NCBI GenBank assembly: GCA_018882785.1
Contig: VERI01000001.1
Coordinates: 248,001 to 312,000 of the forward strand
From: Burkholderiaceae bacterium
Lineage (GTDB): Bacteria; Pseudomonadota; Gammaproteobacteria; Burkholderiales; Burkholderiaceae_A
DNA length: 64,000 nt
Direction: 5' to 3'
Shown here: piece by piece, positions 1 through 64,000 of the stretch
Layout of the letters: each line of letters starts with the position of its first letter
Numbering within the stretch: the first letter of the stretch is position 1
The notes under the pieces: model-generated
What the model was told of the DNA's origin: nothing
The model's database searches: none
What the model saw: only the letters and a program-made list of their open reading frames with translations
Made by a program: the position numbers and the translations under genes

Positions 1-2491
<2,491 letters not shown>

Positions 2492-2514
2492 TCCGACCGG
2501 ACTCTATCGACATC

Positions 2515-3228
2515 ATGAACGACCTTAGTCAAGCCAGCTATCTTAAACAGCGTGACCGCATTGAGCACTATTTCGATCGGACCGCGGCCGATACTTGGGC
2601 CCGGCTGACCTCAACCGCACCAGTGAGCGGTATTCGCGCAACTGTCCGCGCTGGCCGTGATCGCATGCGGACGACATTGCTGTCCTGGATGCCCGAGGAT
2701 CTCTCCGGGTTGCGGCTCCTCGATGCGGGCTGTGGAACCGGTGCGCTGTCGATTGAGGCGGCCCGTCGAGGCGCTGATGTGGTGGCCATTGACCTCTCCC
2801 CAACCCTGGTCGGCCTGGCCAGAGAGCGTGCGCCAGAGCAGCTGGGCCGAGGTCGAATTGAGTTTCGCTCAGGCGACATGCTTGATAGCGGCCTTGGTGA
2901 GTTCGACATCGTGGTCGGAATGGATTCGCTGATTCATTACCAGCCGGCGGATGTGGTGCGGGTGCTCTCAGGATTTGCGATGCGAACGCATCGGCAGATT
3001 TTATTTACGTTTCCTCCGCGCAATCTGGCGCTTGCCGCCATGATCACGATCGGCCGTCTTTTTCCGCGATCGGATCGGGCCCCATTTATTGCACCGGTGG
3101 CAGCGGATCGGCTCCGTCGACTGATCCAACAGGCCCCTGGACTTGCTGATTTTTCGATCGGCAGAACCCTGAAAATTTCCAGCGGGTTTTATACCTCGCA
3201 GGCACTCGAACTGGTGAGGGCGACATGA
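2515..3228 (+). CDS. bchM: Magnesium-protoporphyrin IX O-methyltransferase
   Basis: SAM-dependent methylation of the ring C propionate of Mg-protoporphyrin IX, making the monomethyl ester that AcsF, encoded 3.8 kb downstream, then cyclises. The class I methyltransferase motif LLDAGCGTG is at residues 68-76, followed by VVAIDLSP. Length 237 residues, normal for BchM. It starts 23 bases after bchL and its stop overlaps the lhaA start (ATGA at 3225-3228), so it sits inside a coupled operon. Confidence 0.95.
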   Translation: MNDLSQASYLKQRDRIEHYFDRTAADTWARLTSTAPVSGIRATVRAGRDRMRTTLLSWMPEDLSGLRLLDAGCGTGALSIEAARRGADVVAIDLSPTLVGLARERAPEQLGRGRIEFRSGDMLDSGLGEFDIVVGMDSLIHYQPADVVRVLSGFAMRTHRQILFTFPPRNLALAAMITIGRLFPRSDRAPFIAPVAADRLRRLIQQAPGLADFSIGRTLKISSGFYTSQALELVRAT

Positions 3229-4688
3229 GTAAAGCCTCGGTGCTCAAGTCGTGGCGTAAGTGGACCCGAGTGAGCCCACGGTTTCTGCCATTTGCAGATG
3301 TCGCCACGAAAGAGCTGCCGCTGCGGCGTTTATTTCAGCTGTCTTTATTTCAGGTATCGGTCGGCATGTGCATGGCGCTTCTGATTGGCACGCTGAATCG
3401 GGTCATGATTGTTGAGCTCGGTGTTGGGGCATGGCTGGTCGCCCTTATGGTGGCACTGCCGTTGTTATTCGCGCCTTTTCGCGCTCTGGTTGGATTTAAA
3501 TCAGATACCCATCGCTCGGTGCTTGGCTGGCGCAGGGTGCCGTATATATGGCTGGGCACCTTGGCCCAGTTCAGTGGCCTGTCGATCATGCCGTTTGCCC
3601 TGATTCTGCTCTCAGGCGATAGCCACTGGCCTGTCTGGACTGCCCACCTGGGCACAGGTCTGGCGATTCTTTTGGTGGGTGTTGGGCTACAGACAACACA
3701 GACTGCAGGCCTTGCACTCGCAACCGATATTGCGCCGGAGGCCTCGCGCCCCCGCGTGGTCGCGATGATGTACGCCATGCTGCTGGTGGGCATGGTGGCC
3801 AGCGGCATTGTCTTTGGTCTTCTGCTCAGTGAATTTAGTCAGATCAGGCTCGTCAAGGTGATTCAGGGTGCCGCTGCAGTATCGGTCGTGCTGAATATCG
3901 TGGCCTTATGGAAGCAGGAGGCACGTTATCCGCAACGTACATCGGGGGCCATTACCCGGCCCACATTCCGGGATAACTGGAATCGCTTCGCGCGTCAGCC
4001 CAGCACACGTCGATTTCTATTGGCGTTGGGAATGGGCACTGCAGCTTTCAGCATGCAGGATGTGATTCTTGAGCCATACGGTGGAGAAGTGCTTGGCCTC
4101 TCTGTATCCGCCACCACGGTGCTGACCGCCCTGATGGCGATGGGAGCGCTCGCTGCATTTATGCTCGCCGCCCGATGGCTGATGCGTGGCATGAATGCAT
4201 TTCGTGTGTCCGCCCTTGGTGCGGTTGTGGGTCTTGCGGCGTTTTCATGTGTGATTTTTTCAGAGCCTTTTCAACAGCCTGATCTTTTCCGGCTAGGCGC
4301 TGTGCTGATTGGCTTTGGCGGCGGCCTCTTCTCAGTGGGGACCCTGACGGCAGCGATGAATTTTGAGCCCGCTGATGCCGATGATCCTTTTGGGACGAGC
4401 GGCATGGTGCTGGGCGCCTGGGGCGCAGTGACTGCCACAGTGACTGGCCTGTCGATGGCACTGGGTGGTGCGATCCGGGACATGGTCTCGACCATGGCAC
4501 TCGAAGGAAAAATAGGCGATGTACTGGTGCAGTCCGTCACCGGATACAGCGTGGTGTATCACCTGGAGATTGGTTTGTTGTTGGTAACGCTGATCGTGAT
4601 CGGCCCGATGGTCCGCCTGACAAGGCGCACACCGCAGGGCCCGTCGTCATCGGCATCAAAGTTTGGTCTTGCTGAATTCCCCGGCTGA
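3225..4688 (+). CDS. lhaA: LhaA/PucC-family bacteriochlorophyll delivery protein (LH1 assembly)
   Basis: Twelve-helix membrane protein of the bacteriochlorophyll delivery branch of the major facilitator superfamily, needed for assembly of the LH1 antenna. The conserved N-terminal block RFLPFADVATKELPLRRLF and the loop GFKSDTHRSVLGWRRVPY are visible. It is clearly a paralogue of the pucC gene at 44265-45683, which shares RFLPFADxAT, LFQVSVGM and LIGTLNRVMIVEL. Position between bchM and puhA is the standard lhaA position, which separates it from pucC. Length 487 residues. Confidence 0.93.
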   Translation: MSKASVLKSWRKWTRVSPRFLPFADVATKELPLRRLFQLSLFQVSVGMCMALLIGTLNRVMIVELGVGAWLVALMVALPLLFAPFRALVGFKSDTHRSVLGWRRVPYIWLGTLAQFSGLSIMPFALILLSGDSHWPVWTAHLGTGLAILLVGVGLQTTQTAGLALATDIAPEASRPRVVAMMYAMLLVGMVASGIVFGLLLSEFSQIRLVKVIQGAAAVSVVLNIVALWKQEARYPQRTSGAITRPTFRDNWNRFARQPSTRRFLLALGMGTAAFSMQDVILEPYGGEVLGLSVSATTVLTALMAMGALAAFMLAARWLMRGMNAFRVSALGAVVGLAAFSCVIFSEPFQQPDLFRLGAVLIGFGGGLFSVGTLTAAMNFEPADADDPFGTSGMVLGAWGAVTATVTGLSMALGGAIRDMVSTMALEGKIGDVLVQSVTGYSVVYHLEIGLLLVTLIVIGPMVRLTRRTPQGPSSSASKFGLAEFPG

Positions 4689-4709
4689 CCGGCGATAAGG
4701 AGAGTGATG

Positions 4710-5474
4710 ATGGGAACTGGTGCAATTACCGCTTATATTGATGTGGCACAGGTTGTGCTGTATGTCTTTTGGATTTTCTTTTTCTGGCTTGTGGTCTGGC
4801 TGGTGAGAGAAGGCAAACGCGAGGGTTATCCGCTGGTAAGTGATCGGCGTGACTACGCCGAGATCGAGGGCTGGCCTCCACTGCCATCAACCAAGACCTA
4901 CAAACTCGCCGACGGACGGGAGTTTTCCGCGCCCCATGAACGTGATCATCAGGCCCCCCCACTTGCGGCGCAGCGTACAGCGAATTTTCCGGGCTCGCCG
5001 ATCGAACCCACGGGCAATCCGATGGTCGACGGTATCGGTCCTGCAGCGTGGACGGCCCGGTCGGATGCCCCTGATCACATGCTCGATGGCAGTGTGAAGA
5101 TCCGGCCGCTGCGCGCTGATCCCGATCATTCCGTTTCCCTCAATGATGTGGATCCCCGCGGACTTGAGGTCTGCGGCCACGATGATGTAGTCGCCGGTAC
5201 GGTTGTCGATCTCTGGGTGGATCGTGCTGAAACCTTGTTCCGCTACCTTGAGGTTCAGTTAAATAGCGGCCGACGTGTGTTGCTGCCAATTCCATTTGCC
5301 CGAATCACCAAAAGGGGCGTGAAGGTCACTGCGATTACGGGTGCGCAGTTCTCGGATGTGCCCGCCACGCGGCATCCTGATCAGGTCACCTTACTGGAAG
5401 AAGACAAAATTGCTGGCTACTACGGCGGCGGTTATCTCTACTCCACACCGCAACGGCAGGAGCCGCTGGTATGA
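4710..5474 (+). CDS. puhA: Photosynthetic reaction centre H subunit
   Basis: H subunit of the type II reaction centre: one N-terminal membrane helix and a cytoplasmic beta-barrel domain that helps shape proton uptake to the secondary quinone. The helix is about residues 12-33 (VLYVFWIFFFWLVVWLV), followed by REGKREGYPL and the PRC-barrel domain. Three in-frame start codons lie at 4704, 4707 and 4710; the Shine-Dalgarno AGGAG at 4698-4702 is best spaced (7 nt) for 4710, giving 254 residues. puhB starts inside its stop codon. The L and M subunit genes are not in the window. Confidence 0.96.
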   Translation: MGTGAITAYIDVAQVVLYVFWIFFFWLVVWLVREGKREGYPLVSDRRDYAEIEGWPPLPSTKTYKLADGREFSAPHERDHQAPPLAAQRTANFPGSPIEPTGNPMVDGIGPAAWTARSDAPDHMLDGSVKIRPLRADPDHSVSLNDVDPRGLEVCGHDDVVAGTVVDLWVDRAETLFRYLEVQLNSGRRVLLPIPFARITKRGVKVTAITGAQFSDVPATRHPDQVTLLEEDKIAGYYGGGYLYSTPQRQEPLV

Positions 5475-6199
5475 GCCTGGACCATCGGCACGGCCATCCG
5501 CATGAGCATGAGCTCGAGCCGCAGTACGGCCTGCCCGAGGCATTACCGGCTGACGAGCGACTGCTCTGGCAGGGTTCTCCAGACTGGGCCTCGCTGGCGC
5601 GGCATACATTTCATGTGAAAAAGCTAGCGGTTTATTTCGGAATCATCATTGCGGTCCGGGTGGTAACGGTATTGTCGGATGGTGCAGGCACTCAGGCTGC
5701 ATTGGCTTCCGCGCTATGGCTATCGTTGCTGGCGGGTGTTGCGATCGGAGTGTTGGTGCTAACCGCAGTGTTGATCGCGCGGACTGCGGTCTACACCATC
5801 ACCACGCGGCGCGTCGTGATGCGCACAGGAATCGTTTTGCGGGTGACATTTAACCTCCCGTTTAAGCGTATCGCGTCGGCTGGTCTCAGGATGCACACGG
5901 ATAAGACGGGCGATATACCGCTGGCGCTGATGCCGGAGGATCAGATCGGATATGTTCACCTCTGGCCCCATGTGCGGCCATGGCGTTTTGCAAAGACTGA
6001 GCCGATGTTGCGTGGGCTTATTGAGCCGCAGCAGACCGCTGCCTTGCTTTCCAAGGCCTGGGCGGACTGCATTGGCGAGCGGGCTCGTTTGAATCCGGTT
6101 CGTGATCACTCCGTTGGCCGGCCAACCGTCACTCCAGGGCAGCCGACGACCGGCACACAGTCCTCTGGCGGCGGCGCGGGTGGGATGCGGACCGCCTGA
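5471..6199 (+). CDS. puhB: Photosynthetic complex assembly protein PuhB
   Basis: Membrane assembly factor for the reaction centre-LH1 complex, translated from an ATGA overlap with puhA. The N-terminus is His-rich (HRHGHPHEHEHE-like), then ADERLLWQGSPDW, then two hydrophobic segments at about residues 55-75 and 80-105, then a PH-like (bPH2) domain starting near TAVYTITTRRVVMRTG. This is the usual PuhB layout. The last 20 residues are Gly/Ser/Thr-rich and look disordered. Length 242 residues. Confidence 0.92.
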   Translation: MSLDHRHGHPHEHELEPQYGLPEALPADERLLWQGSPDWASLARHTFHVKKLAVYFGIIIAVRVVTVLSDGAGTQAALASALWLSLLAGVAIGVLVLTAVLIARTAVYTITTRRVVMRTGIVLRVTFNLPFKRIASAGLRMHTDKTGDIPLALMPEDQIGYVHLWPHVRPWRFAKTEPMLRGLIEPQQTAALLSKAWADCIGERARLNPVRDHSVGRPTVTPGQPTTGTQSSGGGAGGMRTA

Positions 6200-6200
6200 G

Positions 6201-6647
6201 ATGCAATCTGCCGTTATGCCCATTTCACGTTGGCTACCCCTCACGGTTGTGCTGGGGCTGACGGTGCTGATTGGGTCAATCGCCTCGTATCGGGCCACAG
6301 GAGTCTCGATCCGAGAGCCTGATTCGGTCGCGATCAGTGTCCGCGAGCTGAGATTTGAAGATCGATTAGACGGTGCGGTTGCTGTGATTGATCATCGCAG
6401 CAATCGTCAGATCGCTGCCATCGAAGGTGAGGCCGGGTTCGCACGCGGCACCCTACGGGGGTTTGCCCGAGATCGTCGGATCCGAGGCATCAGCAGCGAC
6501 CACCCTTTGGAATTAATTGGCCGCGTCGATGGAAGGCTCACCTTGCAGGATCCGCAGACGGGTCGAATTGTTGATCTGGAATCATTTGGAGCGGCCAACG
6601 CGGCTGTATTTGGGCGGCTTCTAAACCTCTCCGGGGGTCAGAGATAG
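6201..6647 (+). CDS. puhC: Photosynthetic complex assembly protein PuhC
   Basis: Small membrane-anchored assembly protein with one helix near the N-terminus (about residues 12-30, LPLTVVLGLTVLIGSIASY) and a periplasmic domain with REPDSVAISVRELRFEDR and GFARGTLRGFARDRR, typical of PuhC. In Rhodobacter the protein supports LH1/RC organisation. An upstream in-frame GTG at 6102 would run through puhB, so the ATG at 6201, one base after the puhB stop, was chosen. That gives 148 residues. The stop overlaps the next gene's GTG. Confidence 0.88.
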   Translation: MQSAVMPISRWLPLTVVLGLTVLIGSIASYRATGVSIREPDSVAISVRELRFEDRLDGAVAVIDHRSNRQIAAIEGEAGFARGTLRGFARDRRIRGISSDHPLELIGRVDGRLTLQDPQTGRIVDLESFGAANAAVFGRLLNLSGGQR

Positions 6648-6997
6648 TGAAAAAAACCATCACGCCCTGCACGGTAGAAATCGCCCACACATCGCGTGAT
6701 TTCTATGCGCACGTTGAACTCCAAGACAACACGATTCGTCCTGGCGATCAGGTTCTTGTCCACAGCGCCCCAACGGAGATTGACTGGGGCCAGCATATTC
6801 GGGTCGAGCGCGAGGCCACAATTTCCCGCGCCGGCTGGCTGTCGCGTTTTTGGACCAAATGGATTGCGCGCTTTGAACTCACCACACTTTATGAAGTGAG
6901 CTTTTCAACGATGCGATTTTCAACATCCCGGCGTTACCCGCGGCCGATGCCGCCGGTGCGGTCGGATGCCACTGACAGAGAGGAAAGCAGACGATGA
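6647..6997 (+). CDS. Small conserved-position protein of the puh-acsF operon, function unknown
   Basis: A 116-residue hydrophilic protein with a GTG start overlapping the puhC stop by one base and an ATGA overlap with acsF, so it is translated as part of the operon. No signal peptide or membrane helix is seen. It has a compact beta-rich stretch (residues 1-60, including [18 protein letters not shown]) with a Trp-rich turn ([18 protein letters not shown]), then a disordered basic tail. I do not recognise a named family. A role in reaction-centre assembly or in the AcsF cyclase reaction is inferred from position only. Confidence 0.8.
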
Positions 6998-8076
6998 ATA
7001 CCCTAGCCCAAGAGCTGCCTGGTAAGGTCGTGAATACCAGCGAGGCGACCGAGCGCGCACTCGAAAACACGGTACTCAACCCACGCTTTTACACCACCGA
7101 TTTCGAGGCAATCGACCGCTTAGATATTAACCATATCCGTGACCAGTGGGATGCGCTGATGGCGGAATTTGCCAGTGATCGTAATAAGGATCATTTTCAG
7201 CGTCCTGCAGAGTCTATGAATCGTGACTATTCCCATCTGCCAGACGGCCTGTATCAGGAGTTTGTTGACTTCTTGATTTCCTCTGTGACATCAGAGTTTT
7301 CCGGCTGTGTGCTGTACGCAGAGATCAAGCGACGAATCAAGAATGAGGATATGCGGGCGTTGTTTGGCTATATGGCCCGCGACGAGAGTCGGCATGCGGG
7401 CTTTATCAACCAATGGCTTAAGGATTTCGGAATCGGTGTCGATCTTGGTTTTCTGGCCAAGACAAAAAAATATACGTATTTCCGACCCAAATTCATTTTT
7501 TATGCGACCTATCTCTCAGAAAAAATCGGTTATGCACGCTACATCACAATTTACCGACAGATCGAGCAGCACCCGGAGCTGAAATTTCATCCGATCTTTG
7601 GCTGGTTTAAGGAGTGGTGTAACGATGAGTTTCGCCACGGCGAGGCCTTTGCGATGCTCATGCGTGCAGACCCCGCGCTGCTCAAAGGCGTGAATCTGCT
7701 CTGGATTCGTTTCTTTCAGCTGGCCGTGTATGCCACGATGTACGTTCGGGATCATGCCCGCCCCGAGTTTCATCGGGCGGTCGGCATTGACCCGACCACT
7801 TATGACTTTCAAGTCTTCCGTACGACGACGGAGATCTCCAGGCAGGTCTTTCCCGTTACCCTAAATCTGGATGATCCAAGACTGCATGCGGGCTTTGAGC
7901 AGCTACGCATCATCGCCGAGCAGGTCGCCCAGGCAAGAGAGCAGGGCGGCATCATCGGCAGAATGCGGCATGCCTGGCATGGGGCTCGGGCGACCTTTGT
8001 CTTTTGCCGTCTGTTTCTTCTTCCGGTGCGTTATCACGATCTGCCACAGGACGTCCGTCTGGCGCCCACATGGTGA
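6994..8076 (+). CDS. acsF: Aerobic Mg-protoporphyrin IX monomethyl ester oxidative cyclase
   Basis: Diiron oxygenase that forms the fifth ring (ring E) of bacteriochlorophyll using O2, converting the monomethyl ester to divinyl protochlorophyllide. The ligands are visible in EIKRR (about residue 110), [10 protein letters not shown] (about 128-137) and [11 protein letters not shown] (about 209-219), i.e. two ExxH-type motifs of the family. Length 360 residues, normal for AcsF. Its presence means ring E can be made under oxygen. It overlaps the upstream small gene by ATGA and the puhE start by one base or more. Confidence 0.97.
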
Positions 8077-8849
8077 TGTCCCATGCCTTAGCGGCCGTGT
8101 TGTACACGGTATTTGTCTGGTGGTTAAGCACCGGCATTATCTTGTATTTGAATGGCCTGCCTCGGTATACCTTTAAATGGACGATGACGGCTGCAACCAT
8201 TGTGCTGGTTGCGGCGCTATCGGCACTGCAGCTCACCAGTCATGTGAGCGATGTCTGGGCGGCCTACTGCGCATTTAGCTGCGCGGTCTTGGTCTGGGCC
8301 TGGCAGGAAATCGGATTTTTACTGGGGTTTGTGACGGGTAGTCGAAAGACCGACTGTCCTGAAGGTGCCCGCGGCTGGCGGAAATTCGGACTGGCCGCGG
8401 AAACGATTCTCTATCACGAGCTTGCCCTGGTGGTGCTTGGTGCGATGGTCTGGCTGGTCAGCCGGGATGGGGTGAACCAGGTCGGATTCTGGACCTATCT
8501 GGTGCTCTGGACCATGCGACAGAGCGCAAAGCTGAATGTCTATTTTGGTGTCAGAAATCTCAACGAAGATTTTCTTCCATCTCACTTGAAATACCTGCAG
8601 ACCTATTTTAAACGCCGTCGTATGAATGCTTTTCTGCCGGTGTCTCTGGTGATTTCTGTAGCGATTTCCATTCCGATCTGGCAGTCTGTCGTCTCCGCAC
8701 CGGCCGGAAGTTTCAATGCGGTGAGCCTCACGCTGGTCGGCAGTCTCTTGTCGCTGGCGATCCTGGAGCACCTTTTCTTGGTGCTGCCACTGCCTTTTGA
8801 GTGGCTATGGAAGTGGGGCCTGCGATCCCGTTCGTATCAGCAGTCATAG
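8076..8849 (+). CDS. puhE: Putative photosynthetic complex assembly protein PuhE
   Basis: Polytopic membrane protein of the PuhE (DUF3623) family, about seven hydrophobic segments in 257 residues, including VWWLSTGIILYLNGLPRY and the loop TGSRKTDCPEGARGW. In Rhodobacter loss of PuhE affects the level of photosynthetic complexes; its precise role is unclear. The chosen ATG at 8076 forms a TGATG junction with the acsF stop; an in-frame ATG at 8070 is an alternative. Last gene of the operon. Its 3' end overlaps the convergent nuclease gene by 13 bases. Confidence 0.9.
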   Translation: MSHALAAVLYTVFVWWLSTGIILYLNGLPRYTFKWTMTAATIVLVAALSALQLTSHVSDVWAAYCAFSCAVLVWAWQEIGFLLGFVTGSRKTDCPEGARGWRKFGLAAETILYHELALVVLGAMVWLVSRDGVNQVGFWTYLVLWTMRQSAKLNVYFGVRNLNEDFLPSHLKYLQTYFKRRRMNAFLPVSLVISVAISIPIWQSVVSAPAGSFNAVSLTLVGSLLSLAILEHLFLVLPLPFEWLWKWGLRSRSYQQS

Positions 8850-10306
8850 GCCCGATCGGGTTCAGCAACCCGGATGTTCCGCCACTTCAGTTTCTGCTCT
8901 AGTGACTTTCCAAACGTCTGTGACGCCTGCGCCTCACCATGTGTGATAAACACATGTTGTGGTGCCGGCTCAATGCTAGAACACCACCACAGCAGATCAT
9001 CCTGATCGCCGTGCGCTGACAGGCCGCCAAGCGTGTGGATCGATGCTTTAACGGGGATCTCGCGGCCGAATAGCTTGAGTGATTTCGCGCCATCGACTAA
9101 CGCACGGCCGCGGCTGCCGATCGCCTGAAAGCCGGTGATGATGACCGCACTCTGCGGATTTGGAAGATTCCAAAACAAATGATGCAGAATTCGGCCGGCC
9201 TCGCACATGCCGCTTGCCGACAGGATCACGGCCCCGCCTCGGATCTGGTTAAGGCCCTTCGATTCATCGACAGAAGTCAGATAGCGCACGCTCACGGACT
9301 CGGGGTGTGCTTTGGCCCAGGAGAATAGCTCCCTGCTGTGCGGATCAAGACTATGTTGATGGGCCTCCGTGATACGTGAGGCGGCTGTCGCCATTGGCGA
9401 GTCAACAAAAATAGATAGCCGCGGAAGCCGATGCTGGCGAATCATATCCAGCAAAAGCGCAATGACCTCCTGCGTGCGGCCCACTGCAAACGCAGGCATC
9501 ACAATATTTCCTCCTGATCGGAGTACGCTGTGAATGATGGTCACCAGTTCATCTTCGGTCTCCCGCAGAGACCGGTGCAGCCGATCACCATAGGTGGACT
9601 CCATCACCAGAATATCCGCCTGTGATATCCGTTCGGGGTCATTCACAATCGGCCGGCCTCGAGTACCAACATCCCCTGAGAACGCCAGCCGCCGATGTCG
9701 AACGGCTGTTGGTGCGTGGCCGTGCCTCTGGGACTCAGCTGGGTTCTCTGCAATGTCGAGCACGGCGCTGGCCGAGCCGAGAATATGGCCTGCATCATAA
9801 AACGTCAGTGATATTCCTTCGGCAAGCGGCCGAGCCTTGCCGAGGGCGACAGTGCGACACTGCCCAATGCACCGTTGGACATCTTCGGTACCGTATAAAG
9901 GCTCTGGCAGCGGACCACGCCAACGACCGGCATCACGCCGACGTTCTGCCCGTCGAAGCTCCGACTGCTGAATATGGGCGCTATCGAGAAGTAATACCTC
10001 GAGTAAATCGAGTGTGGCCGCCGTACAGTAAATGGGGCCTGAGAACCCCTGGGCACATAGCCTGGGCAGCAGGCCGCTGTGATCGATATGGGCATGGGTG
10101 AGCACGACAAACTCGATCGACTCGGGCGGGACTCCGAATCCTGCGAGATTTTTTCGGTCTGCATCATGGCCGCCTTGGAACATGCCGCAGTCCACCAAAA
10201 ATCGGTGCGGCCGGCCTTCGGTGAATACATCGACAATGGCCTGCGAACCTGTCACTTCGCCGGCAGCTCCTTGAAATCGCAGTTGCACGTGGATGGCTCC
10301 AGCCAT
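8837..10306 (-). CDS. Beta-CASP metallo-beta-lactamase-fold RNase (YSH1/CPSF-like)
   Basis: Predicted metal-dependent ribonuclease of the beta-CASP group in the cytoplasm. The metallo-beta-lactamase Zn motif THAHIDHSG (about residues 70-78), the later DAGHILGSA and FSGDVG motifs, the beta-CASP insert and the C-terminal HTLGGLSAHGDQ and ITHGE motifs are in the expected order. The frame runs further 5', but the conserved fold begins at HVQLRFQGAAGEVTGS, so the ATG at 10306 was chosen (489 residues). Single gene, convergent with puhE. The exact RNA substrate cannot be told from sequence. Confidence 0.9.
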   Translation of the reverse strand: MAGAIHVQLRFQGAAGEVTGSQAIVDVFTEGRPHRFLVDCGMFQGGHDADRKNLAGFGVPPESIEFVVLTHAHIDHSGLLPRLCAQGFSGPIYCTAATLDLLEVLLLDSAHIQQSELRRAERRRDAGRWRGPLPEPLYGTEDVQRCIGQCRTVALGKARPLAEGISLTFYDAGHILGSASAVLDIAENPAESQRHGHAPTAVRHRRLAFSGDVGTRGRPIVNDPERISQADILVMESTYGDRLHRSLRETEDELVTIIHSVLRSGGNIVMPAFAVGRTQEVIALLLDMIRQHRLPRLSIFVDSPMATAASRITEAHQHSLDPHSRELFSWAKAHPESVSVRYLTSVDESKGLNQIRGGAVILSASGMCEAGRILHHLFWNLPNPQSAVIITGFQAIGSRGRALVDGAKSLKLFGREIPVKASIHTLGGLSAHGDQDDLLWWCSSIEPAPQHVFITHGEAQASQTFGKSLEQKLKWRNIRVAEPDRAYDC

Positions 10307-10334
10307 TGTGGTCGCCCAGAGCAGGGGCGGCCAG

Positions 10335-10772
10335 TTATTTCCGATTGCGTGAAACGCCCAGCACGAGGGCTTCACCCTCGAGTACACGTTTGCCGCCGAC
10401 CGAACATACCGTCTCAAGTCGAACGCGGCTCTTCTCGGGAATAACCTCGAGCACCGTGACAGTTGCGGTGATGGTGTCGCCGGGGTGTACCGGAGCCAGA
10501 AATTTCATGGTCTGGGTAAGGAAAATCGTGCCTGGACCTGGAAGACGATTTGCAAGCACCGAGGAGATCAGGCTGCCCGTGAGCATGCCGTGCACGATAC
10601 GTGTACCAAAACGCGTTGTTTTGGCATAGTCTTCATCCAGATGAATCGCATTGGTATCCATCGAGACTGCCGAAAACAGGATGATGTCGGTCTCGGTGAT
10701 TGTTTTGGATTGTTGGGCCGTCTGGCCGACTTTAATATCTTCGATATAGAAAGCGGGATGAATGATGGACAT
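10335..10772 (-). CDS. MaoC-like (R)-specific enoyl-CoA hydratase
   Basis: Hot-dog-fold hydratase of 145 residues. The hydratase-2 motif with catalytic Asp and His is visible in FSAVSMDTNAIHLDEDYA, followed by RFGTRIVHGML. Such enzymes hydrate trans-2-enoyl-CoA to (R)-3-hydroxyacyl-CoA, often feeding polyhydroxyalkanoate synthesis or beta-oxidation; which applies here is not visible. The start at 10772 is preceded by a good AGGAAG ribosome site (10777-10783). It lies 28 bases upstream of the beta-CASP gene, so the two may be co-transcribed. Confidence 0.88.
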   Translation of the reverse strand: MSIIHPAFYIEDIKVGQTAQQSKTITETDIILFSAVSMDTNAIHLDEDYAKTTRFGTRIVHGMLTGSLISSVLANRLPGPGTIFLTQTMKFLAPVHPGDTITATVTVLEVIPEKSRVRLETVCSVGGKRVLEGEALVLGVSRNRK

Positions 10773-10852
10773 GATGCTTCCTGATGTTGGCGTTATAGTG
10801 GGGCCCTCGTTGGCCCAGGTCATCTTCAGGCAGAAGGCATAGGGATTTTACG

Positions 10853-11701
10853 ATGAAAGAGTTTGTCGAACGATTTTTTGTTGCACAGCTGGGGGCCGAA
10901 CTTCCCGTCTGGGCAAAGAGTCTGGCCGCCCTGACCAATGTATTTCTCATTCTTTTAATTTCCTGGGCACTCTTATCGGCCTCGGGCCGTCTGATTCGAG
11001 CGCTGGATTCCGGCTGGGCAGTCAAGCACCCCAATCCGGAGGACCGCAAGCGCCTTGAGACACTGATGCGCGTGTTTCGATATATCGCGTCGGTGATTAT
11101 TGGTGCGGTTGCCGTCATGCTGGTCTTGTCGGAGATTGGTATTTCGATCGCCCCGATTCTGGCAACCGCAGGGGTTGCCGGCCTGGCCGTGGGATTTGGC
11201 GCACAGAGCCTGGTCAAGGATTACTTCACAGGCTTTGTGATGCTGATCGAGGACCAGATTCGTGTCGGAGATCTTGTGGATATTGGGGGGAAGTCGGGCA
11301 CCGTTGAAGAGGTCACCCTTCGTTATATCCGACTCCGAGATCTTGAAGGGGCAGTGCATTTTGTTCCGAACGGTGTGATTGCGTCCGTGACCAATCGCAG
11401 TCGCGATTTTTCCTATGCAATGATGGATCTGCGCATTGCTTATTCATCTGATCTTGATCAGGTCTACCAGGTCATTCGCGATACCGGGGCTGATTTTTCG
11501 TGTCGTCCAGAGTATGCGCAACGAATCCTGGCCCCAATTGAAATTATGGGTGTTGATCAATGGATGGAGTCACACCAGATCGTCCGCTGCCGCTTTAAGG
11601 TAAGACCATCGGAGCAGAGTGCGGTGCGCCGCGCTTTTTTAAAGACGCTCAAGCAGGCTTTTGATGCCAACGGTATTCGCGTGCCATTCAAAGAAGGCTG
11701 A
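10853..11701 (+). CDS. mscS: Small-conductance mechanosensitive channel, MscS family
   Basis: Inner-membrane channel that opens on hypo-osmotic shock. The MscS signature is clear: the pore helix ATAGVAGLAVGFGAQSLVKDYFTG (Gly/Ala-packed TM3) at about residues 102-125, then the beta domain with VGDLVDIGGKSGTVEEVTLR and FVPNG. Length 282 residues, typical of the short MscS form with three membrane helices. It is transcribed divergently from the MaoC gene and overlaps the convergent azlD gene by 14 bases. Confidence 0.93.
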   Translation: MKEFVERFFVAQLGAELPVWAKSLAALTNVFLILLISWALLSASGRLIRALDSGWAVKHPNPEDRKRLETLMRVFRYIASVIIGAVAVMLVLSEIGISIAPILATAGVAGLAVGFGAQSLVKDYFTGFVMLIEDQIRVGDLVDIGGKSGTVEEVTLRYIRLRDLEGAVHFVPNGVIASVTNRSRDFSYAMMDLRIAYSSDLDQVYQVIRDTGADFSCRPEYAQRILAPIEIMGVDQWMESHQIVRCRFKVRPSEQSAVRRAFLKTLKQAFDANGIRVPFKEG

Positions 11702-12062
11702 TGGGGTCAAGCCACCCCAGGATCATCATGAGCAGCGTGCCGGTGATAATGGCCGGGACAAGCCGATTTTTTTTGCTCATCATGATGGCAACAGCAGTGC
11801 CAGCGGCGACCACCCGATAGGCCATTGGGGTTTGGGCAAGCACGCCAACGGGTAGCACGATGATGCGCACGACCAGTGCGGCCACCATGGCGTAGGTCAC
11901 GCAGGTAATCCAGCCAAAGAGTGGACTATGTTGCTGAAGCCGGCCCGACAGCAACACGCCGAGTCCGCGCCAGGCATAGGTACCAAGGGAGGCAACGACC
12001 AGAATGCTCCAGGCCCACAGGGCAGATCCTGGGGCTAGATGAAGTAATCCTTCCACGGTCAT
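11688..12062 (-). CDS. azlD: AzlD-family branched-chain amino acid exporter subunit
   Basis: Small membrane protein of 124 residues with four hydrophobic segments and the family pattern LGTYAWRGLGVLLSGR near residue 27. AzlD acts with AzlC (YgaZH type) to export branched-chain amino acids. It follows azlC with a 15-base gap on the same strand, the standard two-gene arrangement. Its 3' end overlaps mscS. Confidence 0.88.
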   Translation of the reverse strand: MTVEGLLHLAPGSALWAWSILVVASLGTYAWRGLGVLLSGRLQQHSPLFGWITCVTYAMVAALVVRIIVLPVGVLAQTPMAYRVVAAGTAVAIMMSKKNRLVPAIITGTLLMMILGWLDPISLL

Positions 12063-12077
12063 GTCCAGTCTTGCCAG

Positions 12078-12803
12078 TTACGGTTTTCTGCCCAGCGCAG
12101 CATCGAGAAAAAACGCGGCGGTGCCCCCCGCTAGTCCGCACAGCAGAATGCTCCATCCGGGGGCCCATCCATAGACGATCGGACCGGACAGACCGCCGAT
12201 TAAGACAGCGAGGCGGCTTGCGCGGGCCTGCACCTCGACAAAACTCAGGAGAAAAAATAGCGGATTGAGCATGACCAGACCGATGGTGATCGGTGTCGGG
12301 ACATAACCTGCCAGCAGATAGCCCAGCATGGTTGCGGGCACGCTTACGGCCCAGCAGGTCATGCCGAATCCCGTGAAATACGCCATGCGATCGCGTGGAG
12401 AGATACCCGCGAAGTCGCGCATCATGACCGCCCAGCTGGTCATTGAAATAAAATGAGCGGCCGCATAAAGGCGGGGCCTGCGATCCTCTTTTGGAATCTG
12501 AGGGATAAGTGTCAGGGTCATTGGCAGAAATCTTGCTGCAGTCAGCGCTGCTGCCAATGCGATCGCAAAGCCCGAGGCACCGAGTGCAACCATTTCTACA
12601 AACACCACCTGGCCGGGTAGCGCATAAATAAAGAAAGTGGTGGCTGTTGTGATGCCTAGTGACAATCCGCTCGCGTGGCCGAGCGCACCGAAACCGATCA
12701 TCCCGGCCACCAGCACCGCCGCCGGTACGCCAAACGCATCTCTGCAGCCGGCCCACCATGGATTGCGTGCAGCGTGGGGATCTAAATGAGACATAGGTCT
12801 CAT
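12078..12803 (-). CDS. azlC: AzlC-family branched-chain amino acid exporter subunit
   Basis: Large subunit of the AzlCD exporter. Visible family features are GCRDAFGVPAAVLVAGMIGFGAL near the N-terminus, ALTAARFLPMTLTLIP and FGMTCWAVSVPATMLGY, over about seven hydrophobic segments. The frame extends upstream into the convergent promoter region of the b561 gene, so the start was set at ATG 12803 (241 residues); ATG 12794 (MSHLDPH) is equally possible. The next gene upstream is divergent, about 35 bases away. Confidence 0.88.
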   Translation of the reverse strand: MRPMSHLDPHAARNPWWAGCRDAFGVPAAVLVAGMIGFGALGHASGLSLGITTATTFFIYALPGQVVFVEMVALGASGFAIALAAALTAARFLPMTLTLIPQIPKEDRRPRLYAAAHFISMTSWAVMMRDFAGISPRDRMAYFTGFGMTCWAVSVPATMLGYLLAGYVPTPITIGLVMLNPLFFLLSFVEVQARASRLAVLIGGLSGPIVYGWAPGWSILLCGLAGGTAAFFLDAALGRKP

Positions 12804-12838
12804 TGTAGGCGGCCAGTGAAATTCGGGATAATCCAGCC

Positions 12839-13504
12839 ATGAATCCGGATAAAAATGAGCACAAAATTCGTGTCTGGGATCTGCCGACGCGCTGTTTTCA
12901 TTGGGTGCTTGCCATTTGCATCCTTGCCTCGTTTGTCTCGGGAAAAATAGGTGGAGATGCCATGGTCTGGCATGGCCGGTTTGGCGTTCTTGCGCTGAGC
13001 CTGATTGTGTTTCGACTCGGATGGGGTGTCGTCGGCCCACACTATGCGCGGTTTGCGCAGTTCATAAAAGGTCCTCGGGCGGTCCTGCAGGAGTGTCGGG
13101 GCCAACGTGTCCGCGAGCCCGGCCATAGCCCATTGGGCGCATTATCGGTGCTGGCGCTGCTGCTGACTGTGGCGTTTCAGGCGGGCCTGGGGCTCTTTAG
13201 CTCTGACGATATTGCCTTTGACGGCCCATGGTCTCGGCATGTCAGTGATGACATCGTGGATCTTGCGACCCGTTGGCACTTGAGACTTCAGTGGCTATTG
13301 GCTGCGTTAATTGGATTGCATATTGCAGCGGTGCTCTGGCATCAGCGTGTTCGTGGCCACGATCTATTGATGCCAATGTTCACCGGAGATCAGCAGTGGG
13401 GCAGAGATCAGGCGCCTTCTGCGCGAGATGACTGGGCCATACGCGCCAGGGCGGTGGTGCTATTTGCCCTGGCGTTGTTGTTGCTGTCTTACTTGTCTCG
13501 ATAG
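12839..13504 (+). CDS. Cytochrome b561-type membrane protein
   Basis: Diheme membrane electron carrier of the prokaryotic b561 / hydrogenase b-type subunit family. It opens with IRVWDLPTRCFHWVLAICI, whose HW motif is the family mark, and further candidate haem histidines are in MVWHGRFG, RWHLRLQWLLAALIGLHIAAVLWH. Four to five helices in 221 residues. It usually passes electrons between quinone and a c-type cytochrome. The gene meets a cytochrome c' gene tail to tail (16-base overlap), so the two may be partners, but they are on opposite strands. Confidence 0.88.
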   Translation: MNPDKNEHKIRVWDLPTRCFHWVLAICILASFVSGKIGGDAMVWHGRFGVLALSLIVFRLGWGVVGPHYARFAQFIKGPRAVLQECRGQRVREPGHSPLGALSVLALLLTVAFQAGLGLFSSDDIAFDGPWSRHVSDDIVDLATRWHLRLQWLLAALIGLHIAAVLWHQRVRGHDLLMPMFTGDQQWGRDQAPSARDDWAIRARAVVLFALALLLLSYLSR

Positions 13505-13944
13505 TCGTCGTGGCAGGCCTTGCAGGTCTGCTGGGTGGCACCAAAGGCTTTTTTGAGCTGCTCAAGATTTCCGGATTTGGCAGCGGTATTTAATTCTGCA
13601 GCGGCCTTGATGTACTTATCTGCCCCCGCCTTTACCTTATCCATCTCTTTCCAGATGACTGGCTTCGCTTTACCGCCCTCTGTGCCCGGTCCAAATGCCT
13701 CCCAGGGGAGGGTGGACAGCGTCGCAATCAGGGCAGCGCTTTTCTGCACCTCGGCAGCGTTAAAGGCCACCTCGCCTTTTACAACAGCACCAATGCGTCC
13801 CATATGTTGACCGGTGAGTGCGAAGGCACTCTGACGGTATTTGATTGCATCTTCTTTTTTGGCAAATTGGGCTGATGCGGTCATTGGGACAGCAGCGACC
13901 AGGCTGGCGGTAAGGCCAAGGCGTAGCAGAGAGTGGATGTTCAT
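13489..13944 (-). CDS. Cytochrome c', periplasmic
   Basis: Four-helix-bundle c-type cytochrome of 151 residues. It has a cleavable signal peptide (MNIHSLLRLGLTASLVAAVPMTASA) and the haem-binding CKACH at residues 141-145 near the C-terminus, as in cytochrome c' and c-556. This family binds NO and is common in purple bacteria. The ATG at 13944 has a strong AAGGAG ribosome site just upstream, which decides it over the longer frame. Convergent overlap with the b561 gene. Confidence 0.92.
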   Translation of the reverse strand: MNIHSLLRLGLTASLVAAVPMTASAQFAKKEDAIKYRQSAFALTGQHMGRIGAVVKGEVAFNAAEVQKSAALIATLSTLPWEAFGPGTEGGKAKPVIWKEMDKVKAGADKYIKAAAELNTAAKSGNLEQLKKAFGATQQTCKACHDDYRDK

Positions 13945-13979
13945 AGGTGCTCCTTTACGGATATCAGATGGATAAGGCA

Positions 13980-14861
13980 TCAGGGGGTTTTGGGGCTTGT
14001 ATTGACCTTGGACACCACCCACCACACGCCCCAGACGGTGAGCAGGGTGCCCATGAGTGTCATCAGTGTAATCGGTTCATCAAAAATCAGCCATGCCATC
14101 ACAGCAGTGGTGGGTGGCGTGAGATAGAGCAGACTGGTCACCCGTGTCGCGGCGCCCTCTCGGATCATGATGAATAGAAGTGAAATTGCACCAATAGATA
14201 TACCCAGCACTCCCCAGAGCAGTGACCCGATGACTTCCACATTCCACTGGATCTCGCGGGTCTCCAGCAGGAACATCATGGGCAGGCAGGCCAGTGCTGC
14301 GGCACCAAATTGAATGACCGAACCCGCCCGCAGATCAAAACTGGGGCAATATTTTTTTTGAAACATCGTTCCTGACGTGATGCTTGCCAAAGCGACGAAG
14401 GCGATGATCAGGCTAAACAGGGTCATATTGGTCAGTGATAGTTTCGCGTACACGACAAGACCCACACCGGATAAGCCCAGCAAAAGCCCAATCCACTGTC
14501 GCGAGGTGATCCGTTCGGATAGCAGCGCTGCAAACCAGGCGGTAATGATGGGCTGAAGTCCAACGATCAAGGAAACCAACCCCGCGGACATGCCATCTCG
14601 GACGGCCGACCAGACGCAGCAGAGATAGCACGCCTGAAGCAGTACGCCGGCAGTCCCAATGTGGAGGATCTGCCGTCGGGTTGGCCACACCGGGGGCCAG
14701 AGCAAGACCACTGGCACCATCACCACCAGGACACCCGCGAAACGCAGGAATTGGAACGTAATCGGCTCCGCATACGGCATGCTGTAGCGGGCGATGATGA
14801 ACCCCGAGCTCCACAGGAACACAAAAGTTGCGGGAATCAGCTGTCTAAGGATGGGCTGCAT
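13980..14861 (-). CDS. EamA/DMT-family transporter
   Basis: Drug/metabolite transporter superfamily membrane protein with ten hydrophobic segments in two EamA repeats; the first begins IPATFVFLWSSGFIIARYSMP and the second after TSGTMFQKKY. Length 293 residues from the ATG at 14861, chosen because the conserved fold begins there. The substrate cannot be predicted. It lies 35 bases upstream of the cytochrome c' gene on the same strand and is divergent from the helicase gene. Confidence 0.88.
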   Translation of the reverse strand: MQPILRQLIPATFVFLWSSGFIIARYSMPYAEPITFQFLRFAGVLVVMVPVVLLWPPVWPTRRQILHIGTAGVLLQACYLCCVWSAVRDGMSAGLVSLIVGLQPIITAWFAALLSERITSRQWIGLLLGLSGVGLVVYAKLSLTNMTLFSLIIAFVALASITSGTMFQKKYCPSFDLRAGSVIQFGAAALACLPMMFLLETREIQWNVEVIGSLLWGVLGISIGAISLLFIMIREGAATRVTSLLYLTPPTTAVMAWLIFDEPITLMTLMGTLLTVWGVWWVVSKVNTSPKTP

Positions 14862-14896
14862 GGCTCTTTGTCGCGAACATCGTGGATAATGCCTGA

Positions 14897-16339
14897 ATGA
14901 GTTTTGATTCCTTTGGCCTGCATCCCGATCTGATGCGGGCAATAGCCGACGTAGGCTACACCAGTCCCACTCCGATCCAAGCCCAGGCCATTCCGATCGT
15001 GATCGAGGGTCGGGATGTCATGGGTGCCGCCCAGACTGGAACCGGCAAGACCGCCGCCTTTACCTTGCCCATTTTGCAGCGGCTGATGCCGACTGCAAAC
15101 ACAAGTGCATCGCCTGCCCGGCATCCTGTTCGTGCCCTTATTCTTGCGCCAACGCGTGAGCTGGCCGATCAGATTTCACAGAACGTCACGCTGTACGCCA
15201 AGTATGTTCCCTTGCGTAGCGCGGTTGTTTTTGGCGGTGTGGACATGAATCCCCAGACCGCCGCCTTGCGTGCGGGCGTGGAAATTCTGATCGCTACACC
15301 GGGACGACTCCTGGACCACGTGCAGCAAAAGACCGTGTCGTTATCGTCGGTCTCGGTGCTGGTGCTCGATGAGGCCGATCGAATGCTCGATATGGGGTTT
15401 CTTCCCGATCTGCAGCGAATTGTGAATCTTTTACCCGGCGCCCGTCAGAGCCTGTTGTTCTCGGCCACGTTTTCCCCGGAAATTCGCAAGCTCGCAAAGA
15501 CATTTCTAAATGACAATCCTACTGTCATTGAGGTGGCCGCCAGAAATGCAGCCGCAGAGAACGTGTCTCAGGTGGTTTATGTGGTCGACCGGCCGGAATC
15601 GAAACGGGCTGCGGTAGCGCAGCTGGTCAGAAGTCTGGGACTGCGGCAGGTGATTGTCTTCACCAATACCAAGATTGGCGCCAGTCGGCTTGCCCGTGAA
15701 CTGCAGCGCGAGGGCATCCCTGCGGATGCCATTCATGGGGATAAATCACAGCCCGAGCGCCTTGCCACCCTAGAGCGGTTTAAAAAAGGCGAGGTGGAGG
15801 TCATGGTCGCCACCGACGTGGCCGCACGCGGGCTGGACATTGCCGAGCTTCCTGCTGTGATCAATTACGACCTTCCCTATTCTCCCGAAGATTACGTACA
15901 TCGAATCGGCAGAACCGGCCGTGCGGGCGCAAGTGGTCAGGCGATGTCCTTGATGGTCCCAGAGGACCAGCGGCTTCTTACTGAAATCGAAAAGATGCTG
16001 CGTCGATCGATCAGCAGGGAGACCCTGCGCATCGATCGGAGTGCTGATCGTGGTGGGCAGCGCACCTCCGAGCGTGCCGATGGCCGCGTCGCCACAGAGC
16101 GTGGATCTCGGGTCGCCCCGATCGCCGCAGGGCAGCCCTCCAGACCAGCGAAGGCGGGCCCCCAGGATCCAATTTTTTCGCAGCCATACCAGCCCAAACC
16201 GGTGGCAGCGCCTGCTCCGGGTGATGTCGCATCGCCAGCCAAGCCTATCGGTTCCAGCAAGGCAGCGCCAGCGGGTATCCGGCGCGCCCCCAAGCCCGTG
16301 CCCGCCCTGCTCGGCGGTAAGCGCAAGGCCTCGAGCTAA
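14897..16339 (+). CDS. rhlE: DEAD-box ATP-dependent RNA helicase, RhlE type
   Basis: RNA helicase acting in ribosome assembly and RNA decay. Motifs are in order: Q motif FGLHPDLMRAIADVGYTSPTPIQ, motif I AQTGTGKT (about residue 45), PTRELADQ, TPGRLLDH, DEADRMLDMGF, SAT, and HRIGRTGRAG. The tail (about 110 residues) is basic, Pro/Ala-rich and low in complexity, as usual for RhlE. Length 480 residues. The stop overlaps the convergent gluQ stop by four bases (CTAA). Confidence 0.95.
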   Translation: MSFDSFGLHPDLMRAIADVGYTSPTPIQAQAIPIVIEGRDVMGAAQTGTGKTAAFTLPILQRLMPTANTSASPARHPVRALILAPTRELADQISQNVTLYAKYVPLRSAVVFGGVDMNPQTAALRAGVEILIATPGRLLDHVQQKTVSLSSVSVLVLDEADRMLDMGFLPDLQRIVNLLPGARQSLLFSATFSPEIRKLAKTFLNDNPTVIEVAARNAAAENVSQVVYVVDRPESKRAAVAQLVRSLGLRQVIVFTNTKIGASRLARELQREGIPADAIHGDKSQPERLATLERFKKGEVEVMVATDVAARGLDIAELPAVINYDLPYSPEDYVHRIGRTGRAGASGQAMSLMVPEDQRLLTEIEKMLRRSISRETLRIDRSADRGGQRTSERADGRVATERGSRVAPIAAGQPSRPAKAGPQDPIFSQPYQPKPVAAPAPGDVASPAKPIGSSKAAPAGIRRAPKPVPALLGGKRKASS

Positions 16340-17238
16340 AGGGCCGGAGGATAGGCCCGAATAGGCTGCTGCTGGAGCCGCTTCCAGCTCCCGCTGACCC
16401 GAGCAATCCAGCCTCGGGGCATCTGAAACTCGAGATGGGACCAGGCGAACTCGAGCTGTAGCCGAATGACCTCCTGGCTGTCGGTGCGCAGGGGCGGCGC
16501 CTTGGTCTGTTTGGAGAGTTTTTCGCCCTGATCATTTTTGACGACCGGTACATGTTGAACAGCAATTGGCGGCAGGCCGAGCGCCTCGCGCAGTACCTGG
16601 TGCCGGGGCGCTGCATGCAAAAGATCATCGCCGCGCAGGACGTGGGTGATGCCCTGATAGCCATCATCAACAACGACTGCAAGATGATAGGCCCAGAGTC
16701 CGTCTGCCCGCCGGATAACAAAATCATCTCCAGAAGGACTACGAAAACGCCAGGCGCACCCGTCGCGATCCTGCTGGCGGAATATCAGCGCGGCCTGTGG
16801 CGCTGACAGGCCTTCCGGCTGGGCGGGCCTGCAATAGCCGGGGTAGATGATCTCTCCGTCAGGATTGTGGGTGGTTTTTCCGGAATCAATTGCATATTGA
16901 AGTTTTTTTCGGGAGCAGGTGCAGGGGTAGGCCTGGCCCTGGGCAATTAACTGTTCAAGCGCCGCAACATAAGCATCGTGTCGGTTGCTTTGAAACAGTG
17001 CGCCCGAGCGGGCGTCGCTGCCGGACCATACATCCCATTTCAGTCCATGGGCCTTGAGCTGCTGCATGATGAGATCCGAGGCACCTGGCTCTTCTCTTGG
17101 CGGATCAAGATCCTCAATGCGCAGATACCAGTACTGGCCGTTGGCGCGCGCATCCAGCCAGCTCGCAAGTGCGGTCACCAGAGAGCCCAAATGGAGGGGC
17201 CCGGTCGGCGAGGGGGCAAAACGGCTAGACGCGCGCAT
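16336..17238 (-). CDS. gluQ: Glutamyl-Q tRNA(Asp) synthetase
   Basis: Glutamyl-tRNA synthetase paralogue without anticodon-binding domain; it attaches glutamate to queuosine in tRNA-Asp. RFAPSPTGPLHLGSL carries the HIGH-like motif at residues 6-20, KLSKQ is the KMSKS-like loop, and the Zn-site cysteines are in PCTCSRKK and YPGYC. Length 300 residues, correct for GluQ. It sits 20 bases downstream of hemL on the same strand. Confidence 0.94.
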   Translation of the reverse strand: MRASSRFAPSPTGPLHLGSLVTALASWLDARANGQYWYLRIEDLDPPREEPGASDLIMQQLKAHGLKWDVWSGSDARSGALFQSNRHDAYVAALEQLIAQGQAYPCTCSRKKLQYAIDSGKTTHNPDGEIIYPGYCRPAQPEGLSAPQAALIFRQQDRDGCAWRFRSPSGDDFVIRRADGLWAYHLAVVVDDGYQGITHVLRGDDLLHAAPRHQVLREALGLPPIAVQHVPVVKNDQGEKLSKQTKAPPLRTDSQEVIRLQLEFAWSHLEFQMPRGWIARVSGSWKRLQQQPIRAYPPAL

Positions 17239-17258
17239 ACGACTTAGTCTGCAGGCAT

Positions 17259-18554
17259 TTAAGCGATTTCAGCGAAACTCTCTTTGGCGGCCTGTAGTGT
17301 GTATTCAATCGGTGCGCCTGCATGTGCAATTGAAACAAATCCAGCTTCAAAGGCGGATGGCGCAAGGTAAACGCCGCGCCTGAGCATCGCATGAAAGAAA
17401 CGATTAAATTTTTCCCGATCCGAACGATTGACGTCTTCAAATGTCACAGGCGGGGTTTTGCTGAAATAGATTCCAAACATTCCGCCCACGCTATCTGTGC
17501 AGAAATTTTCTTCGCCCTGATCCCGTGCGATGGATGTTAAGTCGCGCATGAGCTGGGCAGTCAGTGCAGTCAGCTGCTCGAAAAATCCGGGCGCACTGAC
17601 CAGCCTCAGGGTGGCCAGCCCAGCAGCGACCGCGACAGGGTTGCCAGACAGCGTGCCTGCCTGGTAAACGGGACCAAGCGGGGCAACGCATTGCATGACA
17701 TCTTTGCGACCGCCAAAGGCACCCATTGGCATTCCACCGCCAATCACTTTGCCTAGGGTGGTCAGATCAGGTCGAATGCCGCTAAGTCCCTGAACGCCCT
17801 GGGGTCCAACCCGAAAGCCCGTCATAACCTCATCGAAAATAAGTAATGCACCATAGGCATCACACTGTTCGCGAAGGGCTTCCAGAAAACCTTTCACAGG
17901 CTTTACAAGGTTCATGTTTCCAGCAATCGGCTCGACGATGACGCCGGCGATCGATGGCCCATGCTCGGCAAAACATTTCTTGACCCCTTCAATGTCGTTG
18001 TAGTCCAGCACCAGTGTCTCTTCCGCAAAACTCTTGGGAACGCCTGCGGAGGTCGGGTTACCGAATGTCAGCAGCCCCGATCCCGCCTTCACGAGCAGGC
18101 TGTCCACATGCCCGTGGTAGCAGCCCTCAAATTTAATAATTTTTGAGCGGCCTGTATGGCCTCTGGCGACTCGTATTGCCGACATGGTGGCCTCGGTGCC
18201 AGAGGAGGTCAGCCGGAGCATCTCCATCGAAGGCAGATGGCTACGAATCCATTCTGCGATTTCGACTTCGGCAGCGGTTGGGGCACCGAATGAAAGCCCA
18301 TGTGCCGCAGCCTCCTGCACGGCGGCGATCACCTCCGGATGGGCGTGGCCCACAATCGCAGGTCCCCACGAGCAGATATAGTCGACGTAGCGATTCCCAT
18401 CGGCATCCCAGCCGTATGCGCCCTTTGCTTTAGCAAAAAATCGTGGGGTTCCTCCGACCGACCGGAAGGCCCGGACAGGGGAGTTGACGCCCCCTGGAAT
18501 TGTGTTTTGCGCCTGCGCAAAGAGCGCTTCGCTCGTCTTGGTCTGTTGTTGCAT
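17259..18554 (-). CDS. hemL: Glutamate-1-semialdehyde 2,1-aminomutase
   Basis: PLP enzyme that makes 5-aminolevulinate from glutamate-1-semialdehyde, so tetrapyrrole precursors come through the C5 route. PLP features are visible: [11 protein letters not shown] with the ring-binding Asp, and [18 protein letters not shown] with the Schiff-base Lys; the N-terminal [10 protein letters not shown] is the family mark. Length 431 residues. AGAGAGG-like Shine-Dalgarno (AGAGGC) precedes the ATG. No PpsR-type site was seen in its 110-base upstream region, so light or redox control is not apparent. Confidence 0.96.
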
Positions 18555-18665
18555 GTCAGCCTCTCTATGGGCGATTCGTTATGGTCTCCCGCGGGCCTAT
18601 TTTAAGTCGTTCGCACTTGAATTTGATGATGCTGGTACAGTCATGGATGAGGGGATCGTAAGTTC

Positions 18666-18830
18666 ATGAAAACATACATGTGTTTGATCTGCGGATGGAT
18701 CTACGACGAGGCCAAAGGATGGCCCGATGACGGCATTGCGCCCGGCACAAAATGGGAAGATATCCCGATCACCTGGGCCTGCCCGGAATGCGGCGCCCAG
18801 AAATCCGACTTTGAAATGGTCGAGATCTAG
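18666..18830 (+). CDS. Rubredoxin
   Basis: Small iron electron carrier of 54 residues. The four Fe-ligand cysteines are in CLICGWIYD and CPECG, with the conserved Trp/Tyr core (GWIYDEAKG). A GAGGGG ribosome site precedes the ATG. It is divergent from hemL and ends in CTAG, which is also the stop of the convergent photolyase gene. Rubredoxin beside hemL is common in betaproteobacteria. Rubredoxins have been tied to aerobic tetrapyrrole and photosystem chemistry elsewhere; a role with the AcsF cyclase would be guesswork. Confidence 0.95.
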
Positions 18831-20386
18831 GCCTTCTTTTTTACCACCGAAAAGCGCATCAGGGTTTTTTGTCTTGCCTGGTCATGATCGACCACCGGCA
18901 TTGGATAGGTCTTGCCCAAGACAATTCCGGCCTCATTTAGGACAAGGGGTGGTGCCATCCATGGGGCATGAATGTACCGGTCGTGAAGCGCTGCGATCTC
19001 GGGCACATATCGTCGAATAAAACTCCCACGTTCATCGAATCGTTCGCTCTGGCTGATCGGATTGAAAATTCGAAAGTAAGGCTGCGCATCACAGCCTGTT
19101 GAGGCGGCCCACTGCCAACCCCCGTTGTTGGCAGACAAATCAAAGTCGTTGAGCTTCCAAGCGAAATAACGTTCGCCACGTCGCCAGTCGATTCCGAGAT
19201 CTTTCGTCAGAAATGAGGCGACGACCATGCGCAGGCGATTGTGCATGTAGCCGGTTGCATTGAGCTGCCGCATGCCTGCGTCTACCAGTGGGTAGCCGGT
19301 CATGCCCGCGCACCATGCGGCGAAATGGTCATCGGCCTGTGGCCCCTCCGCCCAGCAAATGGCGTCGTATTCCGGCTTGAAACTGCGCGCCACGACATGG
19401 GGATGGTGGTGCAATATCTGCATATAGAAGTCTCGCCATATCAGCTCTGAGAGCCAGGTTGCCGCCCCTTCGGCATGGCCAGCGGCGGACTGAGCGCCGT
19501 GGGCAAATCTCACGAGCTCTCGAATAGAGATCGTACCGAACCGAAGATGTACCGATAGATAAGAGGGCCCCTTTGCGCCAGGATAATCCCGCGCGGCCTT
19601 GTATTGCCCGATGCGCGGCTGAAATTCTTTTAATAACGTCTGCGCCCCCGACTCGGCCAGCGGAATCTTGAGCGCATGGAGATTGCCGGGTTCAAATCCG
19701 AGTGCTGCGAGCGAGGGAGGTGGCGCGCGCATGTCTTTGGGCAGTGACGTCTTCGGCACAAGCCGGCTAGCCAACGCCTTACCGATCGATCTATTGGATG
19801 AGGCGGGTCCCGCACCCGTTGAACGGACTGCCGCGTCTTCGGTCGAGAATCTTTTTAGCCACGCATTCTTGTACGGGGTGAACACAGAAAACGGCGTGCC
19901 TGCACCCGTCAAGACTTCGTGACGTTCAAAGATGCACTGGTCTTTGACGGATACCGCTTCGATGCCGAGCGCCTTGAGTGAGTCACGCACACGTTGATCC
20001 CGAGTAAGCGCATCAGGTTCGTCGTCATGGGCAAAAATCACGCGGTGTGCCTGGAGCTGCTGCGCGATCTGTGGGATGAGTCTGCGTGGATCACCATGCT
20101 GGACGATCAGATGGCTGCCTGCCGACGCGAGTCGCTGGCCGATCTCCGTGATGGCCGCATGAATAAAGGCAACCCGACGATCCTCGCACGGCACCTGTGC
20201 TCCTGCGCGGGGCAGGGCTGAGAGAATCGTCTGATCGAATATAAACACCAGCTGCAGACTTTCCGTATGTTTGAGTGCAGCTGCAAGGGCGGCGTGGTCT
20301 TCCAGTCGAAGGTCTCGCCGAAGCCAGACCATCGTGCAGGGCTGTGATTTGTGTTCAGACAAGGTTAGAATTTCCTCATGGGCCAT
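18827..20386 (-). CDS. phrB: Deoxyribodipyrimidine photolyase (class I CPD photolyase)
   Basis: FAD enzyme that repairs cyclobutane pyrimidine dimers with blue/near-UV light, a natural companion of a phototroph. The fold opens at [17 protein letters not shown]; the FAD-binding domain shows [63 protein letters not shown] 20386 gives 519 residues and overlaps the divergent yqgE start by nine bases; TTG 20362 with an upstream GAGGAAA, or ATG 20332, are plausible shorter starts. Confidence 0.93.
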
Positions 20387-20980
20387 CAGTCTCTTTCGCA
20401 TCATTATCTCGTGGCAATGCCCAGCCTGACGGATCCCCAGTTCAATGGTGCGGTCGTCTATCTCGCTGAGCACACCCCGAAGGGGGCCATGGGTCTGGTG
20501 GTGAACCGCCCCTCGGACATGACCCTATCCGTCTTATTTGACCGAATTGATGTTTCCCCGCCTGATCACCGAGAAATTTCTGTCCACCGCGCCGGCCAGG
20601 GCTATGGCCCGATCGGCCATGAGCCGGTATTTCTTGGGGGTCCAGTGCAGACCGATCGTGGCTTCGTGCTTCACGAACCTGTCGGCAAGTGGAGCTCGAC
20701 TCTGGTGCTCAATGATGTCACCGGCCTGACGTCCTCCCGCGACATCCTCGAGGCGGCCGCCCGCGGCCAGGGCCCGGAGCGGATGTTGGTGTCGCTCGGC
20801 TATGCCGGCTGGGGCGAGGGCCAGCTGGACCAGGAGCTTGCAGCCAACGCCTGGCTCACCGTGCCCGCGACCGATACATCGCTGATCTTTGATATCCCTG
20901 CAGAGGATCGATTCGCCTATGCGTTCCGACTGTTGGGCGTGGATCCGCTTCATTTCTCGGGTGCCGCTGGGCATGCATGA
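20378..20980 (+). CDS. yqgE: YqgE/AlgH family protein (UPF0301)
   Basis: Soluble 200-residue protein of the UPF0301 family, biochemical role unknown. Family marks are [22 protein letters not shown] and [14 protein letters not shown] near the N-terminus and [16 protein letters not shown] in the middle. It starts a yqgE-ruvX-pyrB-pyrC'-plsC run, a standard order in betaproteobacteria and pseudomonads; its end overlaps ruvX by eight bases. Confidence 0.93.
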
Positions 20981-21395
20981 CCCGGCCGGTGGGGGGGTGA
21001 CCCTCATGGCCTTCGATTTCGGTGAGCGGCGTATTGGGGTAGCCATCGGAAATTCGCTGACCGGGGGTGCTCGGCCACTTGCAGTGATCGAGGAAAAACG
21101 CCGGGAATCTCGCTTTGACAGGGTTGCGGACCTCATTTCAGAGTGGGGGCCGCAGCGGCTGATTGTGGGCCTGCCGCGCCACCCCGACGGTGCGGACCAT
21201 CCTTTTGCCAGTCGATGCCAGCGCTTTGCCAATCAGCTCCGGGGCCGTTTTGGTTTGCCGGTTGATTTGGTGGACGAGCGCTGGACGTCGGCGCTGGCGC
21301 CCGGGCGCGGCGACCTCGATGCTGAGGCCGCCGCAATCCTGCTGCAAGGCGTTTTGGATACACTGTCGTCTCATGCCCAGGTCGATTCAAATTAA
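20973..21395 (+). CDS. ruvX: Putative Holliday junction resolvase (pre-16S rRNA nuclease) YqgF/RuvX
   Basis: RNase H-fold nuclease, needed for 16S rRNA 5' end maturation in E. coli and annotated as a Holliday junction resolvase. [14 protein letters not shown] at residues 13-26 holds the catalytic Asp; VGLPRHPDG and DERWTSALA follow. Length 140 residues from ATG 20973. It overlaps yqgE at its start and pyrB at its end (21373-21395), so the three are probably co-translated. Confidence 0.92.
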
Positions 21396-22341
21396 TGACA
21401 AGGGTGAGCTGGTCCATCTGCTCACCACCGAGGGCATTCCCAAGGCGCTGATGCTGCGGATCCTGGATCGCGCAAAGACCTTTTTGGATCCCGTCAATCC
21501 CAAAGAAGTGGTCAATGCGCCGTTGCTGGATGGCCGCAGCGTCTTCAATCTTTTTTTCGAAAATTCAACCCGCACCCGAACCACATTTGAAATCGCTGCG
21601 AAACGGCTTTCTGCAGACGTAGTCAATCTCAACGTACAGGCGTCAAGTACGGCAAAGGGTGAGTCGTTGCTGGACACCATCGATAACCTCGCCGCGATGA
21701 AGGCCGATATGTTTGTGGTCCGTCATGGCCAAAGTGGTGCGCCTACCTTGATCGCAAAACATATCAACAAAGTTGCGCCGCATATTCGTGTCATGAATGC
21801 TGGTGATGGCCGTCATGCCCATCCGACCCAGGCGCTTTTGGATGCATTTACGATTCGGCACTTCAAGGGGGAGTTTCAGCACCTTCGGGTCGCGATTGTG
21901 GGCGACATCCTTCACTCCCGGGTGGCCCGCTCAAACATTCATGCCTTGACGACACTTGGTGTGCCAGAGATTCGTGCGATTGGGCCGCGCACCTTACTGC
22001 CACCCGGACTTAAGGAGCTGGGCCTGCAGGTGTACACCGATCTTCTAGAGGGTCTGCGCGATGTTGATGTGGTGCTCACCCTTCGTCTCCAGAATGAACG
22101 CATGCGGGGTGCAATGCTGCCCAGCACTGAGGAATATTTCAAACACTATGGCCTTACCCGCGAGAAGCTTGCGGTCGCAAAGTCCGACGCGATCGTGATG
22201 CACCCAGGGCCGATGAATCGTGGTGTAGAGATTGACTCAGCGGTGGCCGATGGCAGTCAGTCGGTCATCCTCTCGCAGGTCACCTTCGGGATTGCGGTCC
22301 GCATGGCGGTGATGAGCATGCTCGCGGAGGTGAAACACTGA
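21373..22341 (+). CDS. pyrB: Aspartate carbamoyltransferase catalytic subunit
   Basis: Second step of pyrimidine synthesis, carbamoyl phosphate plus aspartate. The carbamoyl-phosphate site [12 protein letters not shown] is at about residues 59-70, and [20 protein letters not shown] and [12 protein letters not shown] are all present. Length 322 residues from ATG 21373 inside ruvX; a longer frame upstream runs through ruvX and is rejected. The stop overlaps the pyrC' start (TGATG). Paired with an inactive-looking dihydroorotase, as in pseudomonad ATCase complexes. Confidence 0.95.
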
Positions 22342-23696
22342 TGGCGGCCTCACAGCGTCTGCTCTCGATGTCAGCAAGCCTGCCGCGGGTTCGCGTGGCC
22401 GGTGGCCATTTGGTCGATCCCGCCAATGGAATTGATCGGCCAATGGATTTATGGATCGATGACGGTAGCCTCGTTGCGATTACTGACTCGGGTGAGCGTC
22501 TTGATGGCTTTACCCCTGATCTTGAGATTGACGCGACTGGGCGGGTGATCTGCCCCGGTCTGATCGACCTGTCTGCCCGACTGCGAGAACCGGGGTTTGA
22601 GTACAAAGCAACACTGGAGTCCGAGATGCGGGCGGCGATTGCGGGTGGGGTGACCCGTCTGGCCTGTCCGCCCGATACGGATCCACCGTTGGATGAGCCG
22701 GGCCTGGTGGAAATGTTAAAGCACCGTGCCCGGAACTTGATCCAGGCCCATGTGCATCCGCTTGGTGCCCTGACCGTAGGCCTCAAAGGTGAACAGATCA
22801 CCGAAATGGCAGAGCTTTCAGAGGCAGGCTGTGTGGGATTTTCTCAGGGGCCGATTCCGATCGTGAACACGCAGGTCTTGGTGCGTGCCCTGCAGTATGC
22901 GAGTACCTTTGGCTATCCGGTGTGGTTCTATCCAATGGATCCTTGGCTGGGCCGCTCAGGCGTTGCCCACTCGGGTGCGGTATCCGGCCGGCTCGGCCTG
23001 CCCGGCGTGCCCGTAGCGCACGAGACCATCGCCCTTCACACGATTTTTGAATTGATGCGTACGACCGGTGCGCAGGTGCATATCTGTCGGCTCTCCTCGG
23101 CAGCGGGTGTCGAGCTTGTTCGGCAGGCCAAGCGCGAAGGACTTTCGATTACCGCCGATGTCGCCGTTCATCACTTGCATCTGATTGATGTCGACATAGC
23201 AGACTTCAATAGCAATTATCGGGTCCAGCCGCCTTTTCGCGGCCAACGGGATCGTGATGCGCTCCGTGCGGGTGTGATGGATGGCACCATCGATGCGATC
23301 TGCTCGGACCATGCACCCGTTGATGACGATGCCAAGCAGCTTCCGTTCGGAGAGGCTGAGCCGGGCGTCACCGCGCTTGAACTGTTGTTGCCGTTGACCC
23401 TGAAGTGGGCCGCTGAGATCAAACTGCCATTACTTGAAGCCTTGCGTCGCCTGACGATTAATCCTGCGCGTGTATTGGGAAGGGATGCCGGCCAGTTATC
23501 TGTTGGCGGTCAGGCGGACATCTGTATTTTCGATCCTCTGGACCATTGGACGGTGTCATCCCAACAGCTCTTTTCACAGGGCGCCAATACGCCTTATCTT
23601 GGCCTTGAGCTTCAGGGTCGGGTCCATGCAGTGCTCGTGGATGGCCGATGCGTATTCGACCGGGCCCGCGGCGGGTTTAACGCGGAATCCTGCTGA
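22341..23696 (+). CDS. Dihydroorotase-like protein without the HxH metal site (PyrC'/PyrX)
   Basis: Amidohydrolase-fold protein of 451 residues homologous to dihydroorotase. Where active enzymes have HxH before the conserved LREPG, this one reads LSARLREPG, so the two metal-binding histidines are missing; later SDHAPVDDD is kept. In Pseudomonas and relatives such a non-catalytic PyrC' partners PyrB and is needed for the ATCase holoenzyme. The TGATG coupling to pyrB supports that role. A true pyrC should exist elsewhere in the genome. Confidence 0.88.
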   Translation: MAASQRLLSMSASLPRVRVAGGHLVDPANGIDRPMDLWIDDGSLVAITDSGERLDGFTPDLEIDATGRVICPGLIDLSARLREPGFEYKATLESEMRAAIAGGVTRLACPPDTDPPLDEPGLVEMLKHRARNLIQAHVHPLGALTVGLKGEQITEMAELSEAGCVGFSQGPIPIVNTQVLVRALQYASTFGYPVWFYPMDPWLGRSGVAHSGAVSGRLGLPGVPVAHETIALHTIFELMRTTGAQVHICRLSSAAGVELVRQAKREGLSITADVAVHHLHLIDVDIADFNSNYRVQPPFRGQRDRDALRAGVMDGTIDAICSDHAPVDDDAKQLPFGEAEPGVTALELLLPLTLKWAAEIKLPLLEALRRLTINPARVLGRDAGQLSVGGQADICIFDPLDHWTVSSQQLFSQGANTPYLGLELQGRVHAVLVDGRCVFDRARGGFNAESC

Positions 23697-23703
23697 GCCT
23701 TTC

Positions 23704-24525
23704 ATGATACGGCTGCTCTGGCGGGCGGTAATGCTGGCGCTGCTGCTGTTTATTGGCCTGGCAATTCTTTTTTCTTTTTATCGATTTTTGCCGCTTTATC
23801 GGCGTTGCACGATGCGTCGCATCTGGTCACGGGCCTTGCTTGCCGCCAGCGGAGTATCGCTCGAGGTCACGCGCAGTGCGGGCGCAGGGCGACAGGGCCA
23901 TGATGTTGCGCCAATGCTGATTGTGATGAACCACGTATCCTGGCTGGATATCTTCGTGCTCAATTCAGTGATGCCTGCTACGTTTATTGCGAAGTCGGAG
24001 ATTCGCCAGTGGCCACTGGTGGGCTGGCTGCTGATGGGTACCGATACATTATTTATTGAGCGGGCGAGCCGGCATGCTGTTCGGCATGTCAACCATCGCA
24101 TCGTGGAGCGCCTGACGCGAGGTGAACATGTCGCCTTTTTCCCAGAAAGCACGACCAGCGATGGCTATTCAGTACTGCCGTTTCATTCAAGTCTTTTTGC
24201 GATGGCTGTGGTGAGAACCCGAACGGCTGATGGCCCAGAGACATTTATTCCGCCCCAAGTGCAGCCCACCGCCGTACGGTATTTTCAATGGGGCCGTCCG
24301 ACGCTCATTCCCGCCTATATCGGTGAGCAGACCTTCATGGACTCGGTGATGAAGATTCTCTCGTCACGTGGTGTATCGGTTCGACTTCATGTGCTTGATC
24401 CTATGCTGGCTGCGGATCCCGAAGTGACGCGTCAGATGCTGGCAAAAATGGCCCACGCCCGTGTGCACGCCGCTGTGCAGGCGATGGATGGATCAGTCCT
24501 CGGGCAGGGTACCCTCGAGGCTTGA
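23704..24525 (+). CDS. 1-acyl-sn-glycerol-3-phosphate acyltransferase (PlsC family)
   Basis: Membrane-bound acyltransferase of phospholipid synthesis, or a related lysophospholipid/ornithine-lipid acyltransferase. An N-terminal helix (about residues 8-28) precedes the NHVSWLD motif (HX4D catalytic pair, about residues 78-84) and FPESTTS (substrate site; Glu-Ser in place of the more usual Glu-Gly). Length 273 residues from ATG 23704, seven bases after pyrC'. Its end overlaps the convergent apaH by 33 bases. Confidence 0.9.
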   Translation: MIRLLWRAVMLALLLFIGLAILFSFYRFLPLYRRCTMRRIWSRALLAASGVSLEVTRSAGAGRQGHDVAPMLIVMNHVSWLDIFVLNSVMPATFIAKSEIRQWPLVGWLLMGTDTLFIERASRHAVRHVNHRIVERLTRGEHVAFFPESTTSDGYSVLPFHSSLFAMAVVRTRTADGPETFIPPQVQPTAVRYFQWGRPTLIPAYIGEQTFMDSVMKILSSRGVSVRLHVLDPMLAADPEVTRQMLAKMAHARVHAAVQAMDGSVLGQGTLEA

Positions 24526-25311
24526 CTGAAGAAATACTTTGCCATCCTGAAGTCGAATTGCGGCCAGCTGCCGTCCCCAGACACAGCCCGTGTCGAGCCC
24601 GACAAGATTCGGTCGAATCAAAAGTCCAAGGGTGGACCAATGGCCAAATACGATGCGTTGACGGCTGGTTCTCCTGAGAGGGGCATCAAACCATGGGATC
24701 AGACCGGGGCTATGTTCAGGGGCGGATTTATTCTTAAAGTCGGGAATGCCGTTCGGATGGAGATAGCGCAGCCTGGTGAAGACGCTGAGGGCAGCACGCA
24801 ATCGCTTTTGGCCTTGCAGGCCGTCGGCCCAGTGTGGGCGACCCCCGTGCACCATTTCATGAAGGAAATCCTGCCAGTGATGGCTTTTTAGCCTTGCGGA
24901 GATGTCCTGAGCGAGCGTGAGCGTTTTGGCCACTGTCCAGTGGGGTAGGACACCTGCATGGACCATGAGCGTGCCGTCATCCGCGTGTGCAAGCGGCCGT
25001 CTCCGTAGCCAGTCAATCAATTCACGTGCGTCTGGCGCGCGCAGCACATCGTCAAGCGTATCCATGGGCTGTGACTTGCGCACGCCAGCTGCAAGCGCCA
25101 GAAGGTGGAGGTCATGGTTGCCGAGCACGCATGCCACTTTACGGCCCGAGTGCATCAGCTGGCGGAGTGTTTTGAGTGATTTGGGTCCGCGATTGACCAG
25201 ATCTCCGACGAACCACAGCTGGTCTTTTCGGGGGTTGATCGGCATTTGGGCGACCAATGCCTCCAGGCTGTCCCAGCAGCCTTGCACATCGCCTATGACG
25301 TAATGGGCCAT
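24493..25311 (-). CDS. apaH: Bis(5'-nucleosyl)-tetraphosphatase, symmetrical
   Basis: Metallophosphatase hydrolysing Ap4A to two ADP and able to remove Np4 caps from RNA. The phosphoesterase motifs GDVQG (residues 7-11), GDLVNRG (about 36-42) and GNHD (about 64-67) are in order, with HAGVLP later. Length 272 residues, normal. Single gene between two convergent/divergent neighbours. Confidence 0.95.
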   Translation of the reverse strand: MAHYVIGDVQGCWDSLEALVAQMPINPRKDQLWFVGDLVNRGPKSLKTLRQLMHSGRKVACVLGNHDLHLLALAAGVRKSQPMDTLDDVLRAPDARELIDWLRRRPLAHADDGTLMVHAGVLPHWTVAKTLTLAQDISARLKSHHWQDFLHEMVHGGRPHWADGLQGQKRLRAALSVFTRLRYLHPNGIPDFKNKSAPEHSPGLIPWFDAPLRRTSRQRIVFGHWSTLGLLIRPNLVGLDTGCVWGRQLAAIRLQDGKVFLQSSLEGTLPED

Positions 25312-25378
25312 CCGTCAGAATTGGGTTGGAGTCTTTAAAATAGCGGACCCATTGTCGCATTTCTCAAGGAGAGTTCCT

Positions 25379-26779
25379 GTGCAGCCTGCCGCATCCATTT
25401 TTAAGGCCTACGATATCCGCGGCGTGGTTGATGAAACGCTGACGCCGCCCGTGGTCGCCGCGATTGGCAGCGCACTGGGCCTCATGATTGCCCGCGCAGG
25501 GGGTGCATCCTGTGTTGTGGGCCGGGATGGCCGACATTCCGGCCCCGTTTTAGCCGATGCATTGGCCGATGGCCTGATGGCCAGTGGTATTGATGTCATC
25601 GATGTGGGCCAGGTGCCGACACCGGTCGTGTATTACGGCACGGTCGCCTCGGGCAGTGGTGCCGGTGTTGCGGTGACCGGAAGCCACAATCCACCGCAGT
25701 ACAACGGTTTAAAAATGATGGTGGCCGGACGTACGCTCTGGGGAGATGACATCCAACATATCCGGCAGATGATCATTTCCGGAGAGACTGCTCGGGAAAA
25801 TGACCCACGCAGCGCTGCACAGCGCGGCCGTAAAACTTTCTCGCCGCAGATTGTGCAGGACTATATGGCGGCCATTACCCAGGACGTTCGACTTGCGCGG
25901 AAGATGTCGATTGCCATTGATGCGGGCAACGGCGTGGCCGGAGGCATCGCGCCAGGCCTGCTCGAGCGCCTGGGCTGTCGCGTGCACGCCTTATTCTGTG
26001 ACGTTGATGGCGATTTCCCGAACCACCATCCCGACCCTGCCCATATGGAAAATCTTCAGGATCTGATCAATTGCGTTCAATCCACCGATGCAGAACTGGG
26101 CCTTGCCTTTGATGGTGATGGTGACCGGCTGGGCGTTGTGACCAAATCAGGAAAAATCATCTGGCCGGATCGACAGATGATGCTGTATGCGGCAGATGTA
26201 CTCGCCGCGCGTCCAGGTGAGCAGATTATTTTTGATGTGAAGTGCACCCGTCATCTGGCCTCCTGGGTCAGGCAGCATGGGGGTGTGCCCTTAATGTGGA
26301 AGACAGGACACTCACTGATTAAAGCCAAACTGAGAGAAACCAGCGCGCCTCTGGCCGGTGAGATGAGTGGTCATATATTCTTCAATGATCGGTGGTATGG
26401 ATTTGATGATGCCTTGTACACTGCCGCGCGTCTGCTTGAGATCTTGTCGCGCGCGGATGATCCATCAGCGGTATTGGAGTCATTGCCTGACGCCCCATCC
26501 ACCCCTGAACTACAGCTTGCCACCGCGGAGGGAGAGAATTTTTCGGTGATTGAGCGGCTTCGCAACGAAGGCCAATTTCCGACCGCAAAAGAACGTATCA
26601 CGATTGATGGAATTCGCGTCGAGTACGCCGATGGGTTTGGCCTTGCACGTCCATCGAATACAACACCGGTGATCGTGCTGCGTTTTGAGGCAGACAGCCA
26701 GGATGCCCTTGCCAGAATCCAAACGGAATTTCGCGATAATTTCTCTCGGCTGATGCCGCAGGCGAGGCTGCCGTTTTAG
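25379..26779 (+). CDS. algC: Phosphomannomutase/phosphoglucomutase
   Basis: Interconverts hexose 6- and 1-phosphates for lipopolysaccharide and polysaccharide precursors. Domain marks in order are FKAYDIRG, the phosphoserine loop VTGSHNPPQYNG (about residues 100-111), DGDGDRLG (metal loop) and GEMSGHIFFND (sugar loop). The GTG at 25379 is chosen because AAGGAGA at 25366-25372 sits six bases before it; the TTG at 25352 has no such site. Length 466 residues. Followed by LPS core genes. Confidence 0.94.
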   Translation: MQPAASIFKAYDIRGVVDETLTPPVVAAIGSALGLMIARAGGASCVVGRDGRHSGPVLADALADGLMASGIDVIDVGQVPTPVVYYGTVASGSGAGVAVTGSHNPPQYNGLKMMVAGRTLWGDDIQHIRQMIISGETARENDPRSAAQRGRKTFSPQIVQDYMAAITQDVRLARKMSIAIDAGNGVAGGIAPGLLERLGCRVHALFCDVDGDFPNHHPDPAHMENLQDLINCVQSTDAELGLAFDGDGDRLGVVTKSGKIIWPDRQMMLYAADVLAARPGEQIIFDVKCTRHLASWVRQHGGVPLMWKTGHSLIKAKLRETSAPLAGEMSGHIFFNDRWYGFDDALYTAARLLEILSRADDPSAVLESLPDAPSTPELQLATAEGENFSVIERLRNEGQFPTAKERITIDGIRVEYADGFGLARPSNTTPVIVLRFEADSQDALARIQTEFRDNFSRLMPQARLPF

Positions 26780-26835
26780 TTTCCTCGCCCTCTCGGACAG
26801 ACATTCCGACGCCTTCCTCGGCGGTCCGTCGTGTC

Positions 26836-27834
26836 TTGCTGGTCAAAACCAGTTCCATGGGTGATGTCATTCATATGCTGTCGGCCCTGCAAGAGGCCCG
26901 GCATGCCAGGCCCGATATTCGGTTTGACTGGGTCTGCGAGGAGGCCTTCACCGATCTTCCTTCGCTTGAGCCGGCCGTCGATCGGGTGATTGCCGTTGCG
27001 GTTCGACGCTGGCGTAAATCGATATTCGCCGGCCAGACATGGCAGGAAATTCGTCAGTTTGTTCGTGAATGCCGACAGCGGCCGTACGACCTTGTGATCG
27101 ATGCACAGGGTCTGCTGAAGACCGCATGGATAACCGCCTTAGCCCGATGCCCAAAGAGGCATCGATGGGGTTTTGACTGGCCGACAAGCCGTGAGGCGCT
27201 CTCGCGCCTGTCCGTTGGGCATGGCGTTCATGCACCGATGGATCGGCATGCCATTGACCGCCTGCGGGCGCTGCTGGGTGGCGCCTTGGGGTACACCCCT
27301 TCCGGGCCGATATCGGGCCTCGGACGGGCCGAAGACCGCGCAGCGGTTTTCGATCGGGCAGATCCACAACGCAGCCATGGCAGGTCCATTATTTTTTTTC
27401 ATGGCACCACGCGTCATGAAAAGTCATGGCCAATCGCTGAATGGATATCCCTGGGCAGCGCATTTGATCGGCAGGGCGTTGAAGTGCTGCTGCCGTGGGG
27501 GTCAGCGGCAGAGGAGGCTGCTGCGCGCGCGATTGCGTCGGGCATCGGTGGCCGGGCTCGACTTCTGCCGCGTACGTCGATTCAAGAACTGATTCGATTC
27601 ATTCGACAGGCCAACGGCGTTGTCGGCCTTGATAGTGGGCTGATGCACTTATCGGTTTATCTTGGTGTTCCGACAATTGCCGTGATGGCGGCATCTCATC
27701 TTGAGCGGTTTTCTGCCGATCGGTTTGCGCCCCTCTGGGCTGCCCATGCCCGCGTACTTCGGCGCCCGACTTCGGCAGATGCGATTACGGTCGATCAGGT
27801 GTTAGCGTCCTCGCGCGATCTGGGCATGATCTGA
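26836..27834 (+). CDS. waaC: Lipopolysaccharide heptosyltransferase I
   Basis: GT9 glycosyltransferase adding the first heptose to Kdo2-lipid A on the cytoplasmic face. LLVKTSSMGDVIHMLSAL at the N-terminus and VVGLDSGLMHLSVYLGVPTIAV near the end are the family motifs. No ATG exists in frame before the conserved start; TTG 26836 was used (332 residues), but the usual MRVLLVK pattern suggests a few more residues, for which only an ATT at 26803 is available. The start is therefore uncertain. Stop and waaA start overlap (TGATG). Confidence 0.9.
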   Translation: MLVKTSSMGDVIHMLSALQEARHARPDIRFDWVCEEAFTDLPSLEPAVDRVIAVAVRRWRKSIFAGQTWQEIRQFVRECRQRPYDLVIDAQGLLKTAWITALARCPKRHRWGFDWPTSREALSRLSVGHGVHAPMDRHAIDRLRALLGGALGYTPSGPISGLGRAEDRAAVFDRADPQRSHGRSIIFFHGTTRHEKSWPIAEWISLGSAFDRQGVEVLLPWGSAAEEAAARAIASGIGGRARLLPRTSIQELIRFIRQANGVVGLDSGLMHLSVYLGVPTIAVMAASHLERFSADRFAPLWAAHARVLRRPTSADAITVDQVLASSRDLGMI

Positions 27835-29297
27835 TGCGTACCGTGGTGGAATCTTTACCTGAGCGCATAAGCCGTTGGATCTACGGTTGGGTTGGGCTGG
27901 CTGCTTTACCCGGGCTTTGTTTAGTTCTTTTGTGGCGGGGTGTGAGGCAGCCAGAGTACTGGGCCCACTGGTCTGAGCGATTCTTGGGCCGGCCATCAAC
28001 GGCCGACGGATCTTCTGATTGGCAGTCGGATCGACGTCCGTTGTCGGTGACGGTGTTGTGGATTCACGCCGTCTCAGTTGGCGAGACGCGGGCGGCTGCC
28101 CCGCTCATTCATCAGTGGCTGTCCGAGTCGGCTCAGCACAAGGTGATCCTTACGCACATGACACCAACCGGAAGGGCAACTGGCCGTGAGATTTTCTCCA
28201 AATGGTGCCAGGGGCCGCAGCCCGCGCTCGTGCAGTGTTTTTTGCCTTATGACTTCCCTTGGGCCACCGCCCGTTTTTTGAAATGGGCTCGGCCCGCCCT
28301 CGGCGTTCTGATGGAGACCGAGCTGTGGCCGAACCTGCTGGCGCAGGCCCGTCACTTATCGATACCTGTGGCTCTGATCAATGCCCGCCTATCACCGAGA
28401 TCTCGACGCAGACTCATGAAGGCACGATGGCTTTCACGGCCGGCGGTGGCAGGGCTTGCCGGTATTGCGGCCCAGACTGTCCGCGATGCAGAGGGGTTTC
28501 GTGCTGTGCTTGATGCCCGCCCGACGGCCCCATCGCCACAGGCAGATCATCCTGTTCAGGTTCTTGGGAATATGAAATTTGATGTCTCTGTTCCAGATGA
28601 AATGAGACAAATGGGGCGTCAGTGGCGTGAGCGTCTGTGTGCCGATTCGTCGACAGACGCCGCCTCCCAATTGCACATCTGGGCCGCTGTGAGTACGCGC
28701 GAGGACGAAGAGAGTTCACTTCTTGCGGCATGGTCTGGGGCTTTGGCGTCGGGGCGGATTACCGCCCACGATAGGCTGCTGATTGTGCCCCGGCATCCAC
28801 AGCGATTTGAACGGGTGGCACAGCTTGTTGGCGAGCATGGGTTTTCGGTCTGTCGCCGATCAACACAATGGTCAGAGCAATCCACCGCATCACCAGGTCC
28901 GACAGCCCGCGGGGGCCCGGATACATCGGTTCTGCTCGGTGATTCTCTGGGCGAGATGTTTGCCTACCTTGAGATGGCGGATCTTGTCTTAATTGGAGGC
29001 AGTCTCTTGCCCCTAGGGGGACAAAATCCTCTAGAGGCCTGTGTGATTGGCCGGCCCGTATTTTTTGGCCCCCATATGTTTAATTTTCACGAGATTGCCC
29101 GCGAGCTGAGAGCCTGTGGTGCCGGAACAGAGATCCAGCGTGTTGGCGAATGGATTGAGCTGGGACAGCTTTTGCTCAATGATCCAAAGGAGCGGGCCTA
29201 TCGATCCAGTCTTGCCCGAGATTTCTCTCAGGCCCACCGAGGTGCCGCAGAGCGGACCCGGTTATTCATCGACGCTATTTTGCGAGCAGGCCGTTGA
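27834..29297 (+). CDS. waaA: 3-deoxy-D-manno-octulosonic acid (Kdo) transferase
   Basis: GT30 enzyme that adds Kdo to lipid A precursor, anchored by an N-terminal helix (about residues 18-38). Family motifs are WIHAVSVGETRAAAPLI, ALGVLMETELWPNLL, and the C-terminal GGSLLPLGGQNPLEA. At 487 residues it is about 60 longer than E. coli WaaA, the extra mainly in Ser/Thr-rich stretches around SSTDAASQ and SEQSTASPGP. Coupled to waaC; its end overlaps the convergent tolC gene by 23 bases. Confidence 0.93.
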   Translation: MRTVVESLPERISRWIYGWVGLAALPGLCLVLLWRGVRQPEYWAHWSERFLGRPSTADGSSDWQSDRRPLSVTVLWIHAVSVGETRAAAPLIHQWLSESAQHKVILTHMTPTGRATGREIFSKWCQGPQPALVQCFLPYDFPWATARFLKWARPALGVLMETELWPNLLAQARHLSIPVALINARLSPRSRRRLMKARWLSRPAVAGLAGIAAQTVRDAEGFRAVLDARPTAPSPQADHPVQVLGNMKFDVSVPDEMRQMGRQWRERLCADSSTDAASQLHIWAAVSTREDEESSLLAAWSGALASGRITAHDRLLIVPRHPQRFERVAQLVGEHGFSVCRRSTQWSEQSTASPGPTARGGPDTSVLLGDSLGEMFAYLEMADLVLIGGSLLPLGGQNPLEACVIGRPVFFGPHMFNFHEIARELRACGAGTEIQRVGEWIELGQLLLNDPKERAYRSSLARDFSQAHRGAAERTRLFIDAILRAGR

Positions 29298-30642
29298 TCT
29301 CATCGATATCCCGATCTGCAAGCGTGCCCGCAGCCGCCTTAAGTTTTAGGCTGTTGATCAGGGTGTCATAACGGGCCTTAGACAGGTCCCGCTGTGTTGT
29401 GAAGAGCTGTTGCTGAGCGTTTAACACATCGATATTGATACGAACGCCGACCTCGTAGCCCAGTAAATTCGACTCCAGCGCAAGCTTGCTTGATTTCTCT
29501 GCGGCCTCGAAGGCCCTCACCTGCGAGAGCCCGGCCATAACGCCGAGGAATGCGGTCCGGGCCGACTGCTCGGCATTTCTCCGCTCTGACTCAAGATCAA
29601 AGGTGGCCTTGTCGCGTAGGGCGATCGCCTCTTTCGCCTTGCTCAGGGCGATTCCGCCATTAAACAGCGGCACAGTAAGTTCAAGAGAGACAACATCTGT
29701 GTCCGCCCGAGGATAGACATTGGTGGACAGTGTCAGGGGGTCTACCCGACGTTTTTGGGCAACGAGATCAATCGTCGGCAAATTGTCCGCTGAAATGATC
29801 CGCGTCACCTCATATCGGGCGATTTCAGCAGCGGACTGGGCTGCCTGAACCCGAAGATTAAAGGACTGGGATTGCTCAATCCATTTTCCTGCATCCGCAG
29901 GCTCAGGGCTCTGAAGTTTAATCTCCGCGCGTAGGCCGGAGAGTCGTTGTGGCAGTGGCTGCCCGATCAACAACGTGAGCGCATGACGTTTCACCTCCAG
30001 ATCGTTAGTGGCGGCGATCTGCTTGGCAGTTGCCAGATCAAAGCGGGCCTGGGCCTCTTGCTGATCGGTAATCGTTGCGGTTCCAACCTCGAAATTTCGC
30101 TTCGCAGATTCCAGTTGTTCGCGAATCGCTTTCAGCTCCGCATCAACACTGGATACAGAATCCTGGGCCACCAGGACATCAAAATAGGCCTGCGTCACCC
30201 GCAGCAGGGCATCGATTCTGGCCTGTGCAAAGTTGGCCTCGCCAGCCCGCGAACGTTCCCGTTCTTGGTTAAAAACCGCAAGCCGTTCCAGACGGAAAAT
30301 CGGCTGGGTCAGCGCCACAACATAGGTGTTGGCTACCCGGCCCGAATAGCTCAGGGCACTGCCGGGAATCGATGCATTTGGGTTGCTGGCCACATCGAAG
30401 TCGGTTCGGGTTCGCGACGCCGTCAGGCTCGCAGCAGGCAGGAGCAGTCCAAGCCCTTGGCCAAAGCGTGTGGCATCCGCTTCCGCTTTTTTTCGTGCGG
30501 CAAGGAAAGCCGCATCGTGGATAAGCGCTTCTTTGGCGGCTGTCGATAGGTCGACGCTGAGTGCCGGACTGCAGGGCAGTGCCAACACTAAAGCGTATGC
30601 ACATCGAGCCTTAAAACTTGAAATGCGAGATCTTTGGAGCAT
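29275..30642 (-). CDS. tolC: TolC-family outer-membrane channel
   Basis: Outer-membrane exit duct for efflux or type I secretion. It has a signal peptide (KARCAYALVLALPCSPALS) and two repeats of long alpha-helical coiled-coil (QEQERERSRAGEANFAQARIDAL-like and KEAIALRDKATFDLESERR). Length 455 residues from ATG 30642, which lies inside the end of pcm (32-base overlap). It is the housekeeping TolC; a second TolC paralogue sits with the type I system at 55622. Confidence 0.9.
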   Translation of the reverse strand: MLQRSRISSFKARCAYALVLALPCSPALSVDLSTAAKEALIHDAAFLAARKKAEADATRFGQGLGLLLPAASLTASRTRTDFDVASNPNASIPGSALSYSGRVANTYVVALTQPIFRLERLAVFNQERERSRAGEANFAQARIDALLRVTQAYFDVLVAQDSVSSVDAELKAIREQLESAKRNFEVGTATITDQQEAQARFDLATAKQIAATNDLEVKRHALTLLIGQPLPQRLSGLRAEIKLQSPEPADAGKWIEQSQSFNLRVQAAQSAAEIARYEVTRIISADNLPTIDLVAQKRRVDPLTLSTNVYPRADTDVVSLELTVPLFNGGIALSKAKEAIALRDKATFDLESERRNAEQSARTAFLGVMAGLSQVRAFEAAEKSSKLALESNLLGYEVGVRINIDVLNAQQQLFTTQRDLSKARYDTLINSLKLKAAAGTLADRDIDEINGLLAK

Positions 30643-31303
30643 CTTCGAGAGGGGTTGTAACGGTTTCGAACAGCACCGTCTGACGAATGCCGTCTGCGGA
30701 ACCGCTTCCTGCAGAGCGGACACGCTCAATGAGGACTGCCTGCATGACAGGCGCAGATCCAACAATCGCCACCATACGGCCGCCGGGGCTGAGCTGCTGC
30801 AACAAATGCTCGGGAACACGCTCTACCGCCCCAGAGATCGCGATAGCATCAAACATGCTTCGCGACCAACGCGGCTGCTCCACGAGTCCATTGGCCTGGA
30901 CGACTTCCACATTCAGAATTCCTGCCTCTGAAAGATTGGATTGCGCGAGGGCAACCAGGCCTTCGTATTTCTCAACAGTCAGGACCTCAGCCGCCTGACG
31001 GGCCATGAGTCCAGCCATATAGCCCGAGCCTGCGCCGATTTCTAAAACGCGGTCATCGGGAAGTAGGCTGAGCTCTTGAAGTAAGCGGGCCTCGACCTTT
31101 GGCGCCAGCATGACCTGGCCATGTGGCAGGGGCAGTTCCATGTCAACGAAGGCCAGGTGGCGGTGCGATCGGGGAACGAACTGCTCGCGGCGAAGCTCAG
31201 CAAGCAGGTTAAGCACATTCGGGTCCAGGACGTTCCATGGCCGAATTTGCTGCTCGATCATTTTCGAGCGGGCTTTCTCAATATTTGCAAAATCGGGGTT
31301 CAT
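30611..31303 (-). CDS. pcm: Protein-L-isoaspartate O-methyltransferase family protein
   Basis: SAM methyltransferase that repairs isoaspartyl residues. ARSKMIEQQIRPWNVLD at the N-terminus and VLEIGAGSGYMAGLMA (SAM motif I, about residues 78-93) identify the family. A GGAG ribosome site lies six bases before ATG 31303, giving 230 residues. The tetR-pcm-tolC order on one strand is common in Burkholderiales. The C-terminal part overlaps the tolC start. Confidence 0.9.
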   Translation of the reverse strand: MNPDFANIEKARSKMIEQQIRPWNVLDPNVLNLLAELRREQFVPRSHRHLAFVDMELPLPHGQVMLAPKVEARLLQELSLLPDDRVLEIGAGSGYMAGLMARQAAEVLTVEKYEGLVALAQSNLSEAGILNVEVVQANGLVEQPRWSRSMFDAIAISGAVERVPEHLLQQLSPGGRMVAIVGSAPVMQAVLIERVRSAGSGSADGIRQTVLFETVTTPLEDAPKISHFKF

Positions 31304-31334
31304 GCGGCACTCCAAACAGACCCCGAGTCTAGCA

Positions 31335-32018
31335 CTAGGCGCCTGGCTGGGGCGCCCCCTCCCCGGGGAGAATGACGCTTCTGACGGCCATATCGATTGC
31401 TTCGCGTACATAGACCTGTTCATCAATTGGCGCAGACCCATGGGTCTTCAGCGCCTGCCGCCACAAGGCGAGCCAGGACAGGGGTGCGAGTAATACTTTG
31501 ATGCGTTCCCGGGTGACCTCGCCCCGGACCTCCCCCCGCTCGACCCCCCGGTTGAGCACCCGGGTGAGCTGCTCATGTACGGGACCCATCACCTCCCGGA
31601 GATAGGTCTCAGCAAGATGCGGAAAGTTATTCGACTCGGCCAACACGATTCTTGCAATCAAATACAGCTTTGATTCCAAAAACTGCTGCCAACCCCAATC
31701 AAGAAATTCGCGCAGCACGACCTCAGTACTTTGGTTCGTATTGTCTTCTCTGCTCCGAATCGCCTCGATCCATGGGGCAGCCCGCTCTCGGATTACCGCC
31801 TCGAAGAGGTCCTGCTTGCTGGCGAAATAGAGGTACACCGTGCCTTTGGAAATGCCTGCCTTCGCGGCGACATCGTCGAGCCGGGTCTGAGAATAACCAA
31901 ACTCTCCGAATAGACTTAACGCCGCACTGATGAGTTCCTGCGGCCGAGCGTCTTTCCGACGCTTCCAACGTGGGCCCTGTTTTTCTTGGGAGAATTCGAT
32001 GACGGCGGAATCTTGCAT
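31335..32018 (-). CDS. TetR-family transcriptional regulator
   Basis: DNA-binding regulator with an N-terminal TetR helix-turn-helix (LISAALSLFGEFGYSQTRLDDVAAKAGISKGTVYLYF, spread over about residues 29-65) and a helical C-terminal ligand domain. Length 227 residues from ATG 32018. It is 31 bases upstream of pcm on the same strand and divergent from uppP with 54 bases between, so it likely controls itself and the pcm-tolC operon. The ligand is unknown. Confidence 0.9.
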   Translation of the reverse strand: MQDSAVIEFSQEKQGPRWKRRKDARPQELISAALSLFGEFGYSQTRLDDVAAKAGISKGTVYLYFASKQDLFEAVIRERAAPWIEAIRSREDNTNQSTEVVLREFLDWGWQQFLESKLYLIARIVLAESNNFPHLAETYLREVMGPVHEQLTRVLNRGVERGEVRGEVTRERIKVLLAPLSWLALWRQALKTHGSAPIDEQVYVREAIDMAVRSVILPGEGAPQPGA

Positions 32019-32072
32019 CGCGCGTATTTTAATCAGAGTGCATAATGCGACTGCATTGCTGTCCCCAAATTT

Positions 32073-32972
32073 ATGGAACTTCAACTCGACCTGCTGCGTG
32101 ACCTTCCCCTGCTCGTAAAAGCGCTGTTGATGGGAATTGTGGAGGGGCTCACGGAGTTCCTTCCGGTCTCCTCAACCGGCCATTTGATCTTATTTGGCGC
32201 GCTTCTGGGCTTTGACGACGCACGTGCCAAAGTCTTCGATCTCGCGATTCAGACGGGTGCCATGGTGGCCGTTGTCTGGAACTATCGTGATCGTTTTGCC
32301 GCTATTGCCGCCCGCGAAATTCCTGCGGCTTTGGGGAAACTCCCTAGACTGTCTGCAGGAAAACGCTCTCTTTCCGACTGGTGGACTGATTCGAACTGGC
32401 AGCTGACCCGCCATCTGATCATCGGCTTTGTTCCGGCTGCGGTCCTGGGGCTCATGTTTGGCGGCCTGATTAAGCAGATCTTGTTTTTTCCAGTACCGGT
32501 TGCGGTTGTGCTGATCGTGGGTGGTCTGGTGATTCTATTTGTAGAGAAATGGTGCCAGCAACATCCGGAACGCACCCGCATCCTTGTGTTATCCGACTTA
32601 ACGAACACAGACGCATTCAAATTGGGCTGTGCCCAAGCGGTCGCATTGATACCCGGGACGAGCCGGTCCGGCGCCACAATTATCGGAGGCATGATTTTTG
32701 GGCTGTCGCGTCGGGCAGCGACCGAATTTTCTTTTTTTCTGGCGGTTCCGACCTTGGTTGCAGCTGGCGCCTATGATCTCTTGCGGCATTGGAGCCTGAT
32801 GCGCCTGGAGGATATCCCGATGTTTGCCATCGGCCTTGGATCGGCCTATATCACCGCTTTAATCGTGATCCGCTGGCTGATTCGATGGGTTAGCCAACAT
32901 AGCTTTAATGGATTTGCGTGGTACCGCATTGGGGCAGGCTGTTCGGTGCTGGCAGCGATCTATCTTTTCTGA
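32073..32972 (+). CDS. uppP: Undecaprenyl-diphosphatase (bacitracin resistance)
   Basis: Inner-membrane phosphatase recycling undecaprenyl pyrophosphate for peptidoglycan and LPS. Active-site motifs EGLTEFLPVSSTGH (residues 24-37) and PGTSRSGATI are intact; about eight hydrophobic segments. Length 299 residues. Its end overlaps convergent trmB by 13 bases. Confidence 0.95.
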   Translation: MELQLDLLRDLPLLVKALLMGIVEGLTEFLPVSSTGHLILFGALLGFDDARAKVFDLAIQTGAMVAVVWNYRDRFAAIAAREIPAALGKLPRLSAGKRSLSDWWTDSNWQLTRHLIIGFVPAAVLGLMFGGLIKQILFFPVPVAVVLIVGGLVILFVEKWCQQHPERTRILVLSDLTNTDAFKLGCAQAVALIPGTSRSGATIIGGMIFGLSRRAATEFSFFLAVPTLVAAGAYDLLRHWSLMRLEDIPMFAIGLGSAYITALIVIRWLIRWVSQHSFNGFAWYRIGAGCSVLAAIYLF

Positions 32973-33640
32973 AAAATTAGATCGGCAACGGGATGGCCAA
33001 GTCGCATTCCGCGCGACTCAAACTTGGTCAGGGGCCGCCATGAGGGACGAGGCGAAAATCCGTCGGCAGATGTGTTGAGAAGGGCCGGTGCGGCGGAGCA
33101 GACCTCGAGCATTTGCTGGGCATACTCAGGCCAATCGGTAGCGAGGTGAACGATGCCCGTGCGGCGCAATCGACTGATCAGAAGTTCGATAAACGGAGGT
33201 TGTATCAGTCGGCGTTTGTGGTGTCTTTTCTTTGGCCAGGGGTCGGGGAAATAAATATGGACTGCATCCAGCGTTTCAGGCTGGATCATGTACTCCAGCA
33301 CATCCACCGCATCCCATTCCACGATGCGGATATTGCCGAGGCCGAGCTTATCAATTTTCCCGAGCAGGGCCCCAATGCCGGGCCGGTAGACATCGATCGC
33401 CAGAATATTCCAATCCAGATGCTCGCTGGCCATGACCGCTGTGGTCTCACCCATTCCGAAGCCGATCTCAAGAACAAACGGGCCTTGGCGGCCGAAAACT
33501 TCTTGTAAATCAATTGGTTCTTTTTGAAAGGTGTGGCCCCACTTCGACAAGAGTCGATCCCTGGCGGCACGCTGGGACAGCGTGATGTGTCCGCTTCGCA
33601 TGACAAACGACCTGACACGTCGGGAAAAATCGTCTTGCAT
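32960..33640 (-). CDS. trmB: tRNA (guanine-N7-)-methyltransferase
   Basis: Methylates G46 of tRNAs. VLEIGFGMGETTAVMA is SAM motif I and VHIYFPDPWPKKRHHKRRL is the TrmB signature. Length 226 residues from ATG 33640; the frame continues to a TTG at 33670, judged less likely. It is divergent from the HU gene. Confidence 0.95.
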   Translation of the reverse strand: MQDDFSRRVRSFVMRSGHITLSQRAARDRLLSKWGHTFQKEPIDLQEVFGRQGPFVLEIGFGMGETTAVMASEHLDWNILAIDVYRPGIGALLGKIDKLGLGNIRIVEWDAVDVLEYMIQPETLDAVHIYFPDPWPKKRHHKRRLIQPPFIELLISRLRRTGIVHLATDWPEYAQQMLEVCSAAPALLNTSADGFSPRPSWRPLTKFESRGMRLGHPVADLIFQKR

Positions 33641-33790
33641 GTTCTCGTGATTTTGGTATCGTCTAACCAACAGGCGGGAATTCCCTAGGCGTTTTGATCA
33701 GAAGAAGGCGAAGTATGACTTGCTTTCAGATTTCTTGCCCCTGTTACACTAGTCGTTCGTTCTAACAATTTGAGTGAGACCTCTACCACC

Positions 33791-34072
33791 ATGAATAAAG
33801 CAGAACTCGTTGAAGCGGTTGCCAGCGCCACGGATTCGTCAAAGGCGTCAGTCGATGAAGTGCTGAATGCCACGATCGCAACCATTATCAAAGCGGTCAC
33901 CAAGGGAGACGCAGTACAACTGGTTGGATTTGGTACTTTCGGTTCCGGCAAGCGTGCAGCGCGTACCGGCCGTAACCCCCGTACCGGAGAAGCCATCAAG
34001 ATCGCCGCCGCTCGGACCGTAAAATTTACGGCTGGCAAGGCCTTTAAAGACGCCGTCAACAAGAAGAAGTAA
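33791..34072 (+). CDS. hupB: DNA-binding protein HU
   Basis: Histone-like nucleoid protein of 93 residues. [11 protein letters not shown] at the start and the [14 protein letters not shown] arm, which inserts in the DNA minor groove, are diagnostic; the C-terminus is Lys-rich. A strong rho-independent terminator follows at 34093-34118. The upstream region has TACACT at 33745-33750 as a possible -10 with a poor -35. Confidence 0.96.
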
Positions 34073-34092
34073 TTCCTTTTGATGTCATGACG

Positions 34093-34118
34093 AGCCCAGG
34101 TTTTCCTGGGCTTTTTTG
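34093..34118 (+). terminator. Rho-independent terminator after hupB
   Basis: Perfect 8-base stem AGCCCAGG/CCTGGGCT with a TTTT loop, followed directly by a T run. It ends the HU transcript and overlaps the leader of nadB, whose ATG lies 11 bases on, so nadB must use a promoter inside or after this region or depend on read-through. Confidence 0.9.
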
Positions 34119-34128
34119 TTTCCAGAGC

Positions 34129-35745
34129 ATGCACTCCTCCCGTCAACCGGTGGTCATTATTGGCGCTGGCCTCGCTGGCCTGACCGTCGCCTTGCACCTT
34201 GCCGACCATGTCCCGGTCATTGTTTTGGCAAAGCGTAAGCGCTCGGATTCCGCAACCGCCTGGGCCCAGGGGGGCATTGTGGGCGTGCTGGATCCATCCG
34301 ATAGCATCAACGCCCACGTGGATGACACCATGGCAGCGGGGGCTGGTCTGGTCGTCGAGGAAACGGCGCGATGGATTTCAGAGCGAAGTCCGGATGCCAT
34401 TCAGTGGCTGATTGATCTTGGTGTCCCGTTTTCTCGGGATGATGCCGGCCCGCAGGGGCTACACCTGACCCGTGAGGGGGGGCACTCGGTGCGGCGGATT
34501 GCCCATGCGGCCGACGCCACGGGCAAGGCGATCCACGAGACCCTGCTGGAGCACTGCCGCCGGCATCCGGCAATACAGATTCATGAGCACTGGATTGCGT
34601 TGGATCTGGTGACCAATCGACACTGCAGATCAAGCGGCCCGGATCGCTGTCACGGGGTCTATGTATTGGACATCGATCATCAGCGGGTTGAGACGCTGGC
34701 GGCCAGCGCGGTCGTACTCGCATGTGGTGGTCTCGGCAAAGTCTATCGGTACACCAGCAACCCGGATACCGCTACGGGCGACGGTATTGCGATGGCCTGG
34801 CGTGCAGGCTGTCGTGTGGGCAATATGGAGTTCATCCAGTTCCATCCGACCTGCTTGTACCATCCGCAGGACCGCACATTCCTGATTACCGAGGCCCTGC
34901 GCGGAGAGGGGGCCCAGTTAAAAATTCCAGGCCTCCCGACCGATCAGGCAAGGTTTATGCCGGCCCATGATCAGCGCGGGGAATTGGCACCGCGCGATGT
35001 TGTTGCCAGGGCAATCGATTTTGAAATGAAAAAGCGAGGCATCGATTTTGTCCATCTCGATGCGACCCATCTTGGGGAAGATTTTTTAAAGTCCCATTTT
35101 CCGACCGTGTATCAGCGATGCCTGGCCCTCGGAATTGATATTGCGCATCAGCCAATTCCCGTCGTGCCAGCAGCCCATTATTGTTGCGGCGGGGTGGTGA
35201 CGGACCATGCCGGTCAGACAGACCTGTCGGGCTTATATGCCGTGGGAGAAACAGGCTATACCGGATTGCACGGCGCGAATCGCCTGGCCAGCAATTCGTT
35301 GCTTGAATGTGTAGTGGTTGGCCACGCTGCAGCTGCAAAGATTCGACAATCCCCCCCGCCTGCTGTGGTTCAGATCCCCTCTTGGGATGAGAGTCAGGTC
35401 GAAAATGCTGATGAGCAGGTCGTGATTGCCCATAACTGGGATGAGCTAAGGCTGCTGATGTGGAACTATGTCGGTATCGTCAGAACCACACGGCGTTTAG
35501 AGCGTGCGCTCCACCGGATTGAGCTGCTTCAGTCGGAAGTGCAGGAGTATTACTCTAACTTTCGAGTGAGCAGCGATTTGCTGGAGTTGCGTAATCTTCT
35601 GGTCTGTGCGGAGTTAATTGTTCGCTCTGCCCTTGATCGTCGTGAGAGCAGGGGGCTGCACTTCAGCAGAGACTTCCCTGAACCATGGCCAGTCTCTTAC
35701 CCGACCATTTTGTCTCCGCTACGGGCAGTGACGCGCAGCGAATAA
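34129..35745 (+). CDS. nadB: L-aspartate oxidase
   Basis: FAD enzyme oxidising aspartate to iminoaspartate, the first step of NAD synthesis. VVIIGAGLAGLTVALHLA is the FAD-binding Rossmann motif (residues 7-24); ATAWAQGGI and HGANRLASNSLLECVV are family marks. Length 538 residues from ATG 34129; an upstream GTG/ATG frame would start inside the HU terminator and is rejected. The 3' end overlaps the convergent nadC by 49 bases, so two consecutive-step NAD genes face each other. Confidence 0.93.
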   Translation: MHSSRQPVVIIGAGLAGLTVALHLADHVPVIVLAKRKRSDSATAWAQGGIVGVLDPSDSINAHVDDTMAAGAGLVVEETARWISERSPDAIQWLIDLGVPFSRDDAGPQGLHLTREGGHSVRRIAHAADATGKAIHETLLEHCRRHPAIQIHEHWIALDLVTNRHCRSSGPDRCHGVYVLDIDHQRVETLAASAVVLACGGLGKVYRYTSNPDTATGDGIAMAWRAGCRVGNMEFIQFHPTCLYHPQDRTFLITEALRGEGAQLKIPGLPTDQARFMPAHDQRGELAPRDVVARAIDFEMKKRGIDFVHLDATHLGEDFLKSHFPTVYQRCLALGIDIAHQPIPVVPAAHYCCGGVVTDHAGQTDLSGLYAVGETGYTGLHGANRLASNSLLECVVVGHAAAAKIRQSPPPAVVQIPSWDESQVENADEQVVIAHNWDELRLLMWNYVGIVRTTRRLERALHRIELLQSEVQEYYSNFRVSSDLLELRNLLVCAELIVRSALDRRESRGLHFSRDFPEPWPVSYPTILSPLRAVTRSE

Positions 35746-36575
35746 TCGATTGCTTTAATGTCTTTGGTAATCTGACCTACCGAAATTCGATCGACACCGG
35801 TAGCGGCAATTGTTCGGATCGAGTCAATCGTTATGCCTCCCGACGCCTCGAGTAGTGCCCGTCCGCAGCTGATCGCAACCGCCTGTTTCATCATTTCCGG
35901 CGAGAAGTTATCGATCAGAATGCTGTCTGCACCCGCCTGCAATGCCTCTTGTAATTCATCGATGTTTTCCACTTCAATCTGAATGGAAACATTTGCCTGC
36001 AGGGCGCGGGCGGCCTCTAGTGCTGGGGTGATTCCTCCGGCGGCAAGGATATGGTTTTCTTTGATCAGAATGCCGTCCCATAGGGCGATTCGCTGATTGG
36101 CGCCGCCCCCGATTCTTACCGCGTATTTCTGAGCCTGGCGAAGTCCCGGGATCGTCTTCCGTGTATCCAGAACCAGGCAGCCACGGGGGTTCGGACTTAC
36201 TCCGGCGATCGCATCGACAAATTGCCGTGTCACTGTGGCCGTGGCCGAGAGCATCTGCAGGAAATTCATCGCAGGGCGCTCTGCAGTCAGCAGGCCACGG
36301 GCATTTGCTGAGATTTCACAAACCACACTGTTTTTCGCAAGCTGTTCACCCTCTGCGGCGGCCCAATGGATCTTGGCGGCCGGATCAAGTGCAGTCATAC
36401 AGCCGGAAAACCAGTCACGGCCGCACAGTACAGCCGGCTCGCGGACGATGAGCTGTGCGTTAGCCTGGGTGGTTTCGTTGATGAGTAATGCGGTCCAGTC
36501 CCGCTCACCGATATCTTCGCTTAGGGCGTCGCGGATATTTCTCCGGCGTGCCTCTTCAAGCGTCTCATTGCTCAT
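35697..36575 (-). CDS. nadC: Nicotinate-nucleotide pyrophosphorylase (quinolinate phosphoribosyltransferase)
   Basis: Third step of NAD synthesis, quinolinate plus PRPP to nicotinate mononucleotide. [25 protein letters not shown] and ENHILAAGG and [15 protein letters not shown] are the active-site segments. Length 292 residues. It overlaps nadA by four bases, so nadA-nadC is one operon. Confidence 0.95.
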
Positions 36576-37678
36576 GCGGCCCCAAGGTGTGGAACCAGTC
36601 CCTGCCCAAGTGCCGGGGGATGCTGACGGGTGAAGTCCAACATGCGTTCAATGCAGCGAAGCGCGTTCTGTCGAATGTCGGCTGCCACCTGAATTTCTCC
36701 GATGCCTTCGGTGAGGCATTGCAGGACCCCATTGAGCCCATTCATGGCCATCCAGGGGCATTGGGCACAGCTTTTACAGGTCGCGCTTTCGCCTGCGGTC
36801 GGCGCTTCTATCAAGATTTTCCCTGGGGCTAATTGCTGCATTCGGTGAAACAGCCCCTTATCTGTTGCTACGATATAGGCTGGCGCATCACCACTCACAA
36901 CGGCCTTCAGCAAGGCTGAGGTGGACCCCACCAGATCGGCCTGCTTGACCACGCCGGCGGGGGATTCCGGATGCACCAGCACCTGTGCCCTGGGATGGGT
37001 CCGCCGCAGCATCGCCAGCTCCTCGCTTTTGAATTCATTGTGGACGATACAGTCGCCCTGCCAGAGCACCATATCGGCGCCGGTTTGATCTTGGATATAT
37101 CGACCCAGATGACGATCGGGTGCCCAGAGAATTTTTTCCCCGCGGTCTTTCAGCGCACGAACGATATCTAGTGCGCAGGAACTGGTCACCATCCAGTCTG
37201 CCCTCGCCTTTACGGCAGCACTGGTATTGGCATACACCACGACGGTGCGATCTGGATGGTCATCGCAGAATTTACCGAACGCATCGGCGGGGCATCCCAG
37301 ATCCAGGGAGCAGGTCGCATCTAGATCTGGCATCAGTACGGTTTTCTCAGGACTGAGAATTTTTGCAGTTTCACCCATAAATCGAACGCCAGCGACAATC
37401 AGTGTCTGCGCTGTGTGATTGCGTCCGAAGCGGGCCATCTCCAGGGAGTCTGCAACGCAGCCCCCGGTTTCTAATGCAAGATCCTGTAAATCCCCGTCAA
37501 CGTAATAGTGGGCAATCAAGACCGCATTAAGCCGCTCAAGCGCCTCCCGAATGCGCTGCTTTACAGCAAATTTTTGCCCTCCGTCGAGTGCCGGCTTGAC
37601 CTTTGCCCAGGCCTGGGAGATGCAGGTATCCCCCTGGGCATTTTGTAAGGTGAAATCGTAGGCGGTGGTCTTGTGCAT
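36572..37678 (-). CDS. nadA: Quinolinate synthase
   Basis: 4Fe-4S enzyme condensing iminoaspartate and dihydroxyacetone phosphate. Family marks are [31 protein letters not shown], and [10 protein letters not shown] with one of the three cluster cysteines; the others are in LEMARF-following [11 protein letters not shown] and the SSCALDI segment. Length 368 residues. First gene of the nadA-nadC operon, just downstream of tRNA-Gly on the same strand. Confidence 0.95.
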
Positions 37679-37710
37679 GAACTCTGTGGGGAGCGATGAT
37701 GAACTTATTC

Positions 37711-37784
37711 TGGAGCGGGTGAAGGGGATCGAACCCTCGTCTAAAGCTTGGGAAGCTTTCGTTCTGCCATTGAACTACACCCGC
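37711..37784 (-). tRNA. tRNA-Gly (anticodon CCC)
   Basis: On the minus strand the 7-base acceptor stem GCGGGTG/CACCCGC, the D arm (AGTTCAATGGCAGAAC), the anticodon stem-loop with loop TTCCCAA (anticodon CCC) and the T arm with GTTCGATC are all present, followed by T and an encoded CCA. Total 74 bases including CCA, with no variable-arm insertion. Confidence 0.95.
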
Positions 37785-37874
37785 AATAAATTTCTCTACC
37801 TAATCTGTGTCATATTCGTTATCATCTGATCAACTTTTTTCCATTCCACGTGGATTTCGTAAAGGAACACCATC

Positions 37875-38219
37875 ATGAAGGCCTGGTTAAATCTCCGTCA
37901 GTTGATTGATGTGGTTGGGTCAGACGCCGAGTATAAGGTGATCGATGAGCGTAGCCAGCGGCTTCTTGAATGGATCATGGCCAATTATGCCCCCGAGAAG
38001 CCCATGTTTGTTCAGACCATTGTCATGAACTCTGGGGTGGCCTCACCTGCAACCATCCATAAGTGCCTTGCCGTTCTGGAGCGCGAGGGTCTGATTTCGG
38101 TAAAGGTAGATGCGGATGACACCCGTCGGCGTCTCGTGAGCCCCACCGATCGGGCACGCAGACTCCTGGCCAAGCTCTCCAAGCAGGTGCAGGCATGGGC
38201 CGCGGCGATGAAGGATTGA
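37875..38219 (+). CDS. MarR-like winged-helix regulator (small)
   Basis: Predicted DNA-binding protein of 114 residues. The winged helix is visible as helix-turn-helix (MFVQTIVMNSGVASPATIHKCLAVLEREGLI) followed by a wing with DADDTRRRLVSPTDRARRLL, typical of MarR-type regulators, though without the usual dimerisation helices at full length. The 25-base overlap with the next membrane-protein gene implies co-expression. Ligand and targets unknown. Confidence 0.8.
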   Translation: MKAWLNLRQLIDVVGSDAEYKVIDERSQRLLEWIMANYAPEKPMFVQTIVMNSGVASPATIHKCLAVLEREGLISVKVDADDTRRRLVSPTDRARRLLAKLSKQVQAWAAAMKD

Positions 38220-38785
38220 CCCAGCGGTCCTGGCGATCTGATGGTCCCCAGATGCTGGGGTGGTCGATAGCGTTTGCAGTGGCCTTTATGTCAGTGCATT
38301 GGCTAACCATGTTGCTGAGCCCTTTTTTTGATGTCGTCACCGGCAAGATTTCGCTGCTGTATCTGCCTGCATTTATTCGTGTCGTATCGATTGTCGTGGC
38401 GGGTACAGCTGGCGTGGTCGGCATTGCGGCGGGCAGCGCCCTTATGGGAGTCCTGCATCACGGGGACTCTGTGTCCTTTGCCTTATCCGAGGCGTTGGCT
38501 GCAGCTGTGGCGATTCTGCTGGCCCATTGGTTGTTATGCCAGGCCATGCGGACCCGTCAGCTACCGATCACACTCTGGAGTCTCACAGCACTCACTGCGA
38601 TCTATTGCACGTTAAATGCAGTTATTCATGGGGTCATATGGGGCGTGTTGGATCCTGTATTCGAGATTGCCCCCTGGAAGCTTGCACTGATGATGCTCGG
38701 AGATCTTCTCGGAGTAATTGTGATGTTTGGGCTGCTACGAGTTTTTGTGCGGACCGCACGTCAATTCAAGGCGTTCAGAAACTAG
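38195..38785 (+). CDS. Polytopic membrane protein, unknown function
   Basis: Protein of 196 residues with a short polar N-terminus and about five hydrophobic segments (for example GWSIAFAVAFMSVHWLTMLL, VVSIVVAGTAGVVGIAAGSAL, ALAAAVAILLAHWLL, LMMLGDLLGVIVMFGLL). It ends in a basic tail RTARQFKAFRN. I do not recognise the family. Its start lies within the upstream MarR-like gene, so the pair probably forms a regulator-target or regulator-sensor unit. Confidence 0.75.
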   Translation: MGRGDEGLTQRSWRSDGPQMLGWSIAFAVAFMSVHWLTMLLSPFFDVVTGKISLLYLPAFIRVVSIVVAGTAGVVGIAAGSALMGVLHHGDSVSFALSEALAAAVAILLAHWLLCQAMRTRQLPITLWSLTALTAIYCTLNAVIHGVIWGVLDPVFEIAPWKLALMMLGDLLGVIVMFGLLRVFVRTARQFKAFRN

Positions 38786-38807
38786 GGGCAGCTCTATCGG
38801 GCGGGTT

Positions 38808-40343
38808 TTATTCCGCCTGTCCCATCTGTGTGCGCAGTGAGGCAATTGTCGCAAGGCTGATGGCATCCAGATCTGCAGTGGTGGACGGGCTGTCATTGTC
38901 TGAGAGCGCCTTTAAGGCGGTATCAGCAATCGATTTGCCGAGCTCGACACCCCATTGGTCATATGGGTTGATGTTTTGCATCGCGGCCAGACACATCACA
39001 CGATATTCCCATAGCGCAATCAGGCTGCCCAGCCCTGCTCCATTAAGGCGATTAAGCATGAGCAGATTGACTGGATGACCACCAGGACAGATCTTTTCTG
39101 GACGGAGATGTTGCTGGCCAAGTGACAGTGCCTGGGCCTGGGCGATGAGATTGGCGATCAGCGCACGGTGTTCATCCGCATAACTGTGATCCGGATGAAC
39201 AATTCCGATCAGCTCAATTGCAACCCGCGTATGTCCTTGGTGAAGCAGCTGAAAAAAGGCGTGTTGTGCATTGGTGCCAACATCGCCCCAAAGAATAGGG
39301 CACGCAGGCTGGCGAAGTGGCTGGCCTGATTGGTCGACTCCTTTGCCAAGAGATTCCATCCAAAGCTGTTTCAGGTATGGCAAGAGTAGCTGAAGTCGGC
39401 TGTCATATGCCGAGACCATGAGCGTGGCGATACCGCGGTGATGCAGATTGTGAAGATCGGATGCAGCCAGCAGCATAGGAAGATTTTCTGCAGGCGCTGC
39501 GCTTAAAAAGTGCTGATCCATTTCCGCGCCGCCTTTAAGGACATCATCGACAGCGGGATTTCCTAGGGCAACGCGTGCGGTGAGTGAGACGGGACCCCAA
39601 AGCGAGTAACGGCCGCCAATGCTCTCATCGAAATAGAAGATACGCTGTTTTTCTATGCCCCAATGTATCGCCTTCTCAGGGGTGGCCGTGACTGCGAAAA
39701 AATTGTCAGATGCATTTTTGATGCCATGGGCTTTCATCCATTTCAGACAATGCTGCGCATTGGCCATCGTCTCCAGTGTAGAGAATGATTTGCTCACGAT
39801 GACAACAAGCGTGCGGGATGGATCGAGCGTTGCAAGCCGTCTGGCCAATACATGCGCATCAAGGTTCGGCAGGAAATGCGGCCGCGGAGCAGCCGATGGC
39901 GTAAGCGGACTAAGCGCCTCGATCAACAGGTGCGGTCCGGTATCCGATCCGCCGATACCGATATGAATAATGTCCGTGCATGCAAGGCCGCTGGCGGTTT
40001 TGGATTGGCCAGAGCGAATTTGATGGGCTGTTTCTCTGCAGCGCTGGTGTTCGGCCGCCATTTTAGGCAGAAGATCGATGCCGTTCGGCGCGAATGTAGA
40101 GGGGAGTTGATCGGACGCGTGTGGAAACGCGGCAAGCCGCAGGGCCCAGTGTCCGGCTGCCCGATGCTCAGACTGATTGACCTGTTGAGCTGCAAAGAAA
40201 GATCGACGAAAGTCATTGATAGCAGCCAGTACGCCAGGTCGGTCGAGCAGTTGGATTGCCGGATCTGGCTCCGGCGGACGCCATTGGCGGGCCCTACTGA
40301 GCAGGAGCTGTGGGCCAGAAATCCAGAGTTCAGATGCGCGCAT
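38808..40343 (-). CDS. pgi: Glucose-6-phosphate isomerase
   Basis: Glycolytic/gluconeogenic isomerase. Active-site segments are IHIGIGGSDTGPHLL, VVIVSKSFSTLETM, and the C-terminal INPYDQWGVELGK. Length 511 residues from ATG 40343; the longer frame to 40385 is rejected because it lacks conserved sequence. The start overlaps the stop of the upstream membrane/zinc-ribbon gene by 14 bases. Confidence 0.94.
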   Translation of the reverse strand: MRASELWISGPQLLLSRARQWRPPEPDPAIQLLDRPGVLAAINDFRRSFFAAQQVNQSEHRAAGHWALRLAAFPHASDQLPSTFAPNGIDLLPKMAAEHQRCRETAHQIRSGQSKTASGLACTDIIHIGIGGSDTGPHLLIEALSPLTPSAAPRPHFLPNLDAHVLARRLATLDPSRTLVVIVSKSFSTLETMANAQHCLKWMKAHGIKNASDNFFAVTATPEKAIHWGIEKQRIFYFDESIGGRYSLWGPVSLTARVALGNPAVDDVLKGGAEMDQHFLSAAPAENLPMLLAASDLHNLHHRGIATLMVSAYDSRLQLLLPYLKQLWMESLGKGVDQSGQPLRQPACPILWGDVGTNAQHAFFQLLHQGHTRVAIELIGIVHPDHSYADEHRALIANLIAQAQALSLGQQHLRPEKICPGGHPVNLLMLNRLNGAGLGSLIALWEYRVMCLAAMQNINPYDQWGVELGKSIADTALKALSDNDSPSTTADLDAISLATIASLRTQMGQAE

Positions 40344-40770
40344 CGCGCCATTGTAAGGTGTAGTTAATCTTCCAGATGTGCGCACATTTCTTGCACTTGC
40401 AGGTCATCACTTTCATGGATAGGTCCTCGCTTGACCGTTCATCGACAACATCGATTCGGCCGTAGCGGTGACATTGAGCGCATACCGCCTGTCGACTGAT
40501 GCTCTCGGCTACGCTCAATATGCGAATAAATTGAACCCAGGCCCAGCCCGTGAGACAAAGCCCGGCGAAGCTCAGCAGTATTTTCAGCGATCGATCGAGA
40601 AGATTTTCCAGCGCCATTGCGCCATCAATAAAGGCCAGTCCGGCAACCATTGACAGCACTCCCAGCCCCAGGTAACCAAAGCTTCTTGTGAGTTCATATT
40701 CATGCCATTGCCGAAACCCATTCGCATTGATCTGCCCTGCCAAGGTTGTGGAAGTGGTGCGTCGATCCAC
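40330..40770 (-). CDS. Two-helix membrane protein with C-terminal zinc ribbon, unknown
   Basis: Protein of 146 residues with a GTG start. Two hydrophobic segments (GYLGLGVLSMVAGLAFIDGAMA and ILLSFAGLCLTGWAWVQFI) precede a soluble tail with two Cys pairs, CAQC and CKCKKC, about 32 residues apart, which could bind zinc like a rubredoxin-type knuckle. No family recognised. It is upstream of and overlapping pgi; a functional link is not evident. Confidence 0.7.
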   Translation of the reverse strand: MDRRTTSTTLAGQINANGFRQWHEYELTRSFGYLGLGVLSMVAGLAFIDGAMALENLLDRSLKILLSFAGLCLTGWAWVQFIRILSVAESISRQAVCAQCHRYGRIDVVDERSSEDLSMKVMTCKCKKCAHIWKINYTLQWRDARI

Positions 40771-40784
40771 GAGAGGCGACCAGG

Positions 40785-41225
40785 CTAACGCTGCCTCAGG
40801 CAGCTCTCTTTGCGGCGGGCAGAGAGCTCTGACGGCTGGTGGTCCTCTTCGAGTGCCAGAAATGCAAATCGACGATGTTCCTGTAATCGGCTGAGGATTC
40901 CCTGCATGACTGGGTGGTCTGGCTGCAGGGCACGCATTTGGCTCAGATAGGTATCACGGTGCTCCTGGTGGAGTGCCTCAAGCTGCCGGCCAATCGACTC
41001 CAGGCAGGCACTGCGCTCTAAGGCTGTCTTCGACTGAATGTGGCAGAGGGTACGGTTGTTACTTGCCCAATCAATCCACGGCTCCGTAAATTTTCGTTCC
41101 TCTTCGCAGAAACGCTCAAGCTGCTCGCCATGCAGACGCTCTGGTAAACGGCTTGGTCGGTTTTGACTGTTGGCAATCGGTGGCAGCAAAGCGCAGAGCA
41201 GCAGCAAAAACGCGGGTCGACGCAT
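40785..41225 (-). CDS. Small secreted protein with signal peptide, unknown
   Basis: Predicted periplasmic protein of 146 residues with a clear signal peptide (MRRPAFLLLLCALLPPIANS). The mature part is charged and helical with four cysteines (CEEE, TLCHI, ACLES, SCLRQ), which resembles small LprI-like or DUF1311 proteins in spacing, but I cannot assign it. ATG 41225 is preferred to GTG 41240 because the signal peptide begins there. Located between the zinc-ribbon gene and the RodZ-like gene on the same strand. Confidence 0.65.
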   Translation of the reverse strand: MRRPAFLLLLCALLPPIANSQNRPSRLPERLHGEQLERFCEEERKFTEPWIDWASNNRTLCHIQSKTALERSACLESIGRQLEALHQEHRDTYLSQMRALQPDHPVMQGILSRLQEHRRFAFLALEEDHQPSELSARRKESCLRQR

Positions 41226-41244
41226 CCACGCCGTTGGCACCGAT

Positions 41245-42333
41245 TTAATCCCTGATCTGGCTAATGATGACCAGCGCCCGTGGCGGTGTGTCTTGGGTGA
41301 TAAAAGGGGAAAGATTGACTGCCTTTCCCCGAATGGTCAGTCTGGCTTTTTCCGGCTGACCGAAAACAATTGCCGCGGTTGCGGCAGACGAGAATTCCAC
41401 CTTCTGGCCGGGCTCTGCTTTCAGGTTAGTCTTTTCCCCATTGTTCTTCACGATCTGAACCCAGGTTGATGACTGAACCTCCAGAAGTCCATCTGCGCTC
41501 ATGGGTGCTTTGGGAATAACGGCTGTGTTGGATGGTGAGGCCGTTGAAGTGGCCGTGCCCAACGCCGTAGCAGGCGAGCCTGATGAAACTGGGTTTGACG
41601 CAGCAGCTGGGGCCGCGAGGGGGGTCGATGCGGTCGGACCGCCTGTCGCGGCGGGCGCCACAGTTGCGGTGGTGGTGGCAGACGACTCAGATTTTTCATT
41701 CTCTTTGCCGTCTGCGGTTGCAGGTGAAGATTCCGATTGTGCGTTGCTGGCCGCTGGATCCCGAACGACCGGTGGTTCAAGGCTTTCTTTAATGATTCCC
41801 AAGGCAATGAGCCCTGCGATGGCGAACGCAACCCATCCCCACGAGACTCCTCTTGATTTTTGCTGTCGCATTTCCTGCGGCACATCAGATGGTGGAACAT
41901 GAGGCGGTGGAGCATTGTCCTGTGGAGACTGGGCCATCTGCGTCGATTGCGCCGTGGGCGCGGCACTATCGGCGTGTACGCCGGCTGTGGTTACTTTTTC
42001 GGCCTTTGTTTCTACCGGTATCGCCTCTGAAGGGCTGCTGTCCAGTTGGCTGGAATCGTCATTGCCGGAGGAAGTGACCGTTGGTATCGGCTCCGGTTCG
42101 GGTTCGGGAAGTGATACGCCAAGATAGTTCGCATATCGTTCGACCGCCTGCATGAAATATCCGGTGCTGTAAAACGGGCGCAGATCAGCCGCTTCGATGG
42201 CGCGCAGTTGTGATGGTGATAACGCGATCTTGAATGCCGCATCCGCGAGATTGTCCCCGCGCCGCTCTCGGGTAGATTTCAGCTGCTCACTGAGGGCCTG
42301 AAGCTGGGCTTCGGAGAGTTGGGCAGAGGGCAT
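41245..42333 (-). CDS. RodZ-like protein: HTH, membrane helix, periplasmic DUF4115 domain
   Basis: Inner-membrane cytoskeletal adaptor of the RodZ type, 362 residues. The N-terminus is an Xre-like HTH (LKSTRERRGDNLADAAFKIALSPSQLRAIEAADLRPF, residues about 18-55), followed by a Pro/Ser/Thr-rich linker, a membrane helix near 166-185 (GWVAFAIAGLIALGII), another Ala/Ser/Thr-rich linker and a C-terminal beta domain (LEVQSSTWVQIV). RodZ links MreB to the wall machinery and helps set rod shape. Confidence 0.85.
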   Translation of the reverse strand: MPSAQLSEAQLQALSEQLKSTRERRGDNLADAAFKIALSPSQLRAIEAADLRPFYSTGYFMQAVERYANYLGVSLPEPEPEPIPTVTSSGNDDSSQLDSSPSEAIPVETKAEKVTTAGVHADSAAPTAQSTQMAQSPQDNAPPPHVPPSDVPQEMRQQKSRGVSWGWVAFAIAGLIALGIIKESLEPPVVRDPAASNAQSESSPATADGKENEKSESSATTTATVAPAATGGPTASTPLAAPAAASNPVSSGSPATALGTATSTASPSNTAVIPKAPMSADGLLEVQSSTWVQIVKNNGEKTNLKAEPGQKVEFSSAATAAIVFGQPEKARLTIRGKAVNLSPFITQDTPPRALVIISQIRD

Positions 42334-42383
42334 GGGGCGCTAGGTTCGATGGTCATCGGGGGCGATGAAACCAACGAAGAGTA

Positions 42384-42441
42384 ACCCCGTATGTGTCTCG
42401 GGGTAAAGGCCTGGAGCCTAAAAATTAGCCTATCTCCAGCC
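42384..42441. other. Two hairpins in the rodZ-like/iron-binding gene interval
   Basis: A 6-base stem ACCCCG/CGGGGT (42384-42404) and a longer imperfect stem GGCCTGGAG/CTCCAGCC (42408-42441). The second runs into the last codons of the iron-binding protein gene. No clear T run follows on either strand, so a terminator is only possible. Confidence 0.35.
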
Positions 42442-43500
42442 TGATCGGTCAATAATTCGGGCGGCCAGGCCTTGATGCTTGCCGATAACGGAAACGGGCA
42501 GTTGCTCGGATTTAAACGGGCCCAGCTGAGTAAGCTCTGGGTTGTTGATCTGAACGTTTCTTACGACCGGCCACTCATTGTTGCCATTGGCCAGCTGGGC
42601 CTGGGCGCTGGGAGAAGCCAGAAACTCCAGGAACTTTCTCGCCTCTTCCGGATGGGGGGCGTATCGGGCTACCCCACCCCCGCTCACGTTGATATGGGTT
42701 CCCGTTGAGGCTTGGTTAGGCCAGACCATCCCGAGCTTTGCGGCTGCCTCACGCTCCTCGGCCTTTGGCGACTTCAACATCCGCACCAGGTAGTAAGAGT
42801 TGGTGAGGGCGACCGCGCACTCGCCTGAAATTACGCCCTTGATCTGATCCGTGTCTCCTCCTCGGGGTGAACGGGCAAGATTGGCAACTACACCTTTGGC
42901 CCAGGCCTCCGCCTTTTGTTCTCCCTGATGGGCAATGATTGAGGCGAGCAGGGAGAGCATGTAGGGATGAGTCCCAGACCGGGTGCACACCATGCCCTTT
43001 AGGGCAGCCGAGGCGAGATCTTCGTACCGCTGAACCTGCCCAGGTTTTACCCTTGCCGGGTCAAACACAATAATCCGGGCGCGTGTTGTAAATCCGAACC
43101 AGAGCTGGTCTGCCTGATAGGTGGGGGGAATCATCGTTTTGAGAACCTCCGACCTTGTCGGCTGAAACAGCCCCTCGCTTTGGGCTTTCCAGAGCCGGGC
43201 CGCATCGGCAAGTAAGACAACATCGGCGGGGGATGCCTTTCCTTCGCTTCTGAGCCGCTCGAGTAAGGCTTCATCACCGGCCTGAATTTGATTGATCTTG
43301 ATTCCGGTCTGCCGCGTAAAGCTGTCGTACAGGTCCTGGTCGCTGCTGTAATGCCGGGCGGAGTAGAGGTTTACCACGCGATCCCTTGTCTGGGCGGGCA
43401 AGGGGGGGCTGTGGAGCAGAAATGGGGCAATCAGGGCCACGATTGCCGCCGCGCCCAAGACGCGGCGGCTGAATTTAAGGCGGAAGGCATAAGACTGCAT
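42430..43500 (-). CDS. Periplasmic iron(III)-binding protein of an ABC transporter
   Basis: FbpA/FutA-type solute-binding protein of 356 residues with a signal peptide (RRVLGAAAIVALIAPFLLHSPPLPAQ). The mature part starts VNLYSARHYSSDQDLYDSF, the family mark, and includes ADVVLLADAARL, GTHPYMLSLLAS and ALTNSYYLVRML, whose Tyr pair would bind Fe(III). ATG 43500 is chosen because the signal peptide begins there. No permease or ATPase gene is adjacent. A Fur-type box overlaps its promoter. Confidence 0.9.
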   Translation of the reverse strand: MQSYAFRLKFSRRVLGAAAIVALIAPFLLHSPPLPAQTRDRVVNLYSARHYSSDQDLYDSFTRQTGIKINQIQAGDEALLERLRSEGKASPADVVLLADAARLWKAQSEGLFQPTRSEVLKTMIPPTYQADQLWFGFTTRARIIVFDPARVKPGQVQRYEDLASAALKGMVCTRSGTHPYMLSLLASIIAHQGEQKAEAWAKGVVANLARSPRGGDTDQIKGVISGECAVALTNSYYLVRMLKSPKAEEREAAAKLGMVWPNQASTGTHINVSGGGVARYAPHPEEARKFLEFLASPSAQAQLANGNNEWPVVRNVQINNPELTQLGPFKSEQLPVSVIGKHQGLAARIIDRSGWR

Positions 43501-43582
43501 CTGTGTTTTTTCCTGTTCGCGGCAAGCCGGTCGGGCTGTACAGTCAGATCGGCTCACGATAGTTGCTCATTCGTCAAGATGA

Positions 43583-43611
43583 ATATTAATGCAAATCATT
43601 ATCATTTGCAA
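43583..43611 (-). promoter_or_regulatory. Sigma70 promoter with overlapping Fur-type box for the iron-binding protein
   Basis: On the minus strand a -35 TTGCAA (43606-43611), a 17-base spacer and a -10 TAATAT (43583-43588). The 19-base near-palindrome at 43591-43609 (plus strand GCAAATCATTATCATTTGC) lies across the -35 and spacer; its core matches the ATGATAAT / ATTATCAT pattern of Fur boxes. It predicts repression when iron is plentiful. Confidence 0.8.
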
Positions 43612-43642
43612 ACAATCAGATGAGTGACTGTCCTAAACAGAC

Positions 43643-43686
43643 TGTCATTTATCTTTGACATTTTTATGTGTAAGGCTAAAATGACA
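43643..43686 (+). promoter_or_regulatory. puc promoter with two tandem PpsR/CrtJ-type palindromes
   Basis: Two TGT-N12-ACA motifs, 43643-43660 and 43669-43686, separated by exactly 8 bases. The first ends in a perfect -35 TTGACA (43655-43660) and the second contains a -10 TAAAAT (43677-43682), with a 16-base spacer. Bound PpsR/CrtJ would thus block both promoter elements, the arrangement known from Rhodobacter capsulatus bchC. It predicts aerobic repression of the puc operon. Confidence 0.85.
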
Positions 43687-43710
43687 CCCAAACCCATAGT
43701 GGTTTTTGGC

Positions 43711-43735
43711 GGTGGCGGTGGTTTGGACCGCTGCC
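43711..43735 (+). promoter_or_regulatory. Stem-loop in the puc 5' leader
   Basis: GGTGGCGGT pairs with ACCGCTGCC (9 base pairs, two of them G-U) around a 7-base loop, about 60 bases before pucB. Such a 5' hairpin could protect the abundant antenna mRNA; no experiment supports it here. Confidence 0.5.
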
Positions 43736-43793
43736 GACATATCGCCCTCGTGCGGGTTCAGCACGAAAAGAGGTCTTTCAAAGGAGAAATGCT

Positions 43794-43946
43794 ATGGCAG
43801 ACCCAAACAAAGTATGGCCGACTGGCCTTACCGAAGCTGAATCAGAGGAGATTCACCGCAATCTGATTCAAGGCACGCAGATTTTCGGGATGATCGCTGT
43901 TCTCGCACATCTGCTGGCTTATATCTATTCACCCTGGCTGCATTAA
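43794..43946 (+). CDS. pucB: Light-harvesting LH2-type antenna beta subunit
   Basis: Fifty-residue antenna beta polypeptide of the intracytoplasmic membrane. It shows GLTEAESEEIHRNLIQGTQ before the helix and AHLLAYIYSPWLH at its end; His21 and His39 are the expected bacteriochlorophyll-related histidines, His39 the B850-type ligand. AAGGAG at 43781-43786 is the ribosome site. The beta-alpha-pucC order and the absence of pufLM make this puc rather than puf. Confidence 0.95.
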   Translation: MADPNKVWPTGLTEAESEEIHRNLIQGTQIFGMIAVLAHLLAYIYSPWLH

Positions 43947-43958
43947 AAGGAGCCGATC

Positions 43959-44144
43959 ATGATCTACGGAAAAATTTGGTGCGTGGTCAAACCCTCGGTG
44001 GGCATCCCTCTGTTTCTGTCTGCCGTCGCGATTGGCTCATTTGCTGTGCACCTGGCGCTGGTAACGAACACCACCTGGGTGAAAGATTTTCTTCAAGGTG
44101 GCCAGAAGACGGCTGCTGCGCAACCGCAGGCCGTCAAGAAGTAA
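43959..44144 (+). CDS. pucA: Light-harvesting antenna alpha subunit, LH3 (B800-820)-like
   Basis: Sixty-one-residue alpha polypeptide, one helix. It aligns without gaps to the first 48 residues of LH2 alpha chains: GKIWCVVKP at the N-terminus, His31 as the B850 ligand, TTW at 38-40 and QGG at 46-48. Positions 44 and 45, Tyr-Trp in B800-850 complexes, are Phe-Leu here, the residues of the B800-820 form. AAGGAG precedes the ATG by six bases. The Ala/Gln/Lys tail is longer than usual. A hairpin terminator follows. Confidence 0.95.
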   Translation: MIYGKIWCVVKPSVGIPLFLSAVAIGSFAVHLALVTNTTWVKDFLQGGQKTAAAQPQAVKK

Positions 44145-44170
44145 CCTCCGTTTTCTTGGGTTTGCCTAAA

Positions 44171-44206
44171 AAGGGCGCCGGGGTGATCTGCTCCGGGCCC
44201 TTTTTT
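44171..44206 (+). terminator. Hairpin terminator between pucA and pucC
   Basis: Stem AAGGGC/GCCCTT extended by an inner CCGGGG/CTCCGG helix with a one-base bulge, then six T. It probably ends most pucBA transcripts so that antenna subunits far outnumber PucC, as stem-loops do in other puc and puf operons. Confidence 0.85.
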
Positions 44207-44264
44207 ATTGTTCTCAATCGATAAACCACGCATAAAAACTACGGTTTCATAGAATATCGACATC

Positions 44265-45683
44265 GTGAATCGCTTCAGTCGATCGTTTCTTGAATCTTGG
44301 GCCGCAATGGGCACACGGTTTTTGCCGTTTGCGGATGCGGCTACACCCGATCTCCCCCTGTCCAGGTTGTTAAGGCTGTCGCTATTTCAAGTGTCGGTGG
44401 GTATGGCCCTGGTACTGTTGATCGGTACCTTAAATCGCGTGATGATCGTTGAGCTGAAGGTACCAGCTTCGATCGTCTCGATTATGGTGTCGCTTCCCAT
44501 TCTCTTTGCGCCCATGCGTGCCTTAATTGGTTTTCGATCTGATGTTCATCGCTCCGAACTCGGCTGGCGTCGGGTACCGTTTCTGTGGATGGGCACCATG
44601 CTTCAGTTCGGTGGATTTGCGGTGATGCCATTTGCGCTTTTGGTGCTTGCGGGGGCGGGTCAGGCGGCCCACGCCCCTGTATGGATTGGCCAGGTCGGGG
44701 CAGCGATTGCATTTTTGCTGGTGGGGGCAGGGCTGCATACCGTTCAGACGGTCGGGCTCGCCCTGGCTACGGATCTGGTCCCTCAGGAGTCCCAGCCCAA
44801 AGTTGTGGGACTTATGTACGTGACGCTGCTTGCGGGGATGATCGTCAGCGCCCTGGTCTTTGGCGTGCTACTTGAAGAATACAGTCCGGGTCGATTAATT
44901 CAGGTAATTCAAGGTGCAGCGGTAGTCACCGTGGTACTCAATGTGATCGGATTGTGGAAGCAAGAGGCCCGAGACCGAACTCGAAAGCACTCCTCCTTAG
45001 CGAGTCCAACGTTTATTGAGTCGATACGATCTTTTTCGCGTGGCGCTTCAGCCATTCGGCGATTAATGGTGGTCGGACTCGGTACGATGGCCTTCACCAT
45101 GGAAGATGTTTTGCTCGAACCCTACGGTGGAGAGATCCTTGGATTGAGCGTAAGCGCGACAACACTGCTTACTGCCACTTTGGCTTCCGGGAGTTTGATC
45201 GGATTTTGGTTTGCATCCTGGGTGCTGGGCCGGGGGGGCGACCCCTATCGCATGTCTGCCTCGGGTGTAGTGGTCGGGTTTCCAGCGTTTATCGCCGTGA
45301 TCCTGGCCGCCCCTTTGCAGTCGATTCCGCTCTTCTCGATTGGTACGTTTCTGATCGGGCTAGGGGCAGGATTATTTGGCCATGGAACGCTGACGTCCAC
45401 CATGCAGTCCGCCCCGCGGGAGCAGGTCGGGCTCGCCCTTGGGGCCTGGGGCGCGGTACAGGCCACGGCCGCTGGACTGGCCATGGCGGTCGGGGGCATC
45501 ATTCGTGACCTGGCAGTGGCTACCGATACGCTGGGGCTTTTAGGGCTGGGATTTGTCGGAAATGCCATCGGCTATGTCCTTGTGTATATCATTGAGCTTG
45601 TGCTCTTGGTGGCCACGTTGGTATGCATGGCCCCCTTGATTAAAAAACAAGATTCCGGGGAGTTCACTCGAACGCTGGCCTAA
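44265..45683 (+). CDS. pucC: PucC, LH2 assembly/bacteriochlorophyll delivery protein
   Basis: Twelve-helix MFS-type protein required for LH2 assembly, 472 residues with a GTG start. RFLPFADAATPDLPLSRLL, LIGTLNRVMIVEL and GFRSDVHRSELGWRRVPF mirror the lhaA paralogue at 3225-4688. It follows pucBA after a terminator and has no obvious promoter of its own, so expression probably depends on read-through. A possible one-helix micro-gene follows. Confidence 0.93.
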   Translation: MNRFSRSFLESWAAMGTRFLPFADAATPDLPLSRLLRLSLFQVSVGMALVLLIGTLNRVMIVELKVPASIVSIMVSLPILFAPMRALIGFRSDVHRSELGWRRVPFLWMGTMLQFGGFAVMPFALLVLAGAGQAAHAPVWIGQVGAAIAFLLVGAGLHTVQTVGLALATDLVPQESQPKVVGLMYVTLLAGMIVSALVFGVLLEEYSPGRLIQVIQGAAVVTVVLNVIGLWKQEARDRTRKHSSLASPTFIESIRSFSRGASAIRRLMVVGLGTMAFTMEDVLLEPYGGEILGLSVSATTLLTATLASGSLIGFWFASWVLGRGGDPYRMSASGVVVGFPAFIAVILAAPLQSIPLFSIGTFLIGLGAGLFGHGTLTSTMQSAPREQVGLALGAWGAVQATAAGLAMAVGGIIRDLAVATDTLGLLGLGFVGNAIGYVLVYIIELVLLVATLVCMAPLIKKQDSGEFTRTLA

Positions 45684-45717
45684 AGAGCCAGTGTTCTGTA
45701 AGAAAGGTGGGTGTTGT

Positions 45718-45804
45718 ATGGAAGTATGGCAAGTAATTTTGGTGATTTGGGCAGCGGTTGCCGTAACCTTGGTTGCCAATCATTTCAATCGGGGCGGTAA
45801 GTAG
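45718..45804 (+). CDS. 28-residue single-helix membrane peptide after pucC
   Basis: ATG to TAG gives 28 residues: a short N-terminal MEVWQ, a hydrophobic helix (VILVIWAAVAVTLVA) and a polar NHFNRGGK tail. AAGGTGG at 45704-45710 sits seven bases before the ATG. It lies 34 bases after pucC and is followed by a strong terminator, so it is the last unit of the puc transcript. Size and topology recall the gamma-type or W/Z-type accessory helices of some antenna complexes; no sequence family was recognised. Confidence 0.6.
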   Translation: MEVWQVILVIWAAVAVTLVANHFNRGGK

Positions 45805-45828
45805 CCAGATTGATGCTGTAGTCATAAG

Positions 45829-45855
45829 ACAGGCCCCTCTTTGGGGCCTGTTTTC
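45829..45855 (+). terminator. Rho-independent terminator ending the puc locus
   Basis: Perfect 9-base stem ACAGGCCCC/GGGGCCTGT with a 5-base loop (TCTTT) and a following TTTT run. It closes the pucBAC plus micro-ORF transcript. Confidence 0.92.
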
Positions 45856-45881
45856 ATTTTGAAGTTAAAACCAAGTGTTGC

Positions 45882-47129
45882 GTGGACACCAAGAGTGCCC
45901 CAGTCGGGGATAGTTACTCCATGCAAGCGATCCAATCTGTCGCGCCTCCGTTACTGCAGAATTTATTGAAGCAGGCAGACATTGAGATTAATGGTCCGCG
46001 GCCGTTTGATATTCAGATTCACGATAAACGGATCTATGACGCCGTTCTCGCACGTTGGTCGCTCGGGCTTGGAGAGGCATATACGGCTGGGTATTGGGAG
46101 TGTGAGCAGCTCGATGAGCTGATTGCGCGACTACTTAAGATAGGAATAGATCAGGGTTATTCTGGTGCGGCAAGGCTTCGACTGCTTGCCCATCATTTGC
46201 GATATCGGCTGTTCAATTTACAGTCGCCGGTTCGAGCCTATGAGGTCGGAAGGCGTCACTATGATCTGGGTAACGATCTATTTGAGTGCATGCTGGATTC
46301 GCGAATGATCTACTCGTGTGCCTACTGGGAGCACGCCGAGAATCTCGAAGATGCCCAAACAGACAAATGTCGTCTGATCTGCGAAAAACTCGAGCTTAAG
46401 CCTGGCGAACGGGTTCTGGACATTGGCTGTGGCTGGGGAGGGCTTGCCGCCTATGCGGCCATCCACTATGGAGTTCAGGTACACGGGATTACCGTCTCCC
46501 GGGAACAGCTTGCCCTTGCCCAATCACGCTATTCGGACCTGCCCATCACATTTGAATTGGCGGATTATCGAGATTTGGTTGGGACATATGACAAGATTGT
46601 CTCGGTCGGCATGTTTGAGCATGTGGGTACCGCAAATTACAAAAGTTACTTTGACTCTGTAGCGCGCATGCTGAAACCAGAGGGCCTATTCCTATTGCAT
46701 ACGATTGGTGCGGATATCACCACGACTGCTACAGATCCATGGATTGACCGATATGTCTTTCCTAATGGGAAAATCCCAGGCGCTGTAGAGCTCGTGTCCG
46801 CCCTCGAGGGGCGGCTACTCGTTCAAGATTGGCACAATTTTGGGCCGGACTACGATCGGACTTTAATGGCCTGGGATTCGAACTTCTGTCGCCGCTGGAA
46901 TGAGATTAGGCTCGGCTATGGCGACCAGTTTTTTAGAATGTGGCGATATTACTTACGCTCCTGCGCGGGATATTTTCGCTCTGGCCGGGGTCAGCTGTGG
47001 CAGCTCGTGTTGACAAGACCAGATCGGAAAAGCTCGTATAGGTCTTTTCGGTTCGGACGGGCCTCAGGGAGAGCAGTTGGTCCACAAGTTCCATCAGCGG
47101 CACACGCTGCTGCGGATTCAGGCATCTGA
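45882..47129 (+). CDS. cfa: Cyclopropane-fatty-acyl-phospholipid synthase
   Basis: SAM enzyme adding a methylene bridge to unsaturated membrane lipids. RHYDLGNDLFECMLDSRMIYSCAYW and VLDIGCGWGGLAAYAA are the family motifs, with SVGMFEHVG later. The GTG start gives 415 residues; ATG 45921 is an alternative. Homology to the family ends near LWQLVLTRP, and the last 30 residues read through the antisense end of the convergent regulator, a 197-base overlap, so the C-terminal tail is probably not conserved. Confidence 0.92.
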   Translation: MDTKSAPVGDSYSMQAIQSVAPPLLQNLLKQADIEINGPRPFDIQIHDKRIYDAVLARWSLGLGEAYTAGYWECEQLDELIARLLKIGIDQGYSGAARLRLLAHHLRYRLFNLQSPVRAYEVGRRHYDLGNDLFECMLDSRMIYSCAYWEHAENLEDAQTDKCRLICEKLELKPGERVLDIGCGWGGLAAYAAIHYGVQVHGITVSREQLALAQSRYSDLPITFELADYRDLVGTYDKIVSVGMFEHVGTANYKSYFDSVARMLKPEGLFLLHTIGADITTTATDPWIDRYVFPNGKIPGAVELVSALEGRLLVQDWHNFGPDYDRTLMAWDSNFCRRWNEIRLGYGDQFFRMWRYYLRSCAGYFRSGRGQLWQLVLTRPDRKSSYRSFRFGRASGRAVGPQVPSAAHAAADSGI

Positions 47130-47460
47130 GCTTTTTACCCCAGTTTTCTAGCTCGGGGAGCAACTGCCAGCTTTGGGGTCTGAGATGGCGCTCTTGAGCC
47201 CTGGTGTGCTCAGACCGAGGAAAAATGTCATTTGCATCGATATCAAGCCAGTTGATCAGTGTCTGTAGATGCGCATATTCGGGCTTGCTAGCCCCTGTCA
47301 GCCACCTTCGGATGGATTCTTGGGAGACGGTGTGTGAAGAAGTCGAGTGAAGGTTAAATTCTTTGGCCAGAAATGCCTTTGATGGAATCTTGCCGAAACG
47401 TCGAGAAATGGCCGTGTAAAGAATGCGTGGAAGTGAAGAGGCGGGACTAGTGGAGACCAT
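46933..47460 (-). CDS. HTH transcriptional regulator A (paralogue of the gene at 49029)
   Basis: Protein of 175 residues with an N-terminal helix-turn-helix-like region. FGKIPSKAFLAKEFNLHS and SQESIRRWLTGASKPEYAHLQTLINWLDID closely match FGRIPSAAVVAREFNLRA and SQESARRWLRGVSLPEEERLRVLVNWLNLD in the second regulator, so the two are paralogues. The C-terminal 55 residues lie antisense to cfa. A promoter with an inverted repeat lies just upstream. Exact family and targets unknown; Xre-like DNA binding is inferred. Confidence 0.8.
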   Translation of the reverse strand: MVSTSPASSLPRILYTAISRRFGKIPSKAFLAKEFNLHSTSSHTVSQESIRRWLTGASKPEYAHLQTLINWLDIDANDIFPRSEHTRAQERHLRPQSWQLLPELENWGKKLRCLNPQQRVPLMELVDQLLSLRPVRTEKTYTSFSDLVLSTRAATADPGQSENIPRRSVSNIATF

Positions 47461-47479
47461 GTTTTTTTAAGAAAAATTT

Positions 47480-47508
47480 AACTATAGAAAACATATATAG
47501 TTTAGCAA
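47480..47508 (-). promoter_or_regulatory. Promoter of regulator A with candidate operator
   Basis: On the minus strand TTGCTA (47503-47508), a 16-base spacer and TATAGT (47481-47486). A 7-base inverted repeat AACTATA/TATAGTT (47480-47486 and 47496-47502) covers the -10 and the spacer, which suggests autoregulation. The region is strongly AT-rich. Confidence 0.6.
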
Positions 47509-47622
47509 ATTACTTCTCAGTTGCAAGTGTGCAGACGTCGAAAAGTCCACATCCGGTGTGTAATAGGTTCGACGTTTTGCGACTAAAGTGGCCTTTCTGC
47601 GTCAAACTATTTGGGCTTTGGC

Positions 47623-48069
47623 ATGAAACTTGGTATCGGAACGTTGTTGGTGTTGGCGGATGGCCAGAAGGCGGTCTTTTTCCGAAATCAGGGCTACAAC
47701 GGCCAGATTCGCTTAAAGCAGCTACAAAGCTTTTCATTTGAGAACCTCCCGAGTCATGAGTTGGGCTGGGATCGTCCCGGTCGGGCGTTCGCCCGATATG
47801 GCTCTAGCCGGTCGGCCTTTGAGATAGTGGATGCCCACGAGGTCGAAGAGGCACGCTTTCTTCATGATGTTGCCGAAGCAATCGAATCCGAACTGTTGGC
47901 GGGCGGGTACGACGGCCTCGTACTTATGGCACCGCCAAAGGCGTTGGGACTATTGCAGGAAGTCCTACGTCCCGAAATTCGTAAGAAGGTCGATCTCGCG
48001 GTTCCGAAGGATTACACGAATACACCGATCTCTGATCTGGAGGAGATCCTTATGCGGGGATCACACTGA
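47623..48069 (+). CDS. Host-attachment/baeRF-like protein (archaeo-eukaryotic release factor fold)
   Basis: Protein of 148 residues of the family annotated as required for attachment to host cells, related to bacterial archaeo-eukaryotic release factor (baeRF) proteins. LLVLADGQKAVFFRNQG at the N-terminus, GYDGLVLMAPPKALGLLQEVL in the middle and VPKDYTNTPISDLEEIL at the end are the recognisable segments. ATG 47623 is chosen over TTG 47611. Function is not established; the ribosome-related fold suggests stress translation. First of three plus-strand genes between two regulators. Confidence 0.75.
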   Translation: MKLGIGTLLVLADGQKAVFFRNQGYNGQIRLKQLQSFSFENLPSHELGWDRPGRAFARYGSSRSAFEIVDAHEVEEARFLHDVAEAIESELLAGGYDGLVLMAPPKALGLLQEVLRPEIRKKVDLAVPKDYTNTPISDLEEILMRGSH

Positions 48070-48070
48070 G

Positions 48071-48388
48071 TTGGCTGCCTCTGATTCTGTGACTTCCCTC
48101 GAGACAGCACGGCCCCCTTACTACCTCTGCGCGCGCTCTGAAGAGGCGCTTTGGCAAGGGCTCGAGGCCGCGGGTTTATCGGATCTTGAATTTCCCCAGC
48201 TCGACATCATGGGAACGCTCTTCGTCCCGACCGGGCTGGTACTTCTTGATGAGCGCGACCAGCGTTTTCCACATTTTCGATCTATCAAGGGGTATTACGC
48301 GGCCATTGATCATGAATTGACAGAGGCGCAGCGGGCTGCATTGCCTATCGTGCCAAGGCCTGCATCAATTATTCGGATCTGCGTCTAA
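48071..48388 (+). CDS. Small soluble protein, unknown
   Basis: About 105 residues if TTG 48071 is used, or 99 from GTG 48089; neither has a convincing ribosome site. No ATG start exists before conserved-looking sequence. It contains RPPYYLCARSEEALWQGLEAAGL and FVPTGLVLLDERDQRFPHF and has no helix or signal peptide. No family recognised. It begins one base after the baeRF-like gene, so it is probably co-transcribed and translated by coupling. Confidence 0.6.
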   Translation: MAASDSVTSLETARPPYYLCARSEEALWQGLEAAGLSDLEFPQLDIMGTLFVPTGLVLLDERDQRFPHFRSIKGYYAAIDHELTEAQRAALPIVPRPASIIRICV

Positions 48389-48482
48389 GTTTTCCACAGC
48401 CAAGCGTTCTCAATCCAATTGACAAGAGGCATCTTCTTGTTAGCGCTGTGATCTCATGGGGTTTTCAATCATGGAGGTTCTT

Positions 48483-48911
48483 ATGGCGGAGTTGGATCTG
48501 ACGCAGGCATTCTGGAAACCATGGCTCACTGAGCTTCCCCGGCTGTGGATATCCCCATTTTCAGGGATCTCACCATCCGTAGAAGAGATAAAAGTCGACA
48601 TTCGGGAGCAGCCCGAAATGTTTCTCCTAGAGGCAGAGATGTCTGGTGTACGAAGAGAAAGTCTTAAGGTAGCGGTAGATGGGAGCTGTATTACCCTTGA
48701 GGGCGATATCCGAAATGGCATTGAACTGCCAAAGGAAGAGCGCCTCTTGCTCGGTGAGCGTCATATTGGCCATGTGCATCGGACTCTCGATCTCGAAGTA
48801 CCCTTAGATCCTACAAAGTCAACCGCCCACTATGAGGATGGGTTGCTTACAGTGCTGGTCTATAAGCGTGTTGCGAGCGTCTCTGAGCAAACACAAATCA
48901 TTGTGAACTAA
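48483..48911 (+). CDS. Hsp20/alpha-crystallin small heat-shock protein
   Basis: Molecular chaperone of 142 residues. The alpha-crystallin domain spans about residues 37-130 (EEIKVDIREQPEMFLLEAEMSGV through HYEDGLLTVLVYK), with the GLL motif near its end. GGAGG at 48473-48477 sits five bases before ATG 48483, which decides that start over the upstream ATGs. A TTGACA at about 48419 may be a -35 but no good -10 or sigma32 site was found. Confidence 0.9.
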   Translation: MAELDLTQAFWKPWLTELPRLWISPFSGISPSVEEIKVDIREQPEMFLLEAEMSGVRRESLKVAVDGSCITLEGDIRNGIELPKEERLLLGERHIGHVHRTLDLEVPLDPTKSTAHYEDGLLTVLVYKRVASVSEQTQIIVN

Positions 48912-49028
48912 TGGGTAAAGCACATTCCGGCAGATTATGGTCGCAGATGCTTTGGGGGCGCATGCCCCCGTAGCCCGCTCTCCGTATTCTTTTAGCGAAT
49001 GTCTGAAGTCGCGACGGCCGGGCGATTC

Positions 49029-49535
49029 TTATTGTGGAGGGATTGCGGCGGGGCGAAACCCGGATCGTATGAGTTCTAACATTGCCTTCTTCTGGGTTGC
49101 ATCAAGCACGAGAAGGATTCTCAATAGCTCTTCATCCTCAGGACTCTGTCCGTTTGCGTGCGGTGATAGCGTCTGCGGCAAGAGACTTTTCGCTTCAGCT
49201 CTTTTCTCAGACGCCTGAAGACTCGGTGGGGTCGGCACAGAGCCCTCCCGTGTCGACATGGAACGTTGGCCATACGGCTGTAGCCGCGGTTTTAATGCCT
49301 CATTGAAATCTAGATTCAGCCAGTTCACCAGAACCCTCAGCCGCTCTTCCTCGGGGAGTGATACGCCACGAAGCCATCGACGGGCGCTTTCCTGAGAGAT
49401 TGGGGTGGTGTCATAGGCCCTCAGGTTGAATTCTCGCGCAACAACAGCTGCAGAAGGTATGCGACCAAACCGGCTTCTGAGTGAGTCACGCAGTAACGCC
49501 GAGAAATTTTCTTTGATGTCATTTGATTTAGCCAT
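49029..49535 (-). CDS. HTH transcriptional regulator B (paralogue of regulator A)
   Basis: Protein of 168 residues from ATG 49535. The N-terminal half (about residues 20-75) matches regulator A at 46933 in the FGRIPSAAVVAREFNL and SQESARRWLRG blocks; a Ser/Thr/Pro-rich linker and a second conserved block near the end (LLRILLVLDATQKKAMLELI, compare LNPQQRVPLMELVDQLL in A) complete the shared plan. It faces the Hsp20 gene and is divergent from the secreted-protein locus. DNA binding is inferred. Confidence 0.8.
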   Translation of the reverse strand: MAKSNDIKENFSALLRDSLRSRFGRIPSAAVVAREFNLRAYDTTPISQESARRWLRGVSLPEEERLRVLVNWLNLDFNEALKPRLQPYGQRSMSTREGSVPTPPSLQASEKRAEAKSLLPQTLSPHANGQSPEDEELLRILLVLDATQKKAMLELIRSGFRPAAIPPQ

Positions 49536-49673
49536 GACCCGAACAATAGGTGCTCCATGTCGCATCTCTGCAACTGTGGGTTGTAACTTGGCACGATGAC
49601 TCGTTAAACCTGCACATCTGCCGTGGAATGCGAGCTTCCACCGATAACTCATTGATTTGATCAAGGAATAAAC

Positions 49674-49766
49674 ATGATTACGCAGGCATTGGGCGATTTA
49701 TCTGGTTCCAAACCTTGTGAGCAATGCGCTGGTCGGAAGCTTTACAGACTGTGTCTACTGCAGTGA
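49674..49766 (+). CDS. Possible 30-residue micro-ORF ahead of the repeat protein
   Basis: AAGGA is seven bases before an ATG that opens 30 codons, with CEQC (a CxxC pair) and a C-terminal KLYRLCLLQ. It lies in the 278-base gap between regulator B and the large surface protein, 46 bases before that gene. It could be a leader peptide or chance; no family. Confidence 0.3.
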   Translation: MITQALGDLSGSKPCEQCAGRKLYRLCLLQ

Positions 49767-49812
49767 CTTCAATTGACGAGAGATGTCGTCCGATACTTAA
49801 AGGAGCTTTACT

Positions 49813-52800
49813 ATGGCTGAGCAAAATATCTATCTGTATGCGACCCAATCCCCACCGGCGAGCATTGACACAGGGGAGGAAGATTTCCCTGATGCACCGG
49901 GCGTCATGCTCGCAGACGGAACAATCTTCTATACCTGGAAAGATGATCCCCTGAAGACTGACAGCTCAGGAACCGGCATCTTCGATCCCTTCTTGACCAT
50001 TCAGCAGTCTGGTTCCGAGACTGGCACGAATCTGTATAACGGCAGTACCTATGCCACAGGTAACGCAATTAGTTCTAGCGATAACCGGACCAGCCTGCTG
50101 GAGATCAGCAAGATTCCTGTGGTGGGTGTTGGTGATATGCAGTACCTGGAAATCCGCCTGGATCTGAACGAAGTGAGTGGCGGTGGCGGCCCGAAGGCGG
50201 AGGTCCGTATGACTGATCTGAAAATCTACGGATCCAATGATTCTAGTCTTTCATCCTTTGCAGGACTTACCCCACTGTATTCGATTGACAGCGCAGCGCT
50301 TGATACCACAGTGCATATGTGGGATGACTTCAACGGCAGCGGACGCTCCGATGTCGTGATGCTGATACCCAAGAGCTATTTTGCCTCCAATCCCCAATAC
50401 CTGTATTTCCAGACCACTTTCCAGGGAACCGACGGGGGTTTCGAAGAATTCTCGACTCAGGTTCTGCAGGCGCCGCTGGATCCTTCCGTGACTATCGAGA
50501 AGACTGCGGACGTACTCAATTCCGATCGCAGTGACGATACCGATGACATCATTGATTCGGCGGGGGACATCGTGACGTATACGGTCTCGGCCAGTAATCC
50601 TGGTGATGTGCCACTGACCAATCCGACCATCACCGATCCTCTAATCGCCGATTCATTAGATACCAATGATGATGGCTTGGTGAACGCAGCAGATATTGTT
50701 AGCGGCGATACAAATGACAATGGCCTGCTCGATGTGGGCGAAACCTGGGTCTGGCAGGGGGAATACACCGTGACGCAGGCGGATATGGATGCCCGCGGAA
50801 ACTACGATGGGCCCGACGTAGATGCCATTAACGACAATGTCATTCGTAATGTGGTCGCGATCTCGACTGATGAGGGCGCGTCTGATGATGCGGTAGCCGA
50901 CAGTCTATTGGATTACAACCCTGTTCCAAACATTGAAAAAACCTATGATGTTCTAAACTCGGATCGCTCTGATGACCCTGATGATTTAATCGATATTGCG
51001 GGCGATATTGTTCAGTATTCGCTCAGCGTAAGAAATGACGGCAATATCACCCTGAGGGATGTGGTGATCACAGACCCGCTTATTGCTGATTCCTTGGATA
51101 CAAATGACGACGGCGTAGTCAACGTCCTGGACTCGACTGGTGGCGATGATGGAAACGGGCTACTAGATGTAGGTGAGACTTGGACCTTTGCCGGCGAGTA
51201 CACGGTCACCCAGGCCGATATGGATGCCCGAGGTAATTACGATGAACTTAGCGACGGGACCAATGACAATGTAATTCGAAATGCCGCGAGTGTTGAGGTG
51301 AAAACTCTAGACCAGAGCTTGAGTGCCACCACCCGTACATATACAGACCTTAACTATGAACCACTCATCAGTATTGAAAAGCTCGCCGATGTTCTGAACT
51401 CTGATCGGTCGGATGATGCGGATGACGTCGTTGATACAGCTGGTGACATTATCACCTATAACGTCAGTGTCAGAAATGAGGGTAATATTACTCTGACCGA
51501 TGTGGTGTTGACCGATGCCCTGATCGCTGATTCATTAGATACCAATAATGATGGCTTGGTAAACGCAGCAGATATTGTTAGCGGCGATACAAATGATAAT
51601 GGCCTGCTAGATGTGGGCGAGACCTGGGCATTTACCGGCGAATATTCTGTTAGTCAGGCGGATATTGACAATCACGGCAATCACGACAGCATTGATCCGG
51701 ATACGATCAATGACAATGTGATGCGCAATGTGGTTGCAGTCACGTCTAAGGCCAGTGACCAGAATATCTCAGATGATACTTTCGTAGATACCAGGGTGAT
51801 CTATGGGCCGGACTTGGAAATCCTCAAGACGGCCAACGTCTCGGAAGTGGATGCTGCTGGGGATGAGATTGAGTACACGGTGACGGTGAACAACATCGGT
51901 AACGTGACCTTGACCAACGTGGTGGTGACGGACCCCTTATCGGGCCTGTCGGAAACCATCGCCTCGCTGGCTCCGGGCGCTTCTGAATCCTTCACGGCGA
52001 CCTATCTTGCCACCCAGGGTGACTTTGATACCAACGGCGGTGGGGACGGGGATATCGACAACACGGCCACCGCCGACAGCGACGAGACCGATGTGGTCAC
52101 GGCCAGCTACGCGGTCGATTTACTGTACAACCCTGCGATGAGCATCTCGAAGACTGCCAATGTTGAGTCCGTAGACGAAGTGGGAGATAAGATTCTCTAC
52201 AGCATTGAAGTCTCAAACGTAGGTAATGTCACTCTTACCGACGTGACCTTAGAAGACACGCTAATCGAAGATACCCTAGACAATGATGCTAACGATGATG
52301 GCGTTATTGATGGGGATGACGGAGATGGTCTGCTTGAGGTTGGCGAGACCTGGGTCTGGCACGGAGAATATACGGTTACCCAGACAGACTACGATGAGGC
52401 CTTGGCGACTTCAGGAGATTATTACATCCGCAACACCGCAACAGCGGATAGTGCTGAGACAGATCCCGTAACGTCTTCCGAAGAGGTAAGTCTGGTTAAG
52501 ATGGCGTTTGAAGGACTCTCTCCTGGCTATTGGAAGAATCATCCAGACGACTGGGATGGATTGCTGCCATCGGCAAGTTTTGAAACATTCTTTTTCGGTG
52601 GGCCAAAACCAGGCTTAAATTGGAAGGTAAAAACCACTGCCAATGGCAAAGATAAATTTGCAACAACCCAGGACATCACCATGGAGCAGGCCCTCGCCCT
52701 TACCGGGGGTTCGGAGGCGGCACTAGCGCGATCGGCAGTTGCTGCTGTGCTTAACTCTAGAGATGAGGATGTCACCTATCGGTTTACTGAAGCTCAGATC

Positions 52801-52941
52801 AAAGAGTGGGTTTCGGAGGCGCTCTCGGGTCAGCCAGTCGACCTAGAGAATGATGGTGTCATCGAGTACGCCGCCGGCGCTATGGCGATAGGGGGTGTCA
52901 AGGATCTTCTGGATTTTAATAACAACCTTGGCGTCATCTAG
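49813..52941 (+). CDS. Large repeat-containing surface/secreted protein, probable type I secretion substrate
   Basis: A 1042-residue protein with no signal peptide, next to its own type I exporter. Residues 1-225 are a non-repeat beta-rich domain. Five DUF11/DUF7507-like beta-sandwich repeats start near 226, 373, 520, 669 and 777, each opening with a [VI]EKT..VLN or ILKTAN strand; repeats 1, 2, 3 and 5 contain Asp/Asn-rich DTNDDG-type calcium loops. The C-terminus (about 902-1042) has GLSPGYWKNHPDDW and ends LDFNNNLGVI. AAGGAG precedes the ATG by eight bases. Likely an adhesin. Confidence 0.85.
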   Translation: MAEQNIYLYATQSPPASIDTGEEDFPDAPGVMLADGTIFYTWKDDPLKTDSSGTGIFDPFLTIQQSGSETGTNLYNGSTYATGNAISSSDNRTSLLEISKIPVVGVGDMQYLEIRLDLNEVSGGGGPKAEVRMTDLKIYGSNDSSLSSFAGLTPLYSIDSAALDTTVHMWDDFNGSGRSDVVMLIPKSYFASNPQYLYFQTTFQGTDGGFEEFSTQVLQAPLDPSVTIEKTADVLNSDRSDDTDDIIDSAGDIVTYTVSASNPGDVPLTNPTITDPLIADSLDTNDDGLVNAADIVSGDTNDNGLLDVGETWVWQGEYTVTQADMDARGNYDGPDVDAINDNVIRNVVAISTDEGASDDAVADSLLDYNPVPNIEKTYDVLNSDRSDDPDDLIDIAGDIVQYSLSVRNDGNITLRDVVITDPLIADSLDTNDDGVVNVLDSTGGDDGNGLLDVGETWTFAGEYTVTQADMDARGNYDELSDGTNDNVIRNAASVEVKTLDQSLSATTRTYTDLNYEPLISIEKLADVLNSDRSDDADDVVDTAGDIITYNVSVRNEGNITLTDVVLTDALIADSLDTNNDGLVNAADIVSGDTNDNGLLDVGETWAFTGEYSVSQADIDNHGNHDSIDPDTINDNVMRNVVAVTSKASDQNISDDTFVDTRVIYGPDLEILKTANVSEVDAAGDEIEYTVTVNNIGNVTLTNVVVTDPLSGLSETIASLAPGASESFTATYLATQGDFDTNGGGDGDIDNTATADSDETDVVTASYAVDLLYNPAMSISKTANVESVDEVGDKILYSIEVSNVGNVTLTDVTLEDTLIEDTLDNDANDDGVIDGDDGDGLLEVGETWVWHGEYTVTQTDYDEALATSGDYYIRNTATADSAETDPVTSSEEVSLVKMAFEGLSPGYWKNHPDDWDGLLPSASFETFFFGGPKPGLNWKVKTTANGKDKFATTQDITMEQALALTGGSEAALARSAVAAVLNSRDEDVTYRFTEAQIKEWVSEALSGQPVDLENDGVIEYAAGAMAIGGVKDLLDFNNNLGVI
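50650..50748 (+). repeat. Near-identical repeat copy 1 inside the surface protein gene
   Basis: This 99-base stretch encodes the calcium-loop segment of repeat 1 and matches 51529-51627 in repeat 3 at 94 of 99 positions by my count; four of five differences are silent and one changes Asp to Asn. Confidence 0.85.
51529..51627 (+). repeat. Near-identical repeat copy 2 inside the surface protein gene
   Basis: Partner of 50650-50748. The two copies are far more alike than either is to the equivalent part of repeat 2, which points to recent duplication or gene conversion between repeats 1 and 3. Confidence 0.85.
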
Positions 52942-52943
52942 GA

Positions 52944-54698
52944 GTGTTGGTCTCTGACCAAGTCGCTGCCCCGAAAGGGGCAGCGGTTCCTGCTCTCCGG
53001 GAACTCCCGTCAGGAGAGGTGTTTGCGGTACTCGCAGGTCATCGCAAGAGTCTGATGATGGTTGTGCTCTTTTCTGGCGCAATTAACTTGCTCTATCTGA
53101 GTCCTGCCCTTTATATGTTACAGATCTATGATCGCGTACTCACAAGTCAAAGTGAAGCAACACTCATTGCTTTAACTATTCTTGTGTTTGGTATCTTTGT
53201 CTTTACTGGCATGCTGGAGAATGCAAGGGCCTCAGTTATGGCGCGGCTGGGTGATCAGCTGGAAAAAAAGCTCTCCGGGCGGGTGTATGCGGCGATGTTC
53301 GCCCGTCAAATGAAGTCCTCAGAAGGGCCAAGCAATCAACCGCTCTGGGACTTAAATCACCTCAGACAGTTCTTTTCTGGAAGTGGGCTGTATGCACTAC
53401 TCGATCTGCCTTGGCTTCCAATATTTCTTGTCACAATCTTTTTATTACATCCGATTCTCGGGTGGTTTGCACTCTTGGGGGCGATTACCCTATTTGTCAC
53501 AACTGCAGTAGCTGAACGTATAGCCAGAACACCGCTATCTCAGGCAGCTGAATGGACGATGGCGGCAAATGGCCTTGCTGCGAGTCAATTACGCAATTCG
53601 GAGGTAATCCATGCGCTCGGGATGCTTGCACCGCTTGCGGGTCGATGGCAGGCGCTTCAGGCAAGGGCAAGGGAATGCCAGCGTAAGGCATCTGACCAGA
53701 TAGCAAAGCTTAGCGGAACGACGAGGGTCTTGCGATTGGTTCTGCAGTCCGGTGTCCTTGGGCTTGGAGCCTATCTCGCTTTGCAAGGTGAGATTACTGC
53801 AGGTGCAATGATTGCAGCCACAATTCTCTGCACCCGTGCGCTTTCGCCACTTGAATCAGTCATCGCACATTGGAAGTCTATGCTCACGGCAATATCTGGA
53901 AAACGCCGCTTAGATCAGCTATTGGCTGATTATGTAGAGCCTGTGGTGGGCGTTGCCATACCGCGTCCAAAAGGTCTTGTAACTGCAGAAAATATTTTTG
54001 TTTCGAGCCCAAGCAATACGTCTTTCATTTTAAAGGGGGTAACGTTCCAGCTTGAACCTGGCGAGGTAGTCGGGGTGATAGGGCCGTCTGCCGCAGGGAA
54101 ATCTACTCTGGCGCGAAGTGTGGTGGGTGTCTGGCCGACCCAGCTAGGCAAGCTGCGTCTAGACGGAGCCGATATACGAAACTGGCCAAAGTCGGAACTC
54201 GGTCCTGCAATTGGCTATCTACCTCAGGATATTGAACTATTCAGCGGAACGGTAGGAGAAAACATCGCCCGGTTTGGTCCCATGGATTCGGAAGCCATTA
54301 TTCAAGCGGCCAATGTCTGTGGAATTCACGGCATGATCCTCCGGCTTCCAAAGGGCTACGACACAACAATCGGAGAGGGTGGAGCGATACTCTCAGGAGG
54401 TCAGCGACAGCTAATTGGTTTAGCAAGAGCCGTATACGGAAAGCCCGCATTAGTTGTACTGGATGAGCCAAGTTCCAATCTTGACGAGGTCGGTGATCGT
54501 TGTCTTGCAAGGACAATTGAATCGCTCCGTTCATGGGAATGCACTGTCCTGGTGGTTTCTCATGATCCGAAACTTTTAAAAATTACAGATAGATTAATGC
54601 TCATCTTTGATGGACAGATTCGTACATCGGGACCCACGGCCGAGGTAATTGCATCTCTGAAGAAAAGTTCTCGGAGTGCTGTCGAGGAAAAGGGTTAG
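52944..54698 (+). CDS. Type I secretion ABC transporter, permease/ATPase (PrtD family)
   Basis: Inner-membrane exporter of 584 residues: a six-helix membrane domain (about 35-330, including LYLSPALYMLQIYDRVLTS, the PrtD/HasD mark) and an ATPase domain with Walker A GPSAAGKST (about 383-391), signature LSGGQRQ (about 483) and VVLDEPSSNLD. There is no N-terminal C39 peptidase domain, so it exports substrates with a C-terminal signal. GTG 52944 is two bases after the surface protein stop; a TTG at 52947 is also possible. Same operon as its likely cargo. Confidence 0.92.
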   Translation: MLVSDQVAAPKGAAVPALRELPSGEVFAVLAGHRKSLMMVVLFSGAINLLYLSPALYMLQIYDRVLTSQSEATLIALTILVFGIFVFTGMLENARASVMARLGDQLEKKLSGRVYAAMFARQMKSSEGPSNQPLWDLNHLRQFFSGSGLYALLDLPWLPIFLVTIFLLHPILGWFALLGAITLFVTTAVAERIARTPLSQAAEWTMAANGLAASQLRNSEVIHALGMLAPLAGRWQALQARARECQRKASDQIAKLSGTTRVLRLVLQSGVLGLGAYLALQGEITAGAMIAATILCTRALSPLESVIAHWKSMLTAISGKRRLDQLLADYVEPVVGVAIPRPKGLVTAENIFVSSPSNTSFILKGVTFQLEPGEVVGVIGPSAAGKSTLARSVVGVWPTQLGKLRLDGADIRNWPKSELGPAIGYLPQDIELFSGTVGENIARFGPMDSEAIIQAANVCGIHGMILRLPKGYDTTIGEGGAILSGGQRQLIGLARAVYGKPALVVLDEPSSNLDEVGDRCLARTIESLRSWECTVLVVSHDPKLLKITDRLMLIFDGQIRTSGPTAEVIASLKKSSRSAVEEKG

Positions 54699-54701
54699 AG
54701 C

Positions 54702-55622
54702 ATGGAGTCAAGTATAAAACGGGGCCTATGGATATTAATTATTCTTTTTCTTGGCCTCATACTCTGGGCGGTATTTGTTCCACTCGATTCCGGAATCCCT
54801 TCGAGCGGACAGGTGACGGTAGATGGTCGACGTAAAGTTGTTCAGCATCCTCGCGGGGGCGTTATTCAGCAGGTGCTCGTTAAAGAAGGGGATAGCGTAG
54901 CGGCTGGGGATATATTAGTTCGACTAGATAGCAGCACCGAACTGGGAAATCGCTCCCAGGCGCTTGCCCAGCTCCAGACGGCTGAGTTCCAGGCTCAGGC
55001 ACTCGAGGCGCAACTCCCAGGCCTGCGTGAACTGGCAGAGGATGGGTTTTATCCCCGTAATCAGCTGCTTGATCTCGAGAGAAAGCTAAAGGAGTCCAAG
55101 GCACTACAGAACGGCTTGCGGGATCAGATCTCTGCGCTCGATAGAGAGGTTCAACGGACTGTAATTCGAGCGTCTGTGGCCGGCAGAGTGATGGGGGTAA
55201 GTATCAATACGGAAGGCGCCGTCGCAATTGCAGGCACCAAGTTAATGGAGATTGTTCCAATCGATGATCGGGTCACCATTGAAGCGCAGGTCCGACCGCA
55301 TCTAGTCGATAAAGTACATTCTGGTGCGAGCGCCCAAGTCCGCTTTAGTGCTCTTCAAACCTCACGCACTCCAGTAATCTACGGCACCGTCGAGTGGATA
55401 TCTCCTGACCGGTTTCAACCAAAAGAGGATACTGCTAATGGCGATGGCTACTATCTGGCAAAGGTAGTGATTAATCAACAGGAGCTCGCTAAAGTAGATG
55501 GGTTTCGTGTAATTCCAGGAATGCCTGCCGATGTAATTATTAAAACCGGTGAGCGTACCTTCTTCCGATACTTGTTTAAGTCTATCTCCGATCGATTCGC
55601 CCACGCATTTAAGGAGTACTAA
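54702..55622 (+). CDS. Type I secretion membrane fusion protein (HlyD family), short form
   Basis: Periplasmic adaptor between the ABC exporter and TolC. One N-terminal helix (residues 8-29), GQVTVDGRRKVVQHPRGGVIQQVLVKEGDSVAAGD (biotinyl-lipoyl half), a short helical hairpin (about 85-155), the second lipoyl half with RASVAGRVMGV, and the beta-barrel ending in PGMPADVIIKTGERTFFRYL, the family C-terminus. At 306 residues it is about 120 shorter than PrtE/HlyD, the loss being in the coiled coil. Three bases after the ABC gene. Confidence 0.9.
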   Translation: MESSIKRGLWILIILFLGLILWAVFVPLDSGIPSSGQVTVDGRRKVVQHPRGGVIQQVLVKEGDSVAAGDILVRLDSSTELGNRSQALAQLQTAEFQAQALEAQLPGLRELAEDGFYPRNQLLDLERKLKESKALQNGLRDQISALDREVQRTVIRASVAGRVMGVSINTEGAVAIAGTKLMEIVPIDDRVTIEAQVRPHLVDKVHSGASAQVRFSALQTSRTPVIYGTVEWISPDRFQPKEDTANGDGYYLAKVVINQQELAKVDGFRVIPGMPADVIIKTGERTFFRYLFKSISDRFAHAFKEY

Positions 55623-57028
55623 TGAAGTGGGCGTTAAAATCCTATTGCAGATCGATCACATTAGTGGCCATCCTGATTCTCGGCCCCGCCTGTGCGCGGG
55701 CGCAATATCCAACTGATAAGACGGACCAGACCGCTGGAATGGCAGGGTTGCTGACCGCTCATCTTGATCAGGCAAGAAAGATTGACGGTACTTTTCTCGC
55801 AGCTCAAGCCTCTAAAGAGGCTGCCTGGCATTCCCTGCAAATCAATAGTGCTGCTCTCGGGTTAAAAGTAACGGCCACAGTAAATAGCTTTCATGCTGAA
55901 CGAACTGAAGAAAGTCGGCTAGTATCCGGATCCGTCTCTAGTAACCGCCACCTGAATTCATCTCTTGCAACCATTACCGCGCGACAGCCACTCTATCGCA
56001 AGAAGGACTTCTTGGCGGTTGAGCAGGCAACGATGCAACTGCAAAGTGCCGAAGCGATGGCGGAGTCAGCTACACACGTTCTCTTTGGGAGAGTGTTTAT
56101 CGCCTGGGTGGAGATACTGACCGCGCGCGACCTTCTCCATATTGCCCGACAGGCCGCTGAGCGGTCGGGAATGGTACGCGAGGAAATGGAACGCCGCTAT
56201 CGCGCCGGTGATATATCGCTGGACCAACTTGGGGTCGAGATCTCGCGACAGGAGCAGCGTCAGGCAGATGTCCTGGATGCGATGGGACGACTCTATATCG
56301 CTGAGCGGGGACTGATAGATCTGGTTGGCCCAGAGGCCAGTGTTCCATCGGAATTTACCTTGGAAACGGCCACCCCGAATATCCCAGCGAATCTGTCCGT
56401 ATCCGAGATCTCTCGCCTTGTAGATGAACGAAACCCCGAGCTAAGAGCTTCTCGGCTTCTGGAAGAGGTGGCTCGACTTGATCGAGAGCGGATGCGGGCT
56501 GACCATTTGCCGACCGTAGACCTCTATGCGAGTGTATCCAAAGGGGAAAACGATACAATTTCTTATATACGCGACGAAAGTCGCATTGGTGTCCAACTAT
56601 CGGTTCCGGTTTACACCAGTGGTTCTATCGATGCGGCGTCGGCACAGGCCGAAGCCCAGTATCGAAAAGCGCAGGCCCAGACGAGCTCGCTCGGGGTGCG
56701 TCTACGTGCGCAGGCGATATCTGCTGCGTCTAAACTTCGGACAAGTGTGGTGCGAATCGATACATACCGAACGCAAGTAGAGGCGACCGCACTGCGCGCA
56801 GAGGCGGTCCGGCGAGGGTTTCTTGCGGGTACGAGCACCCGCGGAGACTTCGCCCGCGCAGAAACTGAATATCTAACCGCGCGTCAGCGTCGAGCCAATG
56901 AAATGTTGGAATTTGCTAACGCATGGACATCATTTGTTATTGCAGCAGCACAGATAGATGCTAGCTTTCTTCAGGAGAGACAGGCGCCGGATAAACAGCC
57001 CGTAAAAATGGTCGGTTCCATGAAATAG
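55622..57028 (+). CDS. Type I secretion outer-membrane protein (TolC family)
   Basis: Outer-membrane channel of 468 residues with a signal peptide (SITLVAILILGPACARA). Two repeats of TolC-type coiled coil are visible, for example ERSGMVREEMERRYRAGDISLDQLGVEISRQEQRQ and VRRGFLAGTSTRGDFARAETEYLTARQRR. It begins at a TAATG overlap with the HlyD gene, so surface protein, ABC, HlyD and TolC form one operon. Separate from the housekeeping tolC at 29275. Confidence 0.92.
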   Translation: MKWALKSYCRSITLVAILILGPACARAQYPTDKTDQTAGMAGLLTAHLDQARKIDGTFLAAQASKEAAWHSLQINSAALGLKVTATVNSFHAERTEESRLVSGSVSSNRHLNSSLATITARQPLYRKKDFLAVEQATMQLQSAEAMAESATHVLFGRVFIAWVEILTARDLLHIARQAAERSGMVREEMERRYRAGDISLDQLGVEISRQEQRQADVLDAMGRLYIAERGLIDLVGPEASVPSEFTLETATPNIPANLSVSEISRLVDERNPELRASRLLEEVARLDRERMRADHLPTVDLYASVSKGENDTISYIRDESRIGVQLSVPVYTSGSIDAASAQAEAQYRKAQAQTSSLGVRLRAQAISAASKLRTSVVRIDTYRTQVEATALRAEAVRRGFLAGTSTRGDFARAETEYLTARQRRANEMLEFANAWTSFVIAAAQIDASFLQERQAPDKQPVKMVGSMK

Positions 57029-57116
57029 GTGGAGTCTTCCCACGTGGCGCGTGTAACTCTCTAGCTGTCGCGCATCAAACTCGTTTCCTCACGATTGCGA
57101 GCGAGGGAAGCCTCTT

Positions 57117-58322
57117 ATGAAACAGGTATTGGTGTCGGTATCTAACCAGTCGGAGATGGTACGACTGGCGCCTGTAATACGAACACTAAGAGATGATTTC
57201 TCGGACGTCGTCTGCACTCGCTGGGTCCGAACGGGATCTAACCCGGATAAAGTCTGGCAAACCGGCGCCCTGTTTGGGCTTTCTCCGGATCGCGAATTTG
57301 ATCTTCGATGTGGATCTAGCAATCTAGTGGAGCATAGCTGGGAAATTGCTAATAGTATGGGCAGAGAGTTTGACAGCACGGTTCCGGACCTACTGGTTAT
57401 TCAGGGTGAATCCCTATCCTCGCTTCTGGCTAGTCAGCAGGCCTTTATGCGTCGAATCCCTGTGGTTGTACTACCGAACCCGCTAAAACCCACCGTACTA
57501 CCCGTCGAACCCCATCTTGATTCCTATCGACGCCTAATATCCGCTGTTGCAAATTTTCGGTGTTTAACAAACGAACGTGATTTAGGGCTTCTGAAGGCAA
57601 CAGGAATTCCAAGTATCGAAATGGCTGTGACCGGGGATACCGTAGTAGACGCCTTGGCGATGGTGTTAAAGCACGGAATACTCGACCGAGAGAACCCGTC
57701 ACTAAAAAAAATCGTATCTCTTGATAATGCACAGATAGTGGTAGCACTTAGCAGCTCAACCAAGCGTATGGGTGCAATGACCGAGCTTGCCATCGCTATT
57801 GCAGAGATCTCTAGACAGTATCCGGGGATTCTCTTTACTGTGCTTACGACACCGGACTCTCAGATCCGTGGCCTATTACATTCAGTCCTTGATTCAATAC
57901 AAAATGTAACACTGCGGGAACCGGTACCGTTCTATGAATTTCTTCGAGTGTTGCAACTGCATGATCTTGTAATAACTGATTCTGAAGATCTGCATGCCGA
58001 GGCAACTGCATTAGGAAAACCTGGTTTCGTACTCGTCGATCTAGATTTCTCACTGAAACCAGATGGCATTTTCGATACGCAGTATGTGACTTGGGAACAG
58101 GAGCATCTATGTCATGAAATTTTAGGTTTACTCGCGGATAATGATATGTATCGAATGAATATTCCGGATTCCCACTGCCTTGGTGATGGGAAAGCAGCTA
58201 AAAGAATAGGATGTCTTATCGCGCACTGGGCGCGAAATAACTCTCTTTCGTCCCGTGCTTTTGAGCCTTATCGTGGAATTCCTCCGATCCGGAGGATTCC
58301 AGATAACTTGCACGCCGTCTGA
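57117..58322 (+). CDS. Degenerate UDP-GlcNAc 2-epimerase-like protein
   Basis: A 401-residue GT-B-fold protein resembling WecB in overall frame: LVSVSNQSEMVRLAPVI at the start, VTGDTVVDALAM in the middle and TDSEDLHAEATALGKPGFVLVD late. The catalytic motifs are altered: HGD is QGE, HVEAGLRT is replaced by LPNPLKP, and the HRREN segment reads SSSTKRMG. It therefore probably no longer epimerises UDP-GlcNAc. It stands alone between the type I operon and the pilus genes. Confidence 0.65.
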   Translation: MKQVLVSVSNQSEMVRLAPVIRTLRDDFSDVVCTRWVRTGSNPDKVWQTGALFGLSPDREFDLRCGSSNLVEHSWEIANSMGREFDSTVPDLLVIQGESLSSLLASQQAFMRRIPVVVLPNPLKPTVLPVEPHLDSYRRLISAVANFRCLTNERDLGLLKATGIPSIEMAVTGDTVVDALAMVLKHGILDRENPSLKKIVSLDNAQIVVALSSSTKRMGAMTELAIAIAEISRQYPGILFTVLTTPDSQIRGLLHSVLDSIQNVTLREPVPFYEFLRVLQLHDLVITDSEDLHAEATALGKPGFVLVDLDFSLKPDGIFDTQYVTWEQEHLCHEILGLLADNDMYRMNIPDSHCLGDGKAAKRIGCLIAHWARNNSLSSRAFEPYRGIPPIRRIPDNLHAV

Positions 58323-58434
58323 GCGATCTCAGACTTGCTGGATCACAGAATCCCTCCTGGGCCGGAATCCGCCGGTCCATTGTTCGATTTTCAGAGATTA
58401 CCTGGAAATCATTAACCTTCTTTGGAGAGTCAGC

Positions 58435-58617
58435 ATGAAAAAGCTTGTTTATTTCGGTAAGAGATTCCTGAAAGATAACCGCGGTGTAAGTGCAATTGAG
58501 TACGGTTTACTTGCGACCCTGATTGCAATTGCCATCATAACGGGCGCATCACTTCTGGGTACTGAACTGAATGCAAAGTTTGACTCCATCGCTAAAACTG
58601 TGAAGAGCCCGACTTAG
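58435..58617 (+). CDS. flp: Flp-type pilin (Tad pilus major subunit)
   Basis: Pilin precursor of 60 residues. Prepilin cleavage is predicted after Gly17 (DNRG/VSAIEYG), leaving the class IVb mature start with Glu5 and Tyr6, followed by a hydrophobic helix (LLATLIAIAIITGASLLG). GGAGAG precedes ATG 58435. First gene of the tad locus. Confidence 0.95.
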   Translation: MKKLVYFGKRFLKDNRGVSAIEYGLLATLIAIAIITGASLLGTELNAKFDSIAKTVKSPT

Positions 58618-58657
58618 TAATCGAAATCGTATTATTGATTGATCTAGTTGTTTTTTT

Positions 58658-59146
58658 ATGGTCAGTGTGTCCCCGGTGGTGCTTGAGTTGATTTATGGCA
58701 GGTCACCATCGGGGATCTTTAATCCAATGCCGGCTGTACTGATAGTGATTCTCTGTCTCGCTGCACTCAGTGATCTGATGCTAAGGATCGTACCGAACTG
58801 GTTAATTCTTATTGGCCTAATGATTGGATTAGTGATGTCCGCATCTTTGGGGGGCTTTTTGGGGATTGGCATCATGGCCGTAGGAGCGATCAGCGGTGTC
58901 CTTCTTTTTCTTCCGATTTACATGGTGGGGCTGCTGGGTGCGGGTGACGTGAAGCTAATCGCGTTAGTCGGAGGATTTCTGGGGCTGCACCAGTTGCTGG
59001 TTACTAGCCTTTTGATCTTTCTCGCGGGGGGCGTAATTAGTCTTATTACGCTGCAACGCGCTGCTGGAATCCATGGCTCGATTCAGGTGCCCTATGCGGC
59101 GGCGATTGCCACTGGTGTGATCTTGCACTTCATGATTTTTACATGA
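58658..59146 (+). CDS. cpaA: Prepilin peptidase, CpaA/TadV type
   Basis: Membrane aspartyl protease of 162 residues processing the Flp pilin. The two catalytic aspartates are Asp39 in ALSDLMLR and the Asp of GAGDVKL (about residue 97). Five to six hydrophobic segments and no N-methylase domain, as in TadV. Confidence 0.92.
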   Translation: MVSVSPVVLELIYGRSPSGIFNPMPAVLIVILCLAALSDLMLRIVPNWLILIGLMIGLVMSASLGGFLGIGIMAVGAISGVLLFLPIYMVGLLGAGDVKLIALVGGFLGLHQLLVTSLLIFLAGGVISLITLQRAAGIHGSIQVPYAAAIATGVILHFMIFT

Positions 59147-59182
59147 ACACAATCTTCCAAGATTTACTGAAAGGAGTTACAT

Positions 59183-59983
59183 ATGGGCAATCGACGGGCG
59201 ATTGTTTTTTTGCTGGTTTCATTAGTCACTGGCAGTCTCGCGGTTGGAATAGCAGCATTTTGGATGAAACAGAAGGTCTCCGACAAAACGGTTGCCGTTG
59301 TGGTGGCCGGCCGTGATCTCACCGCCGGAGAGAAACTTACCTCTGAAAATCTTAAGCTGGTTAACTGGCCTGCTGGTTCTCAGGTAAGGGGTTCACTAGC
59401 AACACTTCAGTTGCTCGAGGGTCGAGTGATCGCAACCTCAGTGGTAATGGGTGAGCCTATCCTGGAGGGTCGGCTTGCGCCGGTGGGTAGCAAGGCAGGG
59501 CTGAGTGCCATCATCACGCCTGGCCACCGCGCATTGACCGTTAAAGTCAACGAGGTTGTCGGGGTGGCGGGCTTTGCTATGCCAGGCAATTATGTAGATG
59601 TTCTAGTGACTATTCACCAAGACAATAAGCCACCAATTTCTAAGATTGTCTTAGAGAAGATTCTGGTGCTCGCAACGGCCCAGGAGCATGTGGTACGAGA
59701 TGAAGCGAAGCCCAGAGTGGTCAATGCGGTGACGCTGGAAGTTACCCCCGAACAGGCCGAAAAGCTCGATCTGGCAAGGAGTATCGGTACGCTATCGATG
59801 GCCCTGCGTAATCAGGTAGATCAGACACTGGTAGCGACGCGGGGCGCAGTTGTTGGCGATGTACTACAGGTCAATTCTGCAGCTGCATCCAGGCCGATAC
59901 AACGCGACGGTTCAGGCGATGCGGCTACTTCGGCAATTGAAATTATTCGTGGTGTGGTGCGCACTAGTGTCAGCGTTCGCTGA
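59183..59983 (+). CDS. cpaB: Flp pilus assembly protein CpaB/RcpC
   Basis: Periplasmic pilus assembly protein of 266 residues with one N-terminal helix (VFLLVSLVTGSLAVGIAAFW), an SAF domain (VVVAGRDLTAGEKLTSENL) and the C-terminal RcpC domain (VTLEVTPEQAEKLDLA). AAAGGAG precedes the ATG. Confidence 0.92.
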   Translation: MGNRRAIVFLLVSLVTGSLAVGIAAFWMKQKVSDKTVAVVVAGRDLTAGEKLTSENLKLVNWPAGSQVRGSLATLQLLEGRVIATSVVMGEPILEGRLAPVGSKAGLSAIITPGHRALTVKVNEVVGVAGFAMPGNYVDVLVTIHQDNKPPISKIVLEKILVLATAQEHVVRDEAKPRVVNAVTLEVTPEQAEKLDLARSIGTLSMALRNQVDQTLVATRGAVVGDVLQVNSAAASRPIQRDGSGDAATSAIEIIRGVVRTSVSVR

Positions 59984-60007
59984 ACGGTCAAATGGGATTA
60001 GAGAACA

Positions 60008-61558
60008 ATGATCAATAAAATAATACAAATCGTTTTTGCTGTGGGTGTGGGAAGCATGCTTCATCTTGGATATGCCGCACCGCAGACAGGTAATTCCTCC
60101 TCTGCCATCCTGGGGCCAGTTCCTCCAACGACTCTTGGGGATACACCATTGCGGCTGGTTTCAGGTAAATCACAGGTAGTACCCATTCCTGGTGGAATCA
60201 CACGAGTATCGGTGGCTAACCCGGAGATGGCTGATGTCACAGTCATTGCAGGCCGTGAACTCTATGCTATCGGCAGGAAGGTTGGCTCAACAAATATCTT
60301 TTTGTGGGGCAAATCGGGCCAGGTGACCGTGATGGATGTGATTATCTCTACTGATACGTTGGGTTTACAGGGTAAGTTACGCGAGCTAATGCCTACTGAA
60401 CAGCAGCTACATGTAAGCTCAGCCGGAGAGGCGCTTGTGTTGATCGGCCAGGTAGCCGATGCTGCAAAAGTGCAGCGTGCAATGGAGATCGCTGAGCAAT
60501 TCACCGAAAAGAAGGTGATTAATCTCTTATCTATGGGCGAATTGCCGCAGGTGCTACTGGAGGTGAAGGTAGCCGAAGTCTCCCGGAAACTCACTGATAA
60601 GCTAGGCGTCGCCCTAGGCGTCAACGGCAGCAGAGGTTCTTTCCAATACCAAATTCTGGGTAATCTCTTGACAGGTGGTGCCTTCAGTACCCCGCAGGGG
60701 GGTGGTGCAGGAATTGGTCTGGCACAGGGCAACGACAGCCTGAGGCTTGAAGCCGAGATTAAGAATGGTCTGATTAAGGTTTTGGCTGAGCCGAACATTA
60801 TCGCGGTAAGCGGCCAAGAGGGTGCATTTCTGGCAGGCGGTAAGATTTTTATTCCCGTACCCAGATCAGATGGATCCGGCATCGCCTATGTGACACTGGA
60901 AGAACGGGAGTACGGTGTTGGTCTGCGCTTTCTTCCGACAGTGCTCGAGGGCGGAAAGATCAATTTGCGCGTTACGCCTGAAGTCTCCGAGCTTGTAGAG
61001 CAGGGGACACCGATCAAAGCAGGTGGCGTCACAAATGTGCTTCCCACCATCTCCACTCGCCGTGCCTCGACCACGGTACAGCTCATGGATGGCCAGAGCT
61101 TTGCTATTGGAGGTCTAATAAAAAACAATGTATCGCAATCGCTTTCAGGTTTTCCCTTTTTAAGCGAACTCCCAGTTCTAGGCGCATTGTTTCGTAGTAG
61201 TGAATTTATCAATGACCGCAGTGAGTTGATGTTCCTTGTTACACCTAGGCTCGTCAAACCTATGGCTACGTCAGCCCCCCTTCCCACAGACGGCTTCATC
61301 GCACCAACCCGCTATGAATTTATGATGAATGGCCAGATGCAGGGCAGGTCGCCTGTTTCAAAACCGCCAGCGCGCATCCAGGGGGAAGCTGCACCAGCCG
61401 TACCGGTTGTACCTCTGCAGCCACCCGAATCTTCAGCAGGACCGCATGTACCACCTTCTGCGGCAGTTGAACCGCCAGAGCCGCAAGGATCGATTCAGGT
61501 CGGTGCGATCACGTCATCAGATCTGAAAATCGAGAAAATCGAGGAGAACAAGCAATGA
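60008..61558 (+). CDS. cpaC: Tad pilus secretin CpaC/RcpA
   Basis: Outer-membrane secretin of 516 residues with a signal peptide (ends GYAAPQ). The BON-like N-domain with PGGITRVSVANPEMADV and the secretin core (VPRSDGSGIAYVTLEEREYGVGLRFLP ... PTISTRRASTTVQLMDGQSFAIGGL) are clear. A Pro/Ala/Glu-rich C-terminal tail (about 70 residues) is less conserved. ATGA overlap with the lipoprotein gene. Confidence 0.93.
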   Translation: MINKIIQIVFAVGVGSMLHLGYAAPQTGNSSSAILGPVPPTTLGDTPLRLVSGKSQVVPIPGGITRVSVANPEMADVTVIAGRELYAIGRKVGSTNIFLWGKSGQVTVMDVIISTDTLGLQGKLRELMPTEQQLHVSSAGEALVLIGQVADAAKVQRAMEIAEQFTEKKVINLLSMGELPQVLLEVKVAEVSRKLTDKLGVALGVNGSRGSFQYQILGNLLTGGAFSTPQGGGAGIGLAQGNDSLRLEAEIKNGLIKVLAEPNIIAVSGQEGAFLAGGKIFIPVPRSDGSGIAYVTLEEREYGVGLRFLPTVLEGGKINLRVTPEVSELVEQGTPIKAGGVTNVLPTISTRRASTTVQLMDGQSFAIGGLIKNNVSQSLSGFPFLSELPVLGALFRSSEFINDRSELMFLVTPRLVKPMATSAPLPTDGFIAPTRYEFMMNGQMQGRSPVSKPPARIQGEAAPAVPVVPLQPPESSAGPHVPPSAAVEPPEPQGSIQVGAITSSDLKIEKIEENKQ

Positions 61559-61881
61559 GATCCATCTCTTACTGGAGTAAACGTTTCGTGAGTCTGCTGG
61601 CTGCCGGATCGCTGGTGGGCTGTGCCCACCAATATGCGCCTGAGGCATCTTTTGGGAGTTCGGTAAAAGACAGCGTTCGTATGCAGTCAGTCCGTATCAA
61701 TGGTGTCGGCCATGATCGCATTGAGCCTGGATTTGATGGTCTGGCGGCTAAGGCAGTGATGGATCGTTATGTCCGCAGTTATGAGCAGCCCCAGCAGCTG
61801 GGCAATGTCTTGCGACTGGGCGTAGGCGGAGCGGGAATGGGTGTGGGTGCATCAGCGGGTACACCCGTCACGGCGAGGTAA
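61555..61881 (+). CDS. Small outer-membrane lipoprotein of the tad locus
   Basis: A 108-residue lipoprotein: signal peptide with lipobox LVGC at residues 20-23, then a short polar domain with a Gly-rich end. It occupies the cpaD/rcpB position between the secretin and CpaF, but is much shorter than CpaD and has no clear homology by eye. A pilotin-like role for the secretin is inferred from position. Confidence 0.75.
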   Translation: MRSISYWSKRFVSLLAAGSLVGCAHQYAPEASFGSSVKDSVRMQSVRINGVGHDRIEPGFDGLAAKAVMDRYVRSYEQPQQLGNVLRLGVGGAGMGVGASAGTPVTAR

Positions 61882-61883
61882 GT

Positions 61884-63170
61884 ATGACCCAGCCCGACAC
61901 CCTAGTCGACCAGGCTCGACTGAAATCCCATGTGCATAGTCAACTCCTGAAGATTCTGGATCTATCAGTCATGGAGCGGCTGCAGCCCGATGATCTACGA
62001 GCAGAGCTTTCAGGTGCTGTCCAGCGTATTGTGACTGAAGAACGTATTACGCTTGACCCATCTGATTTAAGTAAGTTGGTCCTGAATATCCAGAACGAAG
62101 TGATGGGCCTGGGCCCAATCGAGCCGTTGATCGCCGACCCTACGGTATCGGATATTTTGGTGAATGGTCCTCTGTCAATTTATGTGGAGCGCTACGGACG
62201 ACTCGAACCGACATCGATACGGTTTTCCAATCATGATCATGTACTCCGAATTATTGAAAAAATCGTGTCGCGTGTCGGCAGAAGAATTGATGAATCTAGC
62301 CCAATGGTGGATGCTCGGCTTCCGGATGGCTCCCGCGTCAACGCCATCATCCCCCCATTGGCCTTAGATGGCCCGGTGCTTTCTATCCGACGGTTTGGCG
62401 TTACGCCGTTTGGCATCAAGGAATTGATTGATCACGATACGCTGTCTGCAGATATGGCCACCGTGATTGAGGCTCTGGTCCATCACAAGATTAATGTCTT
62501 GATTTCAGGTGGTACGGGGAGTGGAAAGACAACGCTGCTTAATGTGCTTTCGGGTTTTGTTCCTGCCGATGAACGCATCATCACGATTGAAGATGCTGCG
62601 GAGCTACGCTTACAACAACCCCATGTAGTCCGGCTAGAGACCCGACCCGCCAATGTCGAGGGCAAGGGAGAGGTGACCCAGCGGTCTCTGGTCAAAAACA
62701 GTCTGCGTATGCGGCCGGATCGCATCGTGGTTGGCGAGGTCCGGGGGGCTGAGGTCCTGGACATGCTCCAGGCCATGAATACCGGCCATCAGGGCTCAAT
62801 GACCACAATTCATGCCAACTCCCCCCGTGATGCAATGATCCGCCTAGAGAACATGGTTAGCCTTGCTGGCATTAAGGTGGGTATTCATCCCATTCGGCGA
62901 CAGATCGCTTCGGCCATCAGTGTTGTAATCCAGATTGCCCGATTACCTGATGGTGCTCGGAAGGTGCTGAGTGTTCAGGAAATCACAGGCATGGAGGGCG
63001 ACATGATCGAAATGCAAGAGATCTTTTCCTACGAACAGCAGGGCGTGACAGTCGACGGTAGGTCGATCGGTGCGTTTAAGGCTACAGGCATTCGTCCACG
63101 GTTCGCTGAGCATATTGCCCGCGAAGGCCAGCGGCTTTCTGATCGACTCTTTATACCTCCGGCTCAGTAG
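61884..63170 (+). CDS. cpaF: Tad pilus assembly ATPase CpaF/TadA
   Basis: Hexameric type II/IV secretion ATPase of 428 residues. Walker [10 protein letters not shown] (about residues 209-217), the Asp box [22 protein letters not shown], Walker [14 protein letters not shown] and the His box [15 protein letters not shown] are all intact. Starts two bases after the lipoprotein gene. Confidence 0.95.
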
Positions 63171-63182
63171 GGATGCCTTTTT

Positions 63183-64000
63183 ATGCAGACCTTAATTTAT
63201 GGATTACTGTTTGTCTCGTCAGTCTTCCTAGCGGGTTCAATCATGTTGTTCTGGCAAGACATGGTCGCAACTCGTTCGGACCGGGCCAGCGTACTACAGA
63301 CATCTATTGGCGTATCAGAAGCTGCCTTGCAGTCAAATGTCTATCGGGATCTGCGTGTTAGTGCGATATCCTGGCTTGACCAGTTAATACGCACCAATCC
63401 GAGGATTCAGGGGATACAGCACGCTATTGCAAGGTCCGGAGTGCGGCTATATGTTGATCAGGTCATTGCTATCGGCACATGTTTATCAGTGGCTATAGCA
63501 GCAATTCTGTGGTTTTTTCACTCGCCCTGGCTATTGATTCTTCCAAGTGCAGGCCTCGCTTTTATTAGCCCATGGCTGGTATTGCGCTATCGCAGACGTA
63601 AACGTCTTCAGGTAATCGAGGAGCAGCTGCCGGATGCGCTTGATGCGATTTCCCGGGCGATGCAGGCAGGGAATTCACTAGCAGGAGCGCTATCCACCGT
63701 GGGCAAGGAGTCTCCAGATCCTTTAGGTCGTGAGTTGCGTATGGTCTCTGATGAAATCAATTTTGGTCGTTCCGTAAAAGAAGGGCTCGCTGAGTTCTCT
63801 CTGCGGCTTGGCAGCCTCGATATTAGATATTTCGTATTGGCTGTGCTGATCCATAGCCAGACTGGAGGCAATCTTTCGTCGCTCCTTTCTGGTCTGGCCA
63901 CACTTATTCGTGAGCGACTGCGATTAAAACGTAGGATCCGGGTGCTCTCGGCCGAAGGTCGGCTGTCAGGCTGGGTACTTACACTGCTGCCTTTTATTGC
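63183..64000 (+). CDS. tadB: Tad pilus inner-membrane platform protein TadB (cut by window end)
   Basis: Open to the last base of the window, so about 272 residues are seen. N-terminal helix (LIYGLLFVSSVFLAGSIML), two central helices, then a type II secretion F-domain segment EQLPDALDAISRAMQAGNSL and EINFGRSVKEGLAEFSLRL and HSQTGGNLSSLL, the T2SSF/TadB mark. ATG 63183 lies 12 bases after cpaF. TadC would be expected next. Confidence 0.92.
   Translation, partial: MQTLIYGLLFVSSVFLAGSIMLFWQDMVATRSDRASVLQTSIGVSEAALQSNVYRDLRVSAISWLDQLIRTNPRIQGIQHAIARSGVRLYVDQVIAIGTCLSVAIAAILWFFHSPWLLILPSAGLAFISPWLVLRYRRRKRLQVIEEQLPDALDAISRAMQAGNSLAGALSTVGKESPDPLGRELRMVSDEINFGRSVKEGLAEFSLRLGSLDIRYFVLAVLIHSQTGGNLSSLLSGLATLIRERLRLKRRIRVLSAEGRLSGWVLTLLPFI

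Follow-up and report, generated by a model that had tools for sequence, protein, structure and literature searches.

Which class of light-harvesting complex is encoded by the puc pair in this window, i.e., the whole stretch of 64,000 nucleotides that was analyzed, and where in the near-infrared would it absorb? A sequence-only reading had proposed a blue-shifted, low-light-type antenna of the LH3 (B800-820) class, on account of a Phe-Leu pair in the α-chain. The pucA gene (43959..44144, + strand) encodes an LH2-type α-chain of 61 amino acids, MIYGKIWCVVKPSVGIPLFLSAVAIGSFAVHLALVTNTTWVKDFLQGGQKTAAAQPQAVKK, which scores 38 bits against the Pfam LHC model (cut-off 23) and matches the α-chains of LH2 and LH3 complexes in the PDB with E-values down to 1e-14. 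The alignment with these chains is gap-free over residues 2/3-53, confirming what the earlier reading had claimed for LH2 α-chains, and has Met1, Trp7, Pro12, His31, Thr38-Thr39-Trp40 and Gly47 in place. The gene follows pucB (43794..43946, + strand), encoding a β-chain of 50 amino acids (Pfam LHC, 35.8 bits), and precedes pucC (44265..45683, + strand), encoding a PUCC-family MFS protein of 472 amino acids for LH2 assembly (PF03209, 479.5 bits, E=1e-143), which adjoins pucBA also in the relatives examined. Both the α-chain itself and the arrangement of a pucBA pair with pucC, separate from pufLM, place the complex in the LH2 family. A terminator-like stem with a T-run lies between pucA and pucC (44178..44196, + strand), but, taken alone, it is not above chance.

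Codons 44 and 45 (44088..44093, + strand) are TTT (44088-44090) and CTT (44091-44093), encoding Phe44 and Leu45, where B850 complexes hold Tyr-Trp or Tyr-Tyr. In the alignment, the pair falls on the positions occupied by Tyr-Trp, Tyr-Tyr or Phe-Leu in known complexes, as the sequence-only reading had stated, and since it is kept in orthologues, chance is no issue for this assignment. Codon 41 (GTG; 44079..44081, + strand) encodes Val and aligns with the hydrogen-bonding Tyr41 in LH3 of Rbl. acidophilus 7050 (PMC9618040, Table 1); the segments concerned read TTWVKDFLQGG in the window, TTWVAKFMNG in PucD of R. palustris and TTWYAAFLQGG in LH3. The α-chain is thereby devoid of all three known α-chain donors to C3-acetyl groups (Val41, Phe44, Leu45). 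Codon 27 (TCA; 44037..44039, + strand) encodes Ser, a residue which in Rba. sphaeroides bonds the C13 keto group of β-B850 (PMC9618040).

A comparison of nine structures related the number of hydrogen bonds to the C3-acetyl groups to the absorption band, i.e., two bonds at ~850 nm, one at ~825 nm and none at ~800 nm (Qian et al., PMC9618040). LH3 of Rbl. acidophilus 7050, with its band at 820-824 nm, has one such bond, from α-Tyr41, whereas R. palustris PucD, with Phe-Met at positions 44-45 and V41-F44-M45 in the PDB alignment, has no such bond and absorbs at 803 nm (PMC9618040). Residues 44-45 alone do not fix the wavelength, since the double substitution Y44F+Y45L in Rba. sphaeroides yielded a B800-826 complex (PMC9618040). 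Furthermore, according to a 2025 review, the LH4-like antennas found in Roseobacter and in other aerobic phototrophs have Phe44-Leu45 as their motif; their absorption lies at ~806 nm, and they constitute the exclusive peripheral complex of these bacteria (PMC12654162). Reported peaks are a single band at 806 nm for Roseobacter litoralis and 813/799 nm for Limnohabitans planktonicus (PMC12654162), and the sole antenna of Pseudohaliea rubra absorbs at 804/821 nm (PMC3679898). Thus, complexes measured with Phe44-Leu45 span 806 to 826 nm, and the short-cut from this pair alone to LH3 or 820 nm has to be corrected: residue 41 and the β-chain count too.

Considering these residues together with the genomic evidence discussed below, the window pair is likely to encode an LH2-family antenna, blue-shifted to ~813 nm and repressed by PpsR, that serves an aerobic anoxygenic phototrophic betaproteobacterium as its sole peripheral complex. 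With Val41, Phe44 and Leu45, no known α-chain side chain would hold the C3-acetyl groups of the ring-bound bacteriochlorophylls; these groups would rotate away from the plane of the macrocycle, shifting the 850-nm band to the blue. The blue shift proposed in the sequence-only reading is thus borne out, as a prediction from the loss of both canonical donors at positions 44 and 45. The most likely spectrum would consist of a B800 band and a band at ~813 nm, with 803-826 nm as the plausible range. The value of ~813 nm is predicted because the window pair agrees with the Limnohabitans type in the pattern at five α-chain sites as well as in the β-chain segment HLLAYIYSPW.

Genome-wide, four LHC-family matches were found: the puf β- and α-chains (contig C33, 218.6-219.1 kb) and the puc pair of the window. 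The genome, of 2.17 Mb and 98% completeness, thus has a single pair of each kind. The earlier statement that this is the only puc pair in the window can therefore be extended to the entire genome, in which a search for a second pucBA copy found none; that one was overlooked is unlikely. The genes for the reaction-centre subunits L and M adjoin puf; they share a contig with puc, at a distance of 73 kb, and the LH1-reaction centre encoded there would receive the energy harvested by the puc antenna. A search of a plasmid collection gave no match. Between pufB and pufA of this genome lies an ORF for a membrane-type protein of 74 amino acids (L001, 1254-1478), in the same place as ORF2 of Rubrivivax gelatinosus. 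Near the puc region, the window further encodes a protein of 1042 amino acids (49813-52941) with repeated DVLNSDRSDDxDDxxD segments, which by eye resemble DUF11-like surface repeats.

How common is such an antenna? A protein search in 399 genomes of the order revealed this α-chain in 29 of them, as a single copy in 28, and the residues at positions 44-45 in the loci of the order were FL in 24 cases, YH in two, and FM, FY and YY in one each. Hence, Phe-Leu is the common state in the Burkholderiales, as the sole peripheral antenna. In a sample of loci derived from contigs, 56 of the 73 in the tree were FL, although this sample is skewed to the query because the search seeds included the window's own peptides. 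According to a PucC tree, made without the α-chain, the FL state changed at least nine times on well-supported branches, and V41 travelled with it in eight of nine independent pairs (p = 0.008, in the same skewed sample), which suggests that the C-terminal segment of the α-chain is co-adapted. The sequence-only reading had considered a lone Phe-Leu antenna notable, as LH3 is usually an extra copy. This does not hold: in aerobic anoxygenic phototrophs, the exclusive peripheral complex is often a blue-shifted antenna (PMC12654162), and single-copy FL is the majority state in the order. The window antenna is, therefore, probably an unexceptional case among the blue-shifted LH2 complexes of aerobic phototrophs, neither rare nor a low-light extra. 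In betaproteobacteria of this kind, the peripheral antenna usually lacks the canonical hydrogen-bond donors and is the only one present. Within the family, the peripheral antenna is patchy, as several genomes of the genera g2 and g3 contain puf but lack a puc pair. Another genome of the family (97% complete) showed the puc pair and one match to a reaction-centre subunit but no match to an LH1 (puf) antenna, probably due to a contig break.

Two groups share with the window both a single puc copy and the combination of V41-F44-L45 with S27-N37. These five residues were present in 29 of 30 α-chains from the genus to which a Limnohabitans MAG belongs and in 14 of 14 from the one holding Roseobacter insulae; these counts concern genus members, whereas the peaks at 813/799 and 806 nm belong to named strains, whose own α-chains may differ. 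The Limnohabitans LH2 resembles the window's complex in that it is found in Burkholderiales, is encoded by one puc pair, and has the same α-chain signature and the same β-chain C-terminus, with ~67% α-chain identity in a member of the genus. The gene arrangement differs, since puc is located ~6.5 kb from puf in the MAG sampled, as compared with 73 kb here.

The "high-800" or LH4-like LH2 of Roseobacter likewise shares the five α-chain residues, the status of exclusive peripheral antenna and the tandem PpsR boxes discussed below. It is, therefore, conceivable, though rather doubtful, that the window antenna has a single band at ~803-806 nm, with both rings absorbing at ~800 nm as in Roseobacter and in PucD of R. 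palustris, especially as F44L45 has been named an LH4-like motif (PMC12654162). The β-chain argues against such a spectrum: that of the window, with HLLAYIYSPW and GTQ, belongs to the Burkholderiales kind and not to the alphaproteobacterial kind found in Roseobacter (VAVATPW, GTR), whose α-chain also has a long tail and is 61% identical to that of the window. Moreover, L. planktonicus, the relative of the same class for which data are available, has a resolved 813-nm band (PMC12654162). As to PucD-LH2 (803 nm, PDB 7ze3), it resembles the window in Val41, Phe44 and a non-polar residue 45 but deviates from it in Met45, Val27, the presence of a γ-subunit and its multigene family.

A true LH3 spectrum, as claimed originally, with a band at ~820-826 nm and one bond left from another residue, such as a Tyr or Trp of the β-chain, appears unlikely. 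The Phe44-Leu45 pair is indeed the same as in LH3 of Rbl. acidophilus 7050 (PDB 1ijd), which is the best match in the PDB, with 58% identity but <1 bit above LH2 of Rba. sphaeroides, and P. rubra illustrates that a sole antenna can absorb at 821 nm. Since the Y44F+Y45L variant of Rba. sphaeroides absorbs at 826 nm with Ser27 present, 820-826 nm is still within reach of the window antenna. However, the single C3-acetyl bond that LH3 retains comes from Tyr41, which is replaced by Val in the window, peaks of 806 and 813 nm were reported for natural complexes from groups that have these five residues in common, and the window pair does not accompany a B850 copy as an inducible extra. The assignment to the LH3 class was, therefore, not upheld, the pair being equally a motif of ~806-nm LH4-like antennas.

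Could the β-chain replace the missing donors? That of the window has Tyr at positions His+4 and His+6 and the conserved Trp at His+9, and its C-terminal segment, HLLAYIYSPW, is of the Limnohabitans kind. A compensating change was sought among Burkholderiales loci, in 50 distinct pairs with a Phe-Leu α-chain and 18 with a Tyr44 α-chain, but the C-terminal segment was the same in both groups and, thus, gave no sign of a replaced donor. The sequence-only reading had named bonds supplied by the β-chain as evidence that would overturn it, and, by sequence, no such compensation was seen. An ordinary B850 complex, in which these β-chain residues or others restore both hydrogen bonds, is accordingly extremely improbable, as one and the same segment accompanies both Phe-Leu and Tyr44 α-chains. 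Nevertheless, throughout the Burkholderiales complexes, a bond could come from the constant tyrosines at His+4 and His+6.

At another site, the β-chain of the window has Gln (GTQ) where β-chains of the Rhodobacter and Roseobacter types have Arg (GTR), the residue that bonds the B800 acetyl group; this Gln is constant among Burkholderiales loci with MIYGK-type α-chains. The NCBIfam model NF040862 labels the puc β-chain as LH1 β, but this label was dismissed, as the model accepts also clear LH2 β-chains above its cut-off. Hence, automatic annotation may name puc β-chains pufB.

A very improbable arrangement is that of Gemmatimonas phototrophica, where RC-LH1 is surrounded by a concentric outer ring of a complex called LHh (816 nm) and separate LH2 rings are absent. 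It was suggested that Gemmatimonas acquired its photosynthesis genes from betaproteobacteria, and the matter was left open for Limnohabitans (PMC12654162). However, LHh consists of a pufA2-encoded α-chain and a β-chain shared with LH1 (PMC12817894), whereas the window encodes a separate α/β pair with its own pucC at 73 kb from puf. In addition, the α-chain aligns end to end with chains of nonameric LH2.

Upstream of pucB, two PpsR/CrtJ-type palindromes, TGT-N12-ACA, are found at 43643..43660 and 43669..43686, 26 bp apart from start to start. They overlap the -35 and -10 elements of a σ70-like promoter, TTGACA-16-TAAAAT (43655..43682, + strand; 11/12 matches). In the whole window, the pattern occurs 12 times versus 9.8 expected, which is no more than chance; the case for these boxes is, therefore, made by their position, pairing and conservation. 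Upstream of pucB in 79 related loci, 117 boxes were counted, mostly in the same tandem pair, against 4.6 expected from mononucleotide shuffles; the majority of these loci retain the pair. A ppsR gene (481.5 bits) is located near the genes for the reaction-centre subunits L and M. Tandem boxes over a promoter are the known arrangement for repression by PpsR/CrtJ. Hence, control of puc by oxygen or redox conditions is likely: transcription would start from the σ70-like promoter, with both its elements inside the palindromes, and PpsR probably represses the antenna. The boxes are no evidence for a low-light role of the antenna.

Within the genus, the critical pair itself varies. The window genome, G004 and G005 encode Phe-Leu, whereas two other members, G001 (L201) and G003 (L202), encode Tyr44-His45, with TAT CAT or TAT CAC instead of TTT CTT. 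Phe-Leu and Tyr-His are, thus, two single-base changes apart (TTT-CTT versus TAT-CAT). PucC and PufLMC trees agree on the branching order, in which G001 splits off first, G003 second and the Phe-Leu trio last, although the PufLMC tree gives little support (80/78) to the fork uniting the window with G004 and G005. Since the outgroups of the genus are Phe-Leu, Tyr-His either originated once, at the root of the genus, and was later lost again in favour of Phe-Leu, or originated on two occasions, with two steps each way. G003 and the window genome are close relatives: their L and M subunits are 97% and 94% identical, respectively, and their puc β-chains differ in one residue. We give an even chance to the proposal that this represents a natural Phe-Leu/Tyr-His switch in one genus with a nearly unchanged β-chain, so that the near-infrared band harvested would differ between sister species. 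If true, Tyr-His would be a hydrogen-bonding pair that is absent from the solved structures checked. The switch among sister species is the one mildly novel point of this locus, and, as the key pair switched repeatedly, even inside one genus, it offers natural pairs for tests of spectral tuning.

Follow-up and report, generated by a model that had tools for sequence, protein, structure and literature searches.

Background

Genes 3' of pucC are familiar from Rhodobacter capsulatus, in which pucD and pucE (operon pucBACDE) encode larger proteins. Much smaller accessory polypeptides have been described within the antenna complexes themselves. The published account of Rhodopila globiformis describes an LH1 gamma-like peptide of 22 residues that was unannotated, forms one helix with a periplasmic N-terminus, and sits between the LH1 beta chains in an orientation opposite to that of alpha and beta (PMC9640540). 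The LH2 gamma polypeptide of Rhodopseudomonas palustris, in contrast, is depicted as an extended ribbon in which six repeats of ~15 residues bind bacteriochlorophylls through Ser, and its source reports it only in Rhodopseudomonas (PMC9618040). For Gemmatimonas, a gamma helix of the outer LHh ring was considered as a further precedent but dropped, because the consulted part of the corresponding report does not list such a chain (PMC12817894).

Here we describe a gene for a one-helix peptide in a puc (peripheral antenna) operon, located in a window of 64,000 nucleotides from a Burkholderiaceae bacterium (contig VERI01000001.1). A sequence-only reading of this window had proposed a gamma-like or assembly micro-subunit tied to an LH3-type complex, and had named as precedents the LH1 gamma of Blastochloris viridis, protein W or PucD-type peptides of Rps. 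palustris, and protein Z/U types. These precedents form a mixed set: protein W and the Blastochloris gamma are LH1 components, and the Rps. palustris LH2 gamma is a ribbon rather than a helix, as far as the consulted parts of these reports describe them (PMC10212510, PMC10214105, PMC9618040).

Results

A 28-codon gene at the end of the puc operon

The puc operon runs pucB-pucA-pucC-peptide, with the peptide frame as its last gene (Table 1). By gene order it is a product of this operon, as it lies 3' of a colinear pucBA-pucC and before the terminator at 45826-45854. Translation of positions 45718-45804 (forward strand) gives MEVWQVILVIWAAVAVTLVANHFNRGGK followed by a stop. The sequence-only reading had described a 28-codon ATG-TAG frame with AAGGTGG 7 bases away, between pucC and a perfect terminator, and the coordinates and the 12-bp stem agree with it. 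It had also placed two Trp residues in the hydrophobic core; both are present, although W4 stands at the N-terminal edge of the stretch and not in its middle.

Table 1. Features of the puc operon and its peptide gene in the window
Feature	Position	Strand	Evidence
Two tandem PpsR/CrtJ-type boxes TGT-N12-ACA, 8 bp apart	43643-43660, 43669-43686	+	
pucB, antenna beta chain, 50 aa	43794..43946	+	Pfam LHC E 9.4e-9; SD -8.7 kcal/mol
pucA, antenna alpha chain, 61 aa, Phe-Leu (LH3-type) motif	43959..44144	+	Pfam LHC E 1.9e-9
Terminator-like hairpin in the pucA-pucC gap, possible attenuator	44168..44205	+	RNA fold z -3.36
pucC, PucC-family antenna assembly protein, 472 aa	44265..45683	+	Pfam PUCC E 1.1e-143
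AAGGTGG ribosome-binding site, 7 bases 5' of peptide ATG	45704..45710	+	SD energy -8.2 kcal/mol
Peptide gene, 28 codons, one-helix product	45718..45804	+	ORF, conservation, selection
Intrinsic terminator, operon end	45826..45854	+	12-bp perfect stem, U-rich tail, z -3.96

The hairpin between pucA and pucC was also picked by a terminator scan (44178-44196). Upstream, the tandem boxes overlap the region's best sigma-70-like promoter (43655-43682, TTGACA-16-TAAAAT); since the window holds 12 TGT-N12-ACA boxes where 9.8 are expected, none of them stands out apart from this promoter-overlapping pair. In Rubrivivax, the motif is described at pucB and crtI with 8/9-bp spacing, and the layout of the window promoter resembles this PpsR layout (PMC4452267). 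According to the same source, redox-dependent binding of PpsR in Rubrivivax occurs at 9-bp and not at 8-bp spacing, and the spacing at its own pucB is 9 (PMC4452267).

The source genome, a 2.17-Mb draft, carries one further antenna pair, outside the window, and two further PucC-family genes, one of which is inside the window at 3225-4688. Another part of the window (49813-58322) encodes a protein of 1042 residues that contains five DUF7507 stretches. Behind it come genes for an ABC transporter, a further ORF, and genes for an outer-membrane efflux protein and an epimerase, so that the region resembles a locus for type I secretion of a surface protein.

Conservation and purifying selection

Short frames are abundant, with 171 of at least 20 amino acids in 10 kb, and the frame might on that ground encode no protein, being a chance frame or a leader or regulatory element at the operon end. 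Comparison with related loci speaks strongly against this. Among 80 pucC-related loci sampled from genome contigs (of which L009-L012 probably derive from the same genomes as known genus members and are thus not independent), a hydrophobic peptide of 27-39 residues lies 3' of pucC in 70. The peptide is complete with its own ribosome site in 69 of these, and in L021 the frame runs off the contig end. The slot is masked in one locus (L019), and the peptide is absent from nine. Four of the nine are LhaA-type loci followed by a reaction-centre H gene (L062, L076, L078 and L086), two have pucBA convergent with pucC (L048 and L065), two carry a different ORF in the slot (L074 and L083), and the last (L087) has neither.

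Relative to its nearest relative (L009), the window peptide has 15 synonymous and 0 amino-acid changes, and relative to L011 it has 10 synonymous changes and 1 amino-acid change. Over 30 pairs picked by PucC identity, pN/pS is 0.215, a ratio inflated by one misaligned pair with different starts (L015-L029), against a null mean of 0.91 and minimum of 0.64 when the same changes were placed at random in 1000 trials. Pairs had first been picked by peptide identity, which gave 0.153 but is biased to low pN, and were repicked for this reason. The ribosome site and start are retained while the genes that follow vary by lineage (methyltransferase, phytoene synthase, aminotransferase, FBPase, LysR regulator or reaction-centre cytochrome), and because this 3' neighbour differs, the peptide is linked to the puc genes. 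The peptide frame is a real protein-coding gene under purifying selection, kept across many freshwater betaproteobacteria. Conservation and selection rule out a chance frame, and we consider a non-protein element of any kind extremely improbable. The sequence-only reading had named conservation and dN/dS downstream of pucC as the check on its proposal, and both came out in favour of the frame (70 of 80 loci; 0.215 against 0.91).

Distribution across the order

A sample of 399 genomes of the order contained 48 with LHC antenna genes. In 23 of them pucBA lies colinear with, and ahead of, pucC, and 22 of these 23 have the peptide. None of the remaining 25 antenna-bearing genomes has it, namely five with pucC convergent to pucBA (0/5) and 20 in which no LHC pair was found beside a pucC of this type (0/20). 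The profile used (A2) gave 22 matches at E <=4.3e-8, all 30-127 bases 3' of a pucC match, and its next match came only at 6e-4, within an 859-residue frame; A2 was built partly from these very sequences, which match by construction, and a first profile (A1), made without the divergent group f2, had already found 17 of the 22 at <=1.3e-4. Together with the purifying selection, the counts of 22/23 and 0/25 bear out the proposal of a micro-protein tied to the puc antenna operon. A Fisher test on these counts takes no account of how the genomes are related, and its value is not to be read as a probability.

The sole colinear pucB-pucA-pucC operon of the order sample that lacks the peptide (G272, locus L137) carries Phe-Met at the two tuning positions of its alpha chain, and 3' of its pucC there is no small hydrophobic frame. 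On the PucC tree, presence and absence of the peptide require five changes, so the peptide has been lost or gained a few times. Outside the order, the 340 genomes of the class, few of them likely phototrophs, held no homologue except that of the source genome, and a search of plasmid records with the peptide gave no match.

As the five genomes with pucBA and a convergent pucC have no peptide, it is presumably dispensable for building an LH2 ring, which counts against a ring subunit. A further possibility is an action between complexes, for instance with one copy per ring, in docking LH2/LH3 to RC-LH1 or in setting ring size. Such a role would suit the confinement of the peptide to genomes with a pucC-linked antenna pair and its absence from all 20 antenna-bearing genomes without one, but the genomes with the convergent arrangement do without the peptide, and we regard it as unlikely.

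Three puc loci (L056, L074 and L083) lie on contigs of metagenome-assembled genomes labelled Akkermansia muciniphila and Sphingomonadales, and their PucC groups with Burkholderiales. The L056 contig is likely mis-binned, and those of L074 and L083 may be misbinned or transferred. The latter two are colinear puc operons in which an ORF overlapping the pucC stop (ATGA) replaces the peptide (L074:4431-5054 and L083:4455-5114). The encoded proteins, of 208 and 220 residues, are 77% identical to each other, have no Pfam, NCBIfam or PDB match, and end in a tail of about three and four 16-residue Gly-Tyr-Lys...Pro-Met-Pro-Thr-Leu-Ser repeats, respectively. By analogy, they are possibly an independent ribbon-type LH2 gamma. 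Because these tails recall the Rps. palustris repeat ribbon, there are hints that the slot 3' of pucC tends to carry accessory antenna genes.

Sequence features, predicted topology and family searches

Conserved positions of the peptide are 11 (aromatic), 17 (mostly Phe or Met), 21 (Asn), 23 (aromatic or Leu/Met), 24 (Asn) and 25 (basic). The basic C-terminus reads NRGGK in the window peptide and NRPxxK in many relatives, and the hydrophobic core is present in all members. AlphaFold predicted a single helix at residues 3-23 for the 31-residue member from Limnohabitans planktonicus (mean pLDDT 87.8, pTM 0.44). With the hydrophobic core, this gives the peptide the very short single transmembrane helix that characterizes the LH1 gamma and gamma-like polypeptides. 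A helical-face analysis of conservation, with its strongest period at 170 degrees and a weaker one near 110, yielded no clear face.

The more basic end of a membrane helix faces the cytoplasm (positive-inside rule). Mean net charge is +3.2 after residue 20 vs 0 in the first six residues, and the C-end exceeds the N-end in 70 of 72 sequences; this skew predicts an N-terminus outside, in the periplasm, and a C-terminus in the cytoplasm. No His position is conserved in the alignment, which suggests that the peptide probably lacks the usual mode of holding bacteriochlorophyll.

The window peptide had no Pfam match, and LHC was not among the families matched by the 63 members; neither the profile match nor the conserved ligating His of the LHC alpha/beta antenna family (PF00556) was found. 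Searches of Pfam, NCBIfam and PHROGs with the peptide returned weak, scattered matches only, which were taken as chance, as was a match to MscL in a PDB profile search (E 0.025-0.1). The peptide profile found no antenna protein among PDB chains up to E 10, and these searches revealed no sequence similarity to the known gamma chains. Judged on titles and abstract openings, no published description of the peptide was found. It is not a demonstrated member of any named family, and an antenna micro-subunit encoded in an LH2 operon would be a novel form of an established type.

The LH3-type motif

LH2 carries Tyr-Trp at alpha-44/45. The two tuning positions bear these numbers in the literature on Rhodoferax antarcticus (PMC5374385). 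The window alpha chain reads ...NTTWVKDFLQGG, with Phe-Leu, the motif of B800-820 antennae, at the two positions. Among PDB chains it is most similar to 1ijd, a B800-820 alpha chain. Across the 87 peptide-bearing loci for which an alpha chain was read (four others yielded none), the motif is Phe-Leu in 79, Tyr-Leu in 3, Tyr-His in 2, Tyr-Tyr in 2 and Phe-His in 1. Phe-Leu also occurs in 7 of the 11 loci without a seen peptide, a count that includes the masked L019 and is thus six for unmasked loci. The proposed tie to an LH3-type complex therefore suits the window, whose alpha chain has Phe-Leu, but does not extend to the family, as the motif fails to separate loci with the peptide from those without. 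Because 8 of the 87 lack Phe-Leu and six unmasked peptide-less loci have it, the peptide, by these motif counts, tracks operon colinearity rather than the LH3 motif.

Spectra in the literature agree with the blue-shifted class: the antenna of Rfx. antarcticus, which has a single puc operon, is reported at 819 nm (PMC5374385), and that of L. planktonicus, reported as atypical and of unknown ring form, at 799-813 nm (PMC12654162). A relative of the former, Rhodoferax lacus (L028), has the peptide together with a Phe-His alpha chain.

Translation signals and expected amounts

Pairing energies with the 16S end (kcal/mol) are -8.7 for pucB, -7.9 for pucA, +0.2 for pucC and -8.2 for the peptide, the window pucC having a GTG start and no Shine-Dalgarno (SD) site. 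In 50 loci the mapped start of pucC coincides with a start codon, and in 49 of these the peptide's SD is stronger than that of pucC. When pucC is given its best in-frame alternative start near the N-terminus, the peptide's SD is still the stronger in 57 of 66 loci. An SD near antenna strength, set against the weak one of pucC, favours production of the peptide in larger amounts than PucC. The peptide should be less abundant than alpha and beta, given its location beyond pucC and, in the window, beyond the terminator-like hairpin. This hairpin was detected in only 21 of 64 loci by the criterion used, and the attenuator was dropped as general evidence. Site strength and position are compatible with a subunit less numerous than alpha-beta, or with an assembly partner exceeding PucC.

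The second of these options is the main rival explanation, in which the peptide would bind PucC helices, help PucC deliver bacteriochlorophyll or hold nascent alpha/beta chains, and leave before the ring is finished. All 22 strong matches in the order sit directly 3' of pucC, several loci have ATGA overlaps with pucC that point to coupled translation, and the LhaA-type paralogues that precede a reaction-centre H gene have no peptide, all of which would suit a PucC partner. The far stronger SD of the peptide in 49 of 50 loci does not sit easily with such a partner, however, nor does the lack of the peptide beside the PucC of the convergent arrangement, which is 62-66% identical to that of the window. 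In eight Oxalobacteraceae-type loci (L023, L037, L039, L040, L045, L049, L053 and L063), moreover, the peptide lies 101-288 bases from pucC. We treat the PucC partner as a tentative alternative, with roughly one chance in three.

Discussion

Our preferred reading, to which we assign a probability of about 0.5, is that the peptide is a gamma-type accessory helix of the betaproteobacterial LH2/LH3 ring. In this model the N-terminus of the peptide would face the periplasm and its basic C-terminus the cytoplasm, an orientation opposed to that of alpha and beta. The helix may pack outside the ring between beta helices, where it could stabilise the ring and tune pigment packing. Its presence in 70 of 80 pucC loci and 22 of 23 colinear operons, its absence from the 25 other genomes and its purifying selection are in keeping with such a subunit, as are the predicted single helix, the positive charge at the C-end and an SD near antenna strength, which fits a product exceeding PucC. 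The Rpi. globiformis gamma-like peptide is likewise described as tiny, unannotated and one-helical, with its N-terminus in the periplasm and a place between beta chains (PMC9640540).

Several observations weigh against a gamma-type helix. The peptide has no sequence match to solved antenna accessory chains, though such short helices diverge fast; its position beyond pucC and, in the window, beyond the hairpin points to a lower yield than that of alpha and beta; and in several loci (e.g. L028, L032, L041, L054) the stop of pucC and the ATG of the peptide overlap, which suits a PucC partner equally well. A gamma-like or assembly subunit, as the sequence-only reading had it, is nonetheless still the best description, although its placement in the complex is inferred.

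A bolder proposal, which we consider rather doubtful, is that most betaproteobacterial peripheral antennae, including that of Limnohabitans, are alpha-beta-gamma complexes in which gamma is this peptide, antiparallel to alpha and beta, and that its packing helps to give these freshwater phototrophs their unusual absorption at 799-820 nm. If the peptide belongs to the ring, a subunit has been overlooked in the LH2/LH3 antenna of a large group of lake bacteria; if it is a PucC partner instead, it offers a handle on the assembly of the antenna ring. The puc locus of L. planktonicus (L047) carries the peptide, and a cultured organism is therefore available for settling the question.

Comparison with known systems

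In the slot 3' of pucC, the peptide gene has the same position as the accessory genes pucD and pucE of Rba. capsulatus, a likeness drawn from their general description. With the Rps. palustris LH2 gamma it shares its reading as an extra polypeptide of a peripheral antenna, but it is a single helix of 28 residues with no repeat, where that protein has six Ser-ligand repeats. Closest in form are the Rpi. globiformis gamma-like peptide and the Blastochloris viridis LH1 gamma, described like the peptide as tiny, hydrophobic, single-helix antenna accessories, and the orientation published for the former agrees with that predicted here from charge (PMC9640540). These two have no sequence match to the peptide and differ from it in belonging to LH1, with genes described as lying away from the antenna genes, whereas the peptide gene stands in an LH2/LH3 operon (PMC10212510, PMC9640540). 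If our preferred reading is true, a single-helix LH2 gamma would add a new architecture to those of the LH1 gamma helix and the LH2 ribbon of Rps. palustris.
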